This document shows, piece after piece, positions 1 through 64,000 of a stretch of DNA of 64,000 bases. Both the position numbers and the translations under genes were made by a program. The stretch lies in the NCBI GenBank assembly GCA_034687125.1, contig JAQGBZ010000148.1, positions 1 through 64,000 of the forward strand. The letters run 5' to 3'. The notes below the pieces were generated by a model. That model had not been told where the DNA came from, ran no database searches, and saw only the letters and a list, made by a program, of their open reading frames with translations. This DNA is from Neelides folsomi (taxonomy: Eukaryota > Arthropoda > Collembola > Neelipleona > Neelidae). Position 1 is the stretch's first letter, and each line of letters begins with the position of its first letter.

Positions 1-142
1 ATATGGAATTAAAGCAACTTTCTGCTAAAGTAATAATTCCGGAATGAAGGCGGAATGGCTTCCGGATTTTCACTCCGAATTTATTCTGTTTAAAAGGCGG
101 ACATCTACGGCGTATATATTTCAGAATCCTTCGATGGAATTC

Positions 143-502
143 TTATGTTCTCCTGCCTACTTTTTGCTCGTCGGGAAGGGAGATATTTTGTAATGAAGAA
201 AGAAAAATGCCCAAAAGTTCTTGTTTGTGAGTCTTTAATTCATTGTCTATATTTCTGCTTTTATAACTTTGTAATATGAGAACAGAATTGAATTGATAAT
301 ACATTTTAAGATAAATTTCATCAGAATTTTCTTTATTACTGTTATTAAATTCTCTAACGAAATGAATGAGACAGATATTTATGCATAGAATAAATTTTGG
401 AGTTTTTTGAAGAGAAGGAGTATTTTGAATCAACATATTAATATTTGGCTTATTTTCACAATTTGCAAATAGAAAAAAAAGGAGTAAATTTCTAAATTTC
501 AT
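143..502 (-). CDS. Small putative secreted protein, unrecognised
   Basis: An open frame of about 119 codons. The ATG at 500-502 is the first in frame and opens a short hydrophobic stretch (RNLLLFFLFANC) that looks like a signal peptide. The rest is polar, Asn/Lys-rich and has no domain I recognise. The frame ends within 150 bp of the window edge, in a stretch of less AT-rich sequence that may be repeat-derived. It could be the first exon of a larger gene, for example another receptor like the one at 2288, or a chance ORF. I infer only a possible secreted product. Confidence 0.25.
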   Translation of the reverse strand: MKFRNLLLFFLFANCENKPNINMLIQNTPSLQKTPKFILCINICLIHFVREFNNSNKENSDEIYLKMYYQFNSVLILQSYKSRNIDNELKTHKQELLGIFLSSLQNISLPDEQKVGRRT

Positions 503-1659
503 TTTCAATAATTGTTTGTGTATAAAAATGAATATTATTATGAAAATAGATTATGCAAAATATTCAATACAAACTCAAAATTATTTTTAAAACATTGTTA
601 TTGTAAAATGGTGAATAGTAAATTTTTAATTTTTCTCAGGAGGAACTTAAATAAAAATACTATTGGTATTGAAAAATTCGCCATTATAATTTAAAAACAA
701 ATATTTATTTTATTATTCAAATTTCAAACAATAATCGACATTGAAGAACAACTAAAAATTATTATTCACATTAATTTGACAAGTTTAAGTATGTTTTCAA
801 AATTCTCAATAGATATTGATTTAAATATATTCTATCGTTCAAATAAAAATTTTAGTTAAGAGAAAAAATGGTATGGTAAGAAAATTGAGAACAAGGAATA
901 ATACTGTAAAATATTATGAGGTTGCAAATTAAACGATAATGTTATTGAAAGTATGTCATATGTTAAAATTAATAACAACAATTATGTATATCACTAGGCT
1001 TACTTCACAATTATGATTTATATATGGCTCTTGAAATTGTTTTCGAGCCATCTCAAAACTTAATTGTTAAAATAAATGAATATTAACTTAGTTTTCCAAA
1101 TTTATCTATAATTAATAATTTTATAAATTTGATTGTAACACTTTTTCTAATACTTGTTTGATGAGATTTTATTGTTTTACTAATTTAATACATTCATATT
1201 CAGTCAATATTATGTGTAATGTAATATATATTAAAGTTTATACTAATTGTTAGAACACGTTCATAATAGTTCATATAAATAAATAACTAATGGGAAGTTG
1301 GTATAAATAAATTATTAGAATCTCGTTACTGGTAAAGCTGCAGCAAACCAACAAAAACCCCTTCAACCAATCTTATATAAAACATAACAGTGGGTATTAA
1401 ATCTTATTCAAAATGAAAAATGGGTTTTAAAAATAATATTTTTTATTATGTATTAAAATTTAATGTGAATGTAATTGATGGACACTAACCCTAAGACAAT
1501 AAGTTAACCTCCACCGTTCCTATGGAATCGTTTTGATGGTCTTTTATTTTAACATAATATAGACTTAGTTTGCGGGATGAATTTTTGCGGTATTCCATTG
1601 TTACATTATTATAAAGTAGAAGAAGGTTTAAAATTTTATGTTGTTAAAATGGGTCAAAA
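503..1659. other. AT-rich intergenic stretch
   Basis: Very AT-rich sequence with no conserved coding segment on either strand. I see no RNA gene or tandem repeat in it. Confidence 0.5.
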
Positions 1660-2008
1660 TATGGCAAACTCTACACACCAGATGAACTTCGCAAAATCCA
1701 TCACGACCGTGCAACATCCCATACTGGAAAAAAGACTCAAGCTTCCAAGAAGATTTACACATAAAGAAAATAACCATTGAAACCCAATAAAAAAATTCCA
1801 GTGTCCCGACATTTAGCTTATGGATTACTTCGGTTTTGGCTATCTCAAACAGCATCTATGGGGGCGGAGGGCCAAATCTCTTAAAGGTGTTTGGACTGTT
1901 CTGCAAAACGAACATGGAGAAACTGAATATCGCCTGGACAAATACTATATTTGCATTATGGAGAAGAAGATGCAAGATGGTTGGGCAGATGATTGGGAAG
2001 CACATTAA
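1660..2008 (+). pseudogene. Decayed Tc1/mariner-type transposase, C-terminal part
   Basis: Pieces of a DDE/D transposase are readable in different frames. First comes HHDRATSHTGKKTQ (about 1700-1740), matching the usual DxAPSH block around the second catalytic Asp, where the Asp is kept. Then MDYFGFGYLKQHLWGRR (from 1820), matching the block after the third catalytic position. Stops and frame changes separate them, so no protein can be made. No terminal inverted repeats were recognised around it. The family assignment rests on motif resemblance only. Confidence 0.55.
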
Positions 2009-2287
2009 AATTTTCGTGACATTCATTCACACCGAATTTAAAAAAAACAATTTTTTAATCTGATTCCATAGTAGCGGTGGGGGTTTAGTACATATCGATT
2101 ATCTAAATATAATAAATATAACTTTTTATTTAATAATATTAATATTAATTATATGTTATTAATGTTAAAAATGAGATTAAGAGTGATATCATTAAAAATA
2201 ATTGAATGAATATAAAAATGCATTTGGAATTCAAAAATTGAACAGAATCAGCAAAAATTTCAGATTATATTTAACTTATATTTAACA
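2009..2287. other. Upstream region of the receptor gene
   Basis: AT-rich sequence between the transposase relic and the receptor start codon. It should contain the receptor promoter, but no motif stands out. Confidence 0.4.
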
Positions 2288-4438
2288 ATGTTTATAAATA
2301 ACTTTAAATTATTTTTCATTATATTCATTTGCAATAATATTTCATTCGTTAATTCTATAATTAATAGAAAATTTTCTACATATAAAATAATAAACACAAC
2401 AGTCATAAATAAAAATTTTTTAGCAATAAGTTCTTGTCAAGTTGAATTAATCTGGGACATGACAAAAGATAATTTTCAAGATAATATTCATGCTCATCAA
2501 TACCTCAGGCTATTTAATCAATTAAATTCAACACTGTCTATCAATAGGCATGATAGTTTTTATAATAAAAAACACTATTATGGTAAAATAAATCTGAAAA
2601 ATAATTTTTTTATAACAAAATATTTAAAATGCAAATCTTCTTTCTTCATTATTCCAAAATTTTTAAAATTAGTATCTGATAGTAATGGCACTAAATATAC
2701 ATTCGACAAGTATTTACTGTATAGATTCCATTCTAAATTATATAACCCAACAACAACTTCAACAACATTTAGAATTATTGTAATTTCTTCAAGAATTTCT
2801 TCTCAAGAAATTGAATTAATTGAAGAAACTATTATCGGGAATATTCAGGTTTATGAACATGTCATAAATTTCTTTCTATCTTTAGATTTTTCTTTGGAAA
2901 TGCCAATTATAAATCAAGAACTAAAAATATATTTGAAGGACGCAATAAAATTAGAATTTTTTTATAAATTTAATTCCTCAATTTTAAAATACTTATTAAG
3001 ATCTTGGAGAAGATCCTTGTTGAACATGAATTTTCTGAGAAGATTCATTGAAACTATGTATAAGAGTAATGAGACTTGCATTGGAAATTACTACGAAGAT
3101 ACGAGTGACGAACAATGCATGAAATTAGAAGTAGAAAAAAAATTCAATATTTCAAGTAATAATGTATTAAATTGGCATATTGACGATAATTTTCGTCAAG
3201 TTAGACTTAGCTCAATAAGTTCAATTTCGTTTAAAAATGGAAGGCCTCCTGTAACTATTATTGATGGAGGATTGGAAAACTTCGACATTTCATATTTAAT
3301 TATTTTAGAAAAAAGCAGTTTTGATTGGTTTATTATAATTAGGCCCTTTCAGCTATCTTTATGGGTTTTTTTCATTGCATGTATTCTTTTAACCTCTTTC
3401 ACATTACACTTGGGTTTTCATTATTTTCCATTTCGTAGTAAATCAAGAAATATTTTCTTTCCATATTTTTTATATTTATTTTCCGTTGAACAAAGCTGTT
3501 TGTCAAATGTTAATGAAATAAAACGCTTCACAATTTTAATATCTATTTTTCTTATGATGATCTTTGTGGTGTCCAGTGGATACAAAGGACTATATTATTC
3601 CATAATGTCAAAAGGATATAACCCAATCATGCCTTCAAATTTTAAACAACTGACAAATTCAAAATTTAATATTTATACAAAATCAAATATTGTTTTTAAT
3701 ATGCGTGATTTAATGAAGATTGATTCTAAAAATTTCAACAATAAGGACGTGTTGAATTTTTTGATTAATAATTTAATATTAATAAATTGGGAAAAATCGC
3801 TATTTTATGATGAAGATTTGGAATATATAATTTTTAAATTTTTAACAAAATCTTCAGTAAAATTTTCACAACCGACATCTAAAATAGAATATACGCCTGA
3901 CGACCATGAAGTTATAGAATCTAATATATATTTTGAATATGAAAATGTACTTGGAAAAAAATGGGTATTTGTAAATTATAGAGACAAAATTGTATACTTA
4001 AAATATTTATTCGGATTATTTTCAAAAAACATATACACTTTCCAACCACCTGGAAATAAACACGAATCTTTCATTTATCAAAAGGTTTATTGGATATTTA
4101 GTTTAAATTTTTTAAATCCTATTTTTACTCAAACGTTGACAAACACGTTCGAAAGTGGAATATTAACATATTGGAAACATAATTTCAAAATTAATAAAAA
4201 AAGATCGTTATTGAAAAGTTATATCAACAATCTTAACATTGAATTTACCAAAAATTTAAGTAAGTTAGATAAAGCAATTCCACCAAATTACAAATTGAAC
4301 AATTTGGGAAACTTTGACAAAATTTTATCCAAAAATGAAGATCGTTCTTTTAAACTACAAAATTTTGTTAGTATGTTTTTTATATGTATTGTATTCTTCC
4401 TCTTATCAATTTTCTTTTTTCTTTTTGAATATATTTAA
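2288..4438 (+). CDS. Divergent ionotropic receptor (IR family chemoreceptor)
   Basis: A single-exon frame of 716 residues beginning with a clear signal peptide (about residues 1-22). A long extracellular part follows. Then comes a membrane segment near residue 351 (LSLWVFFIACILLTSF), a third-pore-helix region near 413-440 ending in SSGYKGLYYS where ionotropic glutamate receptors have SYTANLAAF, and a late block with NTFESGILTYWKHNF before the final helix at about 691-716. This order, the length and the Phe-Glu-Ser-Gly-Ile block before the last helix are typical of arthropod IRs. These are relatives of glutamate receptors that form ligand-gated cation channels in sensory neurons. The pore signature is strongly altered, as in tuning IRs. 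A possible AATAAA lies at 4576. The single exon contrasts with the multi-exon genes downstream. Confidence 0.75.
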   Translation: MFINNFKLFFIIFICNNISFVNSIINRKFSTYKIINTTVINKNFLAISSCQVELIWDMTKDNFQDNIHAHQYLRLFNQLNSTLSINRHDSFYNKKHYYGKINLKNNFFITKYLKCKSSFFIIPKFLKLVSDSNGTKYTFDKYLLYRFHSKLYNPTTTSTTFRIIVISSRISSQEIELIEETIIGNIQVYEHVINFFLSLDFSLEMPIINQELKIYLKDAIKLEFFYKFNSSILKYLLRSWRRSLLNMNFLRRFIETMYKSNETCIGNYYEDTSDEQCMKLEVEKKFNISSNNVLNWHIDDNFRQVRLSSISSISFKNGRPPVTIIDGGLENFDISYLIILEKSSFDWFIIIRPFQLSLWVFFIACILLTSFTLHLGFHYFPFRSKSRNIFFPYFLYLFSVEQSCLSNVNEIKRFTILISIFLMMIFVVSSGYKGLYYSIMSKGYNPIMPSNFKQLTNSKFNIYTKSNIVFNMRDLMKIDSKNFNNKDVLNFLINNLILINWEKSLFYDEDLEYIIFKFLTKSSVKFSQPTSKIEYTPDDHEVIESNIYFEYENVLGKKWVFVNYRDKIVYLKYLFGLFSKNIYTFQPPGNKHESFIYQKVYWIFSLNFLNPIFTQTLTNTFESGILTYWKHNFKINKKRSLLKSYINNLNIEFTKNLSKLDKAIPPNYKLNNLGNFDKILSKNEDRSFKLQNFVSMFFICIVFFLLSIFFFLFEYI

Positions 4439-4817
4439 TTTATGCACTTATTGTTAATACCTCTATACCTTTAATATGTCTATTCAAAACAAGATATTAA
4501 AATATTAATATCATTTCATGCATAAATATAATCGAGTTTTATTATTGAATATAAAATACACAATTATAAAACATAAATAAAGTGAGTAAATAAAGTTATT
4601 ACAAGAAAATTACAATTACAATTGAACATAATTAGCAATTAACATAAATAGGTTTTTTTCTTGTGTTTTCTCATATAAGTATTTGAATCTACTGATGCAT
4701 TATGGCTTGAATATCCAATATTAAAGGATTTCAAGAGCTTTATCTGTTTTTTATGTTGAAAAAATCTTTCATTCTTTATTCAAATTGTTAGTTTGAAAAT
4801 TAATAGATTTTAAATGT
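4439..4817. other. 3' flank of the receptor gene
   Basis: AT-rich sequence between the receptor stop and the zinc-finger relic. It has AATAAA at 4576-4581 on the + strand, a plausible polyadenylation signal for the receptor gene. Nothing else was recognised. Confidence 0.4.
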
Positions 4818-5400
4818 TTAGGACTTCACACGATTGTGTCTTTTTAAATGTGAATTTAAATCTCCTTTTCGTGCACATGAATATTTACAAAAATTATACT
4901 TGTGAGGTTTTTCTTCAGTATCGATTCCTATTATGTGATTGTGTAAAGTTCCCAAACGTCTAAATAAACATTCACAAATTGTGCACTTGAAGGGTTTTTC
5001 TCCGGTGTGCATTCTCATATGATCATATAAGCTCTTTAATTCTGCAGCAGAATTTTGACAAATTTTGCACTTGTAAGGTTTTTCCCCGGTGAGCCTGCCG
5101 ATTCAAAGTTGTCTTTTGCCTGAATGAATAATTGCAGAATTCGCGTTTGAATGGTTTTTCTCCTGTGTGAATCCTCATGTGCATTTCCAAGGTTGACTTT
5201 AGATCAAATGAATATTTGCAAATTTCACATTTGAATGGTTTTTCTCCCGTGTAAATTCTCATATGAATATTAATGCGTTTTGTTTAATGATCATATTAAT
5301 ATTCAAAGATTCAATTTGTCTACATAAATATTTGCAAAAATAACATCTGTAAATGTTTTCTCTAGTGTGATCATTAGTATGTCTCATTAATCACTAAATT
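4818..5400 (-). pseudogene. Broken C2H2 zinc-finger gene (about five fingers)
   Basis: Reading the minus strand from 5400 down, a decayed finger (around 5290-5400) is followed by fingers with TGEKPFKCEICKYSF-type linkers. The frame breaks near 5100, where one finger loses its second His, then recovers into TGEKPYKCKIC and TGEKPFKCTIC fingers that end in HLKRHNRVKS and a stop at 4818. The linkers identify Kruppel-type DNA-binding fingers. The frame break, missing ligands and lost start make it a pseudogene or last-exon relic. A second decayed finger array of the same kind lies at 22440-22745. Confidence 0.7.
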
Positions 5401-5896
5401 ACATCTTCAACTAAAATACTTTTTACAAAATAAACAATTATTGTAAATTATTTGATCATGATTATTATTTCTCGATAATACAATTAAATATTTCAATATC
5501 TAAATAAAATAAAATAATAAACAGTCATTTAATTATTTTATATTAGCCAATAACCAATAAAGCAAATTGTCAATACCAAATGAAGAACTCTCTGTAATAT
5601 AACTAAGCTTAGAATAACAATAAAACCGATTTATAATCAATACACAAGTGCAGAGCCCTCCGGGCCCCCCTAACACTAGATAAAATTGATTTTGTAAAAT
5701 TTATACCATTTTTTTAAAAAATTACAAAAAAATTTAACATTTAAAAAAAAATTTCTCTGGACCTGAGGTCCCGATTATAGTTTTCTGGTATAACCTTATT
5801 GTATATAAAGATTTTATTTTTTCAAACGGAGGGACCGAGTGACCTTCGGCCCTATCGTATCTTCCTATATTGAGGTATGGTTAATGTTAATGGTAG
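5401..5896. other. AT-rich stretch with isolated GC-rich patches
   Basis: Mostly AT-rich. Two short GC-rich patches, near 5650 (ccctccgggccccc) and near 5830 (gagggaccgagtgacc), stand out, but they are not clear inverted copies of each other. No coding signal seen. Confidence 0.3.
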
Positions 5897-6268
5897 TTAC
5901 AGAAATATTTTAATCATTTTAATTAAAGGATTTTGTGAACTCATTTTTCTAAAAAAAATTCGTTTAGACCTTCGGTCTAAATAAAATTTTCCAGGGAAAT
6001 GAAATTTGAGATATTTTTCCATCATAATATTTTCAGTATATTCTAATATGAAATAATTTAAAGGGATTTTAACAAAACTCAAAGGAGTGGAAAAATACAA
6101 ATGATTTTTAGAATCAATATCTATGAATGCATCTGGCATAAATGTAATTTTATTTTTGAATAAATCTATAATTTTTTTATCTTTTGAGGATTTTTCCAAA
6201 CTGTTAAAAAATTGCGCATATGTATTTTCGAACTTATATATATAAGCCTTGATTTTATCAATTTTTTT
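5897..6268 (-). other. Open minus-strand frame, unrecognised
   Basis: The minus strand is open for about 120 codons without an ATG near its upstream end, so if coding it would be an internal or last exon. The product is Lys/Phe/Ile-rich (for example KIPLNYFILEYTENIMMEKYLK) and resembles no family I know. It sits between transposon relics and may itself derive from one, or be a chance frame. Confidence 0.2.
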
Positions 6269-6539
6269 AACCTTAAATATTATAAATGTATAGATACATT
6301 ATTTAATCTCGAACTCTCATATGAATAAATTGATATTTTCCCTGTAGAATATGTCAATTGTTCAAAAGTTTGAAAAGATTTTGGATTTGGATCAAGAGCA
6401 ATAATTGAAAATAACTTTGATTATATGCATTACTTACAATGAAAAACATTAGCATTAAATTAATTATTAAAATTGCATATTTAAACCCCATAATTGGGAT
6501 TTTATCAATAGGAAAATTTGGTTACAAGCCATCTTCGAC

Positions 6540-6737
6540 AGACTCGAAGCGTCATTTATACTTAGCAACGGGCATTCCGCTAAATGCTTGGATAACAAGC
6601 CTCGCGAATTTTTATTTTGGGGTCATGTAGAGAACAACCAGGTCAATTGCAAAAACCTATCGACCCTTGTAGACCTCATAGCTGGAATTGTCCAAGCGCT
6701 CAGCGAAATTCCGGTTGCTTTATGCTTTAATATGTAA
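6540..6737 (+). pseudogene. Mariner-type transposase C-terminal relic
   Basis: Between about 6603 and 6737 one frame reads EFLFWGHVENNQV, then a leucine/isoleucine-rich tail with ALSEIPVAL before a stop. This matches the C-terminal block of mariner transposases (a Phe-Leu-Trp-Gly motif followed by Val-Tyr and an aI.eIP tail). The region just upstream is frame-broken. It differs from the relic at 1660-2008, so two element lineages seem present. The assignment rests on motif resemblance. Confidence 0.45.
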
Positions 6738-6863
6738 AAGAACTTGGGAAGATTCCAAAGGTCGTTTTCCACGGCATATTTAAGGAAATGCTCTAATCAC
6801 AAATTAAGATTATTATTCTAGTTTTGTGATGCATTGAGCATAAATTGATAACCTTTGAGAAAA
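6738..6863. other. Spacer between two transposon relics
   Basis: Short AT-rich spacer between the mariner-type relic and the left repeat of the next element. No feature seen. Confidence 0.3.
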
Positions 6864-6870
6864 TGGCTAA

Positions 6871-6988
6871 AGTGTAGAATGTGGGAACACGAGGTAAAAA
6901 CGATTTTAAAGTGTTTTTTAGTCAATTAAGTAGTGCTGATCACGATTTTAAAGTCCGTTAGTAGGACAAATAATAAATTAAAAAGTTA
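6871..6988 (+). repeat. Left terminal inverted repeat
   Basis: The left arm of the element spanning 6871-7413. It matches the reverse complement of 7296-7413 along its whole length with scattered mismatches. Confidence 0.75.
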
Positions 6989-7085
6989 AGTGTTATATAT
7001 AGGTAATATCTAAAACCCGCACATTTAACTTACACCATTTCACTTCCTTTCTTTCCTCACACGTTTTCTCAGTTGCTTTTTTATT

Positions 7086-7232
7086 ATGGCTCCAATTAAT
7101 TTGAAATCTATTTTTAATTGGGATTCAAATAATTTAATTATCGAGAAAGTCCAGGAACTTGGTCTAATTCCTAAATCAGGAGAACTCCCTTGCAAAAAGC
7201 TTCTTGTAGAGGTTAGGTTAGGTTATGTTTAA
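7086..7232 (+). pseudogene. Truncated transposase N-terminus inside the element
   Basis: An ATG frame beginning MAPINLKSIFNWDSNN and continuing through KVQELGLIPKSGELPCKK before it runs into a TTAGG-like repeat and stops. The short helical start followed by a Cys-containing segment resembles the N-terminus of ISXO2/Merlin transposases, where a zinc ribbon follows. Everything downstream is missing. Confidence 0.35.
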
Positions 7233-7295
7233 CTGTGTTGAGACCAAATGAAATTGCTTGAATGTTAATAAAAAAAATTTAACTTTTACCTGCTG

Positions 7296-7413
7296 TTACT
7301 TTGTAATTTATTATTTGCCTCACTATCGGACTTCAGAATCGTTATCAGCATTACTTAATTGACAAAAATTCACTTTTAAATCATGCTTAACTCGTGTTCC
7401 CACATTCAACACT
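7296..7413 (-). repeat. Right terminal inverted repeat
   Basis: The right arm of the same element, inverted relative to 6871-6988. Confidence 0.75.
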
Positions 7414-7589
7414 TTTTCCCCTTTATCAGGGCATTAAAAGAAACATCGGATAAAGTTTTATATGACTAAACATTGCACTATAAAGAAAATACTTTCAAAT
7501 CAAAATGCAGTTTTATTAATCTTTTTATTCATCCCAAATTTTCATTAAAGTAATTTGATTAAAATAATTTACTTTTATCTTTAATTGCA

Positions 7590-9021
7590 ATGAAGACCAA
7601 ATTGCTTTGCAATCTCAACGAAGAAGCCGTGAAAGCCGCCGTCAAAGAAAATGTGCGGTTTAACGGACGGAGTCTTCGGGAATTTCGCGAATGTGAAGTG
7701 AACTTTGGGAAAAGTTCCGGTTTTTGTGAAGTTGTTTTTCAACCTTTTACAAGAGTTTTAGCTCAGGTAAATAAAATATATTAAATATTAAAAGTATTTA
7801 ACTTTCAGTTTTATCGTATTTAACTTTCAAATTAAAGAATACAATTATCTATTATGATTTATTAATTTAATTATTAATTTAACAATATTAAAATCAAGGT
7901 ATCGGCACGAATCGGCGACCCGAACGATTCTCGACCCGGCGAAGGCGTTCTTCAATTTTCTGTCTGGATCTCACCTGCTTCTAATGGGGAAATGGCAGGC
8001 GGAGGATCTCAGAGATCTTCAATCATTGCAAGAACTCTTGAGAGGATTTTCAAAGAAAATCGGGCAATTGATCTCGAATCCCTTTGTGTCAAGTTTGGAG
8101 AAAAGGTCAGTTCTTTTTATTAATTAAAATTAAAATAATGAGCTTTTTCTAATAAATTAAAAGTTCTATAGCTTCTCGCTTAATTAATTTTATTCAATGC
8201 TTCTCGTTTAATTAATTTTATTCAATTATCCTCAATTTGTATAATAATCAATCAATTTATAAAAATCCTAAATTCTTCAGGTTTGGGTCATTCGCGTTGA
8301 TGTTCATGTGATTGAAACGAACGGGTGTTTGGCTGAAGCAGCAACTTTGGCCGTGTTGGGAGCTTTTATAACCTTTGACCTTCCAAATGCTGCCATTGAA
8401 GAGGACGAAGACGGAAATGAGAAAGTTCTGATTGACAATTCGAACACTCGGAAGCTTTACATGTTCCATCTCCCTTCAATTACTTCTTTCCTCATTACTG
8501 AACACAATTCTTTCATTGCGGAACCTGACCGAGAAGAAGAAGAGGTTTCCAATTTATTTAATTTAACCTTAATCATTTATCTAATTGCAATTATGATTAA
8601 ATTAAATTATACAGACACTATATATTTTACACTAATAGTATTTAACTATTAGTGTAAAAATCTTTAAAGTTTTTTATTTAATTAAATATTTTAATTTTAA
8701 TAGATTTACCCCGGTAAATTGATGGTTGGACTTAACGAAAGCAAAGAATATTGTTATTTGCATTTGACCAATCCATTGGAACGTCCCGTTTTGAGCCGAG
8801 CTTTGGCAATCGCGAAAGAAAAATGTTTGGAACGGATCAAAATGATGAAAAGTTTGGCGGAGGAGCAGAACCAGAAAAAGCAAGTTCCACTTTATTTGCT
8901 ACAACAATCGGACGAGAAGGAATTAGGAGTTAAAATTCGATTGGCAGATTTAAGGAAGATTCCAAAGAAAAATGACCCAAGAGAAATTCCTCCTATTACT
9001 GACATTAAATTAGAAAGTTGA
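7590..9021 (+). CDS. EXOSC9: Exosome complex component RRP45
   Basis: Four exons joined in phase: 7590-7766, 7899-8105, 8281-8544 and 8704-9021, giving 321 residues. The product is one of the six RNase PH-like subunits of the RNA exosome ring, which threads RNA to the catalytic subunits in nucleus and cytoplasm. Family marks are RFNGRSLREFRECEVNFG near residue 24 (RxDGR region), IDLESLCVKFGEKVWVIRVDVHV around the exon 2/3 join, a DAA-like ETNGCLAEAATLAVLGAF block, and EPDREEEEIYPGKLMVGLN. The C-terminal tail is short compared with the 439-residue human protein, so only the core is kept. AATAAA at 9102 lies in the 3' flank. All intron ends are GT/AG. Confidence 0.93.
8626..8662. repeat. Perfect hairpin in EXOSC9 intron 3
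   Basis: TTTTACACTAATAG and its exact complement CTATTAGTGTAAAA are separated by a short loop within the third intron. Possible miniature-element or stem-loop relic. Confidence 0.6.
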
Positions 9022-9387
9022 TTAAAGATTTAAACAACTCTTTAATTACATAAATGTGTTCAGAATTTAAAGTGTTAATTTTTTGTGACTTTAAATGAAA
9101 CAATAAAATTAAATGAAAAACTAAGCTAAATAATGCCCAAAATTTTGAATAGAATTTTTAATTTAATTATTTGTTTTATAATAACATTTTATAATTTGCA
9201 AGTTTGCATACAAAAAGAAACTGAAGATCAATATTTACACATTTGGCATTTTCACTGGATTTAAATTTTTTTCATTTACAAACTACGCAAAATTAATTTA
9301 CAACATTCATTTAATATTTAACCAACATTTAACACGTAATTTTATTAGAAAACAAATAAAGCTCGTGGACTGAAAACAATCCATTTC
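9022..9387. other. Convergent intergenic region
   Basis: AT-rich gap between the tail-to-tail EXOSC9 and Fuseless-like genes. It carries AATAAA at 9102-9107 for EXOSC9. No other feature seen. Confidence 0.5.
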
Positions 9388-12300
9388 TTATTTTGACAAT
9401 ATTTGGTCTGATTGATGATTTGATTGAACTTGGACGGTGGCGGAGTCGACGGGAAGAATTTCTTTTTCTGTATCTTTTTGCAGTGATTCTGCCTCAAGCG
9501 CCATTTCTTCATCCTTCCCAAAAATAACCATTTTTTTAAATATTCTGTTCCCATCAATTTACTAATAAATTGATCAATTAAAACACATTAATGTTCATTT
9601 AAGGACTTTTAACATAGCAAACAATATATTGTATTTTAAGCTAATTAAATTAAAAATATAATAATTAAATAACAAAGTTAATTGATATATAAATTAAATA
9701 CCTTTGAATTTGCAATGTAAACTTTAGGATTATTAATTGTTGGTTGAAGCGTTCTGAAAATTGTTGGTTCTCGTAATCTCCCATTGGGTCTTTTGGAAAT
9801 GATGAGCGAAAAATAAGGAATTGGCCAATCTCCAGTTTCAACTCCGTCCACGGAAACCCCACGGACAATAATGGAAGAAAGACAGCCGAGAAAAATCGTC
9901 GCGACGGCTCCAACAATCATTGTCACCCATTCACTCAAATTCTCAGTTTCTAACCGGATCAAATTAAAAATTAACAATTTATAATTCATTAATTTAAAAT
10001 ATTAAATATCAGTTGGAACTTCTAATCTCTTTGTAAGCTAAAATAATTACTTTTATATGAAGCTAAATAATGCCCAAAATAAATTAACTTTAAATCCCGT
10101 CCTTTGTTTACAAAAAAGGATTACAAAATTCTTCACTTAAAGACTTAAACAAAAACGTCATAAATGTTTTCAAAGGAGCTTAATTGCATTTAACCCTTTA
10201 CTTTTAATTGCAGTTAATTGCTTTTAACTGTTTAACAATTTAGCTTTTAAAAGTGTTTTAATTTAATGGAGGTTTAAGCTTAATGTTTTTTGACTTTTTT
10301 GTTTACCAAAAATGATGAATTCATCGTAAACCATCCAAAGTCCTCTCCAGGCAAAAACACATCCGATGAATCCAAAGACATTCAAAGTGTCGCAGAGGAC
10401 GAGACGAGAAAATCCCTTTGACTTCTTTTTCAATTTGGTCGTTGGGTCGTGGAGGGCGAGGAGGAGGAGGACGAGGGAATAGCCGATGCCCTGAGGTCAA
10501 CCAATTAGCCAATGGAGAGAGGGAGGGAGATTTACGATGGAGGCCAAGGCGGAGTTCACGTTGTCATCTGGGTAGAGATAAAGGTCACCGAGGGCCCAAA
10601 GACCACGCCAGCTGCTGACCACCAAACTTGCTGCGATGAACACCGACACGAAACAGTCAAAAAAATAACGGCAGCCTTCGGTGGACTAAAATTATTAAAA
10701 AGAACAGACATTAAAAAAGATCATTAATTGACATTAATTTAAAAAGATCATCAATTCACATTAAATCCTAGCGGCTAAAATCATTTAAATTTAAAATTAA
10801 ACTAATAATTAAACTAAAATTATAAAACTACAATAAATAATTAAATAATTCTTCTTATTCTAATATTACAGTATTATTCATAAGAATAAATAATATGTTG
10901 TTGACACTTTTGTTTATTAAAAAATGATTCATTTGAATTCAATTTGTCAACATAAATAAAGTGAAATCAAAGACGTAATTTAAATGGAAAGAAATTGTTA
11001 TTTAAATAACTCAAATGTAAACAAATCATTAAACATTCAAGAAATTCTCACGGTGTGGATGGAAAGTTTATTGAAAGAAATGTCCAAATGTCAAAGGGGA
11101 AAATGAACAAATCCTTCAACAGATCAAACAAACTCAAAGACATTGAAAACTTCTTGAGTTCTGTGGAAGATTTTGGATTTAAATGATAAGAACTTTTAAC
11201 GGTTATTGAGCCAATTGAACCTTTGGACAAATCCTAAATGTTTCAACTTCAAAGACATGAAAATAATACATAAGAACAGACGTAGCTATGTCATTATCAT
11301 TACCTAATGTCTTATGCACATGTCATAACCATAAATAACCAACGGAAAAACATAGGAAATAATCATAAAATATTAAATAACAAAATATTACCAAAGGTCT
11401 TTGGGTCACAAAGGGATGGACAAAAGTCAAAGTCAAAGACATGAAAGAAGGATTTTTTATGTAAAATGTCTAATTACTTTTAATTATGTAACCTCGATAA
11501 TAATAATCTTAAACAGTTCATGAACTTTACTTGAAAATCTACCATACAAAATACAAATACATAATCATTAATCATATAATATTACTACATAGGTAATACC
11601 ATACATTATAAAAATCATTTCATGATTGATAAAAAGAAAATTATAAGGATTTACTAATAATTTACAAAAGTACTAATATTGTATTATTTTTATTAAAATA
11701 TTCCTCATTTTAAAATATAGGTCATAATTGTTCATGAAGTCGGGTCAATTTATTATTTATTGAGCTGTTTGGCAAATGTATAATTTATTTACATAAACTA
11801 TTTAGCTATGTATTTACATATTGTTCATCCAAGAACAAACAAAGAGGAATAAATCCATTAGTAGCAAATGCGCAATAAAAGCTTTCATTTCCAAGAAAAA
11901 ATGAACAATCTGATAATGGTGAATGAATAAATAAATGATTTACATATAAGATAATTATGTTAATCAAAGTTGTTTACAAATAAAACTACAACCATCATTG
12001 ATAATCAATAAAAATCATCAATAATAATTTAACGTGTACTTAATGTATTTAATATGATGTGTAAATGTAAATAATGTATTATTTAAATAAGATTTAAATA
12101 TGTATATATTAAATGAGATTAAGAATATTAAAATGTTAATTACTTTTGTGTTAAACCTTAGCTGACAGTCGTGAATTGATTTTCCTTCATCCACAAAGAG
12201 ATTCAACGGCGGGGCCAGGACATTCGAAAACGTTTTTAACATGATTGACCCGGCCACTCCAAAGATCAAACTCCCGACCGCCGACTCGACCTCGATTCCC

Positions 12301-12599
12301 GTTTCTTCGTCAATGAAGACCCAAAATCCTCTCCATTGGTTCACCGACCCGAAGGAGTGCACCAACAGGAGGAACCGACTCATTGGGTAAAATCCCCTCG
12401 ACCCGGGCTTGACCCATCCTTTGAGTTTCTCTTGACAGAAGTAGAGGCCAAAGGTTATTGAGTATCCCAGGAGTATTGACACGGAATACCCGCCGGTGTA
12501 GGAGTTCATCATCCCCCACAGCCCCCGCCAGAAGGCGATGACGAGGGGGAGGACGAGGAAGAGCGAAGCCAAAACGTCGCCCACCCGCCCCCAATCCAT
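9388..12599 (-). CDS. Fuseless-like multi-pass membrane protein
   Basis: Minus-strand exons in phase: 12599-12144, 10685-10536, 10490-10307, 9949-9702 and 9513-9388, about 387 residues. About eight hydrophobic helices fall in paired units. Four units each carry a Trp-Arg-Gly-x-Trp motif: FWRGLWGMMNSY, QWRGFWVFIDEE, SWRGLWALGDLY and AWRGLWMVYDEF. This layout recalls the arthropod Fuseless family; in Drosophila the protein is an eight-helix presynaptic membrane protein needed for calcium-channel clustering. The start is uncertain: ATG at 12597-12599 follows a possible acceptor (TTTCAG), so a 5' exon may exist. The first coding intron is 1458 nt, the second only 45 nt. The tail is acidic. The exons are much richer in G+C than the surrounding DNA. 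Confidence 0.65.
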
Positions 12600-14200
12600 T
12601 TCACCACCCACGGGTGATTTGTTGGTTCTGAAACAATTTGCAGCTCCAATTGACACTCATGGTCGAATCAATTCAAGCTCAAGTGGGGAAAGTTTGAGGT
12701 CTCAATTTGCCCTTACGGAGTCTCCCCATCACTCAACGAGTCGGCTCTGATCCAACACAATTAATTCAATTCCCCCTTTGATCACGGCTGATTATTACAT
12801 TAAACCAATAGAATATCCACACACCCCATTCACAGACACAATTAAGGATCAAATTAGCAGTCCATTAATTTAAATACACTCATAATCTCCGCCATTAACT
12901 AAAGTTAACCAAACTATTAAATCTTATAACTTATCTCGAAAATTATCTTTTTATAAAAATATTTGTAAATAAAATGAAATTTATTAACTAAAACAACTAA
13001 AAACAGATTCCTAAAAACTAAGCCAAAACACAGAGTTAAAACGCTAATTACTAATTAACGTATAGGTATTTAAGAATTAAAATTAAAATAAATACAAAAA
13101 TTAAATATGAAAATATTTAGTAGTTAAATAAAACCACGTAATAAACAATTATCAAAATAAACCATTTTAACTAAATTAATATATTAAATTATAATTAGGT
13201 AACTGAACAATATAAAATTGAGTTAAAAAGGAATTTAATAAACTTAATTAGGAAAAAACTTAATTGGGTCAATAAACTTAATCGGGGGAAAACTTAATTG
13301 GGTGGTGAATAAACTTAATTGGGATTTAGGGAGCTAATAGTTAATTATTTGAATAGTTGTTCGGCGGGAGACTGATGGAGATTGAAATGGGGGGATGAAC
13401 TGAACATTAAAAAGCGAAGACGTTGAGGGTGAATGGTGGGAGGGGTTGGCCCCCAACCCCAACATCTCACTTTCATCTCTTCATAAAGAGAGATCCAAAG
13501 GGAGATCTCTCACCATTCAACATCCTTCCACTATTAAACTCATCCTTATCCTATTAACCTTTACTTTTATTATAACTTGATAATAACTATCATTTCCACG
13601 TCTCATTACCCGCAATGACTCCCAAATGAACTTGTTACTCAACTTGAGAAAGTGAGAATAAATTATAGGTCTAAAATACATTATAAAATACATCATATAT
13701 TAAATACATGTATAAAATACATTATTAAAATGTTTATACAATTATAGTTTATACTTTAAATACATTATACAGTTAATACATATCCGAACCTCATTAGAAT
13801 TGATGAATAGGAAAAACCAATTATTGGCACACATAAAAGCCAATAAATTAACTCGTGTCTTTAACCAACTTTAACCATGTATAGTTGTATGGTAGTTTGT
13901 GGTTAATCTGGTTTAAGCATTTTACGCATGGACATTTCCCTATATGTCTCTGTGCTTATTTAGTCAATGTATTGCTTGAATTTGAATTTGAACTTGAATT
14001 TAATGTTATTTATTGCTTCAATGTATTGCCACTAACGATCATGTTCATGAATGTAATTTATGCTAAATGTCCAGGATGGAATTATTGGTCATTAATTGGT
14101 TTATAGCTCTATTTGAATCATCAATAACTAAAGAAGTTCTAAAGACTTTATTTCATATAGGAAAAATAAATTAAAATTGGGGTTTTAATTATTTACGAGG
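12600..14200. other. Intergenic region upstream of the Fuseless-like gene
   Basis: The first 200 bp are relatively GC-rich and are probably 5' UTR or promoter of the minus-strand gene. The rest is AT-rich, apart from a patch at 13370-13530 containing a short palindrome, ggggttggcccccaacccc. No coding exon recognised. Confidence 0.4.
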
Positions 14201-17133
14201 TTAGGGCTCAATCGGTTGGAAGTTTCCATATTTGGCATTCCACAACTTTTTAATGTTCGGCTCAACATCTTGGAACTTTTTTTCTTTCCGGACAGCCATC
14301 TGGAAATTTTAAAAATATTTCTTATAGTTATAAAACAACTTGCTATAAATTTTATATAGTTGTATTGAAAAAATTGAAATATGTATTGAAATATTGTATT
14401 GAAATACAATATGCTGGTTTAGTATGTATGGTATAATTCATTCATATATAAATATATTGTATTGTATATGCATTGTATATGGTATTTTATTATTGTATTT
14501 AGAAAGATATTCGATAAAAGTAAAAGGATTTGATTAGAACTCACTTCAATGTCATTGACAAGTTGAACTTCAGAAGCCCAGGAAACGAAGTTTGATATTT
14601 TACATCCTTTAGCACTTCCAAGCCTTCCGGTCCTTCCGGATCGATGAATGTAGTCAGCAATATAACGAGGAAATTCATAATTGATAACATGCTTTGTCTG
14701 GAAATTTAAAAATCACGATTTATAGAAATTCTACTCTATTTAATTGGGTAATTGTAATTAATTAATTGTAATGTTATTTTCATATTGAATTTATATAAGC
14801 ATGTAATGTAATGAATTTAATATTTTACTCTTATTGTGTCAATTCCTCTTGATGTTAAGTCAGTCGAGATGAGAACATCCGTTTGGCCCAATTGATAGAA
14901 GTCGAGGAGTCCTTTCCGGTCAGAGATGTCCATTTTACCAAATAAACTGATGCATTTAATGTCGTTATCAGGAAGGAAGAGCGAAAGCCAATTGCAAGTT
15001 TCCTTCCGATTGCTTTATGAAATTATTATTTAATTAAATTAATTTATGAAATTATTATATTCAGATATTTCTAGATTTTCAAGGATTATTCAATTTGTAA
15101 GGAAATTAAAAATTACCAAAATATAATAACTGGGTTTTTCTGTTCTGCATCAACCCTTAAGAGATCCAAAAGCTTCAAATGTTTTTCACTTTTCTTCACA
15201 CGGTAAAAATTGTGTGTAATGTTGCTCAAAATTGTATTGGTTTCGGGTGTTTCGATTCGAACACAGTCTTCAATCTTTGAAAAAATAAAAAATTAAAATG
15301 ATTAATTAACTATTTAACTCAGCTAATAAGATTAAATAGCTAAAAAAATTACTTCAAGTTTTTCCAAAGTGTTGTCGAGATCAGTTGGCAAAGTCGCTCC
15401 AACAAGAATCAATTGAGTTCTTTGGCTCATGTCGGGATAATCTCCAATCTATAAATTAAGAGAATTTTAATTTCCAATTACAAATGAAAAATGTTTGATA
15501 ATTTGACTGATAATGTTCTTAATTAATTAAATATGAGTTAAGAATTAAATCTAACAGATAAAGAGTCTCTTTTATAATGAAATTTTGATAAAAAAACTTA
15601 CCGGGAATTTCCTTAATATATCCAGCGTTTCTTCAGAAAAACTATCATCCAGAAGAGAATCAACTTCGTCCACTACAATGTGTTTCGTTCGGGTGATGTC
15701 GTAAACTTTAAATTTATGTAAGATTTCAAAAATGTAAGGAGTTGTGACGAGCAAATCGATATTTGAAACGGACGGATCGCCAATTTTTGCTCCGATGTTT
15801 CCACTTGTGAGCATTTTCATCCTCACGCCTAAATCGCCAAATGTGTCGATTGCAACTTGCTAAATAACAAAAAACCATCATTATTTAAAACCACCATTAA
15901 ATTATAATTGTGAATTAAAATATCCTACACATTTGCTTAAATTTACTTAATTTTAATTTAACCAGTTAAATTTAAATGAATCTTTTTATTAAAATTAAAT
16001 CAAATTACATGAATTTGTTGCATGAGTTCTCTTGTGGGTGTGAGAATTATCACAAGCGGCTGATTTGCTTTCCTTTTATGTCTCAGTCGTTTTTCGAGAA
16101 GAATCTTTTGAACCAAGGGAATTAAAAAAGCTAAAGTTTTCCCACTTCCTGTGTCCGCTGACAAAACGCAAGATTTGCCTTCTAAAATTGGAGGGATTCC
16201 AAAACTCTGTTGAAAATAAATAAATAAAATCAAAATTAAACAAAACTCGATTTAAAAAAGTTAGAATTAACTAGATTAATATTTATAAATGCGGTTTAGT
16301 AATATTTATAGTTATTAACTTATTATGTATGTTAATTAACTAATCTATATTTAATTCACTTGAATATAAGTTGGACATTTATGGCCTTTTTTGATCAATT
16401 GTTCAATAATGTCTTTATTAATTTCTAAATCTTCAAATTTCCCTTTATTTCCTTCTGCGTCTTCGACGAGCATCATCCGCTAGAAATAATAAAAAGTACA
16501 AACCCGATTTTAAATTATTTATTTTATTTAATAATTAACTATATTAATTACATAATTGTAATAGGTTCCATGATTGTTTTCATATAAATAATTAACCTCT
16601 GATTGTGGTTTAATGGTGAAGAAATCTCCTTTGGATTTGTGATGACCCCAACCTTTAGAAGCCAAAGGGACCAAATCTTTCTTACCATAATTTTGTTTTG
16701 AATAATGATTGAAATCTTGTCTTTTGCAGTGAATGACAATTTTCTAATTAAAATATGAAATTCAGTTAAATAAATCGCTTATTAACTTATAATTGTAATT
16801 AATTACTTAACTAAGTAGAAATGGTTAATTAAAGATTAAATGTATTTTTACATTTCTATTCCCTTGTCTTGACTCTTCAATCATTCTTTCCCTCTCGTAG
16901 ATTTTCATTTTCTTTTCTGTAAAATCCCGATCGAGACGTTTTTGGAGCTTGAGAGGAATTTTGATAATTCCTTGACGAATTTCATCGTCGACTGAATCGT
17001 TTTCGTTGTATTTGACATTGAGAATTGACGAAGATCGGTTGAGCCGGTGAGCACCCAAAATTGGTTGAGTGGAACGAATAGAGATTTTATTCAATTCCCT
17101 TAAAACACACTTTGATATTTGGTTAATCAACAT
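14201..17133 (-). CDS. DDX28: Mitochondrial DEAD-box RNA helicase, DDX28 type
   Basis: Ten minus-strand exons: 17133-16852, 16742-16597, 16479-16360, 16206-16009, 15859-15602, 15448-15353, 15274-15117, 15012-14829, 14697-14545, 14299-14201; about 564 residues. The basic N-terminus suits a mitochondrial transit peptide. KIPLKLQKRL and LVPLASKGWGHHKSKGDFF match DDX28, a helicase of mitoribosome large-subunit assembly. Helicase motifs run in order: CPTYIQ (Q), SADTGSGKT (I), PTRELMQQ (Ia), VDEVDSLLD (II, DEVD rather than DEAD), GAT (III), CNRKET (IV region), STDLTSRGID (V), HRSGRTGR (VI). All later joins keep phase, but exons 1 and 2 as called are one base out of phase. The DDX28 assignment rests on the N-terminal segment. 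Confidence 0.85.
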
Positions 17134-17732
17134 TGTTTTAATTATCTTATTTATCAATTATATTAAACATAACTCATCATTAACAATTAATTTTAACAAG
17201 AAATATATAAAGACAATTTTATGATTTATGATTTGAATTTCTCATTTATTTACGTGAAGATTTAAACTTGAAGTGGACGACTCGCAAGATCTAGCATTAG
17301 GTAATATGAGAAAAGAAATTTAATGAATATTAAGATTTAATTGTAATTAACTTTTTGAAAAGTAAGGAGATTTGCCATTAAAAATCATATTAAGATCAAT
17401 TATTAACGAAGGATTAAAAATAAGTTAACTCTATATGGACGATTTCGATTCTAGGGAAAAATTTGGTTAGTTGGTATGCAACGGAAAAATTGTATAAAAA
17501 ATGATAGGGAATTGAATTTAATTAAAACAAAGAGTTTTTGTAAACGTATATAGATATCAGTTTTTTAAGCACAATTAGGTTAATCGAAATTGTAGAATTT
17601 TAATAAAATTAATATGGGTATCCGGATAATGTTTATTTAATGAGAATTAAATTAATTTCTTAAAGGAATAATTGAAGAAAAAATAATTGTATTATATTTG
17701 ATCGCAACTTTTAGTTACGACCTAAACCTATT
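17134..17732. other. AT-rich spacer between helicase gene and retrotransposon
   Basis: Upstream region of the helicase gene. AT-rich, no motif recognised. Confidence 0.4.
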
Positions 17733-18019
17733 TGTAATTATGAATTTCCCAATGGATTTCTCTAACTTAAATTCCCAGTGAAAATAAGAAAGTGAAAACG
17801 AAGAGGTCAGGTCAACTCGAGTGAAAATGAAGGAAAATGAGAAAACGAGGAAAATCGGAGAGGACAAAAACACGTCTTTACTCCAGAAGAAAAAAATACA
17901 GAATCTCAATAAATCCATTCTTCACAAACAAAGAAAGCTCGCATACAAATTTCCCATAGTCACAACACAAACACAATTCACATATTTAACATTTTAAATT
18001 AACATCAAACGCTGATACA
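17733..18019 (-). repeat. 3' LTR of the BEL/Pao element
   Basis: 287 bp, nearly identical to 21308-21594. The differences seen are at the inner TG...CA-proximal end (gaatttcccaatggattt against gaatttctcaatgtattt). Confidence 0.92.
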
Positions 18020-18045
18020 TTTCTCCACCCCGTTTATGATCTCAC
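18020..18045 (-). other. Polypurine tract next to the 3' LTR
   Basis: On the minus strand GGGGTGGAGAAA directly precedes the LTR start TGTATC, the expected place for the plus-strand primer of reverse transcription. Confidence 0.75.
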
Positions 18046-18062
18046 CGTGATCATAAACCAAA

Positions 18063-20640
18063 TCATGCATTCATTGGTGTCCGAACGTCGAGCACACAGA
18101 TTCTCGCAACGGGTCTGATGTAACTCCCGGCGTGCGTCTTCACTTCCACAGTCCTCACTCTTCCGTCTGGTCCAGGGAACGTCTTCATGATTTTTCCTTT
18201 TGGCCAAGTGTTCCGTGGCATGTCCGGTCCGAGGAGGAGGATGATGTCACCGACTTCCACATCCTTGGTCTCGACTTGCCACTTTTGTCGTCGGTTTAGG
18301 GCTGGGATGAACTCCTTTATCCAGCGTTTCCAGAATTGATCCGCCATGCGCTGACAGCGTCGCCATCTCTTCTTGTGATCCATGTCGCTTTGATCGAAGA
18401 CTCCAGGCTGCTTGTCACCATTCGATGATCCCATGAGGAAGTGATTCGGGGTCAGAGCTTCCAAGTCATCTGGGTCACCTGAAACAAAGGTGAGAGGATG
18501 GCCGTTCACCGTCCGTTCGGCCTCAATCAGCAGCGTCCGAAGAATCTCCTCACTGGGGGCCTGTTCTCGAAGTGTTGCTGAGAGGGCCACCTTGACGCTC
18601 CTCACCATCCGTTCCCAGACTCCTCCCATATGTGGTGTGGCGGGCGGGTTGAAGGTCCACTTCATTCGCTCGCCCACTTTTTTCCATTCGACTCCTTTCT
18701 TTGTGAGTTCATCGTTAATCCTTAGTTCATCCAATTCTCGGATCGCAGTATTCAGCTCATTGTTGGCTCCATGGAAGTTGGTGCCATTGTCCGATCGAAT
18801 TTCAACTGGTGTTCCTCGCCGTCCGATGAATCTCCGCAAAGCCATGATGGCAGAATCTGTTTCAAGGGAGTTTGCCAACTCCAGGTGAATGGCTCGTGTA
18901 GCCAGGCAGGTGAAGAGGGCAACGTACCTCTTCTCTCGGCTCCGCTTAACCGTCACTTCCAATGGTCCGAAGTAGTCGAGTCCCGTGTAGGCAAAAGGTG
19001 CTGAAGTTGAAGTTACCCGGCATCTCGGCAATGGAGCCATTTCTGGCATTTTGGGATGAGCCCGGGCGTTTTTGCAGGTCTGACATCGATCCCAAGTTGC
19101 TTTCACTGCAGCTCTCATGTCCAGGATCCAGAATTGTTGTCGAACCTCGTTCAACATCCTTTCCCGCCCGTGGTGTTCACAGTCTTGATGAATGTTGTCC
19201 AGGAGGAGACGAGTGTAGGGATGTCTCGGGTGGAGAATGGCCGGCATTTTGACCTCTTCCGGAACCTCTGAACAATTCTCCGTTCTTCCCTTCAACACGA
19301 GCAGTCCATGGTGTTTAATCATTGGTGAAAGTTTTGCAAGTCGGCTCTCTCCGGTCAGCGGCTTTCCCTCTCTGATGGCTCGAATTTCTGGTCCGAATGA
19401 GTCATTTTGGCTCTGTTGGATCCATCGTCGTTCCGCTTCCTTTAGCTCGGTGAGAGAAAATCTATTCACATTATTTTGGCTTCCAACTCGTCTGCAGTTG
19501 TCCAAAAAACGTGAAACCAAGGCCGTCGCACGAATTAGCTTCTTCCATGATGAGAAGCGGGCGATGTCTGGCAAGTGACCTTGACCTCCTCCTCCGGGGG
19601 GCACAAACGTGTTAGCGACAAATTCAGGTTTCAATTCCAACTCCTCCACTTTTGGCTCCTTCAATTCGGCTGCTTTCTCCTCCGTCGGCCATTCTTCTCT
19701 GGGCTCCATCAAAAAGTCCGGTCCCCTGAACCAACGGGCGTCGGGAGTCAGATCCGAGTCTGGGCCGTCTCGAGTGGCTTCATCCGACACGTTCAACCCG
19801 GTGGGGATCCAACGCCAACTCTTTAAAGAAGTCACTTCCAAAATCTCGCCAATCCGATGTGAAACAAACGGTTTGTACCTCCTTCCGTCCGACCGTAGCC
19901 AGCAGAGAACAGTCCGAGAATCTGTCCAGAAGGTCACTCCGGTCACTTTTACATGATGTACTTCGATCACCGACTGTGAGAGCCTGCTCCCCAAAACTGC
20001 CGCTTGGAGCTCCAGGCGAGGAATAGAGAGAGGTTTGAGCGGGGCGACACGCGACTTAGATCCAACCAGGGCGACTTCCACCTTTCCCATCTTCTCAACA
20101 CGGAAATATGCGACGCTGGCGAAGGCCTTCGAGCTTGCATCTACAAAAACGTGAAGCTCCAGCGATTTCGGCTACTCCAGTAAAAGACTGTAGCAGCGAG
20201 GAATTTTGACACATCCAATTCTGTGGAGCTCTTGAAGCCAAACATACCATTTCTCGTGGAGGCCGTCCGGAATCCTGTCGTCCCATGCAATTCCGCTTCT
20301 CCACACATCCTGCATTAAAATTTTGGCTCTCACCAAGAAATGACCCAAGAAGCCGAGCGGATCAAAAATTGACATCACAATCCTGGAGACGTCCCTTTTG
20401 GTTGGATGGATCCCGCCTTGCAACACCTCGTTCTCGACCTTGTGGCACTTTGGCACGAAAGAGAAAGTGTCATCCTTCGGATCCCAATGAAGTCCCAGCA
20501 TGCGCTCCAACTTCCCATCCTTTGAAAATGCCAAGTTTCTTTGGGCGGGTGAGCGGAGGTGTTCCGGCACTACTTCCAACATCTCCATCGAGTTGCTCAT
20601 CCAATTGGTGATCTCCATGCTTCCTCCATTCCTGCGAAGA
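18063..20640 (-). pseudogene. BEL/Pao pol remnant: end of RT, RNase H, integrase
   Basis: The frame starts in the C-terminal part of a Pao-type reverse transcriptase (ITNWMSNS, MLGLHWDPKDD, FDPLGFLGHF). It continues through the RNase H-like domain (IPRLELQAA, FWTDSRTVLCWL), the HHCC zinc region (HPRHPYTR to RCQTCKNARAHP), the integrase core with its three acidic residues (LDYFGP, SDNGTNF, GGVWERMV), and the C-terminal domain ending in VARICVLD. It is open from the deletion junction to 18063 except for one in-frame TAG at 20172-20174, just before the RNase H start. The catalytic YxDD of reverse transcriptase is absent because of the upstream deletion. It lies in a different frame from gag. Confidence 0.9.
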
Positions 20641-21250
20641 CAGGTAAGTCATCTACCCTCAGCTTCCTTCCTTGTCCGGTCCATGAGTCGCGCCGGTCAT
20701 CCATCTGTCCCTCCACGAAGAACGGAAGTTGCGGTCCGGCGTAGCGTCCAGCGAAGGCAGGTGAGTTCCCAGCCATTCCTCCCTTCGGTCCAGTCCGAGC
20801 TCCAAGTCGATCCCCTTTCAACCCCTCCGGGGCAAACGGAAGCGGCGCTCCAGCGTTGTAACCAGATCCAAAACGTAATTCATCCGGCCCGTCCAGCGAT
20901 GGTAAGTGGGAGTCGGGCAAGGTTCCAATTCTCTTCCCCGGTCCAATCCGGGTATCCGGTCGATCTTCTATCAACCCCTCAAAGGGGGACAGAAGATCCG
21001 ATCCTGTGTTGTCCTTCTTCTCCTTTCGGAAAGCGTCCCTCTCTGCGTAGAAGGCCAACTTTTCCTCCAGGAGCTTGACCTTCATCCTCTCAAGCTCCAA
21101 TTCCGACAGTCCTCCATTTACCAGAGCTGGCAGTGCACGATGATCTCCTGAGCCATTGTCCCGTTCATTGACTTCCCTGTTGGCTTCGTCCAGAATTTCA
21201 GGGTCATGCTGTACACGGGGCTTTCTCCCAGGCTTCTTTTTCGGTGGCAT
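20597..21250 (-). pseudogene. BEL/Pao gag N-terminus with internal repeats
   Basis: About 217 codons starting MPPKKKPGRKPR, a basic start followed by a coiled-coil-like segment (LSELELERMKVKLLEEKLAF). Then come three imperfect repeats of roughly 39 residues, each with a Pro-Phe, a Glu-Gly and an Asp-Arg element (SPFEGLIEDRPDTR, PFAPEGLKGDRLGAR, PFFVEGQMDDRRDSW). The frame is lost where it meets the pol remnant, so the rest of gag and its zinc knuckles are gone. The call rests on position behind the 5' LTR. Confidence 0.75.
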
Positions 21251-21279
21251 CGTCGAAAGTTGACCGGTCCAAGGGTTGA

Positions 21280-21305
21280 TTCAAGGAAGAAGTTCGAAGG
21301 ACCAA
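21280..21305 (-). other. Primer binding site of the BEL/Pao element
   Basis: Just inside the 5' LTR the minus strand reads TGGTCCTTCGAACTTC. TGG pairs with a tRNA CCA end, and the TTCGAA inside suits a T-loop. The tRNA species was not determined. Confidence 0.5.
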
Positions 21306-21307
21306 TT

Positions 21308-21594
21308 TGTAATTATGAATTTCTCAATGTATTTCTCTAACTTAAATTCCCAGTGAAAATAAGAAAGTGAAAACGAAGAGGTCAGGTCAACTCGAGTGAA
21401 AATGAAGGAAAATGAGAAAACGAGGAAAATCGGAGAGGACAAAAACACGTCTTTACTCCAGAAGAAAAAAATACAGAATCTCAATAAATCCATTCTTCAC
21501 AAACAAAGAAAGCTCGCATACAAATTTCCCATAGTCACAACACAAACACAATTCACATATTTAACATTTTAAATTAACATCAAACGCTGATACA
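21308..21594 (-). repeat. 5' LTR of the BEL/Pao element
   Basis: 287 bp, the partner of 17733-18019. Confidence 0.92.
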
Positions 21595-22219
21595 CTACTA
21601 ATCTAAAACTTCCTTTAAAATAAATAAAATAATCTTTTCGTCAAAGATATTTTAAGCCAAAATGGTAAGAACAAAAGATAAAAAACAAAGGCAAAGGCAA
21701 ATGAGTAAAAATAATTATTTGGTTACTAGGTAAGGTCTTAAATTGATATAAATATCTTTTGGATGATTTTGAATCCCTTAAACCCCTTAAATAATGAATA
21801 ATGTGCGTATACTTGTAGCGCAGTTGAGGTGTTGAGGAATTTAAGGCTTCGTGTAATGTACAATGAGTTGTAAGAAGTATATTTAATAATCAAATCATTA
21901 TTGCATTGTTTCTCTCTTTAATTATCGAACATTACAACATTATTATTTACATTAATTGTTAATTACATTTTTACAGATAATAATTTATATTTATACTATT
22001 GATTACAAAAATCTTATATTATTGTTTAACAATTAAGTTTTCACATACAAACTCATAATTTTTACGTGTACAATAATTGTGAGATTTATTATGGATATAA
22101 ATTAAATAATTTTAATTCTTATTTAATTCGAATAAGTTAAAGATACTTTAATTAAATTTAAGCTATAGCAATCATTAAAGATTCTATGGTAGATGGTAGC
22201 TTATATAATATAATGAACA
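21595..22219. other. AT-rich flank of the retrotransposon
   Basis: No coding or repeat structure recognised. Contains A/T-rich low-complexity sequence only. Confidence 0.4.
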
Positions 22220-22391
22220 TACACCAGACCCGACACGTCGACCCGACATACTCCAGACCCGACATACCCCAGACCTCACACATTAAAAATGTGTCATAGA
22301 TATCGACCCGACATTCCTTAGACTCAACAATTACACCCGACATGAACCAGGCCCGACAATTACGCCCGACACATTAAAAATGTATCATATA
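22220..22391 (+). repeat. Left CCGACA-motif array, inverted partner of 23616-23757
   Basis: An irregular array of CCAGACCCGACA-like words, ending in CGCCCGACACATTAAAAATGTATCATATA. The same words and the same end block occur inverted at 23616-23757. Confidence 0.65.
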
Positions 22392-22439
22392 AGTTTTCAC
22401 AGGTGTTTCCTTATGTGAATGTGTAACTGTTGTTTATAC

Positions 22440-22745
22440 CAACATAAAAATTGATCAAAATAACAAGGTTTTTCTCCCGTGTTTATTATAATGGGTTTGT
22501 ATATATTTGAGTTTTAGTGACATGAATATTCACACATTTTGCATTTGTATGATTTTTCTCCAGTGTATATTTTCTTGCATCTATCTATAATTCCCTTGCT
22601 CGGGGTTGAATATTCACACATTTTACATCTATTTGGTATTTCTCTAGTGTGCATACTCTGGAATATTTCTACCTCTCTACACTTCGCTTGTCAACCTTAA
22701 AATTTCATACATTTTGCATTTGAACGGTTTTTGTTTAGAACGTAT
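22440..22745 (-). pseudogene. Degenerate C2H2 zinc-finger array
   Basis: On the minus strand, linker and finger pieces such as TGEKSYKCKMCEYSCH, CKMCEYSTP and NTGEKP can be read with stops and frame breaks between them. The spacing fits three or four decayed Kruppel-type fingers. It lies just inside the left arm of the inverted CCGACA arrays and resembles the relic at 4818-5400. Confidence 0.55.
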
Positions 22746-23289
22746 ATTAATACGAATGCATTTATGCCATTATGCACTGGAGTACCTGAGTGAATGAATA
22801 CATAGTACATTAGTGCATAGGGTAGGAATTTCTATCAGTGCATATGAGTGCATAGTAAATTAGACCAAATTTATATTTAAATTCTTTTAATTTTTATAAA
22901 AAAATATAATTATCTTAAAACTATAAATGTCTTTATTAAAAAGATAATTAAAGAAATATTTTATATTTTTTAATAATTTCTTGGGACAGTTTATACATGA
23001 TTTAATACCTGTGCTATTGAGTATTTTATAAACAAAAGTATGTTATTATTGAATGTTTAATTGAAGGCGTTTGATAGTAGATATATAAATTTTATAAAAT
23101 AATAAAATTTTTCCGTACTTGAATTTTCATTATTTGGAAATATATTTCAAAATGCAGAAAGTAATTTAAATTTAATTAAATGAAGTCTCATTCTATGTGT
23201 ATATTGAAATAAGAAAAAATTTAAGTTGGCTGGTTGATTCGTAATTTTAAATTATTTTAATTTACTTTCTTTATACTATTATATCTTTA
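22746..23289. other. AT-rich interior of the inverted-array region
   Basis: Contains several copies of a short word gtgcata/tgcatag around 22770-22860, otherwise AT-rich with no coding signal. Confidence 0.35.
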
Positions 23290-23490
23290 TATCATCATCA
23301 AATTCGAAATTTCCAATATAGATTTTGTGTAAAAACACTTCTGAAGTATAGATGGACGTGTTGCACCATTTGTAAAAATAGGATATTTAACCGACTTTAA
23401 TTAACTTTAATTTTTCAAATACAATTTTTCCTCTCTAATCACCATCAGATTCGTAATCTCCAACATCGATTTGATAGGTAAATAGTCAAG
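23290..23490 (+). repeat. Diverged direct repeat, about 150-bp period
   Basis: ATCATCAAATTCGAAATTTCCAATATAGATT (from about 23293) recurs as a diverged copy at about 23443, suggesting two old tandem units. Confidence 0.45.
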
Positions 23491-23506
23491 AAATAGCCTT
23501 GGAGGG

Positions 23507-23518
23507 TGGCGCCCGAAC
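23507..23518 (+). other. Primer-binding-site-like sequence TGGCGCCCGAAC
   Basis: Matches the first 12 bases of the well-known tRNA-Lys primer binding site of LTR elements. No LTR pair was found around it, so it may be a relic or coincidence. Confidence 0.25.
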
Positions 23519-23615
23519 TTCGAATTAAAAAATAATTATTCCCTTCAATTGTGATATTTATTCCTAGCCGAAATGTAATAGGTATAATTTATGCTATGTA
23601 CTGATGACATCTACA

Positions 23616-23757
23616 TATATGATACATTTTTAATGTGTCAGGCGTAAGTATGTCTGGTCGGAAATTGTTGGGTCTGGTGTATGTTGGGTCGTCGGGAGTA
23701 GAGTATGTTTAATAGGTCTTTTAATATAAATGTCGGGTGTCGGGTCTGGTTTAGTCA
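23616..23757 (-). repeat. Right CCGACA-motif array, inverted
   Basis: Reverse-complement counterpart of 22220-22391, with GTCGGGTCTGG words and the shared block TATATGATACATTTTTAATGTGTCAGGCG at its inner edge. Confidence 0.65.
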
Positions 23758-24871
23758 CCCGGATTTTCTACTAAGCTCTTTCATTAATAAACTGATGTAA
23801 TTTATTTATTCATTTTGCACATTTGTTCTATTAACTTTAATTGGTTATAAATTATAAATATATCATTATTAAATGTAAGCTTTAAATATAAATTTTTTCC
23901 ATGTAATATGATTATTTTGTTAAATAAGCTATATGATACATGATCATCCAATATGAATTGCCTGTAAGGATTTGTTAAAGTAAAGAGATGATTCGTTACA
24001 ATGGGTGAGGGCGGCGTCATGTGACGTCATAGGTGAGTGTAAGAAGGGATTATAATATAAACAATTGCATGAGTTTTAATCCCTCCACTTCCTCAGATCG
24101 TGCATCGTATCTTATAGAGTTGTTGGATATTATATATTGAGTGACTGAAATAAAATTAAGAGAGCTTTTTACATCAAACACCCATCTCATTTATTTATTA
24201 TCACCAGTAATTAAGTTCCGAATAATTATCATTAAGAAGTGAAGTCATCATACTACTTGGCACCTAAACCCGAAGTACAAATCATTTTCTAATAATGCGG
24301 GATGATCTGACTTGGACTAAACAAACTAAAGTTTAAAAATCAAAGAGACAAGCAAATACACATTACATGCCATGCTTAATTCAAAATATTAAATTAATGT
24401 TAAATAATTAAAAAATAATGAAACACATTTTGAAAACTTTATTCAATTCTAGTGTAAGTTTTAATACATAATACATCTCAATCCAATAAATCATTAAAAT
24501 TAATTTTTTGTGCACCTTAAAAATTAACACTGGATAAATTAAAATATGTGTAATAAACATAATAGGTCACGCGAATATATCTAGTATATACAAACCTCGT
24601 TTAATTATTCATATAAATATTATACAAAAATACAAATTTAAAAAATCTTTATAATATAAGAAATCCATTATTTGTAAATTCGAATAAATTAATGACTACC
24701 AATAAGTTCTTTATTGTGTTTTTCTTTAATCTACGAAATGATGTATAGTTATGGTATATTGAATATACTAGTCTGAATGTATAAAATACCAATTATTTTC
24801 ATTTCAAATTATTGTATACAAACGTATTCGTTTAATTCTTAGATTCATATTGTGTTTTGAAGGCAAATTAA
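23758..24871. other. Intergenic, with promoter-like patch at 24010-24120
   Basis: Mostly AT-rich. Around 24015-24030 there is a CRE-like TGACGTCA, then a TATA-like ttataatataaa near 24050, and about 50 bases on a TCAGATCGTG start-like sequence. Farther on, TGGCACCTAAACCCG at 24258 looks like a retroelement primer binding site. Together they could be a solo LTR relic. No gene recognised. Confidence 0.3.
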
Positions 24872-27218
24872 TTAAGCACAGTCCAGAAAAATAATACTAG
24901 GTTGGCACTCTCTCGGATCGCACTCCATCAACCCCTTCGCTCCACACCTGCAAACAAAAGTTTAAGGTCTGGGATTTAATTATTTCCCACCAATCTGTAC
25001 CTGCACTCGAGACATGGCCCAAACGTGGAGGTGATGACTTGTCCAGTCTCGTAATATTCTCCTTGGATCTCGCAACTCGGCCCGCTTGCAATGTTGCCAT
25101 CAATGGGGACCACAAAAATTTCATTTCCCCCTTCTACCGAATTCAAAATTTGATTATGATAGTATGAAGGGGGAAATAGTGGAGGCTATGCGGTACTATT
25201 CCAACTACCCACGGGACATTCATAGCGGGGGCAACAAAAACCGGGAATCGACTCTTCGTAGCACCCAGGTATCGGAGGGGTGCAAATTTGATGAAGACAT
25301 ATGATGTCCCCTCGAAAGCAGAAACAAAAGTCACATGGGTCTTCTCGTGAAATATGTTGGTCCGACATGTACACTTTCCCATCAAACAAACAAGCCCCGC
25401 TAGATATTGTAGGAGCATGGGATCGTTGAAGTTCTACGGACGAGTCCTGGCCGCTGTACACAGGCTCTTTGGGAGATTCGTCCACAATCGGAGTAGATGA
25501 GGAAACGATCGGAGGATTAACAATTTCCGGAGAAATAATTTCATTTTCAATTACTGGTGGAAGCTTCTCATCATGAGCGAGAGATTCGACATGGTTTGAA
25601 CTATCATGACCTTCTTCAACCTTTTCCACATAAACTGTCGTCTCTTCGAAAGGAGCTGCCGGAGAAGCGACGATTTCTGGCCTAACTGGGTGACCGGTTG
25701 TGACTTCTTGTTCAATTGAGTGACTTGTTGGAACTTCGGGTTCAATTGAGGGACTTGGGGCTGGAACGTTTGGTTGAACAGCATGACTTGCGACTGGATC
25801 TTCCAGTTCAATTGAGGGACTTGATGGTGGAAATTCTTGTTCAACTGAAGGGCTTGTGGTTACAATTTCAAGTTCGATTGAGTGACCTGCTGCTTGCTCC
25901 TCCGGAGCAAAGACAGGGGCTTTGGTGATAATGAGTTCATTGTCGCCGCAGGAAAAGCAGTCAATTTCATCTGACACGTCTCCGCAATTATTTTCATCTG
26001 ACGCGTCTCCGCAATCATTTTCGTTGTCGCAATGGTAGAGAAGAGGAATTTGATTTTTGTTATTGCATAATAATTCTTCGTTTCCGCACGTTACTGTGGA
26101 ATCTCCGCTTTCCTCGTTTCTTCGCAAAATCTCCATATCTCTAAAATTTTATTATTTTTTTCAAAATTGATAAAAATTTATTTATATTTTAAAATTATGG
26201 ACCTCATAGGATAATGTTTAATCCATGAATAAAAATATGAAACGGATGTGAAGTAACTTTCAACTTCAGCGCCTTGCCCGCAGGAGTCTGGACTAAATGC
26301 TGAAATACCGCATAACGAATTGTGACCGAGATTGTCTAAATGTAAAAAAATATATAATTAAATTAATTATTTATTGTTTAGTCAATATATTAAAAATTAG
26401 TTTTATATTATCTTATTATTATAACATTTAAAATAGTTACTTTTGCAAATCAAAGGTCCGCCGGAGTCACCCGAACAAATTGATTTTGAGGATTTTGTGC
26501 TACAAATAATGCTATTATACATGTTGAAAAACGCATTTCCGGGAATGAGGCTAAGAAAGGAATTACACATTTTTCTGTTCATTAATTCAATATGAGCTTT
26601 TTTCAATAACGGCGACCTTTTATCACTTCCAACTTCACCCCAACCAACAATTGTTCCAAACGTTCCTTAATAAAATAATATTAAACAATTAACAAAGTAA
26701 TATAAAGTAATTTTAACTTTAAATTAATATTTACATTTAATTAATTATAATTTTTTAATAATATTTAAAAAAAATAATAGTTTACCTAAAGACGCATTCA
26801 ATGCATTTGTTAAAGGATTTATGCAATTTACTTTCTGATTAAATTTTAGCGGTTTTTTCAACACAATGACTGCAATGTCAAACGGTGGATTCATTTTGTT
26901 CCCTTGTTTGTAATTTGGATGAATGTGAATTTTGGAAATTTTTCTTTTCTGCTCCACTGTTTTGTCAACGATCTTTAAATTGTGTTGTCCCGCCACGACG
27001 AGGTAATTTGAATAATCCCCGTCCGTTCTTTCCACACAATGGGCGGCCGTGATGACGAGCATTGTTGAAATTATTGTACCGCCGCAGATGTGAATGTTTC
27101 TCTCAAACTTACGGATGTTTGCCATGAAGGGAAACTCATGCGGAAGGGAATTCATACCACTGCTGATTTGAACTGACAAATTGAAATCATTATGTTGGGA
27201 ATTATTTGGGATGGCCAT
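24872..27218 (-). CDS. Secreted serine protease with LDLa and VWC domains
   Basis: Minus-strand exons in phase: 27218-26786, 26665-26441, 26335-26203, 26140-25213, 25185-25001, 24947-24872; about 659 residues. An S1 protease comes first, with His60 (TAAHC), Asp114 (FDIAVIVL) and Ser212 (CSGDSGGPL). The specificity position six before the serine is Ser, so chymotrypsin-like rather than trypsin-like cleavage is expected. Next come an LDLa module (CDNENDCGDASDENNC) followed by a partial second one, a Pro/Glu linker of about six 13-residue repeats, and two VWC-type cysteine modules. The ATG at 27216 encodes no signal peptide and the IVGG start is altered (ISSG), so an upstream exon is likely. An in-frame TAG at 25186-25188 must be removed by a 27-nt intron (25186-25212) or read through; otherwise the product ends there. 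Confidence 0.82.
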
Positions 27219-27350
27219 TTTAATAAAAAAAAATCTAATTTTTTTATTTTAATTATTTTAATTTTAATAATTTTTTTATTTTAATTATTTTAATTTTAAT
27301 AATTTTTTATTTTAATTTTAATAATTTTTTTAATTATTCTTTTATATAAA
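27219..27350. repeat. A/T low-complexity tandem repeat
   Basis: About three units of an attttaattattttaattttaata-type sequence immediately upstream of the protease exon. Confidence 0.7.
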
Positions 27351-28240
27351 AAATAATTTTTTATTAACTCTAATATATTGTCAAATATATTTTTAGGATA
27401 AAATTCTTTTTTGTTCTAAAACAAAAAACACAACTTCCGAAGATTGTTAATTTTATTCAGACGAATTACCCAAAAGAATTTAAACGTGGAGTTAAGAAAT
27501 ATCTCATCTCGTTTGGGATTGAAATTCCTTAGGAGAAGCCAAGCACAAATAACGAAGAGACTCAAGTAGTGGCCGTACCAGAACAAAACGAAACTAAAGT
27601 AGAAGTAGAAGATACATATAGCTAAACACGTTATCAGCATTTTTAGAATTTACCTCATTGGGTTTAAAAAAAATCTTGTCCTAACAAGTTGTGGAAGTCA
27701 GGTCATTCAGGATTCTCTCAAATCATTTATTATGTAAATGCTTTTGTAATGTATTCTACGTAAAACCATTCATCAATAGTACAATCATACTTTATCCTCA
27801 TTTTACACTACAAAAGTTAAATGTATACATTCTACCATTTTATGCATTTTCGTTAATTTTATTTCCCATTTTAAAATGTTCTTACTGCCGATATATTAAT
27901 ATTTTATCTCTCTCGATTCCACAAAAAATTGATTTCCCAAATCCCTGAGAATTCCAAACCTCCTAGACATTTTCATTTCATTTATTATATTTATAATATT
28001 TGGGTTTTTTGGAAATATTTTTTTTATTTATTTTCCAAAAGTCATTTTCATAAATTCTGCAGATCTGAGGAAAATTTTGGTAATTATTCAAAAATTCATG
28101 TAAAAGAAAATTTCAAAAAGCGAACAACTTAAATGGAAATCAGTAAAACGCTTTAAAATTACCAAAGGGCAGTTTGAGGAGTATAAACAAAATACTCTTT
28201 TATTAATGTATGCGATAAAATTTGAAAATCTTTCATTGGC
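27351..28240. other. AT-rich intergenic stretch with a possible signal-peptide exon
   Basis: On the minus strand at 27638 an ATG opens MLITCLAICIFYFYFSF, followed by a possible GTACGG donor. It could be the missing signal-peptide exon of the protease gene, but the phase to the known acceptor would create a stop, so it is unproven. The rest holds nothing recognised. Confidence 0.25.
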
Positions 28241-28590
28241 ACTTATAACTTTTAAATAATTTAATTTAATTTAGATGATTAACAAATCATAAAAATGAAT
28301 GTAAATAGTCAAATTTATTCATTGTTTAATCAAAAGATTATTCACTCGATATTTCAGTGATATGTAATATATTTTTAATGCATGAAATATAATTTATATT
28401 TACAACTTATAAATTATCAGTACTTATAACTTTTAAATGATTTTATTATATTATTAAGATGATTCGAAACTTTTAAATGTAAAAATGAATTTATTCTGAG
28501 TTTAATCAAAAATTATTCACTAGATATTTCAGTGATGAACAATATTCTACTTATATGTTATAAAATATAAAGAGTACTATAAATTACATA
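28241..28590 (+). repeat. Two-copy tandem duplication, about 180-bp unit
   Basis: ACTTATAACTTTTAAA at 28241 and 28422, and ATATTTCAGTGAT at about 28350 and 28524, show two diverged tandem units. Confidence 0.65.
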
Positions 28591-29491
28591 ACTTACAATA
28601 CTTACAAATGAATTGATATAGAGCATATCTAACCTGATAAATAAAATGTCATCAAGATATAAATCGTCATATTCTTAAAAGGAATAATTTATGGGCAAGC
28701 ATTTACTTACTGGGCACTCAATGCTTAAGCTATGTCTTATACATTGAGTTTGTTAGGTTAGGTTAGGTGGCGTAACTAGCAACTACTAAAATACATTGCT
28801 ACATTATGGAGATGCCCAATAAATAAATATTAGCCAATATTATTGTTAATTTATATATACAATCTAAGTTCATTTTTTATTGAAGTTTAGCTTAATCACG
28901 TTAATAATTATTTTATTGATTTATTAAATGTCAAAACAAATGTTCAAGTAATCGGTTTGTTCATTGCAATTTCAATGATAGGCTAATTGTAATATAGCTA
29001 AAATATGGTCAAAAATATTTGTTTTGGAGAATCAATTGTCTGTTTAATTATTTTATTACTTCTACCCTCGACAATTTTAATAATTATCTCCTCTTCTAGT
29101 ATTACTTAATGCTTTTATTAACTTTATAAAAGTAAGGATACAAATACCGATTATTATTTATTATTTACAATTGAAAGATGTTTTATTTACACATTTAAAT
29201 TGCAAAAAATTGGATATACAAATTATGCATTCATTGCTAAAATAATTTTTCAATTAGTGTATATAAAATATCAATTTTTAATATTCAATACAAGTTTCTG
29301 AATCAATAATAGTAATTTGCCATTTGTTTCATAATGTTATTAAAAAAATTAAATTTTTAATTAACATTTCACAATATTAAATTTATAAATACTTTTGGCA
29401 ATAGCATTTCATGTTTTCAAGTTATGCTTACCTTATGTATGTTATGCTTTCTAAAAGGCCTAAACATCATTTTTGATTTTTAATGGGTTTA
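28591..29491. other. AT-rich intergenic stretch
   Basis: Contains a short TTAGGTTAGGTTAGG run near 28758. Otherwise AT-rich, with no coding signal. Confidence 0.4.
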
Positions 29492-30226
29492 CTAAAAGGA
29501 CTCGTTTTTAACCAAATCACTTATTTGATTCAATTTGGAAAATTGATATGGAAGATCATATTGCTCGTTGGAATAATAAATAAAGTTTTGTATTTTGAAT
29601 AAATATTTTGAAATTTTGTTCTGGTCAAAGTTTTTCGCCAAATGAATAATATTTTGATAAAAACATTTGTCAACATTCGAGTAAAAATCATTAAAACAAC
29701 ACCCGCGGCTTTCGCAATGTGATATTGAAATTCCTTTCCATCCGCAAGTTGATCGATCAAAAGGATCTCCAAAATAACAATTTTTATTTTTGCTTCTCAT
29801 ATAACTTGACGAATTGGAAATTTCCAATGAGCCAAATTGTTCAAAGCAATTTTGCACATTTGTAAATGTATTATCATAACAACAATTTTGTTTTTCGCAT
29901 TCGCTCCTTTTAATCCCCGTTTCACCGCATTTGATTCGGCTCGTTAGAGGATTCTCAAAATTACAATTCGGGTCTTTGGTTCGAACTGGATAACTTTTAG
30001 AGCTTCTGTTAACATAATAATATTCATAATTTTTGTAGAAACAATTAGGGTCGTATGCTTGGTCAAAACAGCAACCGCGAGATAGGCATTCAATTGAATT
30101 AATAAATTTCCATCCACAATTTACTCGGCTTGTGTTGGAATTCTCCCAATAACAAATATTTGTTACCGCGCTTTCTCTCGAAGTCAAAAACATTAACAAA
30201 ACAAAGTATTTTACAAAGATTTTCAT
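29492..30226 (-). CDS. Secreted protein with three trefoil (P-type) domains
   Basis: A single-exon frame of 244 residues. The ATG at 30224-30226 opens a signal peptide (KIFVKYFVLLMFLTS). Three trefoil domains follow at about residues 24-65, 85-130 and 147-190. Each has the family's six-cysteine pattern with the paired cysteines (SRGCCFDQAYDPNCF, KQNCCYDNTFTNVQNCF, SRGCCFNDFYSNVDKCF) and a Cys-Gly start (NCGWK, KCGETG, TCGWKG). Trefoil proteins are compact, protease-resistant secreted proteins, often associated with mucus. The tail after residue 195 is Asn/Lys/Phe-rich with no domain. It lies downstream of the repeat-containing intergenic region and on the same strand as the modular protease. 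Confidence 0.8.
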   Translation of the reverse strand: MKIFVKYFVLLMFLTSRESAVTNICYWENSNTSRVNCGWKFINSIECLSRGCCFDQAYDPNCFYKNYEYYYVNRSSKSYPVRTKDPNCNFENPLTSRIKCGETGIKRSECEKQNCCYDNTFTNVQNCFEQFGSLEISNSSSYMRSKNKNCYFGDPFDRSTCGWKGISISHCESRGCCFNDFYSNVDKCFYQNIIHLAKNFDQNKISKYLFKIQNFIYYSNEQYDLPYQFSKLNQISDLVKNESF

Positions 30227-30869
30227 TCTAAGGTAAATTTTAAACCAAATTATTAATTCAATTTTAAAGTTTCTATATTACTAATTGTAAACAAATTCAA
30301 CAAAACTTATGAAAATTACTAACATAAATGATAATTTGTGACTTCAATAAAAGATAATGTTTTGTAAGAAGGAATACTGACAGCTGACAGTGCAATTTAT
30401 CGTAAAAGAGTAAAAACCGGATTGGATTATTTAATATGTTTTAACTAATGTTATAGTTATTATAGGGCGATGAATCATCACCCATGATATTCGTAGTTAA
30501 AATTTTGGTTTAATTATGTCGCATTTGAGGAAAGTGAATTTTATTTTTATACATTTGTGAAATTAACCACAAAACTACCATAAACTATTTTATTCTTTTA
30601 TATATCAATTGTGTTTAATCTTAAAATTATTATAATTAATTAAATACTTAAATAGAGGAAAATCTAGTTAAAGATTTTATCTACGATTTAACATTCTAAC
30701 AATTTTATAATGATCTGAATCATTAAAAACATCAAATAAAGCCACAATACTGACAGTAAATATTCACAATCATTATATTGTATATTTGGATGGTTTTCCG
30801 TATGCCTATAAAAACACGTTTATTCATACCAATTAAAAACTTTTCACAGACTTTAGTTAAGAAAGTCTG
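30227..30869. other. Upstream region of the trefoil gene
   Basis: AT-rich. Presumably contains the trefoil gene promoter; no motif recognised. Confidence 0.4.
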
Positions 30870-30957
30870 GGAGAAGTGGGTTTGGTAGTGTAATGGACAA
30901 TGGGTAACACTCCAGACCGGCAATCTAGGGACTGTGGGTTCGAATCCCACCCGCTCC
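30870..30957 (+). tRNA. tRNA-like sequence (pseudogene or SINE head)
   Basis: A box-A-like TGGTAGTGTAATGG and a perfect box B GGTTCGAATCC are present. The T arm is complete (GTGGG/CCCAC), and the acceptor arms GGAGAAG and CCGCTCC pair at five of seven positions. The anticodon stem is imperfect (CCAGA with TCTAG) and the D arm too long, so a functional tRNA is unlikely. The best explanation is a tRNA-derived SINE or tRNA pseudogene. The isotype was not determined. Confidence 0.5.
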
Positions 30958-31531
30958 TACTTTTTTAAGACTCTCAGTGGTTATTAACCCACAATATTAT
31001 ACTAAATATTATTGAGAATGATTTAAATTTAAGTATAAATACATGTTTATTAAAGAGTTAAAGACTTACTTTATTCTGACTAAGAAAATTCATACCTTGG
31101 CATATTTTAACTGACCATTTAAACAAAGAATTCAAAATGTCATTTTCAGTAACAGCAACACTAAAATTTTAATATATGTAGTATAGATTATAATATATTA
31201 AATATATTATACTAGATAAAGAATAGCTATGTAGATTGATAATGATTCACTTTGCAAAAACTATAAATTCAACTTATTTATTTAATAATAAACTTTAAAA
31301 GGAATATTCGATGAGTTCAAAATTTTAATTATCATTAAATCTTAATCTTAATAAGTAAACTGCAATAAATGAAAATAGAAACATCATTGACAACTTTTAT
31401 TCAGATTTTAACTTGTTATAAATATCAATTACAATTAGCTACAACTAACAATTTTTAAAACATTCGAGTTCACAAAGATTAAAATGAATATTAAAATTAT
31501 TGTTAAAATAAAGCTAATTAAATAATTAAAA
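30958..31531. other. AT-rich intergenic stretch
   Basis: Between the tRNA-like sequence and the TBCE stop codon. No feature recognised. Confidence 0.4.
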
Positions 31532-34325
31532 TCACCAAGTTATTAAAATCTTATCACCGTCTTCGACAGAATATTGAGCCAAATCGAAGAAATCATTGAG
31601 GAGAAAAAAACTCACATTTGGATTCTGTCAAAAAAGGATTTTATCATTAATTTAAAAAACATTTCATTACAAGATATTTTCCATTTCTATTTAATTTAAA
31701 AAATAAAAGCCAATTGAATATATACCTGTCCACTAATAACTTTTAATTCCACTGGGATTGTCCTCTGCTTAAAAATCCTCTGAATTAACATTTTGAGTTT
31801 TTGGACCGTCATTGTGGTCAACATTTGCTTACGGCAGTCAATCAGATTTTTGTTCTCAGACACGAATTCAAGACCTGCACAAATAAAAGTAAAATTAATT
31901 TAGATCAAAACTTTATTAATAAATTCTCATCAATTAAATGAAACAGTTAAATGTATTTTGTAATTAATTTTCATTTGAATTTAAAAAGTAATTTTTATGA
32001 AATCTTTACTTATAAGAGAATTTTTCATCGTTTTCGTTTTCTTCGGCATTTCTCCAATTTCAATTCTTCCCCATCCTACAATTATTAATTGAATTATAAG
32101 AATATCATTGGAATTTGTACAATTAAGTTTTAATGAAATAAACTCTAATTAAAGCTAACTAAATATTTTAGTTTGGTAAATAATATAAACGAATTTAAAA
32201 GCGATTAAGAAAATAGCATTACTTTTAATGAGAGCAAGAAACCGCGGATTTTCGACGACAAAACTTCCTTTGCCAATTTCATCAAGTTCATATTCAGTCC
32301 ATTTGTGACCGAATTTCTTCAAATAATCGAGTTCTGAATCTCGACGTTCTTGTCGTTCGATCGAAGTTCCTTCAAGCTTCTAAAAAGTTTAAAATCATTT
32401 TAAAAACCCAATTCAATTATGACATTTTTTCAATACAAAATAAGAAAAATGCAATTTGAATATCCCTTCTAATTAAATAATTTATATTTAATTGTAAATA
32501 TGAACCTTTAAATTTCCAATTCTTGCAATGATTGTTTGCCTATTTGAGGCCCGTGATTCTCCTTGATTTAAAAACGGATTAAGGTCAATTCGAAGTTCAG
32601 TCAAATTCTCCAATTTATCAAGCTCATTGATCGAATCCCACTGTCAAAATTATTCAATAAACGTTAATTCAAATTCAAATCAATTTAAAATTCCCGCTAA
32701 TATTTATTAAAATATTTTCTCATATTTCTGTCTAATGTTTATTTAATAATTTTTTTGATTTTGGTAAAATTACGTCTTGAATAGAATTTTCCGAAAGGTT
32801 CAATTTCCTCAACTTTGGGAAAAGTTTGCTTTTCAATGAAGGATTTTCCGTTTCGAAATAAATTGATGGAATTTTATTGCAACACAAATTCAAATACGCC
32901 AAACTATTTATTAAAAAGTATTTAAATAAATCTGTAAATTCTTTTTAAATAATCGTTCTCAGTCATTGTCAGTTGATGTTGCTTAACTTATTTGTAACTT
33001 ACTTTTGGAGCGTGGAAAGTTTATTCACTTCACCCCAACTGATGATTTCATTCCCTTCCAAATCTAATGAACTCACTTGGGTTAAAGTTTGAGTTGGAGA
33101 TTTCAAAATTTGGATTTTATTAAATGGGATCTGTCAAAATAATTACCAAGTTAAAAACAATTTTAAACTATCAATAAATTCAAATTTAATTTAAATTTAA
33201 TTATAATTAAACAGAACTAAGAATGGTCAGCCGAATTGATATTTGTTCAAACCTGGAAATTGGTAATTGAAGGGAAAAAGACGGAAATGTTTAAAAAAGA
33301 CTCCCAATCATATTTTAATTTCCCAGCAATTAAATGTTCCAATTTATCCAAAACAATGTTTGATCTCGAGTTGGAAGGATCATGAAGAGGATTACAACTG
33401 AAATTCCGTTAAAATAATATATTTTAAAACTTGTTATTGTATTCTCATCTAATATTATATGTCAATAATATTAGATGAGCAGTAACTCCTAAAGTTTATT
33501 AATTATTATAATTTAATAATTGATTTTATCTGTAAATTACAAACCTCACATCAACCATTTTCAATTTTATGAAAGATTTGCACAAAATGAGAAAAGACTC
33601 CCAAGATGAGATCAAATTATTCCCAACATTAAGGAATTCAATATTGGGGCACTTCTTTGCCAATTCCCCTTCTTTCCCAAGTGTGAGGATTTCTGTGGAA
33701 CTGACGTCAAGGACTTTAACTTTCCTATAATTAAAAATATTCAAATTAATCAAAAATAAAGACTAAATTATAAAATTTAATTCCACCCATAAACATAATT
33801 AAGTCAATCAAATTAAACTATTTTAGCCGACATAATTAAATTACAAAATAGTTCAAAATAGTATCAATTATAAAATTGGGGATAATTAAATTAAATTAAA
33901 TCTTACTCATAATTAATTTTAAGATTTTCTAATCTGTCTTGAATTTGCTTCACTGTCCCAATAAACTCTTCATCTTGGCCATATTTTTCGTCAAGTGCTT
34001 GAAGAATGTCACGGGCTTTCTTGACCTTATGTGGACGAATGAAAGAAGCCGAGTTTGAAGATTTAGCCGTAAAATATCGAATTCCCTTCACGCTCCCATC
34101 ATGTTTCCCTCGTCCTTCTTCGTCCCAATCAACTCCAAGCCAAAGACCCTGATGGCCCTCCAACACTCCGATGAATTTCACCATACCGAGATTTCCTTCA
34201 CATCCCACGCAATCCCCAATGGAGAATTCTTCATCCAGCTCAAGAGAAAGACGTCGCTTTCTTTTCATCACGTCACGATTGTTCTCATCTTCTATCGCCG
34301 ACTCGTCAACTTCAAATTGGAACAT
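31532..34325 (-). CDS. TBCE: Tubulin-specific chaperone E
   Basis: Ten minus-strand exons in phase: 34325-33907, 33724-33545, 33397-33253, 33130-33003, 32903-32774, 32640-32506, 32379-32223, 32075-32010, 31874-31726, 31624-31532; 533 residues against 527 in human. The CAP-Gly domain is complete (GHQGLWLGVDWDEEGRGKHD followed by GSVKG). Leucine-rich repeats run through the middle (IEFLNVGNNLISSW, VSSLDLEGNEIISW, LAYLNLCCNKIPS, LRKLNLSENSIQ). The C-terminus has a ubiquitin-like fold (VELKVISG to DGDKILITW). TBCE binds alpha-tubulin and works with TBCD, TBCC and TBCB in assembling the tubulin heterodimer in the cytoplasm. It lies 592 bp upstream of the DPH5 stop codon on the same strand. Confidence 0.95.
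33449..33480. repeat. Inverted repeat in a TBCE intron
   Basis: CATCTAATATTAT and its exact complement ATAATATTAGATG are separated by a 6-base loop, in the intron between the second and third coding exons. Confidence 0.6.
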
Positions 34326-34917
34326 CTAAAATGTCAATTAAAATTACTTAAATTACTTTCAAAGTTAATTATTAACTAATTATTTAACTTTATAAATAAT
34401 TACTGGTGTTTTAAAACTTGATGGATATACAATTATTATTATTAACTTTAATAATTGATAAAATTTATTTTAATCCAGATTTGGGTAAATGAATTAAAGA
34501 TCTCTAAAGGGAATTTCTGAATTTCTATAAAAGGTAAAAGTGAAAATCTCTTGTCTGTGCGTGGGTGTCAATTCATTCAGATTGTTCTTACCTTAATTAA
34601 ATATCACAAATTGTCGTTAAAAATGGAGAGTTAAATGGAGAGTTAAAACATGAGATCAGAAATAAAACTATTTTAACAATTTAATCCACATATTAAATAA
34701 ATGGACTTTGATTAAAATTCTTTTCTATTTACAATTCCGCAGTAAAGAAAAAATTATTTTCGAGCAATGAGCGAAGAAATGTCATTATCGCAACTTTTAC
34801 CAATCGGCAACATATAATTCAATTAGCCCCAAAAGCCTCCAAAACTCCAAAGCAAAATTCCAAAGCCAAGTTTATGAAATTGAAAAATTAATTAAAAGTT
34901 AAAAAGTTAATTTTTAT
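34326..34917. other. Region between TBCE and DPH5
   Basis: AT-rich gap holding the TBCE promoter and DPH5 3' end. No clear motif. Confidence 0.4.
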
Positions 34918-36177
34918 TTATTCAGTATTTTTGTACATAAAAGCTTGAATAAATTCTTCTTCCAATGGATGAAGATTTCCAGGAATAATTAAAGAATGTA
35001 AAGGATCCCCAAGATCAACGTTGACCATTTGCCAAACAGAAGTGGCGATGAATTTTTCGCTGTCGCTCCCAACACGGGCAATTCCAATACAAAGAGCGTC
35101 TTTGGCCACGATCGGATTTTCTTTTTCTGAAATGATTTCCATGAGTTGTTCCGCCGCTTCGGCCACGCTCATGAACCGAGGAGGGTCATAAATAATCCGA
35201 CCGCGTTGAAGAGCATCCAAATTAGGTTCTTTAACTTTAATATCTAAAATGGAGTAATACATATGTTACATGTTAATTTCAGTTAATTGGTAATCATTAA
35301 TCATAATTAATCATTTAAATTGATATTTTAGTAGTTATTTTAATTAATTTATAAAATTTACCTAAAAGGCACAATGTGTGAAGACCACGTTTTTTATTTT
35401 CACAAATTTTATCGTAAAAGCTTTGGGGTTTCCAATTCTCGGTCCAATAAGGAATTGAAACAGTTTCCCCGAATGAATACAACTGCAATAAAAATAAACG
35501 AAATAAAACTGATAATCATATTAATTAATAATCATAAAGAGAAGCACTTAAAGCTAATACTAATTATTAAATGGGATAAAAATTAAATAATGAAATTAAT
35601 TAAATATTTTTATCGGAATATATTTAATTGATTATTTACTTGAAGTCCTGTGGCTCCAACAGCATTCATAATCGAAGCATTGTGAATAACTTTTGTCGGA
35701 ATTTCCAAAGCTCTTGCTCTTAAAACGATGTCGGTGTGAGTTGTCGCTCCAAAAGGATCGCCCACGACAAGAAAAGCGACGTCTTCGTCTTTCGCTCGTT
35801 CCAACATCACGTCGGGAGAGCTTTCGACCAATTCACGATCCGCCACCAAAACTTCACAACCAAATAATTCTTCCTGATAAATTAAAAAATAAAACTGTAA
35901 ATATAAATTATCGGGATTTTTAATTTGTAGTTATGCATATAATGAAGTCAAATGTAAAACAAATTCCAAGTAAAAAGATAAAATAATCAATTAACTAGAT
36001 TTTAATTGTTATTAATATAATTTTAACTTAAGTAAGTACCAAACCCTCTTTCCGTCCTTCGCAGAGCATCGAAGTGTAAGATTCCAAAAACACCTTTTTG
36101 CATTTTTTAACAATTTCCAATCCGTTGACCGTGATGTCTTTTGGATTTCCAAGACCAAGGCCAATTAAATAAAACAT
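34918..36177 (-). CDS. DPH5: Diphthine methyl ester synthase
   Basis: Four minus-strand exons in phase: 36177-36040, 35873-35640, 35482-35362 and 35243-34918, giving 272 residues (human 285). The enzyme uses S-adenosylmethionine to methylate the modified histidine of eEF2 in diphthamide synthesis, in the cytosol. Near-diagnostic blocks are [20 protein letters not shown] at the start, [37 protein letters not shown] across the second intron, [22 protein letters not shown]-like sequence at the third join (LLDIKVKE), [14 protein letters not shown] and [13 protein letters not shown]. The start ATG is fixed by homology. It is divergent to EXOC8, with about 550 bp between the start codons. Confidence 0.96.
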
Positions 36178-36499
36178 TCTTAATTCGATTCTGCACTGTA
36201 AGTTTACTTGACCTTTAACTAAATCTTAATTTTAACGTAAAGTCTTTTAATTTCATTTAAAGTTAATTTATCCAACAACGTGGAGAGCCGTGGCGGTTCG
36301 CAGGATGAAAATCGCGAAGTGGAAACACGTGAGGGACAGATGAACTTTGAAATTTGACACATAAAATAAATTCGCCTCTTTTCGTTAAAGTGATTAAATA
36401 ATTAACCTCCATTTGTTAATAAAGTTTATTAACTAAAGTACTCAATTACTGGTACAGAAATATTTTCTTCATCACAATTTAAAAGTTTAATTATCCAAA
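36178..36499. promoter_or_regulatory. Bidirectional promoter region of DPH5 and the EXOC8 transcript
   Basis: Only about 320 bp separate the DPH5 start codon and the first leader ORF of the EXOC8 transcript. Both promoters must lie here. A patch at 36280-36345 is richer in G+C (gagagccgtggcggttcgc). No TATA box stands out. Confidence 0.5.
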
Positions 36500-36538
36500 A
36501 TGGTTCGATTCAGAAATAAAAAGAAATCTTGGGGCTGA
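36500..36538 (+). CDS. Short leader ORF, 12 residues
   Basis: ATG GTT CGA TTC begins a 12-codon basic peptide (MVRFRNKKKSWG) in a good start context (AAAATGG). Its TGA overlaps the ATG of the next small ORF as TGATG, the arrangement seen where ribosomes stop and restart. It could be a regulatory uORF rather than a functional peptide. Confidence 0.4.
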   Translation: MVRFRNKKKSWG

Positions 36539-36729
36539 TGAAGGCGCTGTTCCAATTGATGTTATTAGTTATTTTCATTATTGTTTTATTATTCATTATT
36601 GTTACAATCTTAATGTAAGTTACATTTAAATCTAATTAAGTTAAAATCCAATTCAATTAAATATTAGTTAAAGTTTAAGTTTAATACTTTTTAAATTGTA
36701 GAAATAATCGTGCTGTCAAACGTCATTGA
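36538..36729 (+). CDS. 34-residue single-pass membrane micropeptide
   Basis: Starts at ATG 36538, runs to a consensus donor (AAT|GTAAGT, exon end 36614), and resumes after acceptor TTGTAG at 36702, ending with TGA at 36727-36729. The join restores phase and gives 34 residues: a nearly uninterrupted hydrophobic helix (LMLLVIFIIVLLFIIV) and a basic tail (NNRAVKRH). The EXOC8 ATG follows just 2 nt after this stop. Size and layout recall dicistronic small-ORF peptides known in arthropods and SERCA-regulating micropeptides, but I recognise no homologue. The function is unknown. Confidence 0.5.
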
Positions 36730-36731
36730 AA

Positions 36732-39700
36732 ATGGGGGAATTCTCAGCCAAAGACTTTAATCCTGAAAAATGTAATAATTAAATAATTTAATATTAAAAG
36801 TATTAAATAGTTTAATGATTTCACACTGCTTATTTAACTTTGACTTCGTTTTTATTAGACGTGAGTGAACTCGCGTCCAAATGCGTTGGCGGCTCTGACC
36901 TCAACATCCAAAAGGCCAATTTGCAATCATTGTCAGAAGAAACTCATTCAGCTCTCAAGAAAAATGTTTATCAACACTATGGACAATTCATTTCCACAGC
37001 TCACGATATTTCATGTATGAAATCAATAATCAATTACACCAATTAATTATTATTAATTTAAATATCAATTTGCAATTTCTTAACTAAATAGTTTCTAATC
37101 TTAACGGTAATTTAAATTATTATAATTTATAATTTAAATTAAATTTCCAGACCTTGCTGGCGAAATGTATCAAATTTCTCAAACATTACGAGAACAAAGA
37201 ACCGTGATCCAAAACATTCTCGATACTTCGATCATCGCAAGTCGTAAAGTTGGTTTGGGCGACGAAACCCCAACAACGTCCGAAGTGGATTTAAAATGGA
37301 ACAAAGCTGCAGAAGATGACGATAATAAAAAGAAAATGTTGAGTGTGTTGGAAAGAGTTGAAGGGTCAAGTGTAAGTTTATTAAAAACATTTATTATACA
37401 AAATCACTTTAGTCGTTGATTTTTTAATTTAATTAACAAATTTAAAATTAGATAAAAGATTTTTTATTAGTTATATGAGTATGATTAAAGAGTTTATGAA
37501 CACATAAATAATAATATTGTAATTAATTGATTTTAGAACATCATTGAACGTAACAATCGTAATTTGGTATTCGAAGGAGATTTATTAGAAATTGATCCCG
37601 ATAGTTATTCAGCAGTTCAGCGGAAACGAGGATTTTTATTTAATGATGGAATCATGTTGGCAGTTTGGGTCCCAAACAGGTACAATAATTAATAATTAAT
37701 TAATAACTTAAAATTCTTAATTACAATTATCTAATATCAATAAATCATAATTAAACATTTAAGAAACTGTAATTTAATTATATTTAAAGACGTGGTCCTC
37801 AACGTTATCGTTTCGAAGCTTTTTATGAACTGGGTTCACTCGGCCTTGTCGTGAACATTCGCGATCCAGAATGTCCAAAACATACATTTAAGCTTTTGAT
37901 CTTTCCAAGTGTTCATTTGCTTCAATGTCCAAATCAGCCCGAAAAGGTAAAAAATAAAAAAAAATAAGTAACTTTCAAGAAATGGCAACTATGATTTATT
38001 ATTAATTAATTAACTAAATGATAATTAAACATAATGTTAAATGACTTTAAAGGATTCTTGGGTGAATCAAATCGAAGGGATCCAAAAGATCTTAAGAAAT
38101 CCTTCAACCGAAATCAAAACTTTGTCATTTTCGCCCAATTCAAGTCCCGTGAAGGATTTTTCATCTGCGTTTCATTCAGCTGATTCGGAAAGGGCCAAAA
38201 GCCCTGAAGAAATTTCAATCCCTCCGTGGGCTTTTGACATCCCGGAAGATTTGGACGTTTGGATTGCCCAGAGGAATTTCCCCGAAGCTGTCGAACTTTA
38301 TGAAACTTTTACAGATCTTTATGAAACCACGCCGTTGACGCCAACATTGAAAGATATAAAGTAAAATTCCATTTTTAATTTTTAAATATAATTAAATTAA
38401 AAATTTATTTGTTAAGAATTTTAGTTGGGTCGTTTTGGCGGTTCATGTGCTATAAAGTTTAAAGAAAAATACTATTGTGTTTTTATTAAATAATTGATTA
38501 ATTGGTGTTTTAATAGTTTAATTACATTGTTATTATTACAGTTCTAACTGTAATTTTATTAATGTTTAATTGTAATTATTTTAATTGTAATTATTAATTA
38601 TGATTTTAATTTAATGTAATTTTGTTAGGAATAAAGTAGACGCGAGGATGAAAACTCTGATTGACATTTTAATCAGCGATTTGGAAATTATGACCCCGGA
38701 GAAAATTCTCCAAGGCGGTCCAAGAGCCATTCGCAAATCTGTGGATCTTTTGGTTAAACTTGGAAGGGGAAATCAAGCATCGCAACTGTTCTTGGCCCAC
38801 AGATCAGCTTTTATTAAATATCGGTAATTAAATTGAATAATAATTCTTTCTTTAAATACAATCTTTAAACGTCGTTTAAAAACTGTTTATTTAATTCAAA
38901 TATTGGAGTTAAATGTTAATAAATAATAGATTCTTTAATGTCCCTGGCCTCTTTTGTAATTTTACGTTTATGTATAAATAAAAAAACTATCATTAAAACA
39001 ACATCTTTTTAATTTGTTATTCAATTTCAATGCAGATTGAAGCGATTGAAACAAGAAGGACGAAATCAACTTTATTTGGACCAAATGGCTGTCATTTTCT
39101 TCTCAAACATTCTTGAAACAATGAAGGAATACAAAAGGAGTTTCACTTCGGAAACAACTTCCGAAACTTCTTGTAATTAGATAAATGGAATAATTATTTT
39201 TATTAGGTAAATATTAAAGAAAAAATTCATTATTTTGTTTTGTAATTCAGGTTTGGTCGTTTGGGTCAATTCCGAAGTGAATGGTTTTATCAACATTTAC
39301 TGCAAGATTTTGTTTACGCCTTCGGCTCATTTATCTTCTGTATCAAATTCTGTCGTGAAAGTTCGTCTGGAGAGTGAAAAGGTAAATTGGACAATTTTTT
39401 AAATTATTAGTTAATTTTGATATTTTGGGTTTACTTTAGCTAATTGGGTTTTAGTTAATTATGATTTGTTTTTCTTAGTTGGTTGAAGAAGGCATGGACG
39501 TGAGCTATAGCGTTGATTCCTTATTGTTACCCAATATTGAACGGACGATTATTGACGCTAAAGATAAATTGGTTGAAGCTGTGAAACATCGATATCGCTC
39601 TCAAGCTGAAGTTGGACTTCCGATGAAATTCAACGATAAAACTGCAAGGACCAGAGCTTTCAATGAAATGGCAGAATTGGGAATTTCTAATTTGGATAAT

Positions 39701-40298
39701 TATTTAAGAGGTAAAATAAGCAATTTACTAATTATTAAATAAAATGTTCAATATAATTTTAATTATTTAATTATTAAAGTTTTGAGGAAAATATTTGAAT
39801 AGAATAGAATTGGAGTTTTCTTTTTGTCTCCTAATTAATAATTAAAAAATAATTAATAATTAAATTTATTTCATAGGTGATTTATATTTGAGTTTGAGCA
39901 GCAACATAATTTCATTTTCAAAATCTTGGCTCCATTTTTGCACCGACGTTCTTCAACTAATCGGAGCCGAATGGAAACTTTTGATTGAAAACGCAATTTG
40001 TGAAGTTATCACAACGGAATTGGCAGCGCTTTCGGAAACTCTCACAAGAATCCGAAAGGATAAGGAAAAAGCCAAAGCTGTGGAGATTCTTGAAAAAGAC
40101 GCTTTGTTTCTGTTGGAAGCTGTAATTCCCATTGTGGGTCATTTGTACGCTTCGTCCACAAAGGGAAATTTTCAAGACCTCAACGCCATCACGGACAAAT
40201 TCACTCATTTGAGGAAACGGGCGAGGACGCCTACGAGTTCGCCATTCAATTCAATGAATTCTCCCAAAAGTCGCTTTACATCTCCTGAATTTGTTTAA
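36732..40298 (+). CDS. EXOC8: Exocyst complex component 8 (Exo84)
   Basis: Eleven exons in phase: 36732-36771, 36859-37014, 37151-37371, 37537-37679, 37790-37946, 38053-38360, 38629-38823, 39036-39172, 39251-39381, 39479-39710 and 39877-40298; 713 residues (human 725). The N-terminal coiled region has DFNPEKYVSELASKCVGG and LKKNVYQHYGQFISTAHDIS, both conserved in Exo84. A PH domain follows (FEGDLLEIDPDSY to FKLLIFPSVHLLQ). The helical CorEx region begins at IPEDLDVWIAQRNFPEAVEL and includes GGPRAIRKSVDLLVKLGRG. The protein is part of the exocyst, which tethers secretory vesicles to the plasma membrane; its PH domain binds Ral GTPases in mammals. AATAAA near 40662 may be the polyadenylation signal. 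Confidence 0.96.
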
Positions 40299-41300
40299 AG
40301 CAATTTAAATTACAATTAATTACATTTTAACTACAATTTATTAATCACAATTTACTGTAATTAAAATAAAAATTATGTAAATTTAACTTAACTTATTGTT
40401 ATTTACGAGTAGTTAAATTATATTTATTTTACTTAATTGTATAAATTCTATTTAATTTACACAGAATAATTGTTTTGTAGATATTTAATTTAATTGTTGT
40501 TTGAATATTTAATTTAATTGTTGTTTGAATATTTAATTTAATTGTTTTAAAATATTCATTTTACTTAATTAAAATATTATTTAAAGTTGGTTGAAGGGCA
40601 AGACTCAAGAAGGGAAATCAAAAATGTATTTCGAGTACCTTACTGTGTAAAATTAAAGTTTAATAAATAAACTCATTTTGATGATTCAATAATGGTTTAA
40701 TTCATTCTTCATCATTTAATGTTAATGATTCGTTATGTGAAAAGGGATGTTCCAGATGTTTGTGGGTTTGTGGGTGTGTTTAGGGAAGGGTCTTGGAACG
40801 AATTGAGGAATTGGATGTTGAATCAAATCATTTTGTGAGATCTCCCGTTGTGGTAATTGATGGGAGGATTTGGAGCCGCTGAGAGTCAAAATCGCCCATC
40901 ATTAACAAAACATCAAAAGAATCCCCAAAACTAAAGGACAAATTGAGCGCAAAAAAGCCACAAATCGTTTTCATACGATTTCCTAATTAACATTTACAGA
41001 GAAAAATGTAATGAACTTAAAATATAGGATTTTATATGCCACTAATTTTTATTAATTGTAAGTTAAATAAAGAAATTATTCATAATATATAATTAGATGT
41101 TTATTACTCATTCTCTTCTGCATTATACAAATACAATATAATTACTTTAATTACATATGTACCTTAAGACTACTACTATAAAAATAAGTCTTTAAAAATA
41201 ATTAAATGAAAAAATAAAGGTACATATTTCACATAAAAAATGCGTTTGGTTCAATTCTTCAATTGGGTTTTTTTGTAAAGAAAAGATCAAGTTTCTGATA
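40299..41300. other. 3' flank of EXOC8
   Basis: AT-rich, with AATAAA at about 40662-40667, a 24-bp tandem repeat at 40481-40552 and a short palindrome AAATCG...CGATTT near 40960. No gene recognised. Confidence 0.4.
40481..40552 (+). repeat. Tandem repeat, 24-bp unit, nearly three copies
   Basis: The unit atatttaatttaattgttg plus tttga recurs head to tail. Confidence 0.75.
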
Positions 41301-44300
41301 AAACAAAGTGAAAGAGTTATGGTGAAACATGAAGTTCCATTCTCCCCTATCATCTTCATCACGAGATCAAACAAGTTGGAAAAGACCGGAAAGACCTCAA
41401 AACCCCGAAAAAAACGAATAAACAAAATGAACCCTGAGAGCCGTCAGAACCGAAAAAACCGTCAGAACTCAGAACCGAAAGAACTCAAAGAACCAAAAGA
41501 ACTCACATGAAGGCAAAGCAAACAAAAAGTACCAGGAACGAAAAATTTTCACTTCAATCTTCATTTCCTTCCACAAACAATCCAAAATTGACCTAACGCA
41601 TTCCTTCCAAATTCACCTTAATGGACTTCCCATTCAAATTCCTCATTTAACATTCGAATAACATTAAAGTTAATAACATTAAATTTAATAGACACATTTC
41701 TCCAATATTTGAACATTGGCGGTTCTTTACATAAGACTAAAATATGTCTTTGATGTCAACTCATGTCATGTTATTCCTCCGCCCCTTCACCTAATGGAAA
41801 TTAAATCAATTTTACTTTTTACTCCCCCAATTAAATGGTGGAAGAAGCTAAAAGAAATTTCTTTCGCTCCTTTTATCATTCAATTACCAAAAACTGATTA
41901 TAGTCGGATTCCAGTCGGAATGGTGAACAATGTGCTTTGACTCCTTTGACTAAATCAAGTTGAGTGTGTGAGTGAAATGGAGGGGATTTTTAAAAAATGT
42001 AAATTGGATTGTCAATTCAATTGACAATTTGAGTGACCTCTTAAATTTCACTTTCGCTCTCAGATTGACCGGTTGCTTTGAGTTAATCAAATTCAACCTC
42101 CCATTCCACTCCAAGTGTAAAAAAGGGTAAAAAGGACTCTCAAGGGGAAATTTGGAGTTCATGGACTTTTACCCTTTGGGTTCATAAATACATACAGACT
42201 CTGTATAAGTAAATATAAGCAGAATAAGCACACTGTGTATTACACAGTCTGTATAGATTTATTGAAGTTCATTCACTTCGGTCATTCAATTACATCTAAA
42301 ATTGAGTAAAATGGAGATTCTGAGATTGACCACTTGAAAATACCCGGGAAAATTTCCTTTTATGTAGACTGGTTCGGAACCAGTCGTTTTTGTTCTAAAT
42401 CTGGTTCTAACCCTTTAACAGTAACGACACTATAAGTAAAGTGCAATATAGGTATTGTAAATATTGTAAAAAATGACTCTTATTTTATATCCATTTAGCA
42501 ATTTTCCATCAATTTGGTCGAAAACAATCGAAGACTTCGAAGAGCATTTTGGCCCTTTTGGATTCATCCACTTACATTTGAATTTTGATCAGTTGGGTGA
42601 TTTTTGAACCACTTGAATTATTTTTTCAATTCTCCTTCTTTACATCAAAAGTCAAATCAACATTTTGCACTTCAGGACTTGAAGTTCAAGTCCAAGTGGG
42701 AAAATCCTTCACGGCTCATTTCCCTTTAATCCAATGCTTTCATTAATATTCGTTTTTTTTTCTTTTTTTTCTTTTTATTAATCAAACTCCGATCAAACCT
42801 GTTTTTACCACTTGAGTTCTCTCTTGGTTTAACTTAACCAATTCTTAATTTTTAATTCCCGTACATGCAAAAGTGCACATACCCAACTGACCCAACACAT
42901 ACCTTTAAAGTATTACATAAGTATTTAAAAGTTTTTATTGGGACGACCCGATGACATTTTGAAAGTATTAATTTTAATTCCGTACATGTAATTTTATTTA
43001 AATTAAATAAATACAATTTTGGCTGTTTAATAATAGAGTAGTGATTCCCACTTGTTGAAGATAAAAAGAATTCTAAACCACAAAAGTTTTTTTTATTCTT
43101 CCATCTAAAACCATGAAATCTTTTCAACTACGCAGATAAAAAGCATTTTATTTTTTATTATAAACACCTTATGAAATATAAATATATTATGATAATATAT
43201 TTGTATTTATAGTATATTGAGTAGGTATATATGGTACATAGTATATTGTATAAATTAAGTTCGTGTATATGGTCTTGTATTAATATTGTATTCAACGAGA
43301 TGTGTTTTGTTTGGATCGATACATTTTTCTATTGAGTTGAAAATCTCTCATTTTTTGATGTTGGTTTTGATGTTGAGATTAATTTTGTTCCTGGGGAAGA
43401 ATGTGAATTTTTCAAAGGCTTCTTTCTTCTAATTCCAGGCATTTGGAGGAAAAAGGGAAGATTTAGAAGGAAAAGAAGGGAAGATTTGGTCGGAGAAGAA
43501 GAGAAGATTAGCTTTAGCTTTACCTTCTGGGAAGAAAGTGGGACAAAGGGGATTTGGCCTCAAAGTCATCCCTCATTAGAAACCCAAGAAAAGCTCTATT
43601 GTCCACTTCAATTAATTTCTTCTCTTTCATCTCACTAAATCCCTCCGACATCCAAAGACATGATTACAACACAAAAAGAATCAAATGTCCAAAGAATAAC
43701 CAAAAACTCTTAGCAAAATACAAAATACCAAAAGCCAAAAACCGGGAAAGAAAAATCCGAAACCCTGAAACCAAAAATGAAAGGAACTAAAGATGAAATT
43801 GAGTCAAATTTTACAAGATTTTTTTCCTCGTTATTTTTCGGTTATTTTCCATTTCCCTGATTTTTTCCCGGATTTTCTTTTTTCCTGTTATTTTGACCAA
43901 AGGATAGTAAAATGATACTCAGGAGAAAATTGATGAAAAGATAGCCATTTAGTAAAGGATTTATATTACAGATTCAATAAATAAAAAACCAAAATAGGGG
44001 AAAAAACCAAAATTGACTTCGTTTATTTGAAAATCCGAAATTCGGAGATTATTAGGGGCTATTCGAATTTTCAGAGATTCGGGTCGGATCGAGTTTGGAT
44101 TTGATCGGGTTTGGGCATTTGGACTCACTGGGGTTGGTTGAGGGGTTCGAGAGATTTAAGGAGATTGAGATTTAGCGAGTGACTTGATTTGGTAAATAAC
44201 AAGCGATTTGACACCTGGGAGTCTTATCATTCTCTTCATCATTTTCTCCACTCAAATTGTCCGAGGGATCTCAATTGGGAGTTTTGGTCTAACGATGTCC

Positions 44301-44966
44301 CGAGAGATCGCCCGTTTAACTCAACAATGTTTTCACTTCATTTACTTTACTCCATTTACCATCACTATTATTCCCTCACTATTATTTCCCCATATACTTC
44401 ACTTCATTTTCCTCCCCTTTATTGAACTTCTTTTCCCGTTTTCCTTCCTATCTTTTCCTTTGTATTTTTCCTCCCCCAATGTTTCACTTTATAAAGATTT
44501 GAGAGATTTCCTCCTTAACGTTGTTTGTTCTCCATCGTCCACTCAAAAACTGTTAAAATTACATTTGATCGAACCCAAAGACTCTTCAACTTCCATTTAA
44601 CTCTTATCTATTCTTACACACGAAATAAACAAAATAAACCAAAAATCATTATCAAAAAATCTTTTTCAAACCTCTTTTACATTTTAGTTTTCGTCCTGTG
44701 TACAGTATGTAGAGGTAAATTCAATAATTATGAATATTAAATACACTAAAAATTATATAATAAATCGTTGGGCGAATTTAAGCTAAAAATTCTATTTATT
44801 TTAGTGTTTTTTTAAATATTTTTAAATTTTAGGTTATTTTAAGGGTTTGAAGGTTTTTATATGTTAAAGGCCAATGTAAAGGTAATTGAACTTGTTAAGG
44901 TTAAAGATTTGTTTTGTCAAGAACATGTGTACCATATTGACCATATTGACTATATACCTAGTATAA
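41301..44966. other. Intergenic, no gene recognised
   Basis: Open frames here (for example 41319-41510 and 43554-43790) are biased in composition (Lys/Arg/Asn) and have no recognisable domain. A frame at 44208 starts with a signal-peptide-like MTPGSLIILFIIFSTQIVRG, but the continuation is low-complexity Phe/Leu/Pro. There is an inverted repeat at about 42192-42256 (tacagactctgta/acacagtctgta), and a poly-T/CT tract at 42755-42790. Confidence 0.35.
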
Positions 44967-45085
44967 TGTATGAGCATTTATGTATGTGTATTTATTGTAT
45001 GAGCATTTATGTATGGGTATTTATTGTATGAGTATTTATTGTATGAGTACATTTATGCGTATGTATGGGTATTTATTTATCTATT
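44967..45085 (+). repeat. Minisatellite, 29-bp unit
   Basis: The unit tgtatgagcatttatgtatg plus tgtatttat is repeated about four times, with the last copies shortened. Confidence 0.75.
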
Positions 45086-45767
45086 TATAATATTGGAGGC
45101 ATGTGCCGATTTGCATCTGTGAATTTCTTCCGACTTGTATTGGAATTTGGATCTTCTTTGTTGTTTCTCTTTGTGGGTGTTATTGTGAATGGACAACGTG
45201 TGCCCATTTGTGATCCCCAAAGGTGTGTTATTAAAGAAAAAAGGTCTATTAGCATTGAAGCTGAAAGAGAACTAAATTTATCTCACTCGCCCTCTTGACA
45301 CTTTTGGACTCTCCGGGGGGTCAAATCCCAAATCCCCTTGAGACGACAAAGGTGAAGTTAAACGCCTTTTGAGCCCCTCATTTGCACAGACATTTCCTCA
45401 ACACTTGTTTAGCTCTGCTTTTACAGAGCTCTTCTTTCATTTACATCAACACGGAGCCGAATGGAGATTTATACACAGAAGCTCAAAAGCGAGAAAAGTC
45501 CAAAAGGAAGAGAAAAGACCGAAAGAGAACAGAAGGAAACAATCGAAGGCGGAAAAGACCCAATTGGTCATTTTTGGTCCAGAAGTGTTTTTATTTATTT
45601 CGAGAACCCAAAAGCTGCTCAATTGACATCTGCCCACTACAAATTATAAATGTGGGAGATAATAACCAGAAAAGGACAAATTCAAATAATCCTAAAAGCC
45701 GAAGACTGTACTGTATTAATATTTATCAAATAATTTGTTATAAATTATTTATAAATAATAATTCGGC
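45086..45767. other. Stop-poor island, unrecognised
   Basis: At 45370-45640 all three + frames and one minus frame are open for 60 or more codons because of high purine and G+C content. The frames encode Lys/Arg/Glu-rich products. No domain seen; could be exon, UTR or non-coding. Confidence 0.25.
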
Positions 45768-45906
45768 AAAATAATGAAAAATTGGTAAATTGGTAAAATA
45801 ATGAAAAATTAATAAATTGGCAAAATAATGAAAAATTGATAAATTGGCAAAAATTGTTAAATTGCAGTAAAATAATAGAAATTGTTAAATTGGCAAGAAT
45901 TGTTTT
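45768..45906 (+). repeat. Minisatellite of aaaataatgaaaaattggta type
   Basis: About four irregular units of roughly 32 bp. Confidence 0.7.
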
Positions 45907-48900
45907 GCAAAAAATGGTCAAATTTTTGTTATAATGGAAAAGATGTTTTTTTGAATTAAATTTGTGTATAAGATTGAGTAGATCAATTGATGATGTTTTA
46001 ATGATGGGGAGATTTGTGGAAGTTTGAAGGGATGAAGTTTGAAAGAAATTGTGTTGAAGGTAAGAACCCGAGTTTTGTTATTCCTTCAAATCCCCCGAGA
46101 GAGTTTCGGGGTTTTTCCTCTTAATCTGTTGGGGAAGTAATCAAAGGAAGTTTTTGGGCCTCCGCCCCAACAAAATGACTTGATCCATCAAACTCCCATT
46201 AAATATGCAGAGAAGCTTCAGGAACATTTACCCAAAATATAAAACAATACAAAGATCCAGAAAGACCCGAAAAGATCCAACGAAGACAAAAAATCCCTTT
46301 AAGTTTCCCTTTAAGTTTCCTATACCCAAAAAACTTCTAAAATGTTTGCTAACATTTTTTCTTTCAAAATCATTTCCAACTCTTTCAGAATTCAATTGAA
46401 TTCGCAGACCCAATTTGATACAAAAATGATAAAACGATCCAAAAAATCATTTTTTAAGAATAAGGTTTTTGAATCATTTTTTCATAATCGAAGAATAAAT
46501 TTTTTCAATTTCAATTTTGTACATCAATTTGGAACATCAATTTTTGTGCATCAATTTATTCAAAGAAATTCCCACCCTTTTTTAAATTTATTCATGTGAA
46601 TTTTTATGGCTCCAATATTTGAATATTTTCATGGCATTTGAATATTTGTGGCAATTCGAGTCAATTTTGAGGTCATTGGGGTCAATTCCGATTAATGTAG
46701 TTCTGAATTGGAGGCTTCGGAGGCTTCGGAGGCTTCGGATGGATAAAGGAATTGGAATAGAAAAATGTGGGTTGTGAAAGGGGAGTTTAAAAATTATTTC
46801 CAGTGGTTAGGTTCGGATTTGGTGAATGTTTTGCGGGAATGATTTAAGGGGCTTTAAGGGTCTCTTCGGGGTTGATTAGGGCTGAAGTCCCTTTAATGAA
46901 ATGAGGGGTGGATGAATTATGATCATCAACTTCCCTAAATAAAATTCCTCATTCTAATAATTATTGTCCCAAGAGGAGGAACCTATTTAATAAATAATCG
47001 TTCCCAATTCCTCCCCTCATTTTCATCAGTTCCAAATTGAATCTCATCCTAATTCCCATAATACACTCACATCCCATTTATTAGGAAAAATCCCAAAAGG
47101 CCCAACAATTATATTGAATATCTCTTCTATTAAAATACCCATCCTTATACACATACAATACAATATAAAAATGTATCATACATATTTGTACAATATGTAT
47201 CTTGTGTACCATGTACATAATATGTATAGTATATCAAACTCATATGAAATATATTGTATTGTAAATCCAATATAAAATCTTCCCATATTGATATCAAATT
47301 ATATGAAGTTCCAGATCGTAATAAATGGAATAAATTGAATGAAAATCACTGTAAAACTATTTTCTGTCATTGTGTGTTTTCAATCCCCAACAGAACAGGG
47401 GTGAAAAAATGAGGAAGCGGGAGGTTTGAATTTCATTTCATCAGGGAATGAATGAACCGAATCTCCCGAATCTCCCGAATCGGGTCCCGATATTCTGCTG
47501 CAATAAAAAGGAATAATAATAAGAATGCATGTGATTTGAAAGGGAGTGACGTTAATAGCCCTTCCTTTTGTCATCTCACATTTCTCCCTCACATTCACAA
47601 TTTCAGTCTTTGATTCTTCGAAGGCCCAAGGGACTTTCCCGATCTTTTCCCCTCATTTTAATGCAATTCATTTCTAAAATCTTTTTTTCTTCATAATGTA
47701 CATAAGATTTAACTAACTAAATTATATTTGGGTAAATTTTTTTTTTAAGATTCAGCGGGAGATTTTAAAAATTAAAATGATATTTTATGAGATTCGAATC
47801 GAAATCGAATTGTCTAATATTATTTTAATACTAAAATTTTTGATATATTTATTTTATTTATGAGATTGGAATAAAATCAATGTGAATTTTGGTCTTTTTA
47901 TAAGAGGATTAAAAAATGTAGGATTTTAGTGATGAACTGACGATTATTTGATTATTGAATTGGTGGGAATTTGGGGTGATTCTTTTGTGTTGAAATGGGG
48001 GCGCGGATTTCAAATGTCTGAGGAACGTCGTCTGGTAATCTGGGCCTTTACGGGATGAAAGGAATTGAGTTTGGTTGTGAAGGGCGAGATCGGGGCGATA
48101 GGGAAGTTCAAATTAGCAACGTCGGCCCCAACGCACGTCGAGGATTACAAAAACTGGAAGGGAAACAAATTTGAAATTCACCGAGATATTTACAAATCCC
48201 CTCGGAGTTTCTTTTACAAATTCATCCCTACAAATCCTAAAGATCTCCCGTCATCATTTTACAATTCAAGACCTAATGAATCTCCCGCTACGAATTAAAA
48301 CAGAACTTTGGAAAACTTAACTTAACCTAATCTAACTTAACTTAACTTAACTTTTAAAAATTAACCTAACCAAGCTTAACATAACCTAACTTAACTATAC
48401 TTAACATTTAACGATTAAATAAAAATTAAGCTAAATTTAATTAATTAGGTTAGATTAGGTTAAAGATGCAAATTAAGATTATTTAAATATTAATTTGGAA
48501 ATTTTGGATCTTTTCCAGTAATGTTTAATTAACAAAACACTTGTACAATTTATTTGATACCAAATGTGTCTCAAATGTTTTGAGTCCAAATATTCAAATG
48601 CCCTTAATGAGTTTGAAAGTGTGTGAGAGGGGGAAGAGAAAATTTGTTCGCCATTTGTTGGAAGTGAATGGAATTAATTATTTTGTATTGTAATGAGATG
48701 TGTTTTGTTGTATTTATTAACGGAAGGTGTGTTGTGACTCACCTTGTCCTTTCCATCTCGAAGGGAGGTCGGAAGACAAAAGAGGGAAATGCGGGCAGGG
48801 AGGTTTTCAAGTTCAGGAACTTGAAGTTCATCTGCTTCACTTCATCTCTTTATTTATTACCACAATTACCATCAGCATGAAGATCAGGGAAAACAGTAAT

Positions 48901-50100
48901 TATTAATATTCACACACCTGCATAATTTCTCATTTACTAAATCATATCAATTTATACCATTTAATCACAATTAGACAATTAATTGCAATTAAATGGCAAA
49001 TTCCATTTGACAATTAAAAATAATAATAAATAGTTACTTTAATGTTATTTGTAATTCTGAGGGAGGAATTCGAGTTATTAAAATTATTAACAGGCCATTG
49101 GAATTCTGATTGATTGACCAAATCGTGACGAAATGGATGGAATTGGCGAAGTTTGATGGTTTTGATATCAAAAGTCCTTGAATTCCCATTCCTTCATTCA
49201 ATCAACATTTCTCATGCTCATTGCGGGTAATTGATACCAAAAGAGAAACCAAGAGCCAAAAGACTCAAAAGAGAGAAATTCCAAATTCTCATCATCAAAA
49301 TCTTCACATTCAAAGAATTCCCGTGATTCTTAACAGCATTTAATAACTAACATTTATAAACGTTTATTAACTTTATTAATATTTATTAACATTTAATGAT
49401 ATTTACAGTAATAACACTTGATGTTTGATCTCACTTCCATTTTATTATTTTGGTTCAATAAACCTCAAGGTGCATTTCGGATCAAAATCCCATTTTTATT
49501 CATTTTCGCCATTTTCACAAATTTTACCAATTTTTACCATTTTCACGCATTCATAATAATTCATATACATTTACATACATACAGATATACTATACGAATA
49601 TGTACATTGCATACAGTATTTGAATATTGAATAGAATCACATATGGATTGTATGTGTTATTTTATAAGTTCTTTTTGATGTCTTTGAAGATTGGCTTAAA
49701 AACTTTTTTTTCTTCCTAGAAAAATAAATAATCCTATAAAAGTTCTCTCAAATTCTCACAAAGTAAGATATCGATATTATCCATATACTTAAGTAAATGA
49801 AATATGACGTGATATGTAAAGTATGAAAATTGAAAAAAGAAAACAATTCTTTTCAATTTATACGATTTCATCTTCTCTGGAAAACTTTCTTTTGTTATAA
49901 TTTTCATTAAATAACTCTCGCTAACTCTTTCGTATCCTTTTTGGTTTCATTTCATTTTCTTTGTTCAAATTAGATCTCGAGTTCTCGTTCAAATATCTCG
50001 AGCTTCAAATACAAACATTTTCAATTGTTGCAGGTATTTAGAAAAAGAATTTTCAGTCCCCTACTTGAAAAAGGGGGAAGTAAGGTGAGGATTGTGCGAG
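45907..50100. other. Intergenic, no gene recognised
   Basis: AT-rich with scattered GC-richer patches. GGAGGCTTC is repeated about three times at 46709-46739. Dense TACAATATGTA-like words lie at 47140-47290. A patch at 48000-48250 is open in several frames without a known domain. Irregular TTAAC/CCTAA words at 48310-48460 derive from the TTAGG-like class. Confidence 0.35.
48310..48460. repeat. Irregular CCTAA/CTTAA array
   Basis: Many AACCTAAC and AACTTAAC words in a row. Similar short runs occur at 7211, 28758, 53285, 56928 and 58697. Confidence 0.6.
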
Positions 50101-53100
50101 TATTGTGTGAGTATGTCGTGTGTCATTTTCCTCGGCCTCTGTGAGGATTAGGGCCGAATTTGATGGAGACCTTTGTGATGGTAAATTCCATTTGGCCCAG
50201 CACACTCCCTCAGATCATGAAATGAGAGAAGCATAAAAATCCCTTCGTACCCGGCTCGGGTTATCTCCAAAACAACCCTCCGCCAGACTACCCGACTCCA
50301 CTCACCCTCATCCCCAAACATCCCCACACACTTCCATACAATTTCATACACTCCCATACACATTTTCATATATGTTCCATACACAACCATACACATATTT
50401 ATATATGTTCCATACATATCCGAATATATACAGAGGCAGACACAACCAGGAGGGTGAAATTTCCACAGGGTGGATTCACCTCACTTCCTCCTAATTACTC
50501 ACCTATTGATCATCTCCTCCCTATAATATTCGGAGCTATTATGAGATGCATATTGGATATATTGAGGGGAGATTTCCAACCCTCTTTGGGTATCTGACTC
50601 ATCCAGGTGGAATTGGTGAAAAAGTCCCGAACTTCCCATCCCCCGAAACGGAATGGATAAAAACCCCTCGGCATCCTCCAACCATTCTTACTCAAATACG
50701 AGCTGCAATTTTCGGGCAACCAACACACGTTCACACACACGACCACGCGTTGAAGTTATACGCGTTATACGAATACGAAATTCGTTTTAATGGAACTAAA
50801 TGACCAAAATGAAGCAATTTTATTCTTCAGCTTTTTCTCGCTCTCGCCCTCGATTTTCTCGTTATTTTAAAAGCCATTTTATTTTTAAAAGTCGTTTAAT
50901 TTTTAAAAGCCATTTTAAATATTATAAATAAGTTAAATATTAAAATATTTAGGTTTTAATAAATATATAGATAAGGCAGATGTTAGCCATTTATTCAAAT
51001 GAAAATTTTGATCAAAATCATGCAAATATTAAGATGCGGATGATGAGAATTTGGAATCGGAATAAATGAAATGATATAGATCATTGAGATCATTGAGATC
51101 ATCTGTCGCTGTCGGGGAAGTATTCAATAACCCAACAACGTGGAAAATAATCGCGTTAATTCAAATTCCCTCGTTTCCTTCTACATCAACTCATCCCATG
51201 AATATCCCACATGTTACAATTTAATAAATGAAGGCACTTCAACTTGATCCATTACGTTTATTAGATCTCCACATACACATTTTATTATTAATACATCCTA
51301 TGAAACGAAGTGAACTTTTAAATTTAACTAAAATAATTTTAAAATAAAATAATAAATTACTAAACAGGATTTTTCTATAAAAATTATTAAATTTGCTCAA
51401 TTGCCCAATTGCTTTTAATAATTTTTGGAGCTTTTATTAATTTTGAAGCTTTTTGATTTTTGAGCTTTTGATTTTGAAGCTTTTATTGATTTTTGAATAT
51501 TTAAAATTGTTGAGAAAGGGAAGTGTCCAAAAGCACGTGTTGGTTATTGAATGTGTTAAAAAGGGCTTCTGAATGAAAGTGATAAGGAGCACGTGTTTAA
51601 GAAGTAGTAAAGCAAATAGTAAAAGTTGTAAGACCCTTCGTAAGGGCCATTTGAGTAAGAAATCCTTTGGAGTTTTGAATGAACTTTTTTTCCTCGTCTT
51701 TTATTATCGGAGTGGAGGAATGAAAGGAAAACCTGTGTCTGAATTTGTATAAGAAAAACTTCTGTAAGACCTGTCTTCCCTTTTCCTTCCCCAACACAAA
51801 GATTTGATATGGAGGGTTCTTTTCAAATAAGAAAACCAAAGGGGAGGAAAAGAAAACTTTCACCTGTTGACTCAAAGCCCAAATCACTACCTTGGCCTTT
51901 TATTAAGTTTTTAATTCTTAATTAACTTTAAATTTATTTTACATAAATCATTAACAAAGTAAAATTAATTAATCTGTTGATTATTTAATTATTATCTTAA
52001 TTATTTCAATCATTGAATCGCCGGATTAAATTTAAATAAAAATTTAAATTAATTCATTAAACTTTTATTTAATTTGCAGATACAACTACACGATGGTAGT
52101 TTAAGAATAACCTGCAATTAAAATAGCCAACTCAAGTTAATTTAGCTAAAAGAGAGAAATTGAGCTTATTTAGGGGTTCGCGGGGTTATTGGGGTAATGG
52201 ATCTGTCTTTGGGATTCCGCGAGTGATTTTGGTCCGAGGGATGGAGGAATGAAGGGAAGCTGAGCAAACAAAGGGTCTGAAGGGTCCCCCTCTAATTTCC
52301 ATCCCTTTGGATCTCTTTTGGCTCCTCTTTTGGATTCTTCTATTCGGTTCTACTATTCAGTTCTCCTATTTGGCTCCTCTATTGGGATTCTGTATATGGA
52401 TTCTTATATGGATTCCCTTTCGGATTCTCCATTTGATTCCGGGTTGATAATGGGGCAGCTGGGGGTTATCGGGGCTGGTGGCGGTGAGTCAGCTGTCGCG
52501 TGACAGCCAGGTGGGCCGCAACCCTCCACGCGTGCCTTCAACCATCTCCGACCCTCACAATCACGGGACTTACAACAATGAACAGATGCACACAATCACA
52601 GGGACCTTTAATACACACTTACCAACAATACTCAAACCTTTAGAAAAATATATACCCTCACAGCCCTCACGAAATAACTACCCATATACCAAATACAAAA
52701 GTACCATACATACAATATATCCGTACGTCTATATATGCGGAAATATATTCTAAGGGCATTTCACAACCCCATGAATATTCCATATAATAATAATCATATC
52801 ATCTCCCATTACTAACACAGTTACTCACTTACTCTCTTTCACATCTCTCATTCATATAATCTATATACCATATATCTTATACCATATATGTACATACAGA
52901 TATTTTATATTTCAGTGTAACCGGATTATAACACATAAGAATAAGTATTAACAATGAGTAAGGGTAGTAGTCTGATTACCCTTATAATGGTTATAATGCG
53001 CAGTTTGGATTTTTACATTCTATCGATAGAGATCAGACAAAGATATGGGGAGAGATGGAAAGCATAGGATTTGTATGGAGGGATTTGTATAGCTGGTGCA

Positions 53101-56100
53101 TGACTCGTGTGTGTGTGGTTAATTGGAAGAAGGATTGAAAGAAGGAAAGACCGAAAAGCTCAAAGGGAAATCAAATGAACCATCAAGGGCAAAAGTGTCT
53201 CAGGGCATTGAAATCATCCAATTACTCCACTACCTTACTTCACAATAACAAGAAACACGATGGACACTTTGACACACTAAATAACACTAACCTAACCAAC
53301 TTACCATAAATAAGTAAACTTATTAACTGACCTAACCAAAATAACCTTATTAGCCCTTAACTTTATTAACACTCAACTTTATTAACCCTAACTAACTTTA
53401 TTAAGCCAAATCAACATAAGAATTGTGCAAGTGTAAGCAGAATCTGTTTTATGGGGATTATTCGTGTATGGTAATTTTAGAAAGTTAATTAGAATTACCA
53501 TACAATATGAAAATATTTTGTAGAGTATAAAGATAATGAAGATGATGAAGATTCATAAGATATTTAAGTGAATAATCTATGTATATGCTCTTTCTGATCT
53601 TTTCCATTGTTTAACATAGGAGGATTAAGAGTGCAAGTTTGTGGGCGTAATGAAGAATTTTGTGATGTAAATGAGCCGTGAGATGTTTTTGGGTTCCGTG
53701 CGGATCCATCAAATTTCCCTTCATGGTCAGGATGCGATCCGTCGGTGGAAGAGAGAGGAAATATACGATAGCATATGGAAACATTGTCAACAGACGGGAT
53801 ATCGATCCAGTTGTCATCTGTAAAGAGTTTTTTAATCAAATGTCCCTCTCTATTATCTTCCCCAGTTCCCACGAACTCAAGCCCTTCTGGCCCAAATGTT
53901 ACACAAAATATTTCACATCTACCATACATAACTCTTCCACATGTATGTACATTATCTGTATGTATTTTATCCATATGTACCTATTATATCTACACGTATT
54001 TTAATATGGATCCACATGTTAGGTGTGGATTGTATACCTTTGACATTACGAGTATGCAATAATGAGTAAAAATGGAATGATTTGACACTCAGCCAACACA
54101 CTGTTTGCTCTTCCCCTTTTATTGATGGAATGATAGGGGAAATAAACGTATGGTGCGATATGAAATTTTAACCCTCCACTCAAACTTATTTTATATTTGT
54201 AAAATATCAACACTTTTAGTGAATTTTTATCGTAGCTTAATACAGTTAATTAACAAATTAAATGTTTTTAAATGTTTAATAATTATTCATTATAATATTT
54301 AATAATTTAGCCTTAACTATTTAATTAGTTTAATATGTTCGATATGATTTAAGAAGATCATAATTTCAAATGATGCGATTTCAAACGATGCGATATTGAT
54401 AAATTGATCTGAAACAATGTAATTTGAATAACCTTCTCGGAATAGTCAAATTATAGTGTTTGTTTCATTAAAAAGCCTTAAACTGATTTTATGAGAGTGG
54501 GTTTATTAAAAAGAGTTGAATTGAGTTGTTTGGGAAGGTTTGGCGAGTGTTTGAAGGCTTTGTGAGTTTGGTTGGGTAATAAGTGAATGTAATGGCTTTT
54601 CCCTTTGCGGAAGGAAATCCAATTTGGGAGGAGGAAAAGAAGGTAAAAAGGTTTGCTCCCTTCACAAAACTCACAAACTCACAAAATTCATAACCTCCCA
54701 TATATTTCCTATACAAATACCATACAAATACCATACAAGCTCAACAACACTAAAAGTCAAATGCCAATAAAGAAGTAAAATATTCACAAACTCGACATTA
54801 AATATTTTTATATAACTTTATTGTTCTTTTATAACGTAATAATTTTATAGTTGTCTTTGTCTCCATATCTGCATTAAAACTTTAGAATCGTTTAGTAATA
54901 TTTAATTTTGCTATTTTATAAAATATAAAATATGGTATAAAGAAGAATATATACAATACATATAATGTAAAGATAAAAATTATGTTATAGGTATATGACA
55001 AAGATCAAAAATATGAAAAAAGTATTGATGAATTGGAAGAATGTAAAAAGTATGTGTTTTATATGAAAAAAGTCTAAAAAAGTTTTTGCAGGTTGTGTTG
55101 AATTACTCGGTTTGTGTACTTTGTGAAAAGAGTGAGGGGAAATTGAATTTGTGGATAAATGGGGGGAGAAATGTTCAAGATACTTCCAGATCAAATTCGT
55201 TTCTCCATCAACCCAATTGTAAAGGAGCTTATTAAGGACGCTTTTAACAAACCTTTTATCGGAATCACATATAGACATCAAAAACACATCTTACACCCTA
55301 TCTATACACCCCATACATCCCAATACATTTATATATGAATCTCTATACAATCTCTAAATATAAGAATCTCTCTAAAATCTCTATATGAATCTTTATACAT
55401 TCTATATGAATTTATGAATCTTATATGAATCCTTGTATGAATTTCTATATGAATCTTCATACATTTCCAAACATCCTCCTTACATTCAATTCATAATTTG
55501 ACTCTTGTACAAAATATCATCAGGGAGGGATTTGAAGATTTTAACAATTGGGGGATTTGAGTTCTTCGAGTTCTTTGACTCCTTTCAATTTCTCCTTTGA
55601 TTTCTTTCAATTGTTGAAGGGGGAAGCGAAGAAGTTGACAGGATTTGAAAATGCCGCTGTGGTTCTCAAAACACAATGCCACCACAATGGGGAGAATATT
55701 TGGAAATATGAAAGCAGATATATCAAATATATCATACAAATACATACAATACAGATACCATACATTTATATATTAAATATAACAGGGCCATTATGTCAAC
55801 CTGACCATTATAAATGTCAAATAGAATCTTTCAACATCATTTGGAATCTTTGAATTTGAACATTTTGAAGGGAAATGTTTAAAGGGATTCTTTAGATGGA
55901 TTCTTTTAAGATTTCAATCCTTTAGCTTTTAACAAGAAATAACTTTCAATGGGGCGGAAAATCGGATTCACAAACAAATAAATAAAAAACTTCCCATACA
56001 TCTAATGTACCATACATATGAGATTTTGGAGTTTTAATGAGCTTTGGTTTTGACGCTTCTTCATTTCACTTCCTTCATTCCTTTCCACAGACCAAATTCA

Positions 56101-58543
56101 ACATTTGGTTCATTTATTTATTCTTCCTATTTTCCGATATGAACTCTGACTTTATAAAACTCTTTCCAGAGGAAATTAATAGTGATTAAAAAAGTCGACC
56201 GTTTTGAAAGGATTTTCCACAGTTGGTTGAACTTCCATTTAAATCCTTCAATTTCCCATGCAAAAACAAAAAATTTTTTGCACATCTGGTCAATTTACAC
56301 TTGAGCGGTTTTAAGAGCCGGGTTTTAATTGTTTGGTCCGATTTTTAATTCCTTCATAATAAACCACTACAACTAACAGTAAGAATGAAATCAGCTAACA
56401 ATAAGAATGAAAAACTTCATTGAAATTTATTCCATTCGATTCAAACATTCAAAGCATCAAAGCCAAAGCAAAACGCTAAAAAACAAATGAAGTTTTAAAT
56501 ACCAAAAGAAGAGAGACGTAAAATAATTTAAATTTAAATAATGTTTGCATTTGGTCCACTTGAAAATCTTATCTTTTTGTCATTTCAATTTTAATTCTCA
56601 AGTCCTTTTTGTCCAACTGAGTCAAAGAGAGCGTAAAAAGCAATTTAGGTTTCCTTAAGGGCTTTTCTCTCCACATTCAAAATCTCTCATTGAATTTGGC
56701 CAAATGACACTTTTACATTTTCCATTTGCAAAGTGATTCAAAAAACCCTATTGAAATTCATCATTGAAATTCCACTTGAAAATTATTAATTTTTCATGCG
56801 GTGAATTTAAAAAATGCCTTGAGGTCTTTTAAGGCACTTCAATCCTTGTTGAATCAACTGAGAAATATTTGAATATTCATTTTCCATTCCTTGCTTATAA
56901 AGACTCATATGTATGTATAAATCCTATCCTAACCTAACCTATGTATTATCTGTACATGAACTGTACATGAACCGTACAAAGAACCTGTGTAAGAACTCCC
57001 AATGCAATACAAGAAATAATGTGATTCATAATGAGCGAAGTAAAACTGTGTAAAGATCTGTTAGGAAGATTCATTTTGAATGAATCCACTCGAGATTTGT
57101 AAATGAATGCTAAATGTCCAACTGGGCGGCCCTTCAACTCCAAACCGATATTTAATATTTCCCACAGGGACTTGTTCAAATAAAACCCAAAGGGTTCTTT
57201 TTTCATTCCACTTCAAATTCCCGACATATTCAACATATTCTTCTTATTCAATGAATTCAACCAATTCAACACATGTGAAATTGTCAAGATTCCTGATGAA
57301 GCAATTGAGAACATATTTGTCATACACAGATTTGATATTTAGTTATATATGATATATTATACAATATATTACTAAATACATAAATATATTATGTATTTCT
57401 TATATGTATTTCTCCCTTCATGTAATCAGTACATCGATTCATCAATACACAAATTCCATACACATCAATACTTTCGAACAAATCGTGAAAAACAATAGCG
57501 ATATACAAAACCGTATATTATACAAAACCATATTACATATAATATATCAAAACCATATGTTGAAATCTAAAATTTTCATTGTTGTGTTGAAGAACCCTCA
57601 AAACTCTTTTTTCCCCTTTGGTGCATTTCTTCATTTCTATTCAATTCAATTCTTTCTTGCGTAATCAAAATTAAAATCTTATCATGGAAGCAGGGGTCTG
57701 TATGTAAACTAAAAAAGTAAGTAGATATATTTTATATGTGTATGTTTAATTTAAATTTTAAAAGGGGTTTAAATGAAAATGTCTGATATGAAAATGCGTG
57801 ATAAGTTTGAAAGAAACCTGCTGATTTCCTCAACCTGTTGACCCAAAGACCTATTGAAATTCTCCAACTCCTTTTCCTTTCTCAAATACAAAGACGCACA
57901 TGGCATTTCCACTTCCCTATTCCTTCCCATGTAAACCAATGTGGACCAAATTGTTTTCAATTTGAGCACGAATGTCAACAAGGGAAGTAAAGGTGTTTCT
58001 TTGCCCTGATCCAAGGCCCCTTAAGGTTCAAGGCTCTTCCCTACAAACCTCATTCAAAAGGATTCAAATCTTTCAAAAGGATTCAAATCTTTCATTCACA
58101 TGACTTAAAAGGATTCATATGATCCCAATGGGGTTGAAGTACCCTTTCCAGTTTTCAACCAAACTCTTTAATTCCTCCACATGTCCACATGTCTCTTCCT
58201 CATTCTTCTCGATTTTTCCTTATTATTCAAAACTCATACAAAATATACAAACTCATACAAAATCGTCATTCAAACCCATCGGAACTCATTGAAGATTTTG
58301 GGAGAATTTGGTAATAAACAAATGTAAAGGTGTTTAACCCTCAAACTCCCCAAACATGAAGTTTAAAGGCTCGTGTTCATAATAATAAAAATCTGATCTT
58401 TCCTTTATTCCAAAAAATCATCTTTGACCTACATTTCACTTAAAGAAAGAAAGAAATCTCACTCAAGCTGATTTTTCCACAAAATTGAAAAGGCAGATGA
58501 ATCGGCCCTTTTTCCACTCAATGAGACGCATTCTCTTTAAATA

Positions 58544-58628
58544 GGAGTTTTGGAGTTTTTGGTGCTTTTGAGCTTTTTGAGTTTTTGAGTTTTTGAGTTT
58601 TTGAGCTTTTTGAGTTTTAGGAGTTTTT
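58544..58628 (+). repeat. Tandem repeat of gagtttttgagtttt type
   Basis: Units of 9-10 bp (gagtttttga, gagcttttt) repeated about eight times. Confidence 0.7.
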
Positions 58629-60769
58629 CTATAGTTTTGAAGTTACATGAGTCGGGTCGAGGTTTAAGTGGCTTTAAATCAAGATGAATGTAATGGTTAG
58701 GTTAGGTTACACATAATCTGTATATGTAGTTGTATTGTAGAGACAAGGTGTAAGCGAAGGTTTAAAACCAAATTAAACAAAAAGATGATTTTGGGATGAT
58801 TTTTGGGATGATTTTGTGTAAAAGAAAGAAGGTGGTGGGTTTCGGGATTTTTTGACATAATCGTCCACTTTATCTCTCAATCTTCTTTAACCACACACCT
58901 GGCCCTCGCGCGCCGCTCTTCATTTCACAAGGAGATAATGCCCCTACGAAACCTTTCTCATTTATTCCTATTATTATTTCTACAATGCATTTGTACCATC
59001 AGCCTATCACAATAGATAAGTGATTTGGATAAAAAATCCGAAATGAATCTCCCCTAAAAGAGCGGGAACAAAATCCAACAATTCCAATCCAACGATTCAA
59101 ACCAACAATTCAAACTCACCCTCAGACATTGGAAAATTCAAAGATTCTATACCTGTCATTGTTAATTGTCATCTCGTATTACAACTGCGCTTTTTAGCCC
59201 TTATACCAATACCAATATAGCCCGATTGGTATAAAAATCCTTATACAATATATCCCCTATGCATATTATGTAATATAGTTTATATGATTCTGGTAATACC
59301 ATGATTGGTATTTTTATATTGGATTGAAGTGAAATAGGAAATTGCAATGGAGCAATAATTAAAAAAATGAAGTGGGAAGTTTTGTGTTGGTGGAGAATGA
59401 CGAAGAATAAAAGCGATTGGAATAAATTGTTGTAGAGGGGAAGTGGAGGAATTCGGGTAGGGAAATAAAAGTGAGATTTGGTTGCATCTGTCGGAGTGAA
59501 TCATTGTGGCGGAATGGTGCAGGTTTCCATATAGAGATGATCAAAGGGCAAAGACACGTGGAGGGATTTCCTCCCTCCCTGGTCCAGATGAAGTTGATGA
59601 AGAATGCAGGTGTGCAGGGACAGCTGAAATGTCGAGGGCATTTGGCGGGACTTGGCACGCGAATTCAAATCCTTTCCCTTCACTCCCTTCATCTCCCCTT
59701 CATTTACCTTCATCTCCCCTGATGGAACAAAGGAACGAACCTGCAAACCCTCCGTGCAGACGCACGGGACAAAATTCAAAAGAATTCCAATGGACCCAAA
59801 ATCACCCGGACGAGTTTCATTCACCTTTTATTTTACACCTTGAAAAAATCTACCTTTAACCTTTTACATACCTTTACATACAAACGCCATACATTTTACA
59901 TACACGCTCTGTACATTTTACATACATAGCTGTACCATACATTTTTATATAGATACAATTTCATGCACTTTTCTATACATCTTTTGTATTCACAGTGAAG
60001 ATATTCCTTTCATGTTTCAAATACATTCAATTGGGATTGAAAAGACGCGCGTGTTGACTAATAAAGGCATTTAATAGATTTAATAGGAACGCTTGAGATA
60101 AGATAAGTATGACATTTAATAGTGAGAATTAAGAGGGAGAATTTAAAAGTCAGAGGGAGAAGGTAACATAGGTTTAAACACAGATTTAAGTTTAAACATA
60201 GATTTAAATAGGTTTAGATTCTACGAGTAAATTTTAAATAGTGAAATGAAAAAGGAAGTCAAAGTTGAATAAAAGGGGAAGATGTGTTTTGGTGTATCTT
60301 AGAATTAATTATTAATTAACGTCAGCCGTGTTCTGAAGCTTTTTGATTTAATTTTCAATTCCTCCTGTAATTAAAGTCCCAATTGATCTGAATGTGAAGG
60401 ATGGAATTGAAAAGATAAGTATTTCTCTGCTTCTAAAGGGATAATTTACGCTCCTCACTTTCACTCAATTTCTTGTGACTTTGTAGTGAATTTCAGATGA
60501 ATTTCAATTGAATTTAGCTCAATTTTGAGTGAAATGAAGGCAATTGGGAGAATTAACAACTTGACAAATTCCTCGTTTAATTACTAATTAATTCTTCTCC
60601 TTCCTCCTTTGAGTCCTTTGGGAGAAATTAAGAAATTCTTTACAAAATTCCTCTTTCTTTATAGTTTCTTCCCCCAATTTACCTACACATGAAAATGGAA
60701 AGTTAAAATGGAAAGTTAAAAGAAAGTATTTCTAGACGGATGTTAATTAATATTTAATTACGATCAAAT

Positions 60770-60801
60770 GTACGATTATTAAAAATTTTTAATAATCGTA
60801 C
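60770..60801. repeat. Perfect 32-bp palindrome
   Basis: GTACGATTATTAAAAA followed directly by its exact reverse complement. The word CGATCAAAT flanks it on both sides and a further CGATTATTAAAAATT copy follows at about 60820. Confidence 0.85.
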
Positions 60802-62850
60802 GATCAAATTTTTAAAAACGATTATTAAAAATTCTTCATTTAAGAATGACTTTGCAATATTTAGTTTACCTGTGAAAATTAAGATTTGATATTTTTATTA
60901 TTATTCAATAAATTTATTTAATCATTGGCAAAATTCAATTTTTAAACATTAATTTTGACATGGAACTATTTGCAGTTATAGGTAACTATTTAGCATTTTG
61001 TTTAAAAGCCTTAATTGGCAAATACGTGAACAAAATTCTATTTTAATGAAATTGTTGGAATTTGATCAATTATTGGAATTGGATGAATTTTGATAGTTGA
61101 ATGAAGTTGATCTCTGACGATGTAATTGATTTAATTGCAGTTGAGGATAGAATGTTTGCAACAAGATATTTCCAATTTACATTTTTCCCTTTTTCACCGA
61201 GGGACAATTTGAGAGTGAGTGAGCGTAATTGAGGTATAAGAGAATAGACGAGTACCACGTGACTAATCCCAATGTCTCATTTCACAAAGGTAACAGAATG
61301 ACCCAAATGTCTTTGTTCCTCACGCGAGATTCCCTCGGTGGTTCAGGACACTTCATTAATTATTACACAGACAGCTGGAGATCAAACAGGGGATGAAGAT
61401 CAGAATTAAACCAACCATTTAAACCTATCAAACTATCAATATAAACATACCATACATAAAATATATGTACCATATATAAAATATATACAATGTATGGTAT
61501 AAGCTATGAGTATCTGTATTAGGGAAGCTGTAAGTGAATCCATAAGTGAACCTGGAAGTAAAGCTGGAAATGAGCAAGAGATAAAATGTATGAGCGATAT
61601 TGTAAAAAATAGATAGGAAGATGTCCGGAGGATTTCCGTCTCTTTTTTCTTCCTGAACCAAATCCAAACGAGATGAACACGTTCTCTCCCCATCTGCTCA
61701 AACCACAACAATTGAACATGAATATTCCAAATGGACCCCTTTGGAGTCTGAAAGACCAAAGGAGTGAAAACGTTGATTGTAATTTTGGATCTCCATCACT
61801 ATCGATTTTATAACGACGAATTCCGTCAGATCCAAATGACCAAAACTCGCACTTTTCTCCCCCTCCGCTTTTGCTTTTTCATCCCCTCAATATTTTAATA
61901 GAACAAATTGAACAATCTGATAAGTTTTCATAAGTTTTCTCCTATGCATAGTATAATAATAAATAATAAAATAACTAATAAATTAATGGAATATTTTAAT
62001 TTAATTAAAATTTAAGAATTATTTGATTGGGCTTTATATGAATCCTTTATAATTATATTTGATAATCTGGAATTAATTAATATTATATATTATGGTAAGA
62101 AAAAGGCGTAAATTGGTTAATTATAATTAATTGTAATTAAATTGGTGGAACGCACTTTCCTGTTGAAACTACCTTAATATGACAATGGATGTGTTGGGCG
62201 AATGTTAAAGATGTGTTTTGGTTCGTTTCCTCATTAGCAATTCCTCGGGTCTGGATCTATTTTGATCATTTTGTGCAATCTTCGACATTGACATTCGCCA
62301 CTCACACAATACAAAACTCGTTATTAATCAAATAAATTGAATGGTGGGAATTTGAATAACAATCATTTAACCACGATCAATATTCACCATAATGAAATCC
62401 AATTCATTACAAGTTCACTGTTGTGGATCCAAATCTCGCAATATTGAACTATTTTTACTTTTTTATACATTTACATTAACTAACTAAGTCATAAATAAGT
62501 AATAAACTATTCTTTAAACTAACATTAAGTAATAAACCTTAAACTGAACCTTTGTGCATAAAAACAAATTACTGAATTAAAAAAACTGTTTTATTACTTT
62601 TTAGCGATTTCTAATTAAATTTCAGTTTTATGATTCTAGATTTAATCCAGTTTTGTTTATAAAATTATTTCCAGTTTTGTTTATCATTTTTATCCAGTTT
62701 TTCCATTATTAGTTTTATTATGCAAATGTAAATATTCAAATATTTATCATGGGTTGATCAGTTTCCCTGCACCTGGCCGTTTTATGCCGATTTAATTAAA
62801 TGTGTGATAATTGTAATTATTGTAATGGTTAATGGTAATGAGTCTGAACG

Positions 62851-63235
62851 TTTTTGATTATTTTGATGTCGAGCGTCGGAATTTCCTTTGTTGGTTTTTA
62901 GTGGGCGGAGGTGTGCGTGGTCTTTGGCTCCTTTGACTGGTGGAATTTTGTAGGAGGGGAAAAGAAGTGGAGGGGAAGTCTGTCGGATTGGCGGACCAAA
63001 AGCGTCGACGCGTTTGGTGTGCCGGCCTTAAGGGCCCAAAGTCCTCCGAGTTCCCCTCAGTCATACCTGGACACCTCCACTGACAACACCAAAAATCCCT
63101 CAGCTAAAGAGCAATCACACACACACATTCTATACATCTCTAAATATTTCTAGTTAAGAAAACCCTCTATTTAATTAAAACCTCACAAGTACAAAATAAT
63201 ATTAATATTAATACAAGTAAATTAAATAAGTTTAA
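62851..63235. other. GC-rich island, possible exon
   Basis: 62870-63060 is the most GC-rich patch of the right end. Both strands are open: a + frame from 62911 and a minus frame rich in Arg/Ser/Pro (for example RPAHQTRRRFWSANPTDF). No family recognised. Confidence 0.25.
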
Positions 63236-63975
63236 TTGAGAACATTTAGTCAGCGTTTAATTAACATTTAGTCAACGTTAATTAACTTTTAGTCAAAGTT
63301 AAAGTCAAAGTGAATTTCTAGTCAGCCAAAGAACATTTTGAGAAGAAAAACAATTTTGTGCGAAGAAAAAGAGAAGATTTTGTTGAAGAAAGTCAAATCG
63401 CCATTTCGCCCCAGCATTCGCGAAGATTGGGAAGAGAAAGTTCAACAAGTCGACGAATTGAAAAGAAGAATTTCTAGCCAAATTGTAAAGTCAATATTTT
63501 TATTATTATTAAATTTAATTAATAGTTAAGTCGGAACAAACCTTTACAGTCAGATAAGTAGTCAAGGAAGGGTTTTGGTCCATCTTAGTCATTTTGTGTA
63601 TTAAATAGTCATTAAATTATTAAATAGTCGTTCCTTAGTCAAATTGTGCAATTTTAGTCAAATTGTGTCATTTTAGTCAAATTGTGCCATTTTAGTCAAA
63701 TTGCACATTTTTAGTCAAATTGTTAAATCTAGTCCAATTGTTAAGTTAAAGTCAATTAAATTCTTATAGTCAATTAATAGTCATTTTCATAGTCAAATTC
63801 TTGTCAAATTCTTATAGTCAAATTTTCATAGTCAAAATTGAAAAATTGTTATAGTCATAAAATCGAGTCAAAATTGTTGTACATCAACTATAGTCATTTT
63901 ATAGTCGAATTTGGAAATTCTCTAGTCGTAGTGTAAGAGTCCAAGAGTCTTTCATTTATTGTAGTCGTTTCCTTC
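63236..63975 (+). repeat. Strand-biased AGTC/TAGTCA array
   Basis: About 34 AGTC words lie on the + strand in 740 bp, most as TAGTCA, and several in a tight series of TTAGTCAAATTGTG units at 63630-63725. I see almost no GACT on the same strand. It flanks and partly overlaps the short frame at 63338-63487. Confidence 0.75.
63338..63487 (+). CDS. Possible coding exon, unrecognised
   Basis: A frame of charged, helix-like sequence (KSPFRPSIREDWEEKVQQVD, then ELKRRISSQI) that runs to a GTAAAG donor-like site. The composition is unlike nearby intergenic DNA. It could be the first visible exon of a gene continuing beyond the window, or chance within the AGTC-rich tract. Confidence 0.25.
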
Positions 63976-64000
63976 CCGTTCCTCTGCGTCGTTGTTGGCC

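Follow-up and report, generated by a model that had tools for sequence, protein, structure and literature searches.

The leader of the EXOC8 gene of Neelides folsomi holds two short upstream open reading frames, ORF1 and ORF2, whose appearance points more to translation-tuning elements of the leader than to an established additional gene. They lie in the window analysed here, a stretch of 64,000 nucleotides of contig JAQGBZ010000148.1. Regulatory or incidental, the two frames are probably uORFs without a selected product. By the explanation that we favour with the same confidence, they tune EXOC8 through leaky scanning and reinitiation, and the hydrophobicity of the ORF2 peptide is a by-product of a T-rich repeat.

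Architecture of the EXOC8 leader

The features of the locus, in window coordinates, are as follows.

36028–36177, minus strand: gene start of a neighbouring TP_methylase-family protein (PF00590, E 1.9e-7), head-to-head with EXOC8
36500–36538, plus strand: ORF1, 12 codons, MVRFRNKKKSWG and stop
36538–36614, plus strand: first part of ORF2 (ATG at 36538), the hydrophobic helix
36569–36603, plus strand: 18-nt tandem repeat in the helix, 2.0 copies, 94% matches, 5% indels; peptide FIIVLL-FIIV
36615–36701, plus strand: putative 87-nt leader intron, AAT/GTAAGT ... TTGTAG/AAA, scored with splice matrices from EXOC8 introns
36702–36729, plus strand: last part of ORF2 after splicing, which completes I and continues with NNRAVKRH and stop
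36732–40298, plus strand: EXOC8/Exo84 coding region, 11 exons, 713 aa, stop TAA at 40296–40298
36732–36771, 36859–37014, 37151–37371, 37537–37679, 37790–37946 and 38053–38360, plus strand: EXOC8 exons 1 to 6
38629–38823, 39036–39172, 39251–39381, 39479–39710 and 39877–40298, plus strand: EXOC8 exons 7 to 11

The downstream gene had been identified as EXOC8 and this identity is borne out by Pfam, with the VPS51/Exo84 N-terminal domain (PF08700) on residues 5–88 (E 7.5e-16) and Exo84_C (PF16528) on residues 298–504 (E 2.2e-34). Between them, the PH domain at residues 152–247 is found at E 2.1e-4 with 22.2 bits, slightly below the cut-off of 25.1, and the same region matches solved Exo84 chains in the PDB at E about 2e-17 (1zc3_B, E 1.9e-17, residues 145–236). 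With N-terminal domain, PH domain and C-terminal domain in order, the gene can be regarded on domain evidence as a genuine EXOC8/Exo84. Because the gene is real and its N-terminal domain begins at residue 5, the start codon is secure; its context, GAAAATGG, is strong. Scans for close relatives of EXOC8 returned 34 pattern matches on bacterial and archaeal contigs and 25 on viral contigs, none of them confirmed, with a single-protein query (the first 496 of the 713 aa) that sees close relatives only.

The TP_methylase-family neighbour, which we take to be DPH5-like, is divergent from EXOC8, with the two start codons 554 bp apart (intergenic 36178–36731). On the minus strand, this intergenic stretch contains frames of 49 codons (36263–36412) and 47 codons (36219–36362), possibly in the leader of the TP_methylase gene.

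Leader anatomy, start contexts, distances and composition can be read directly from the DNA. ORF1 and ORF2 each run from an ATG to a stop on the EXOC8 strand and 5' of the main start, that is, in uORF position. ORF1 starts in a strong context (CCAAAATGG), with the A at −3 and the G at +4 that mark strong-context stuORFs. Its TGA shares bases with the ORF2 ATG at 36538 (TGATG), which stands in a weak context (GGGCTGATGA), and the three starts thus follow one another as strong, weak and strong. After splicing (36538–36614 joined to 36702–36729), ORF2 comprises 105 nt and 34 codons, MKALFQLMLLVIFIIVLLFIIVTILINNRAVKRH and stop, and its peptide has basic residues at each end. Its TGA (36727–36729) is followed by the EXOC8 ATG 2 nt further 3'. 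When the intron is retained, a 26-aa frame with the same hydrophobic stretch is left, stopped by a TAA within the donor. Both the 12-codon ORF1 overlapping ORF2 through TGATG (direct reading and script) and the 34-codon ORF2 that crosses 36615–36701 and ends 2 nt before EXOC8 (script) agree with the initial annotation. We infer one shared leader mRNA, splicing of the intron and each of the translation steps discussed below.

The putative leader intron splits an ORF2 codon after its second base. Scored with matrices from the 10 EXOC8 introns, its donor ranks in the top 1.1% of 2,796 GTs and its acceptor in the top 2.4% of 2,754 AGs on the plus strand of the window; its 87 nt fall within the length range of EXOC8 introns (78–268 nt). 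By these sequence measures, 36615–36701 is a good candidate and plausibly a real leader intron. The splice sites claimed earlier are thus plausible, but the intron inside the small ORF and its exact phase, which had been taken to suggest a real dicistronic gene, do not carry that conclusion. Both are weak evidence: without splicing, the frame just ends at a stop codon within the donor, and frames of 47 and 49 codons also occur on the opposite strand of the same intergenic stretch.

Hydropathy, codon choice and the T-rich repeat

Which features of ORF2 exceed chance? We compared it with 5,000 dinucleotide-shuffled versions of the spliced leader, which measures 295 nt from 36350 to the EXOC8 ATG. 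An ATG-initiated ORF of at least 34 codons arose in 904 of the 5,000 and one of at least 26 codons in 1,797, while 290 held an ORF of at least 26 codons with a 19-residue hydropathy of at least 1.6. A hydropathy of at least 3.0 was reached in 0/5,000; the ORF2 value is 3.68. Genomic DNA gave a similar picture: among 261 non-coding windows of 295 nt (from 20 stretches, 200 kb of genome, both strands counted), 93 held an ORF of 26 or more codons and 21 a membrane-like one, with none at 3.0 or above. A survey of 264 kb, with the window among them and both strands read, covered unspliced ATG-to-stop frames of 20 or more codons; in 19-residue hydropathy, ORF2 ranked first (3.64 as the 26-aa frame; runner-up 3.23). 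Even with local composition kept, its hydropathy was reached by none of 20,000 dinucleotide shuffles and by 3 of 20,000 second-order Markov sequences. The description of ORF2 as almost one hydrophobic helix is upheld, the helix being exceptional in shuffles, genomic windows and frame survey alike, and the membrane-type stretch exceeds chance for its composition.

The junctions are less telling. Of a further 5,000 shuffles, 326 had an ORF whose end fell no more than 2 nt from the main start, 1,255 had a start that overlapped a stop and 30 had both in one chain; like those for hydropathy, these figures are post hoc, the spot having been picked for these same features. Tight spacing had also been offered as evidence for a gene; the chain is indeed rare, but as support it is weak and post hoc. 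Thus, neither the length of ORF2 nor its open frame nor a broadly membrane-like character stands out in a leader so rich in A and T. Beyond chance lies the extreme hydropathy and, to a lesser degree and judged after the fact, the junction chain, and nothing else.

Codon choice was scored with a coding table from 67 long ORFs and an intron table from EXOC8. The synonymous codons of ORF2 score −3.8 bits. Simulated coding choice for the same peptide gives 10.0 ± 5.7 bits, with 0.6% of simulations as low as ORF2, and simulated intron-like choice −7.8 ± 4.2 bits, with 16.5% as high. Over the 24 codons past its ATG, ORF2 scores −1.6 bits, under all 17 hydrophobic windows of MFS transporters (mean 10.2, lowest −1.0), controls drawn from eight match loci that have a G+C of 0.36–0.53 versus 0.23 and of which four (L027–L030) carry in-frame stops. 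Among the eight windows of the subset L024–L026 (stop-free L031 left out), the mean is 13.7 and none is as low as ORF2. Such scores are also found in ordinary genes: 9.0% of 501 ordinary 24-codon coding windows are as low, and of five hydrophobic windows taken from long ORFs, which average 2.1, two (−1.56 and −1.15) differ from ORF2 by no more than half a bit. The codon use of ORF2 is thus nearer to intron than to coding sequence, which leans against an established coding sequence, although not decisively. For ORF1, the score over 10 codons is +1.9 bits, a slight lean towards coding choice.

The helix DNA is T-rich (38 of 74 bases) and includes the 18-nt tandem repeat. T occupies the second codon position in 16/16 consecutive ORF2 codons, versus 7/16 for the first position and 8/16 for the third. 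Such a run would be expected from selection for a helix and also from a trinucleotide-like repeat; slippage and duplication of a T-rich repeat could produce a string of F, I, L and V residues with no selection at work. Consistent with this possibility, T-rich non-genic DNA is described as a source of transmembrane peptides in the part of PMC7005711 available to us. Like the de novo transmembrane ORFs of yeast in that account, ORF2 is a T-rich stretch that would yield a membrane-type peptide without known homologues; unlike them, it belongs to the 5' leader of a gene in an animal.

Searches with the ORF2 peptide returned nothing from the PDB (phmmer, E up to 10), and all eight Pfam matches were under the cut-off, the best being TMEM156 at E 0.086. 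No second copy of the leader or of the peptide was found in the 75.1-Mb genome, where each occurs once, by a search that scores the best candidates only and skips simple repeats. Titles and abstract openings held nothing on an upstream ORF of EXOC8/Exo84, which is likewise not named in the main text, as far as available, of two surveys of conserved-peptide uORFs (PMC2276209, PMC7530721) or of PMC4528330. A literature search that combined dicistronic, smORF, transmembrane and arthropod found nothing.

Possible modes of translation

How might such a leader act? Two short uORFs would set the number of ribosomes that arrive at the EXOC8 start. Scanning ribosomes would start mostly on ORF1, with its strong context, and terminate at TGATG after 12 codons. 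Most post-termination 40S subunits, not yet reloaded with initiator tRNA, would then bypass the weak ORF2 start and reinitiate at the strong-context EXOC8 ATG, about 106 nt further on in the spliced leader. The ORF2 start would be mostly passed because it is sited on the ORF1 stop and some distance is usually needed to regain initiator tRNA. A minority of ribosomes, leaking past ORF1 or reinitiating on the spot, may translate ORF2 and thereby cut EXOC8 output further. In this way ORF1 would act twice on EXOC8, restricting its output and protecting it from ORF2.

The elements of this scheme have precedents. Reinitiation after short uORFs is a common arrangement, for which the accessible text of PMC5972666 describes a minimum distance over which initiator tRNA is regained. 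In Drosophila, DENR-MCT-1 serves reinitiation after short strong-context uORFs (PMC5972666 and PMC5473865, each in excerpt); this reinitiation is reported there as independent of distance (PMC5972666), and the dependence on DENR-MCT-1 declines as the uORF lengthens (PMC5473865). By analogy, the DENR-MCT-1 route is possible at the EXOC8 leader, and because it is reported as distance-independent, ribosomes might begin at the overlapping ORF2 ATG instead of bypassing it. ORF1 resembles stuORFs as a 12-codon uORF with a strong context ahead of a main ORF; it differs in its length, 2 and 4 residues being the larger sizes given for fly reporters in the available part of PMC5473865, and in the second uORF that begins on its stop codon. 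The overlap of two ORFs also recalls stop-start coupled termination-reinitiation in human mRNAs, in which, according to the portion of PMC3923131 seen, a first coding ORF is followed by a second that uses 3' UTR sequence; the first ORF of the EXOC8 leader has 12 codons.

Does ORF2 instead encode a selected product? If the gene is dicistronic, as the initial annotation suggested, ORF2 would encode a selected single-pass membrane microprotein of 34 aa, translated from the same mRNA as EXOC8, which would be reached by leaky scanning. We consider this rather unlikely. Its extreme hydropathy, the basic residues at both ends and the 2-nt spacing speak for a product. The weak-then-strong order of starts is that of Drosophila sloth1 (ACACATG) and sloth2 (CAAAATG), which share one mRNA 5 nt apart; there too, a small membrane-type ORF precedes its neighbour by a few nt and lies in a different frame. 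The two sloth peptides are short, similar to each other (27%) and conserved in other eukaryotes, whereas the second product here is the 713-aa EXOC8 (sloth details from the available part of PMC9681215). By this analogy, leaky scanning past the weak ORF2 start may be another order of use. Dicistronic pairs are no rarity in flies, with 159 of them in FlyBase release 6.04 (from the portion of PMC4528330 at hand), and the low codon score is shared by about 9% of ordinary coding windows. Against a selected product stand codons nearer to intron and below those of every transporter window, the tandem repeat within the helix, the lack of a Pfam match over the cut-off, a PDB match or another copy found in its own genome, and the strong ORF1 start, which would capture most ribosomes first. 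Overall, hydropathy and junctions favour a product; the repeat and, with less force, codon choice favour unselected leader DNA. We hold it unlikely that ORF2 gives a membrane microprotein specific to this lineage, which may have arisen from the T-rich repeat and would share its mRNA with EXOC8, and whose nascent helix would bring that mRNA and its ribosomes to the membranes of the exocyst, or which would itself act on secretion.

Two further arrangements would alter the leader itself. EXOC8 transcription may start 3' of ORF1 and ORF2, or the leader intron may go unused, so that the ORFs are not in the mRNA as drawn; this is quite improbable, a good donor and acceptor and a normal intron length suggesting an exon 5' of 36615. 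The ATG-free stretch 36343–36499 before ORF1 gives no sign of a scanned leader, and it is uninformative because 17% of 5,000 shuffles are also ATG-free there. More doubtful still is a single membrane microprotein of about 46 codons, split into ORF1 and ORF2 by a one-base assembly error or joined by frameshifting. The ORF2 frame is open back to 36520, within ORF1, the strong start belongs to ORF1, and 21 of 37 one-base insertions (placeholder base, 36503–36539) fuse the frames, versus 0 of 37 deletions; however, openness across about six codons is often expected by chance, no second haplotype was found in the genome and inspection by eye showed no clear slippery site.

Should ORF2 prove to be conserved, a membrane peptide would be tied to an exocyst gene at the mRNA level, and the locus would offer a clear case of such a peptide born from T-rich leader DNA. 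With the two frames as uORFs, the reading that we prefer, the locus is one more example that may tune an exocyst subunit, and it cautions that AT-rich leaders readily give membrane-like frames.

The sarcolamban, phospholamban and sarcolipin micropeptides share with ORF2 a size of about 30 aa and a single hydrophobic stretch. Membership of ORF2 in the sarcolamban family was considered and gained no clear support from alignments with six micropeptides. Shuffled versions matched or beat the alignment score in fractions of 0.31–0.54 for four of the six, 0.14 for OST4 and 0.017 for fly SclB, values uncorrected for six tests. A search for SclA and SclB in this genome found no match and is uninformative by its own criteria.

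Other observations in the genome

The insect odorant-receptor family 7tm_6 has three modest matches (C362:18955–19614, C641:1101–1958 and C52:219167–219382; best E 8.0e-8), to be read as at least three in the 75-Mb genome since counts for large families are lower bounds, and one of them passes the cut-off only with its neighbours. The MFS-transporter loci L027 to L030 contain 1, 3, 4 and 6 in-frame stops, from introns or decayed copies. The four of L029 are TGA only, possibly reflecting another genetic code or a contaminant.

A piece of a mitochondrial contig (L003, on C742) carries COX1, read under code 5. The frames that flank COX1 are, by eye, presumably ND2, COX2 and ATP6, in the common arthropod order. 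Together with the 7tm_6 matches, these mitochondrial genes make an arthropod source plausible. No tRNA was found by ARAGORN on this piece, and its COX2 frame is long, at 262 codons.
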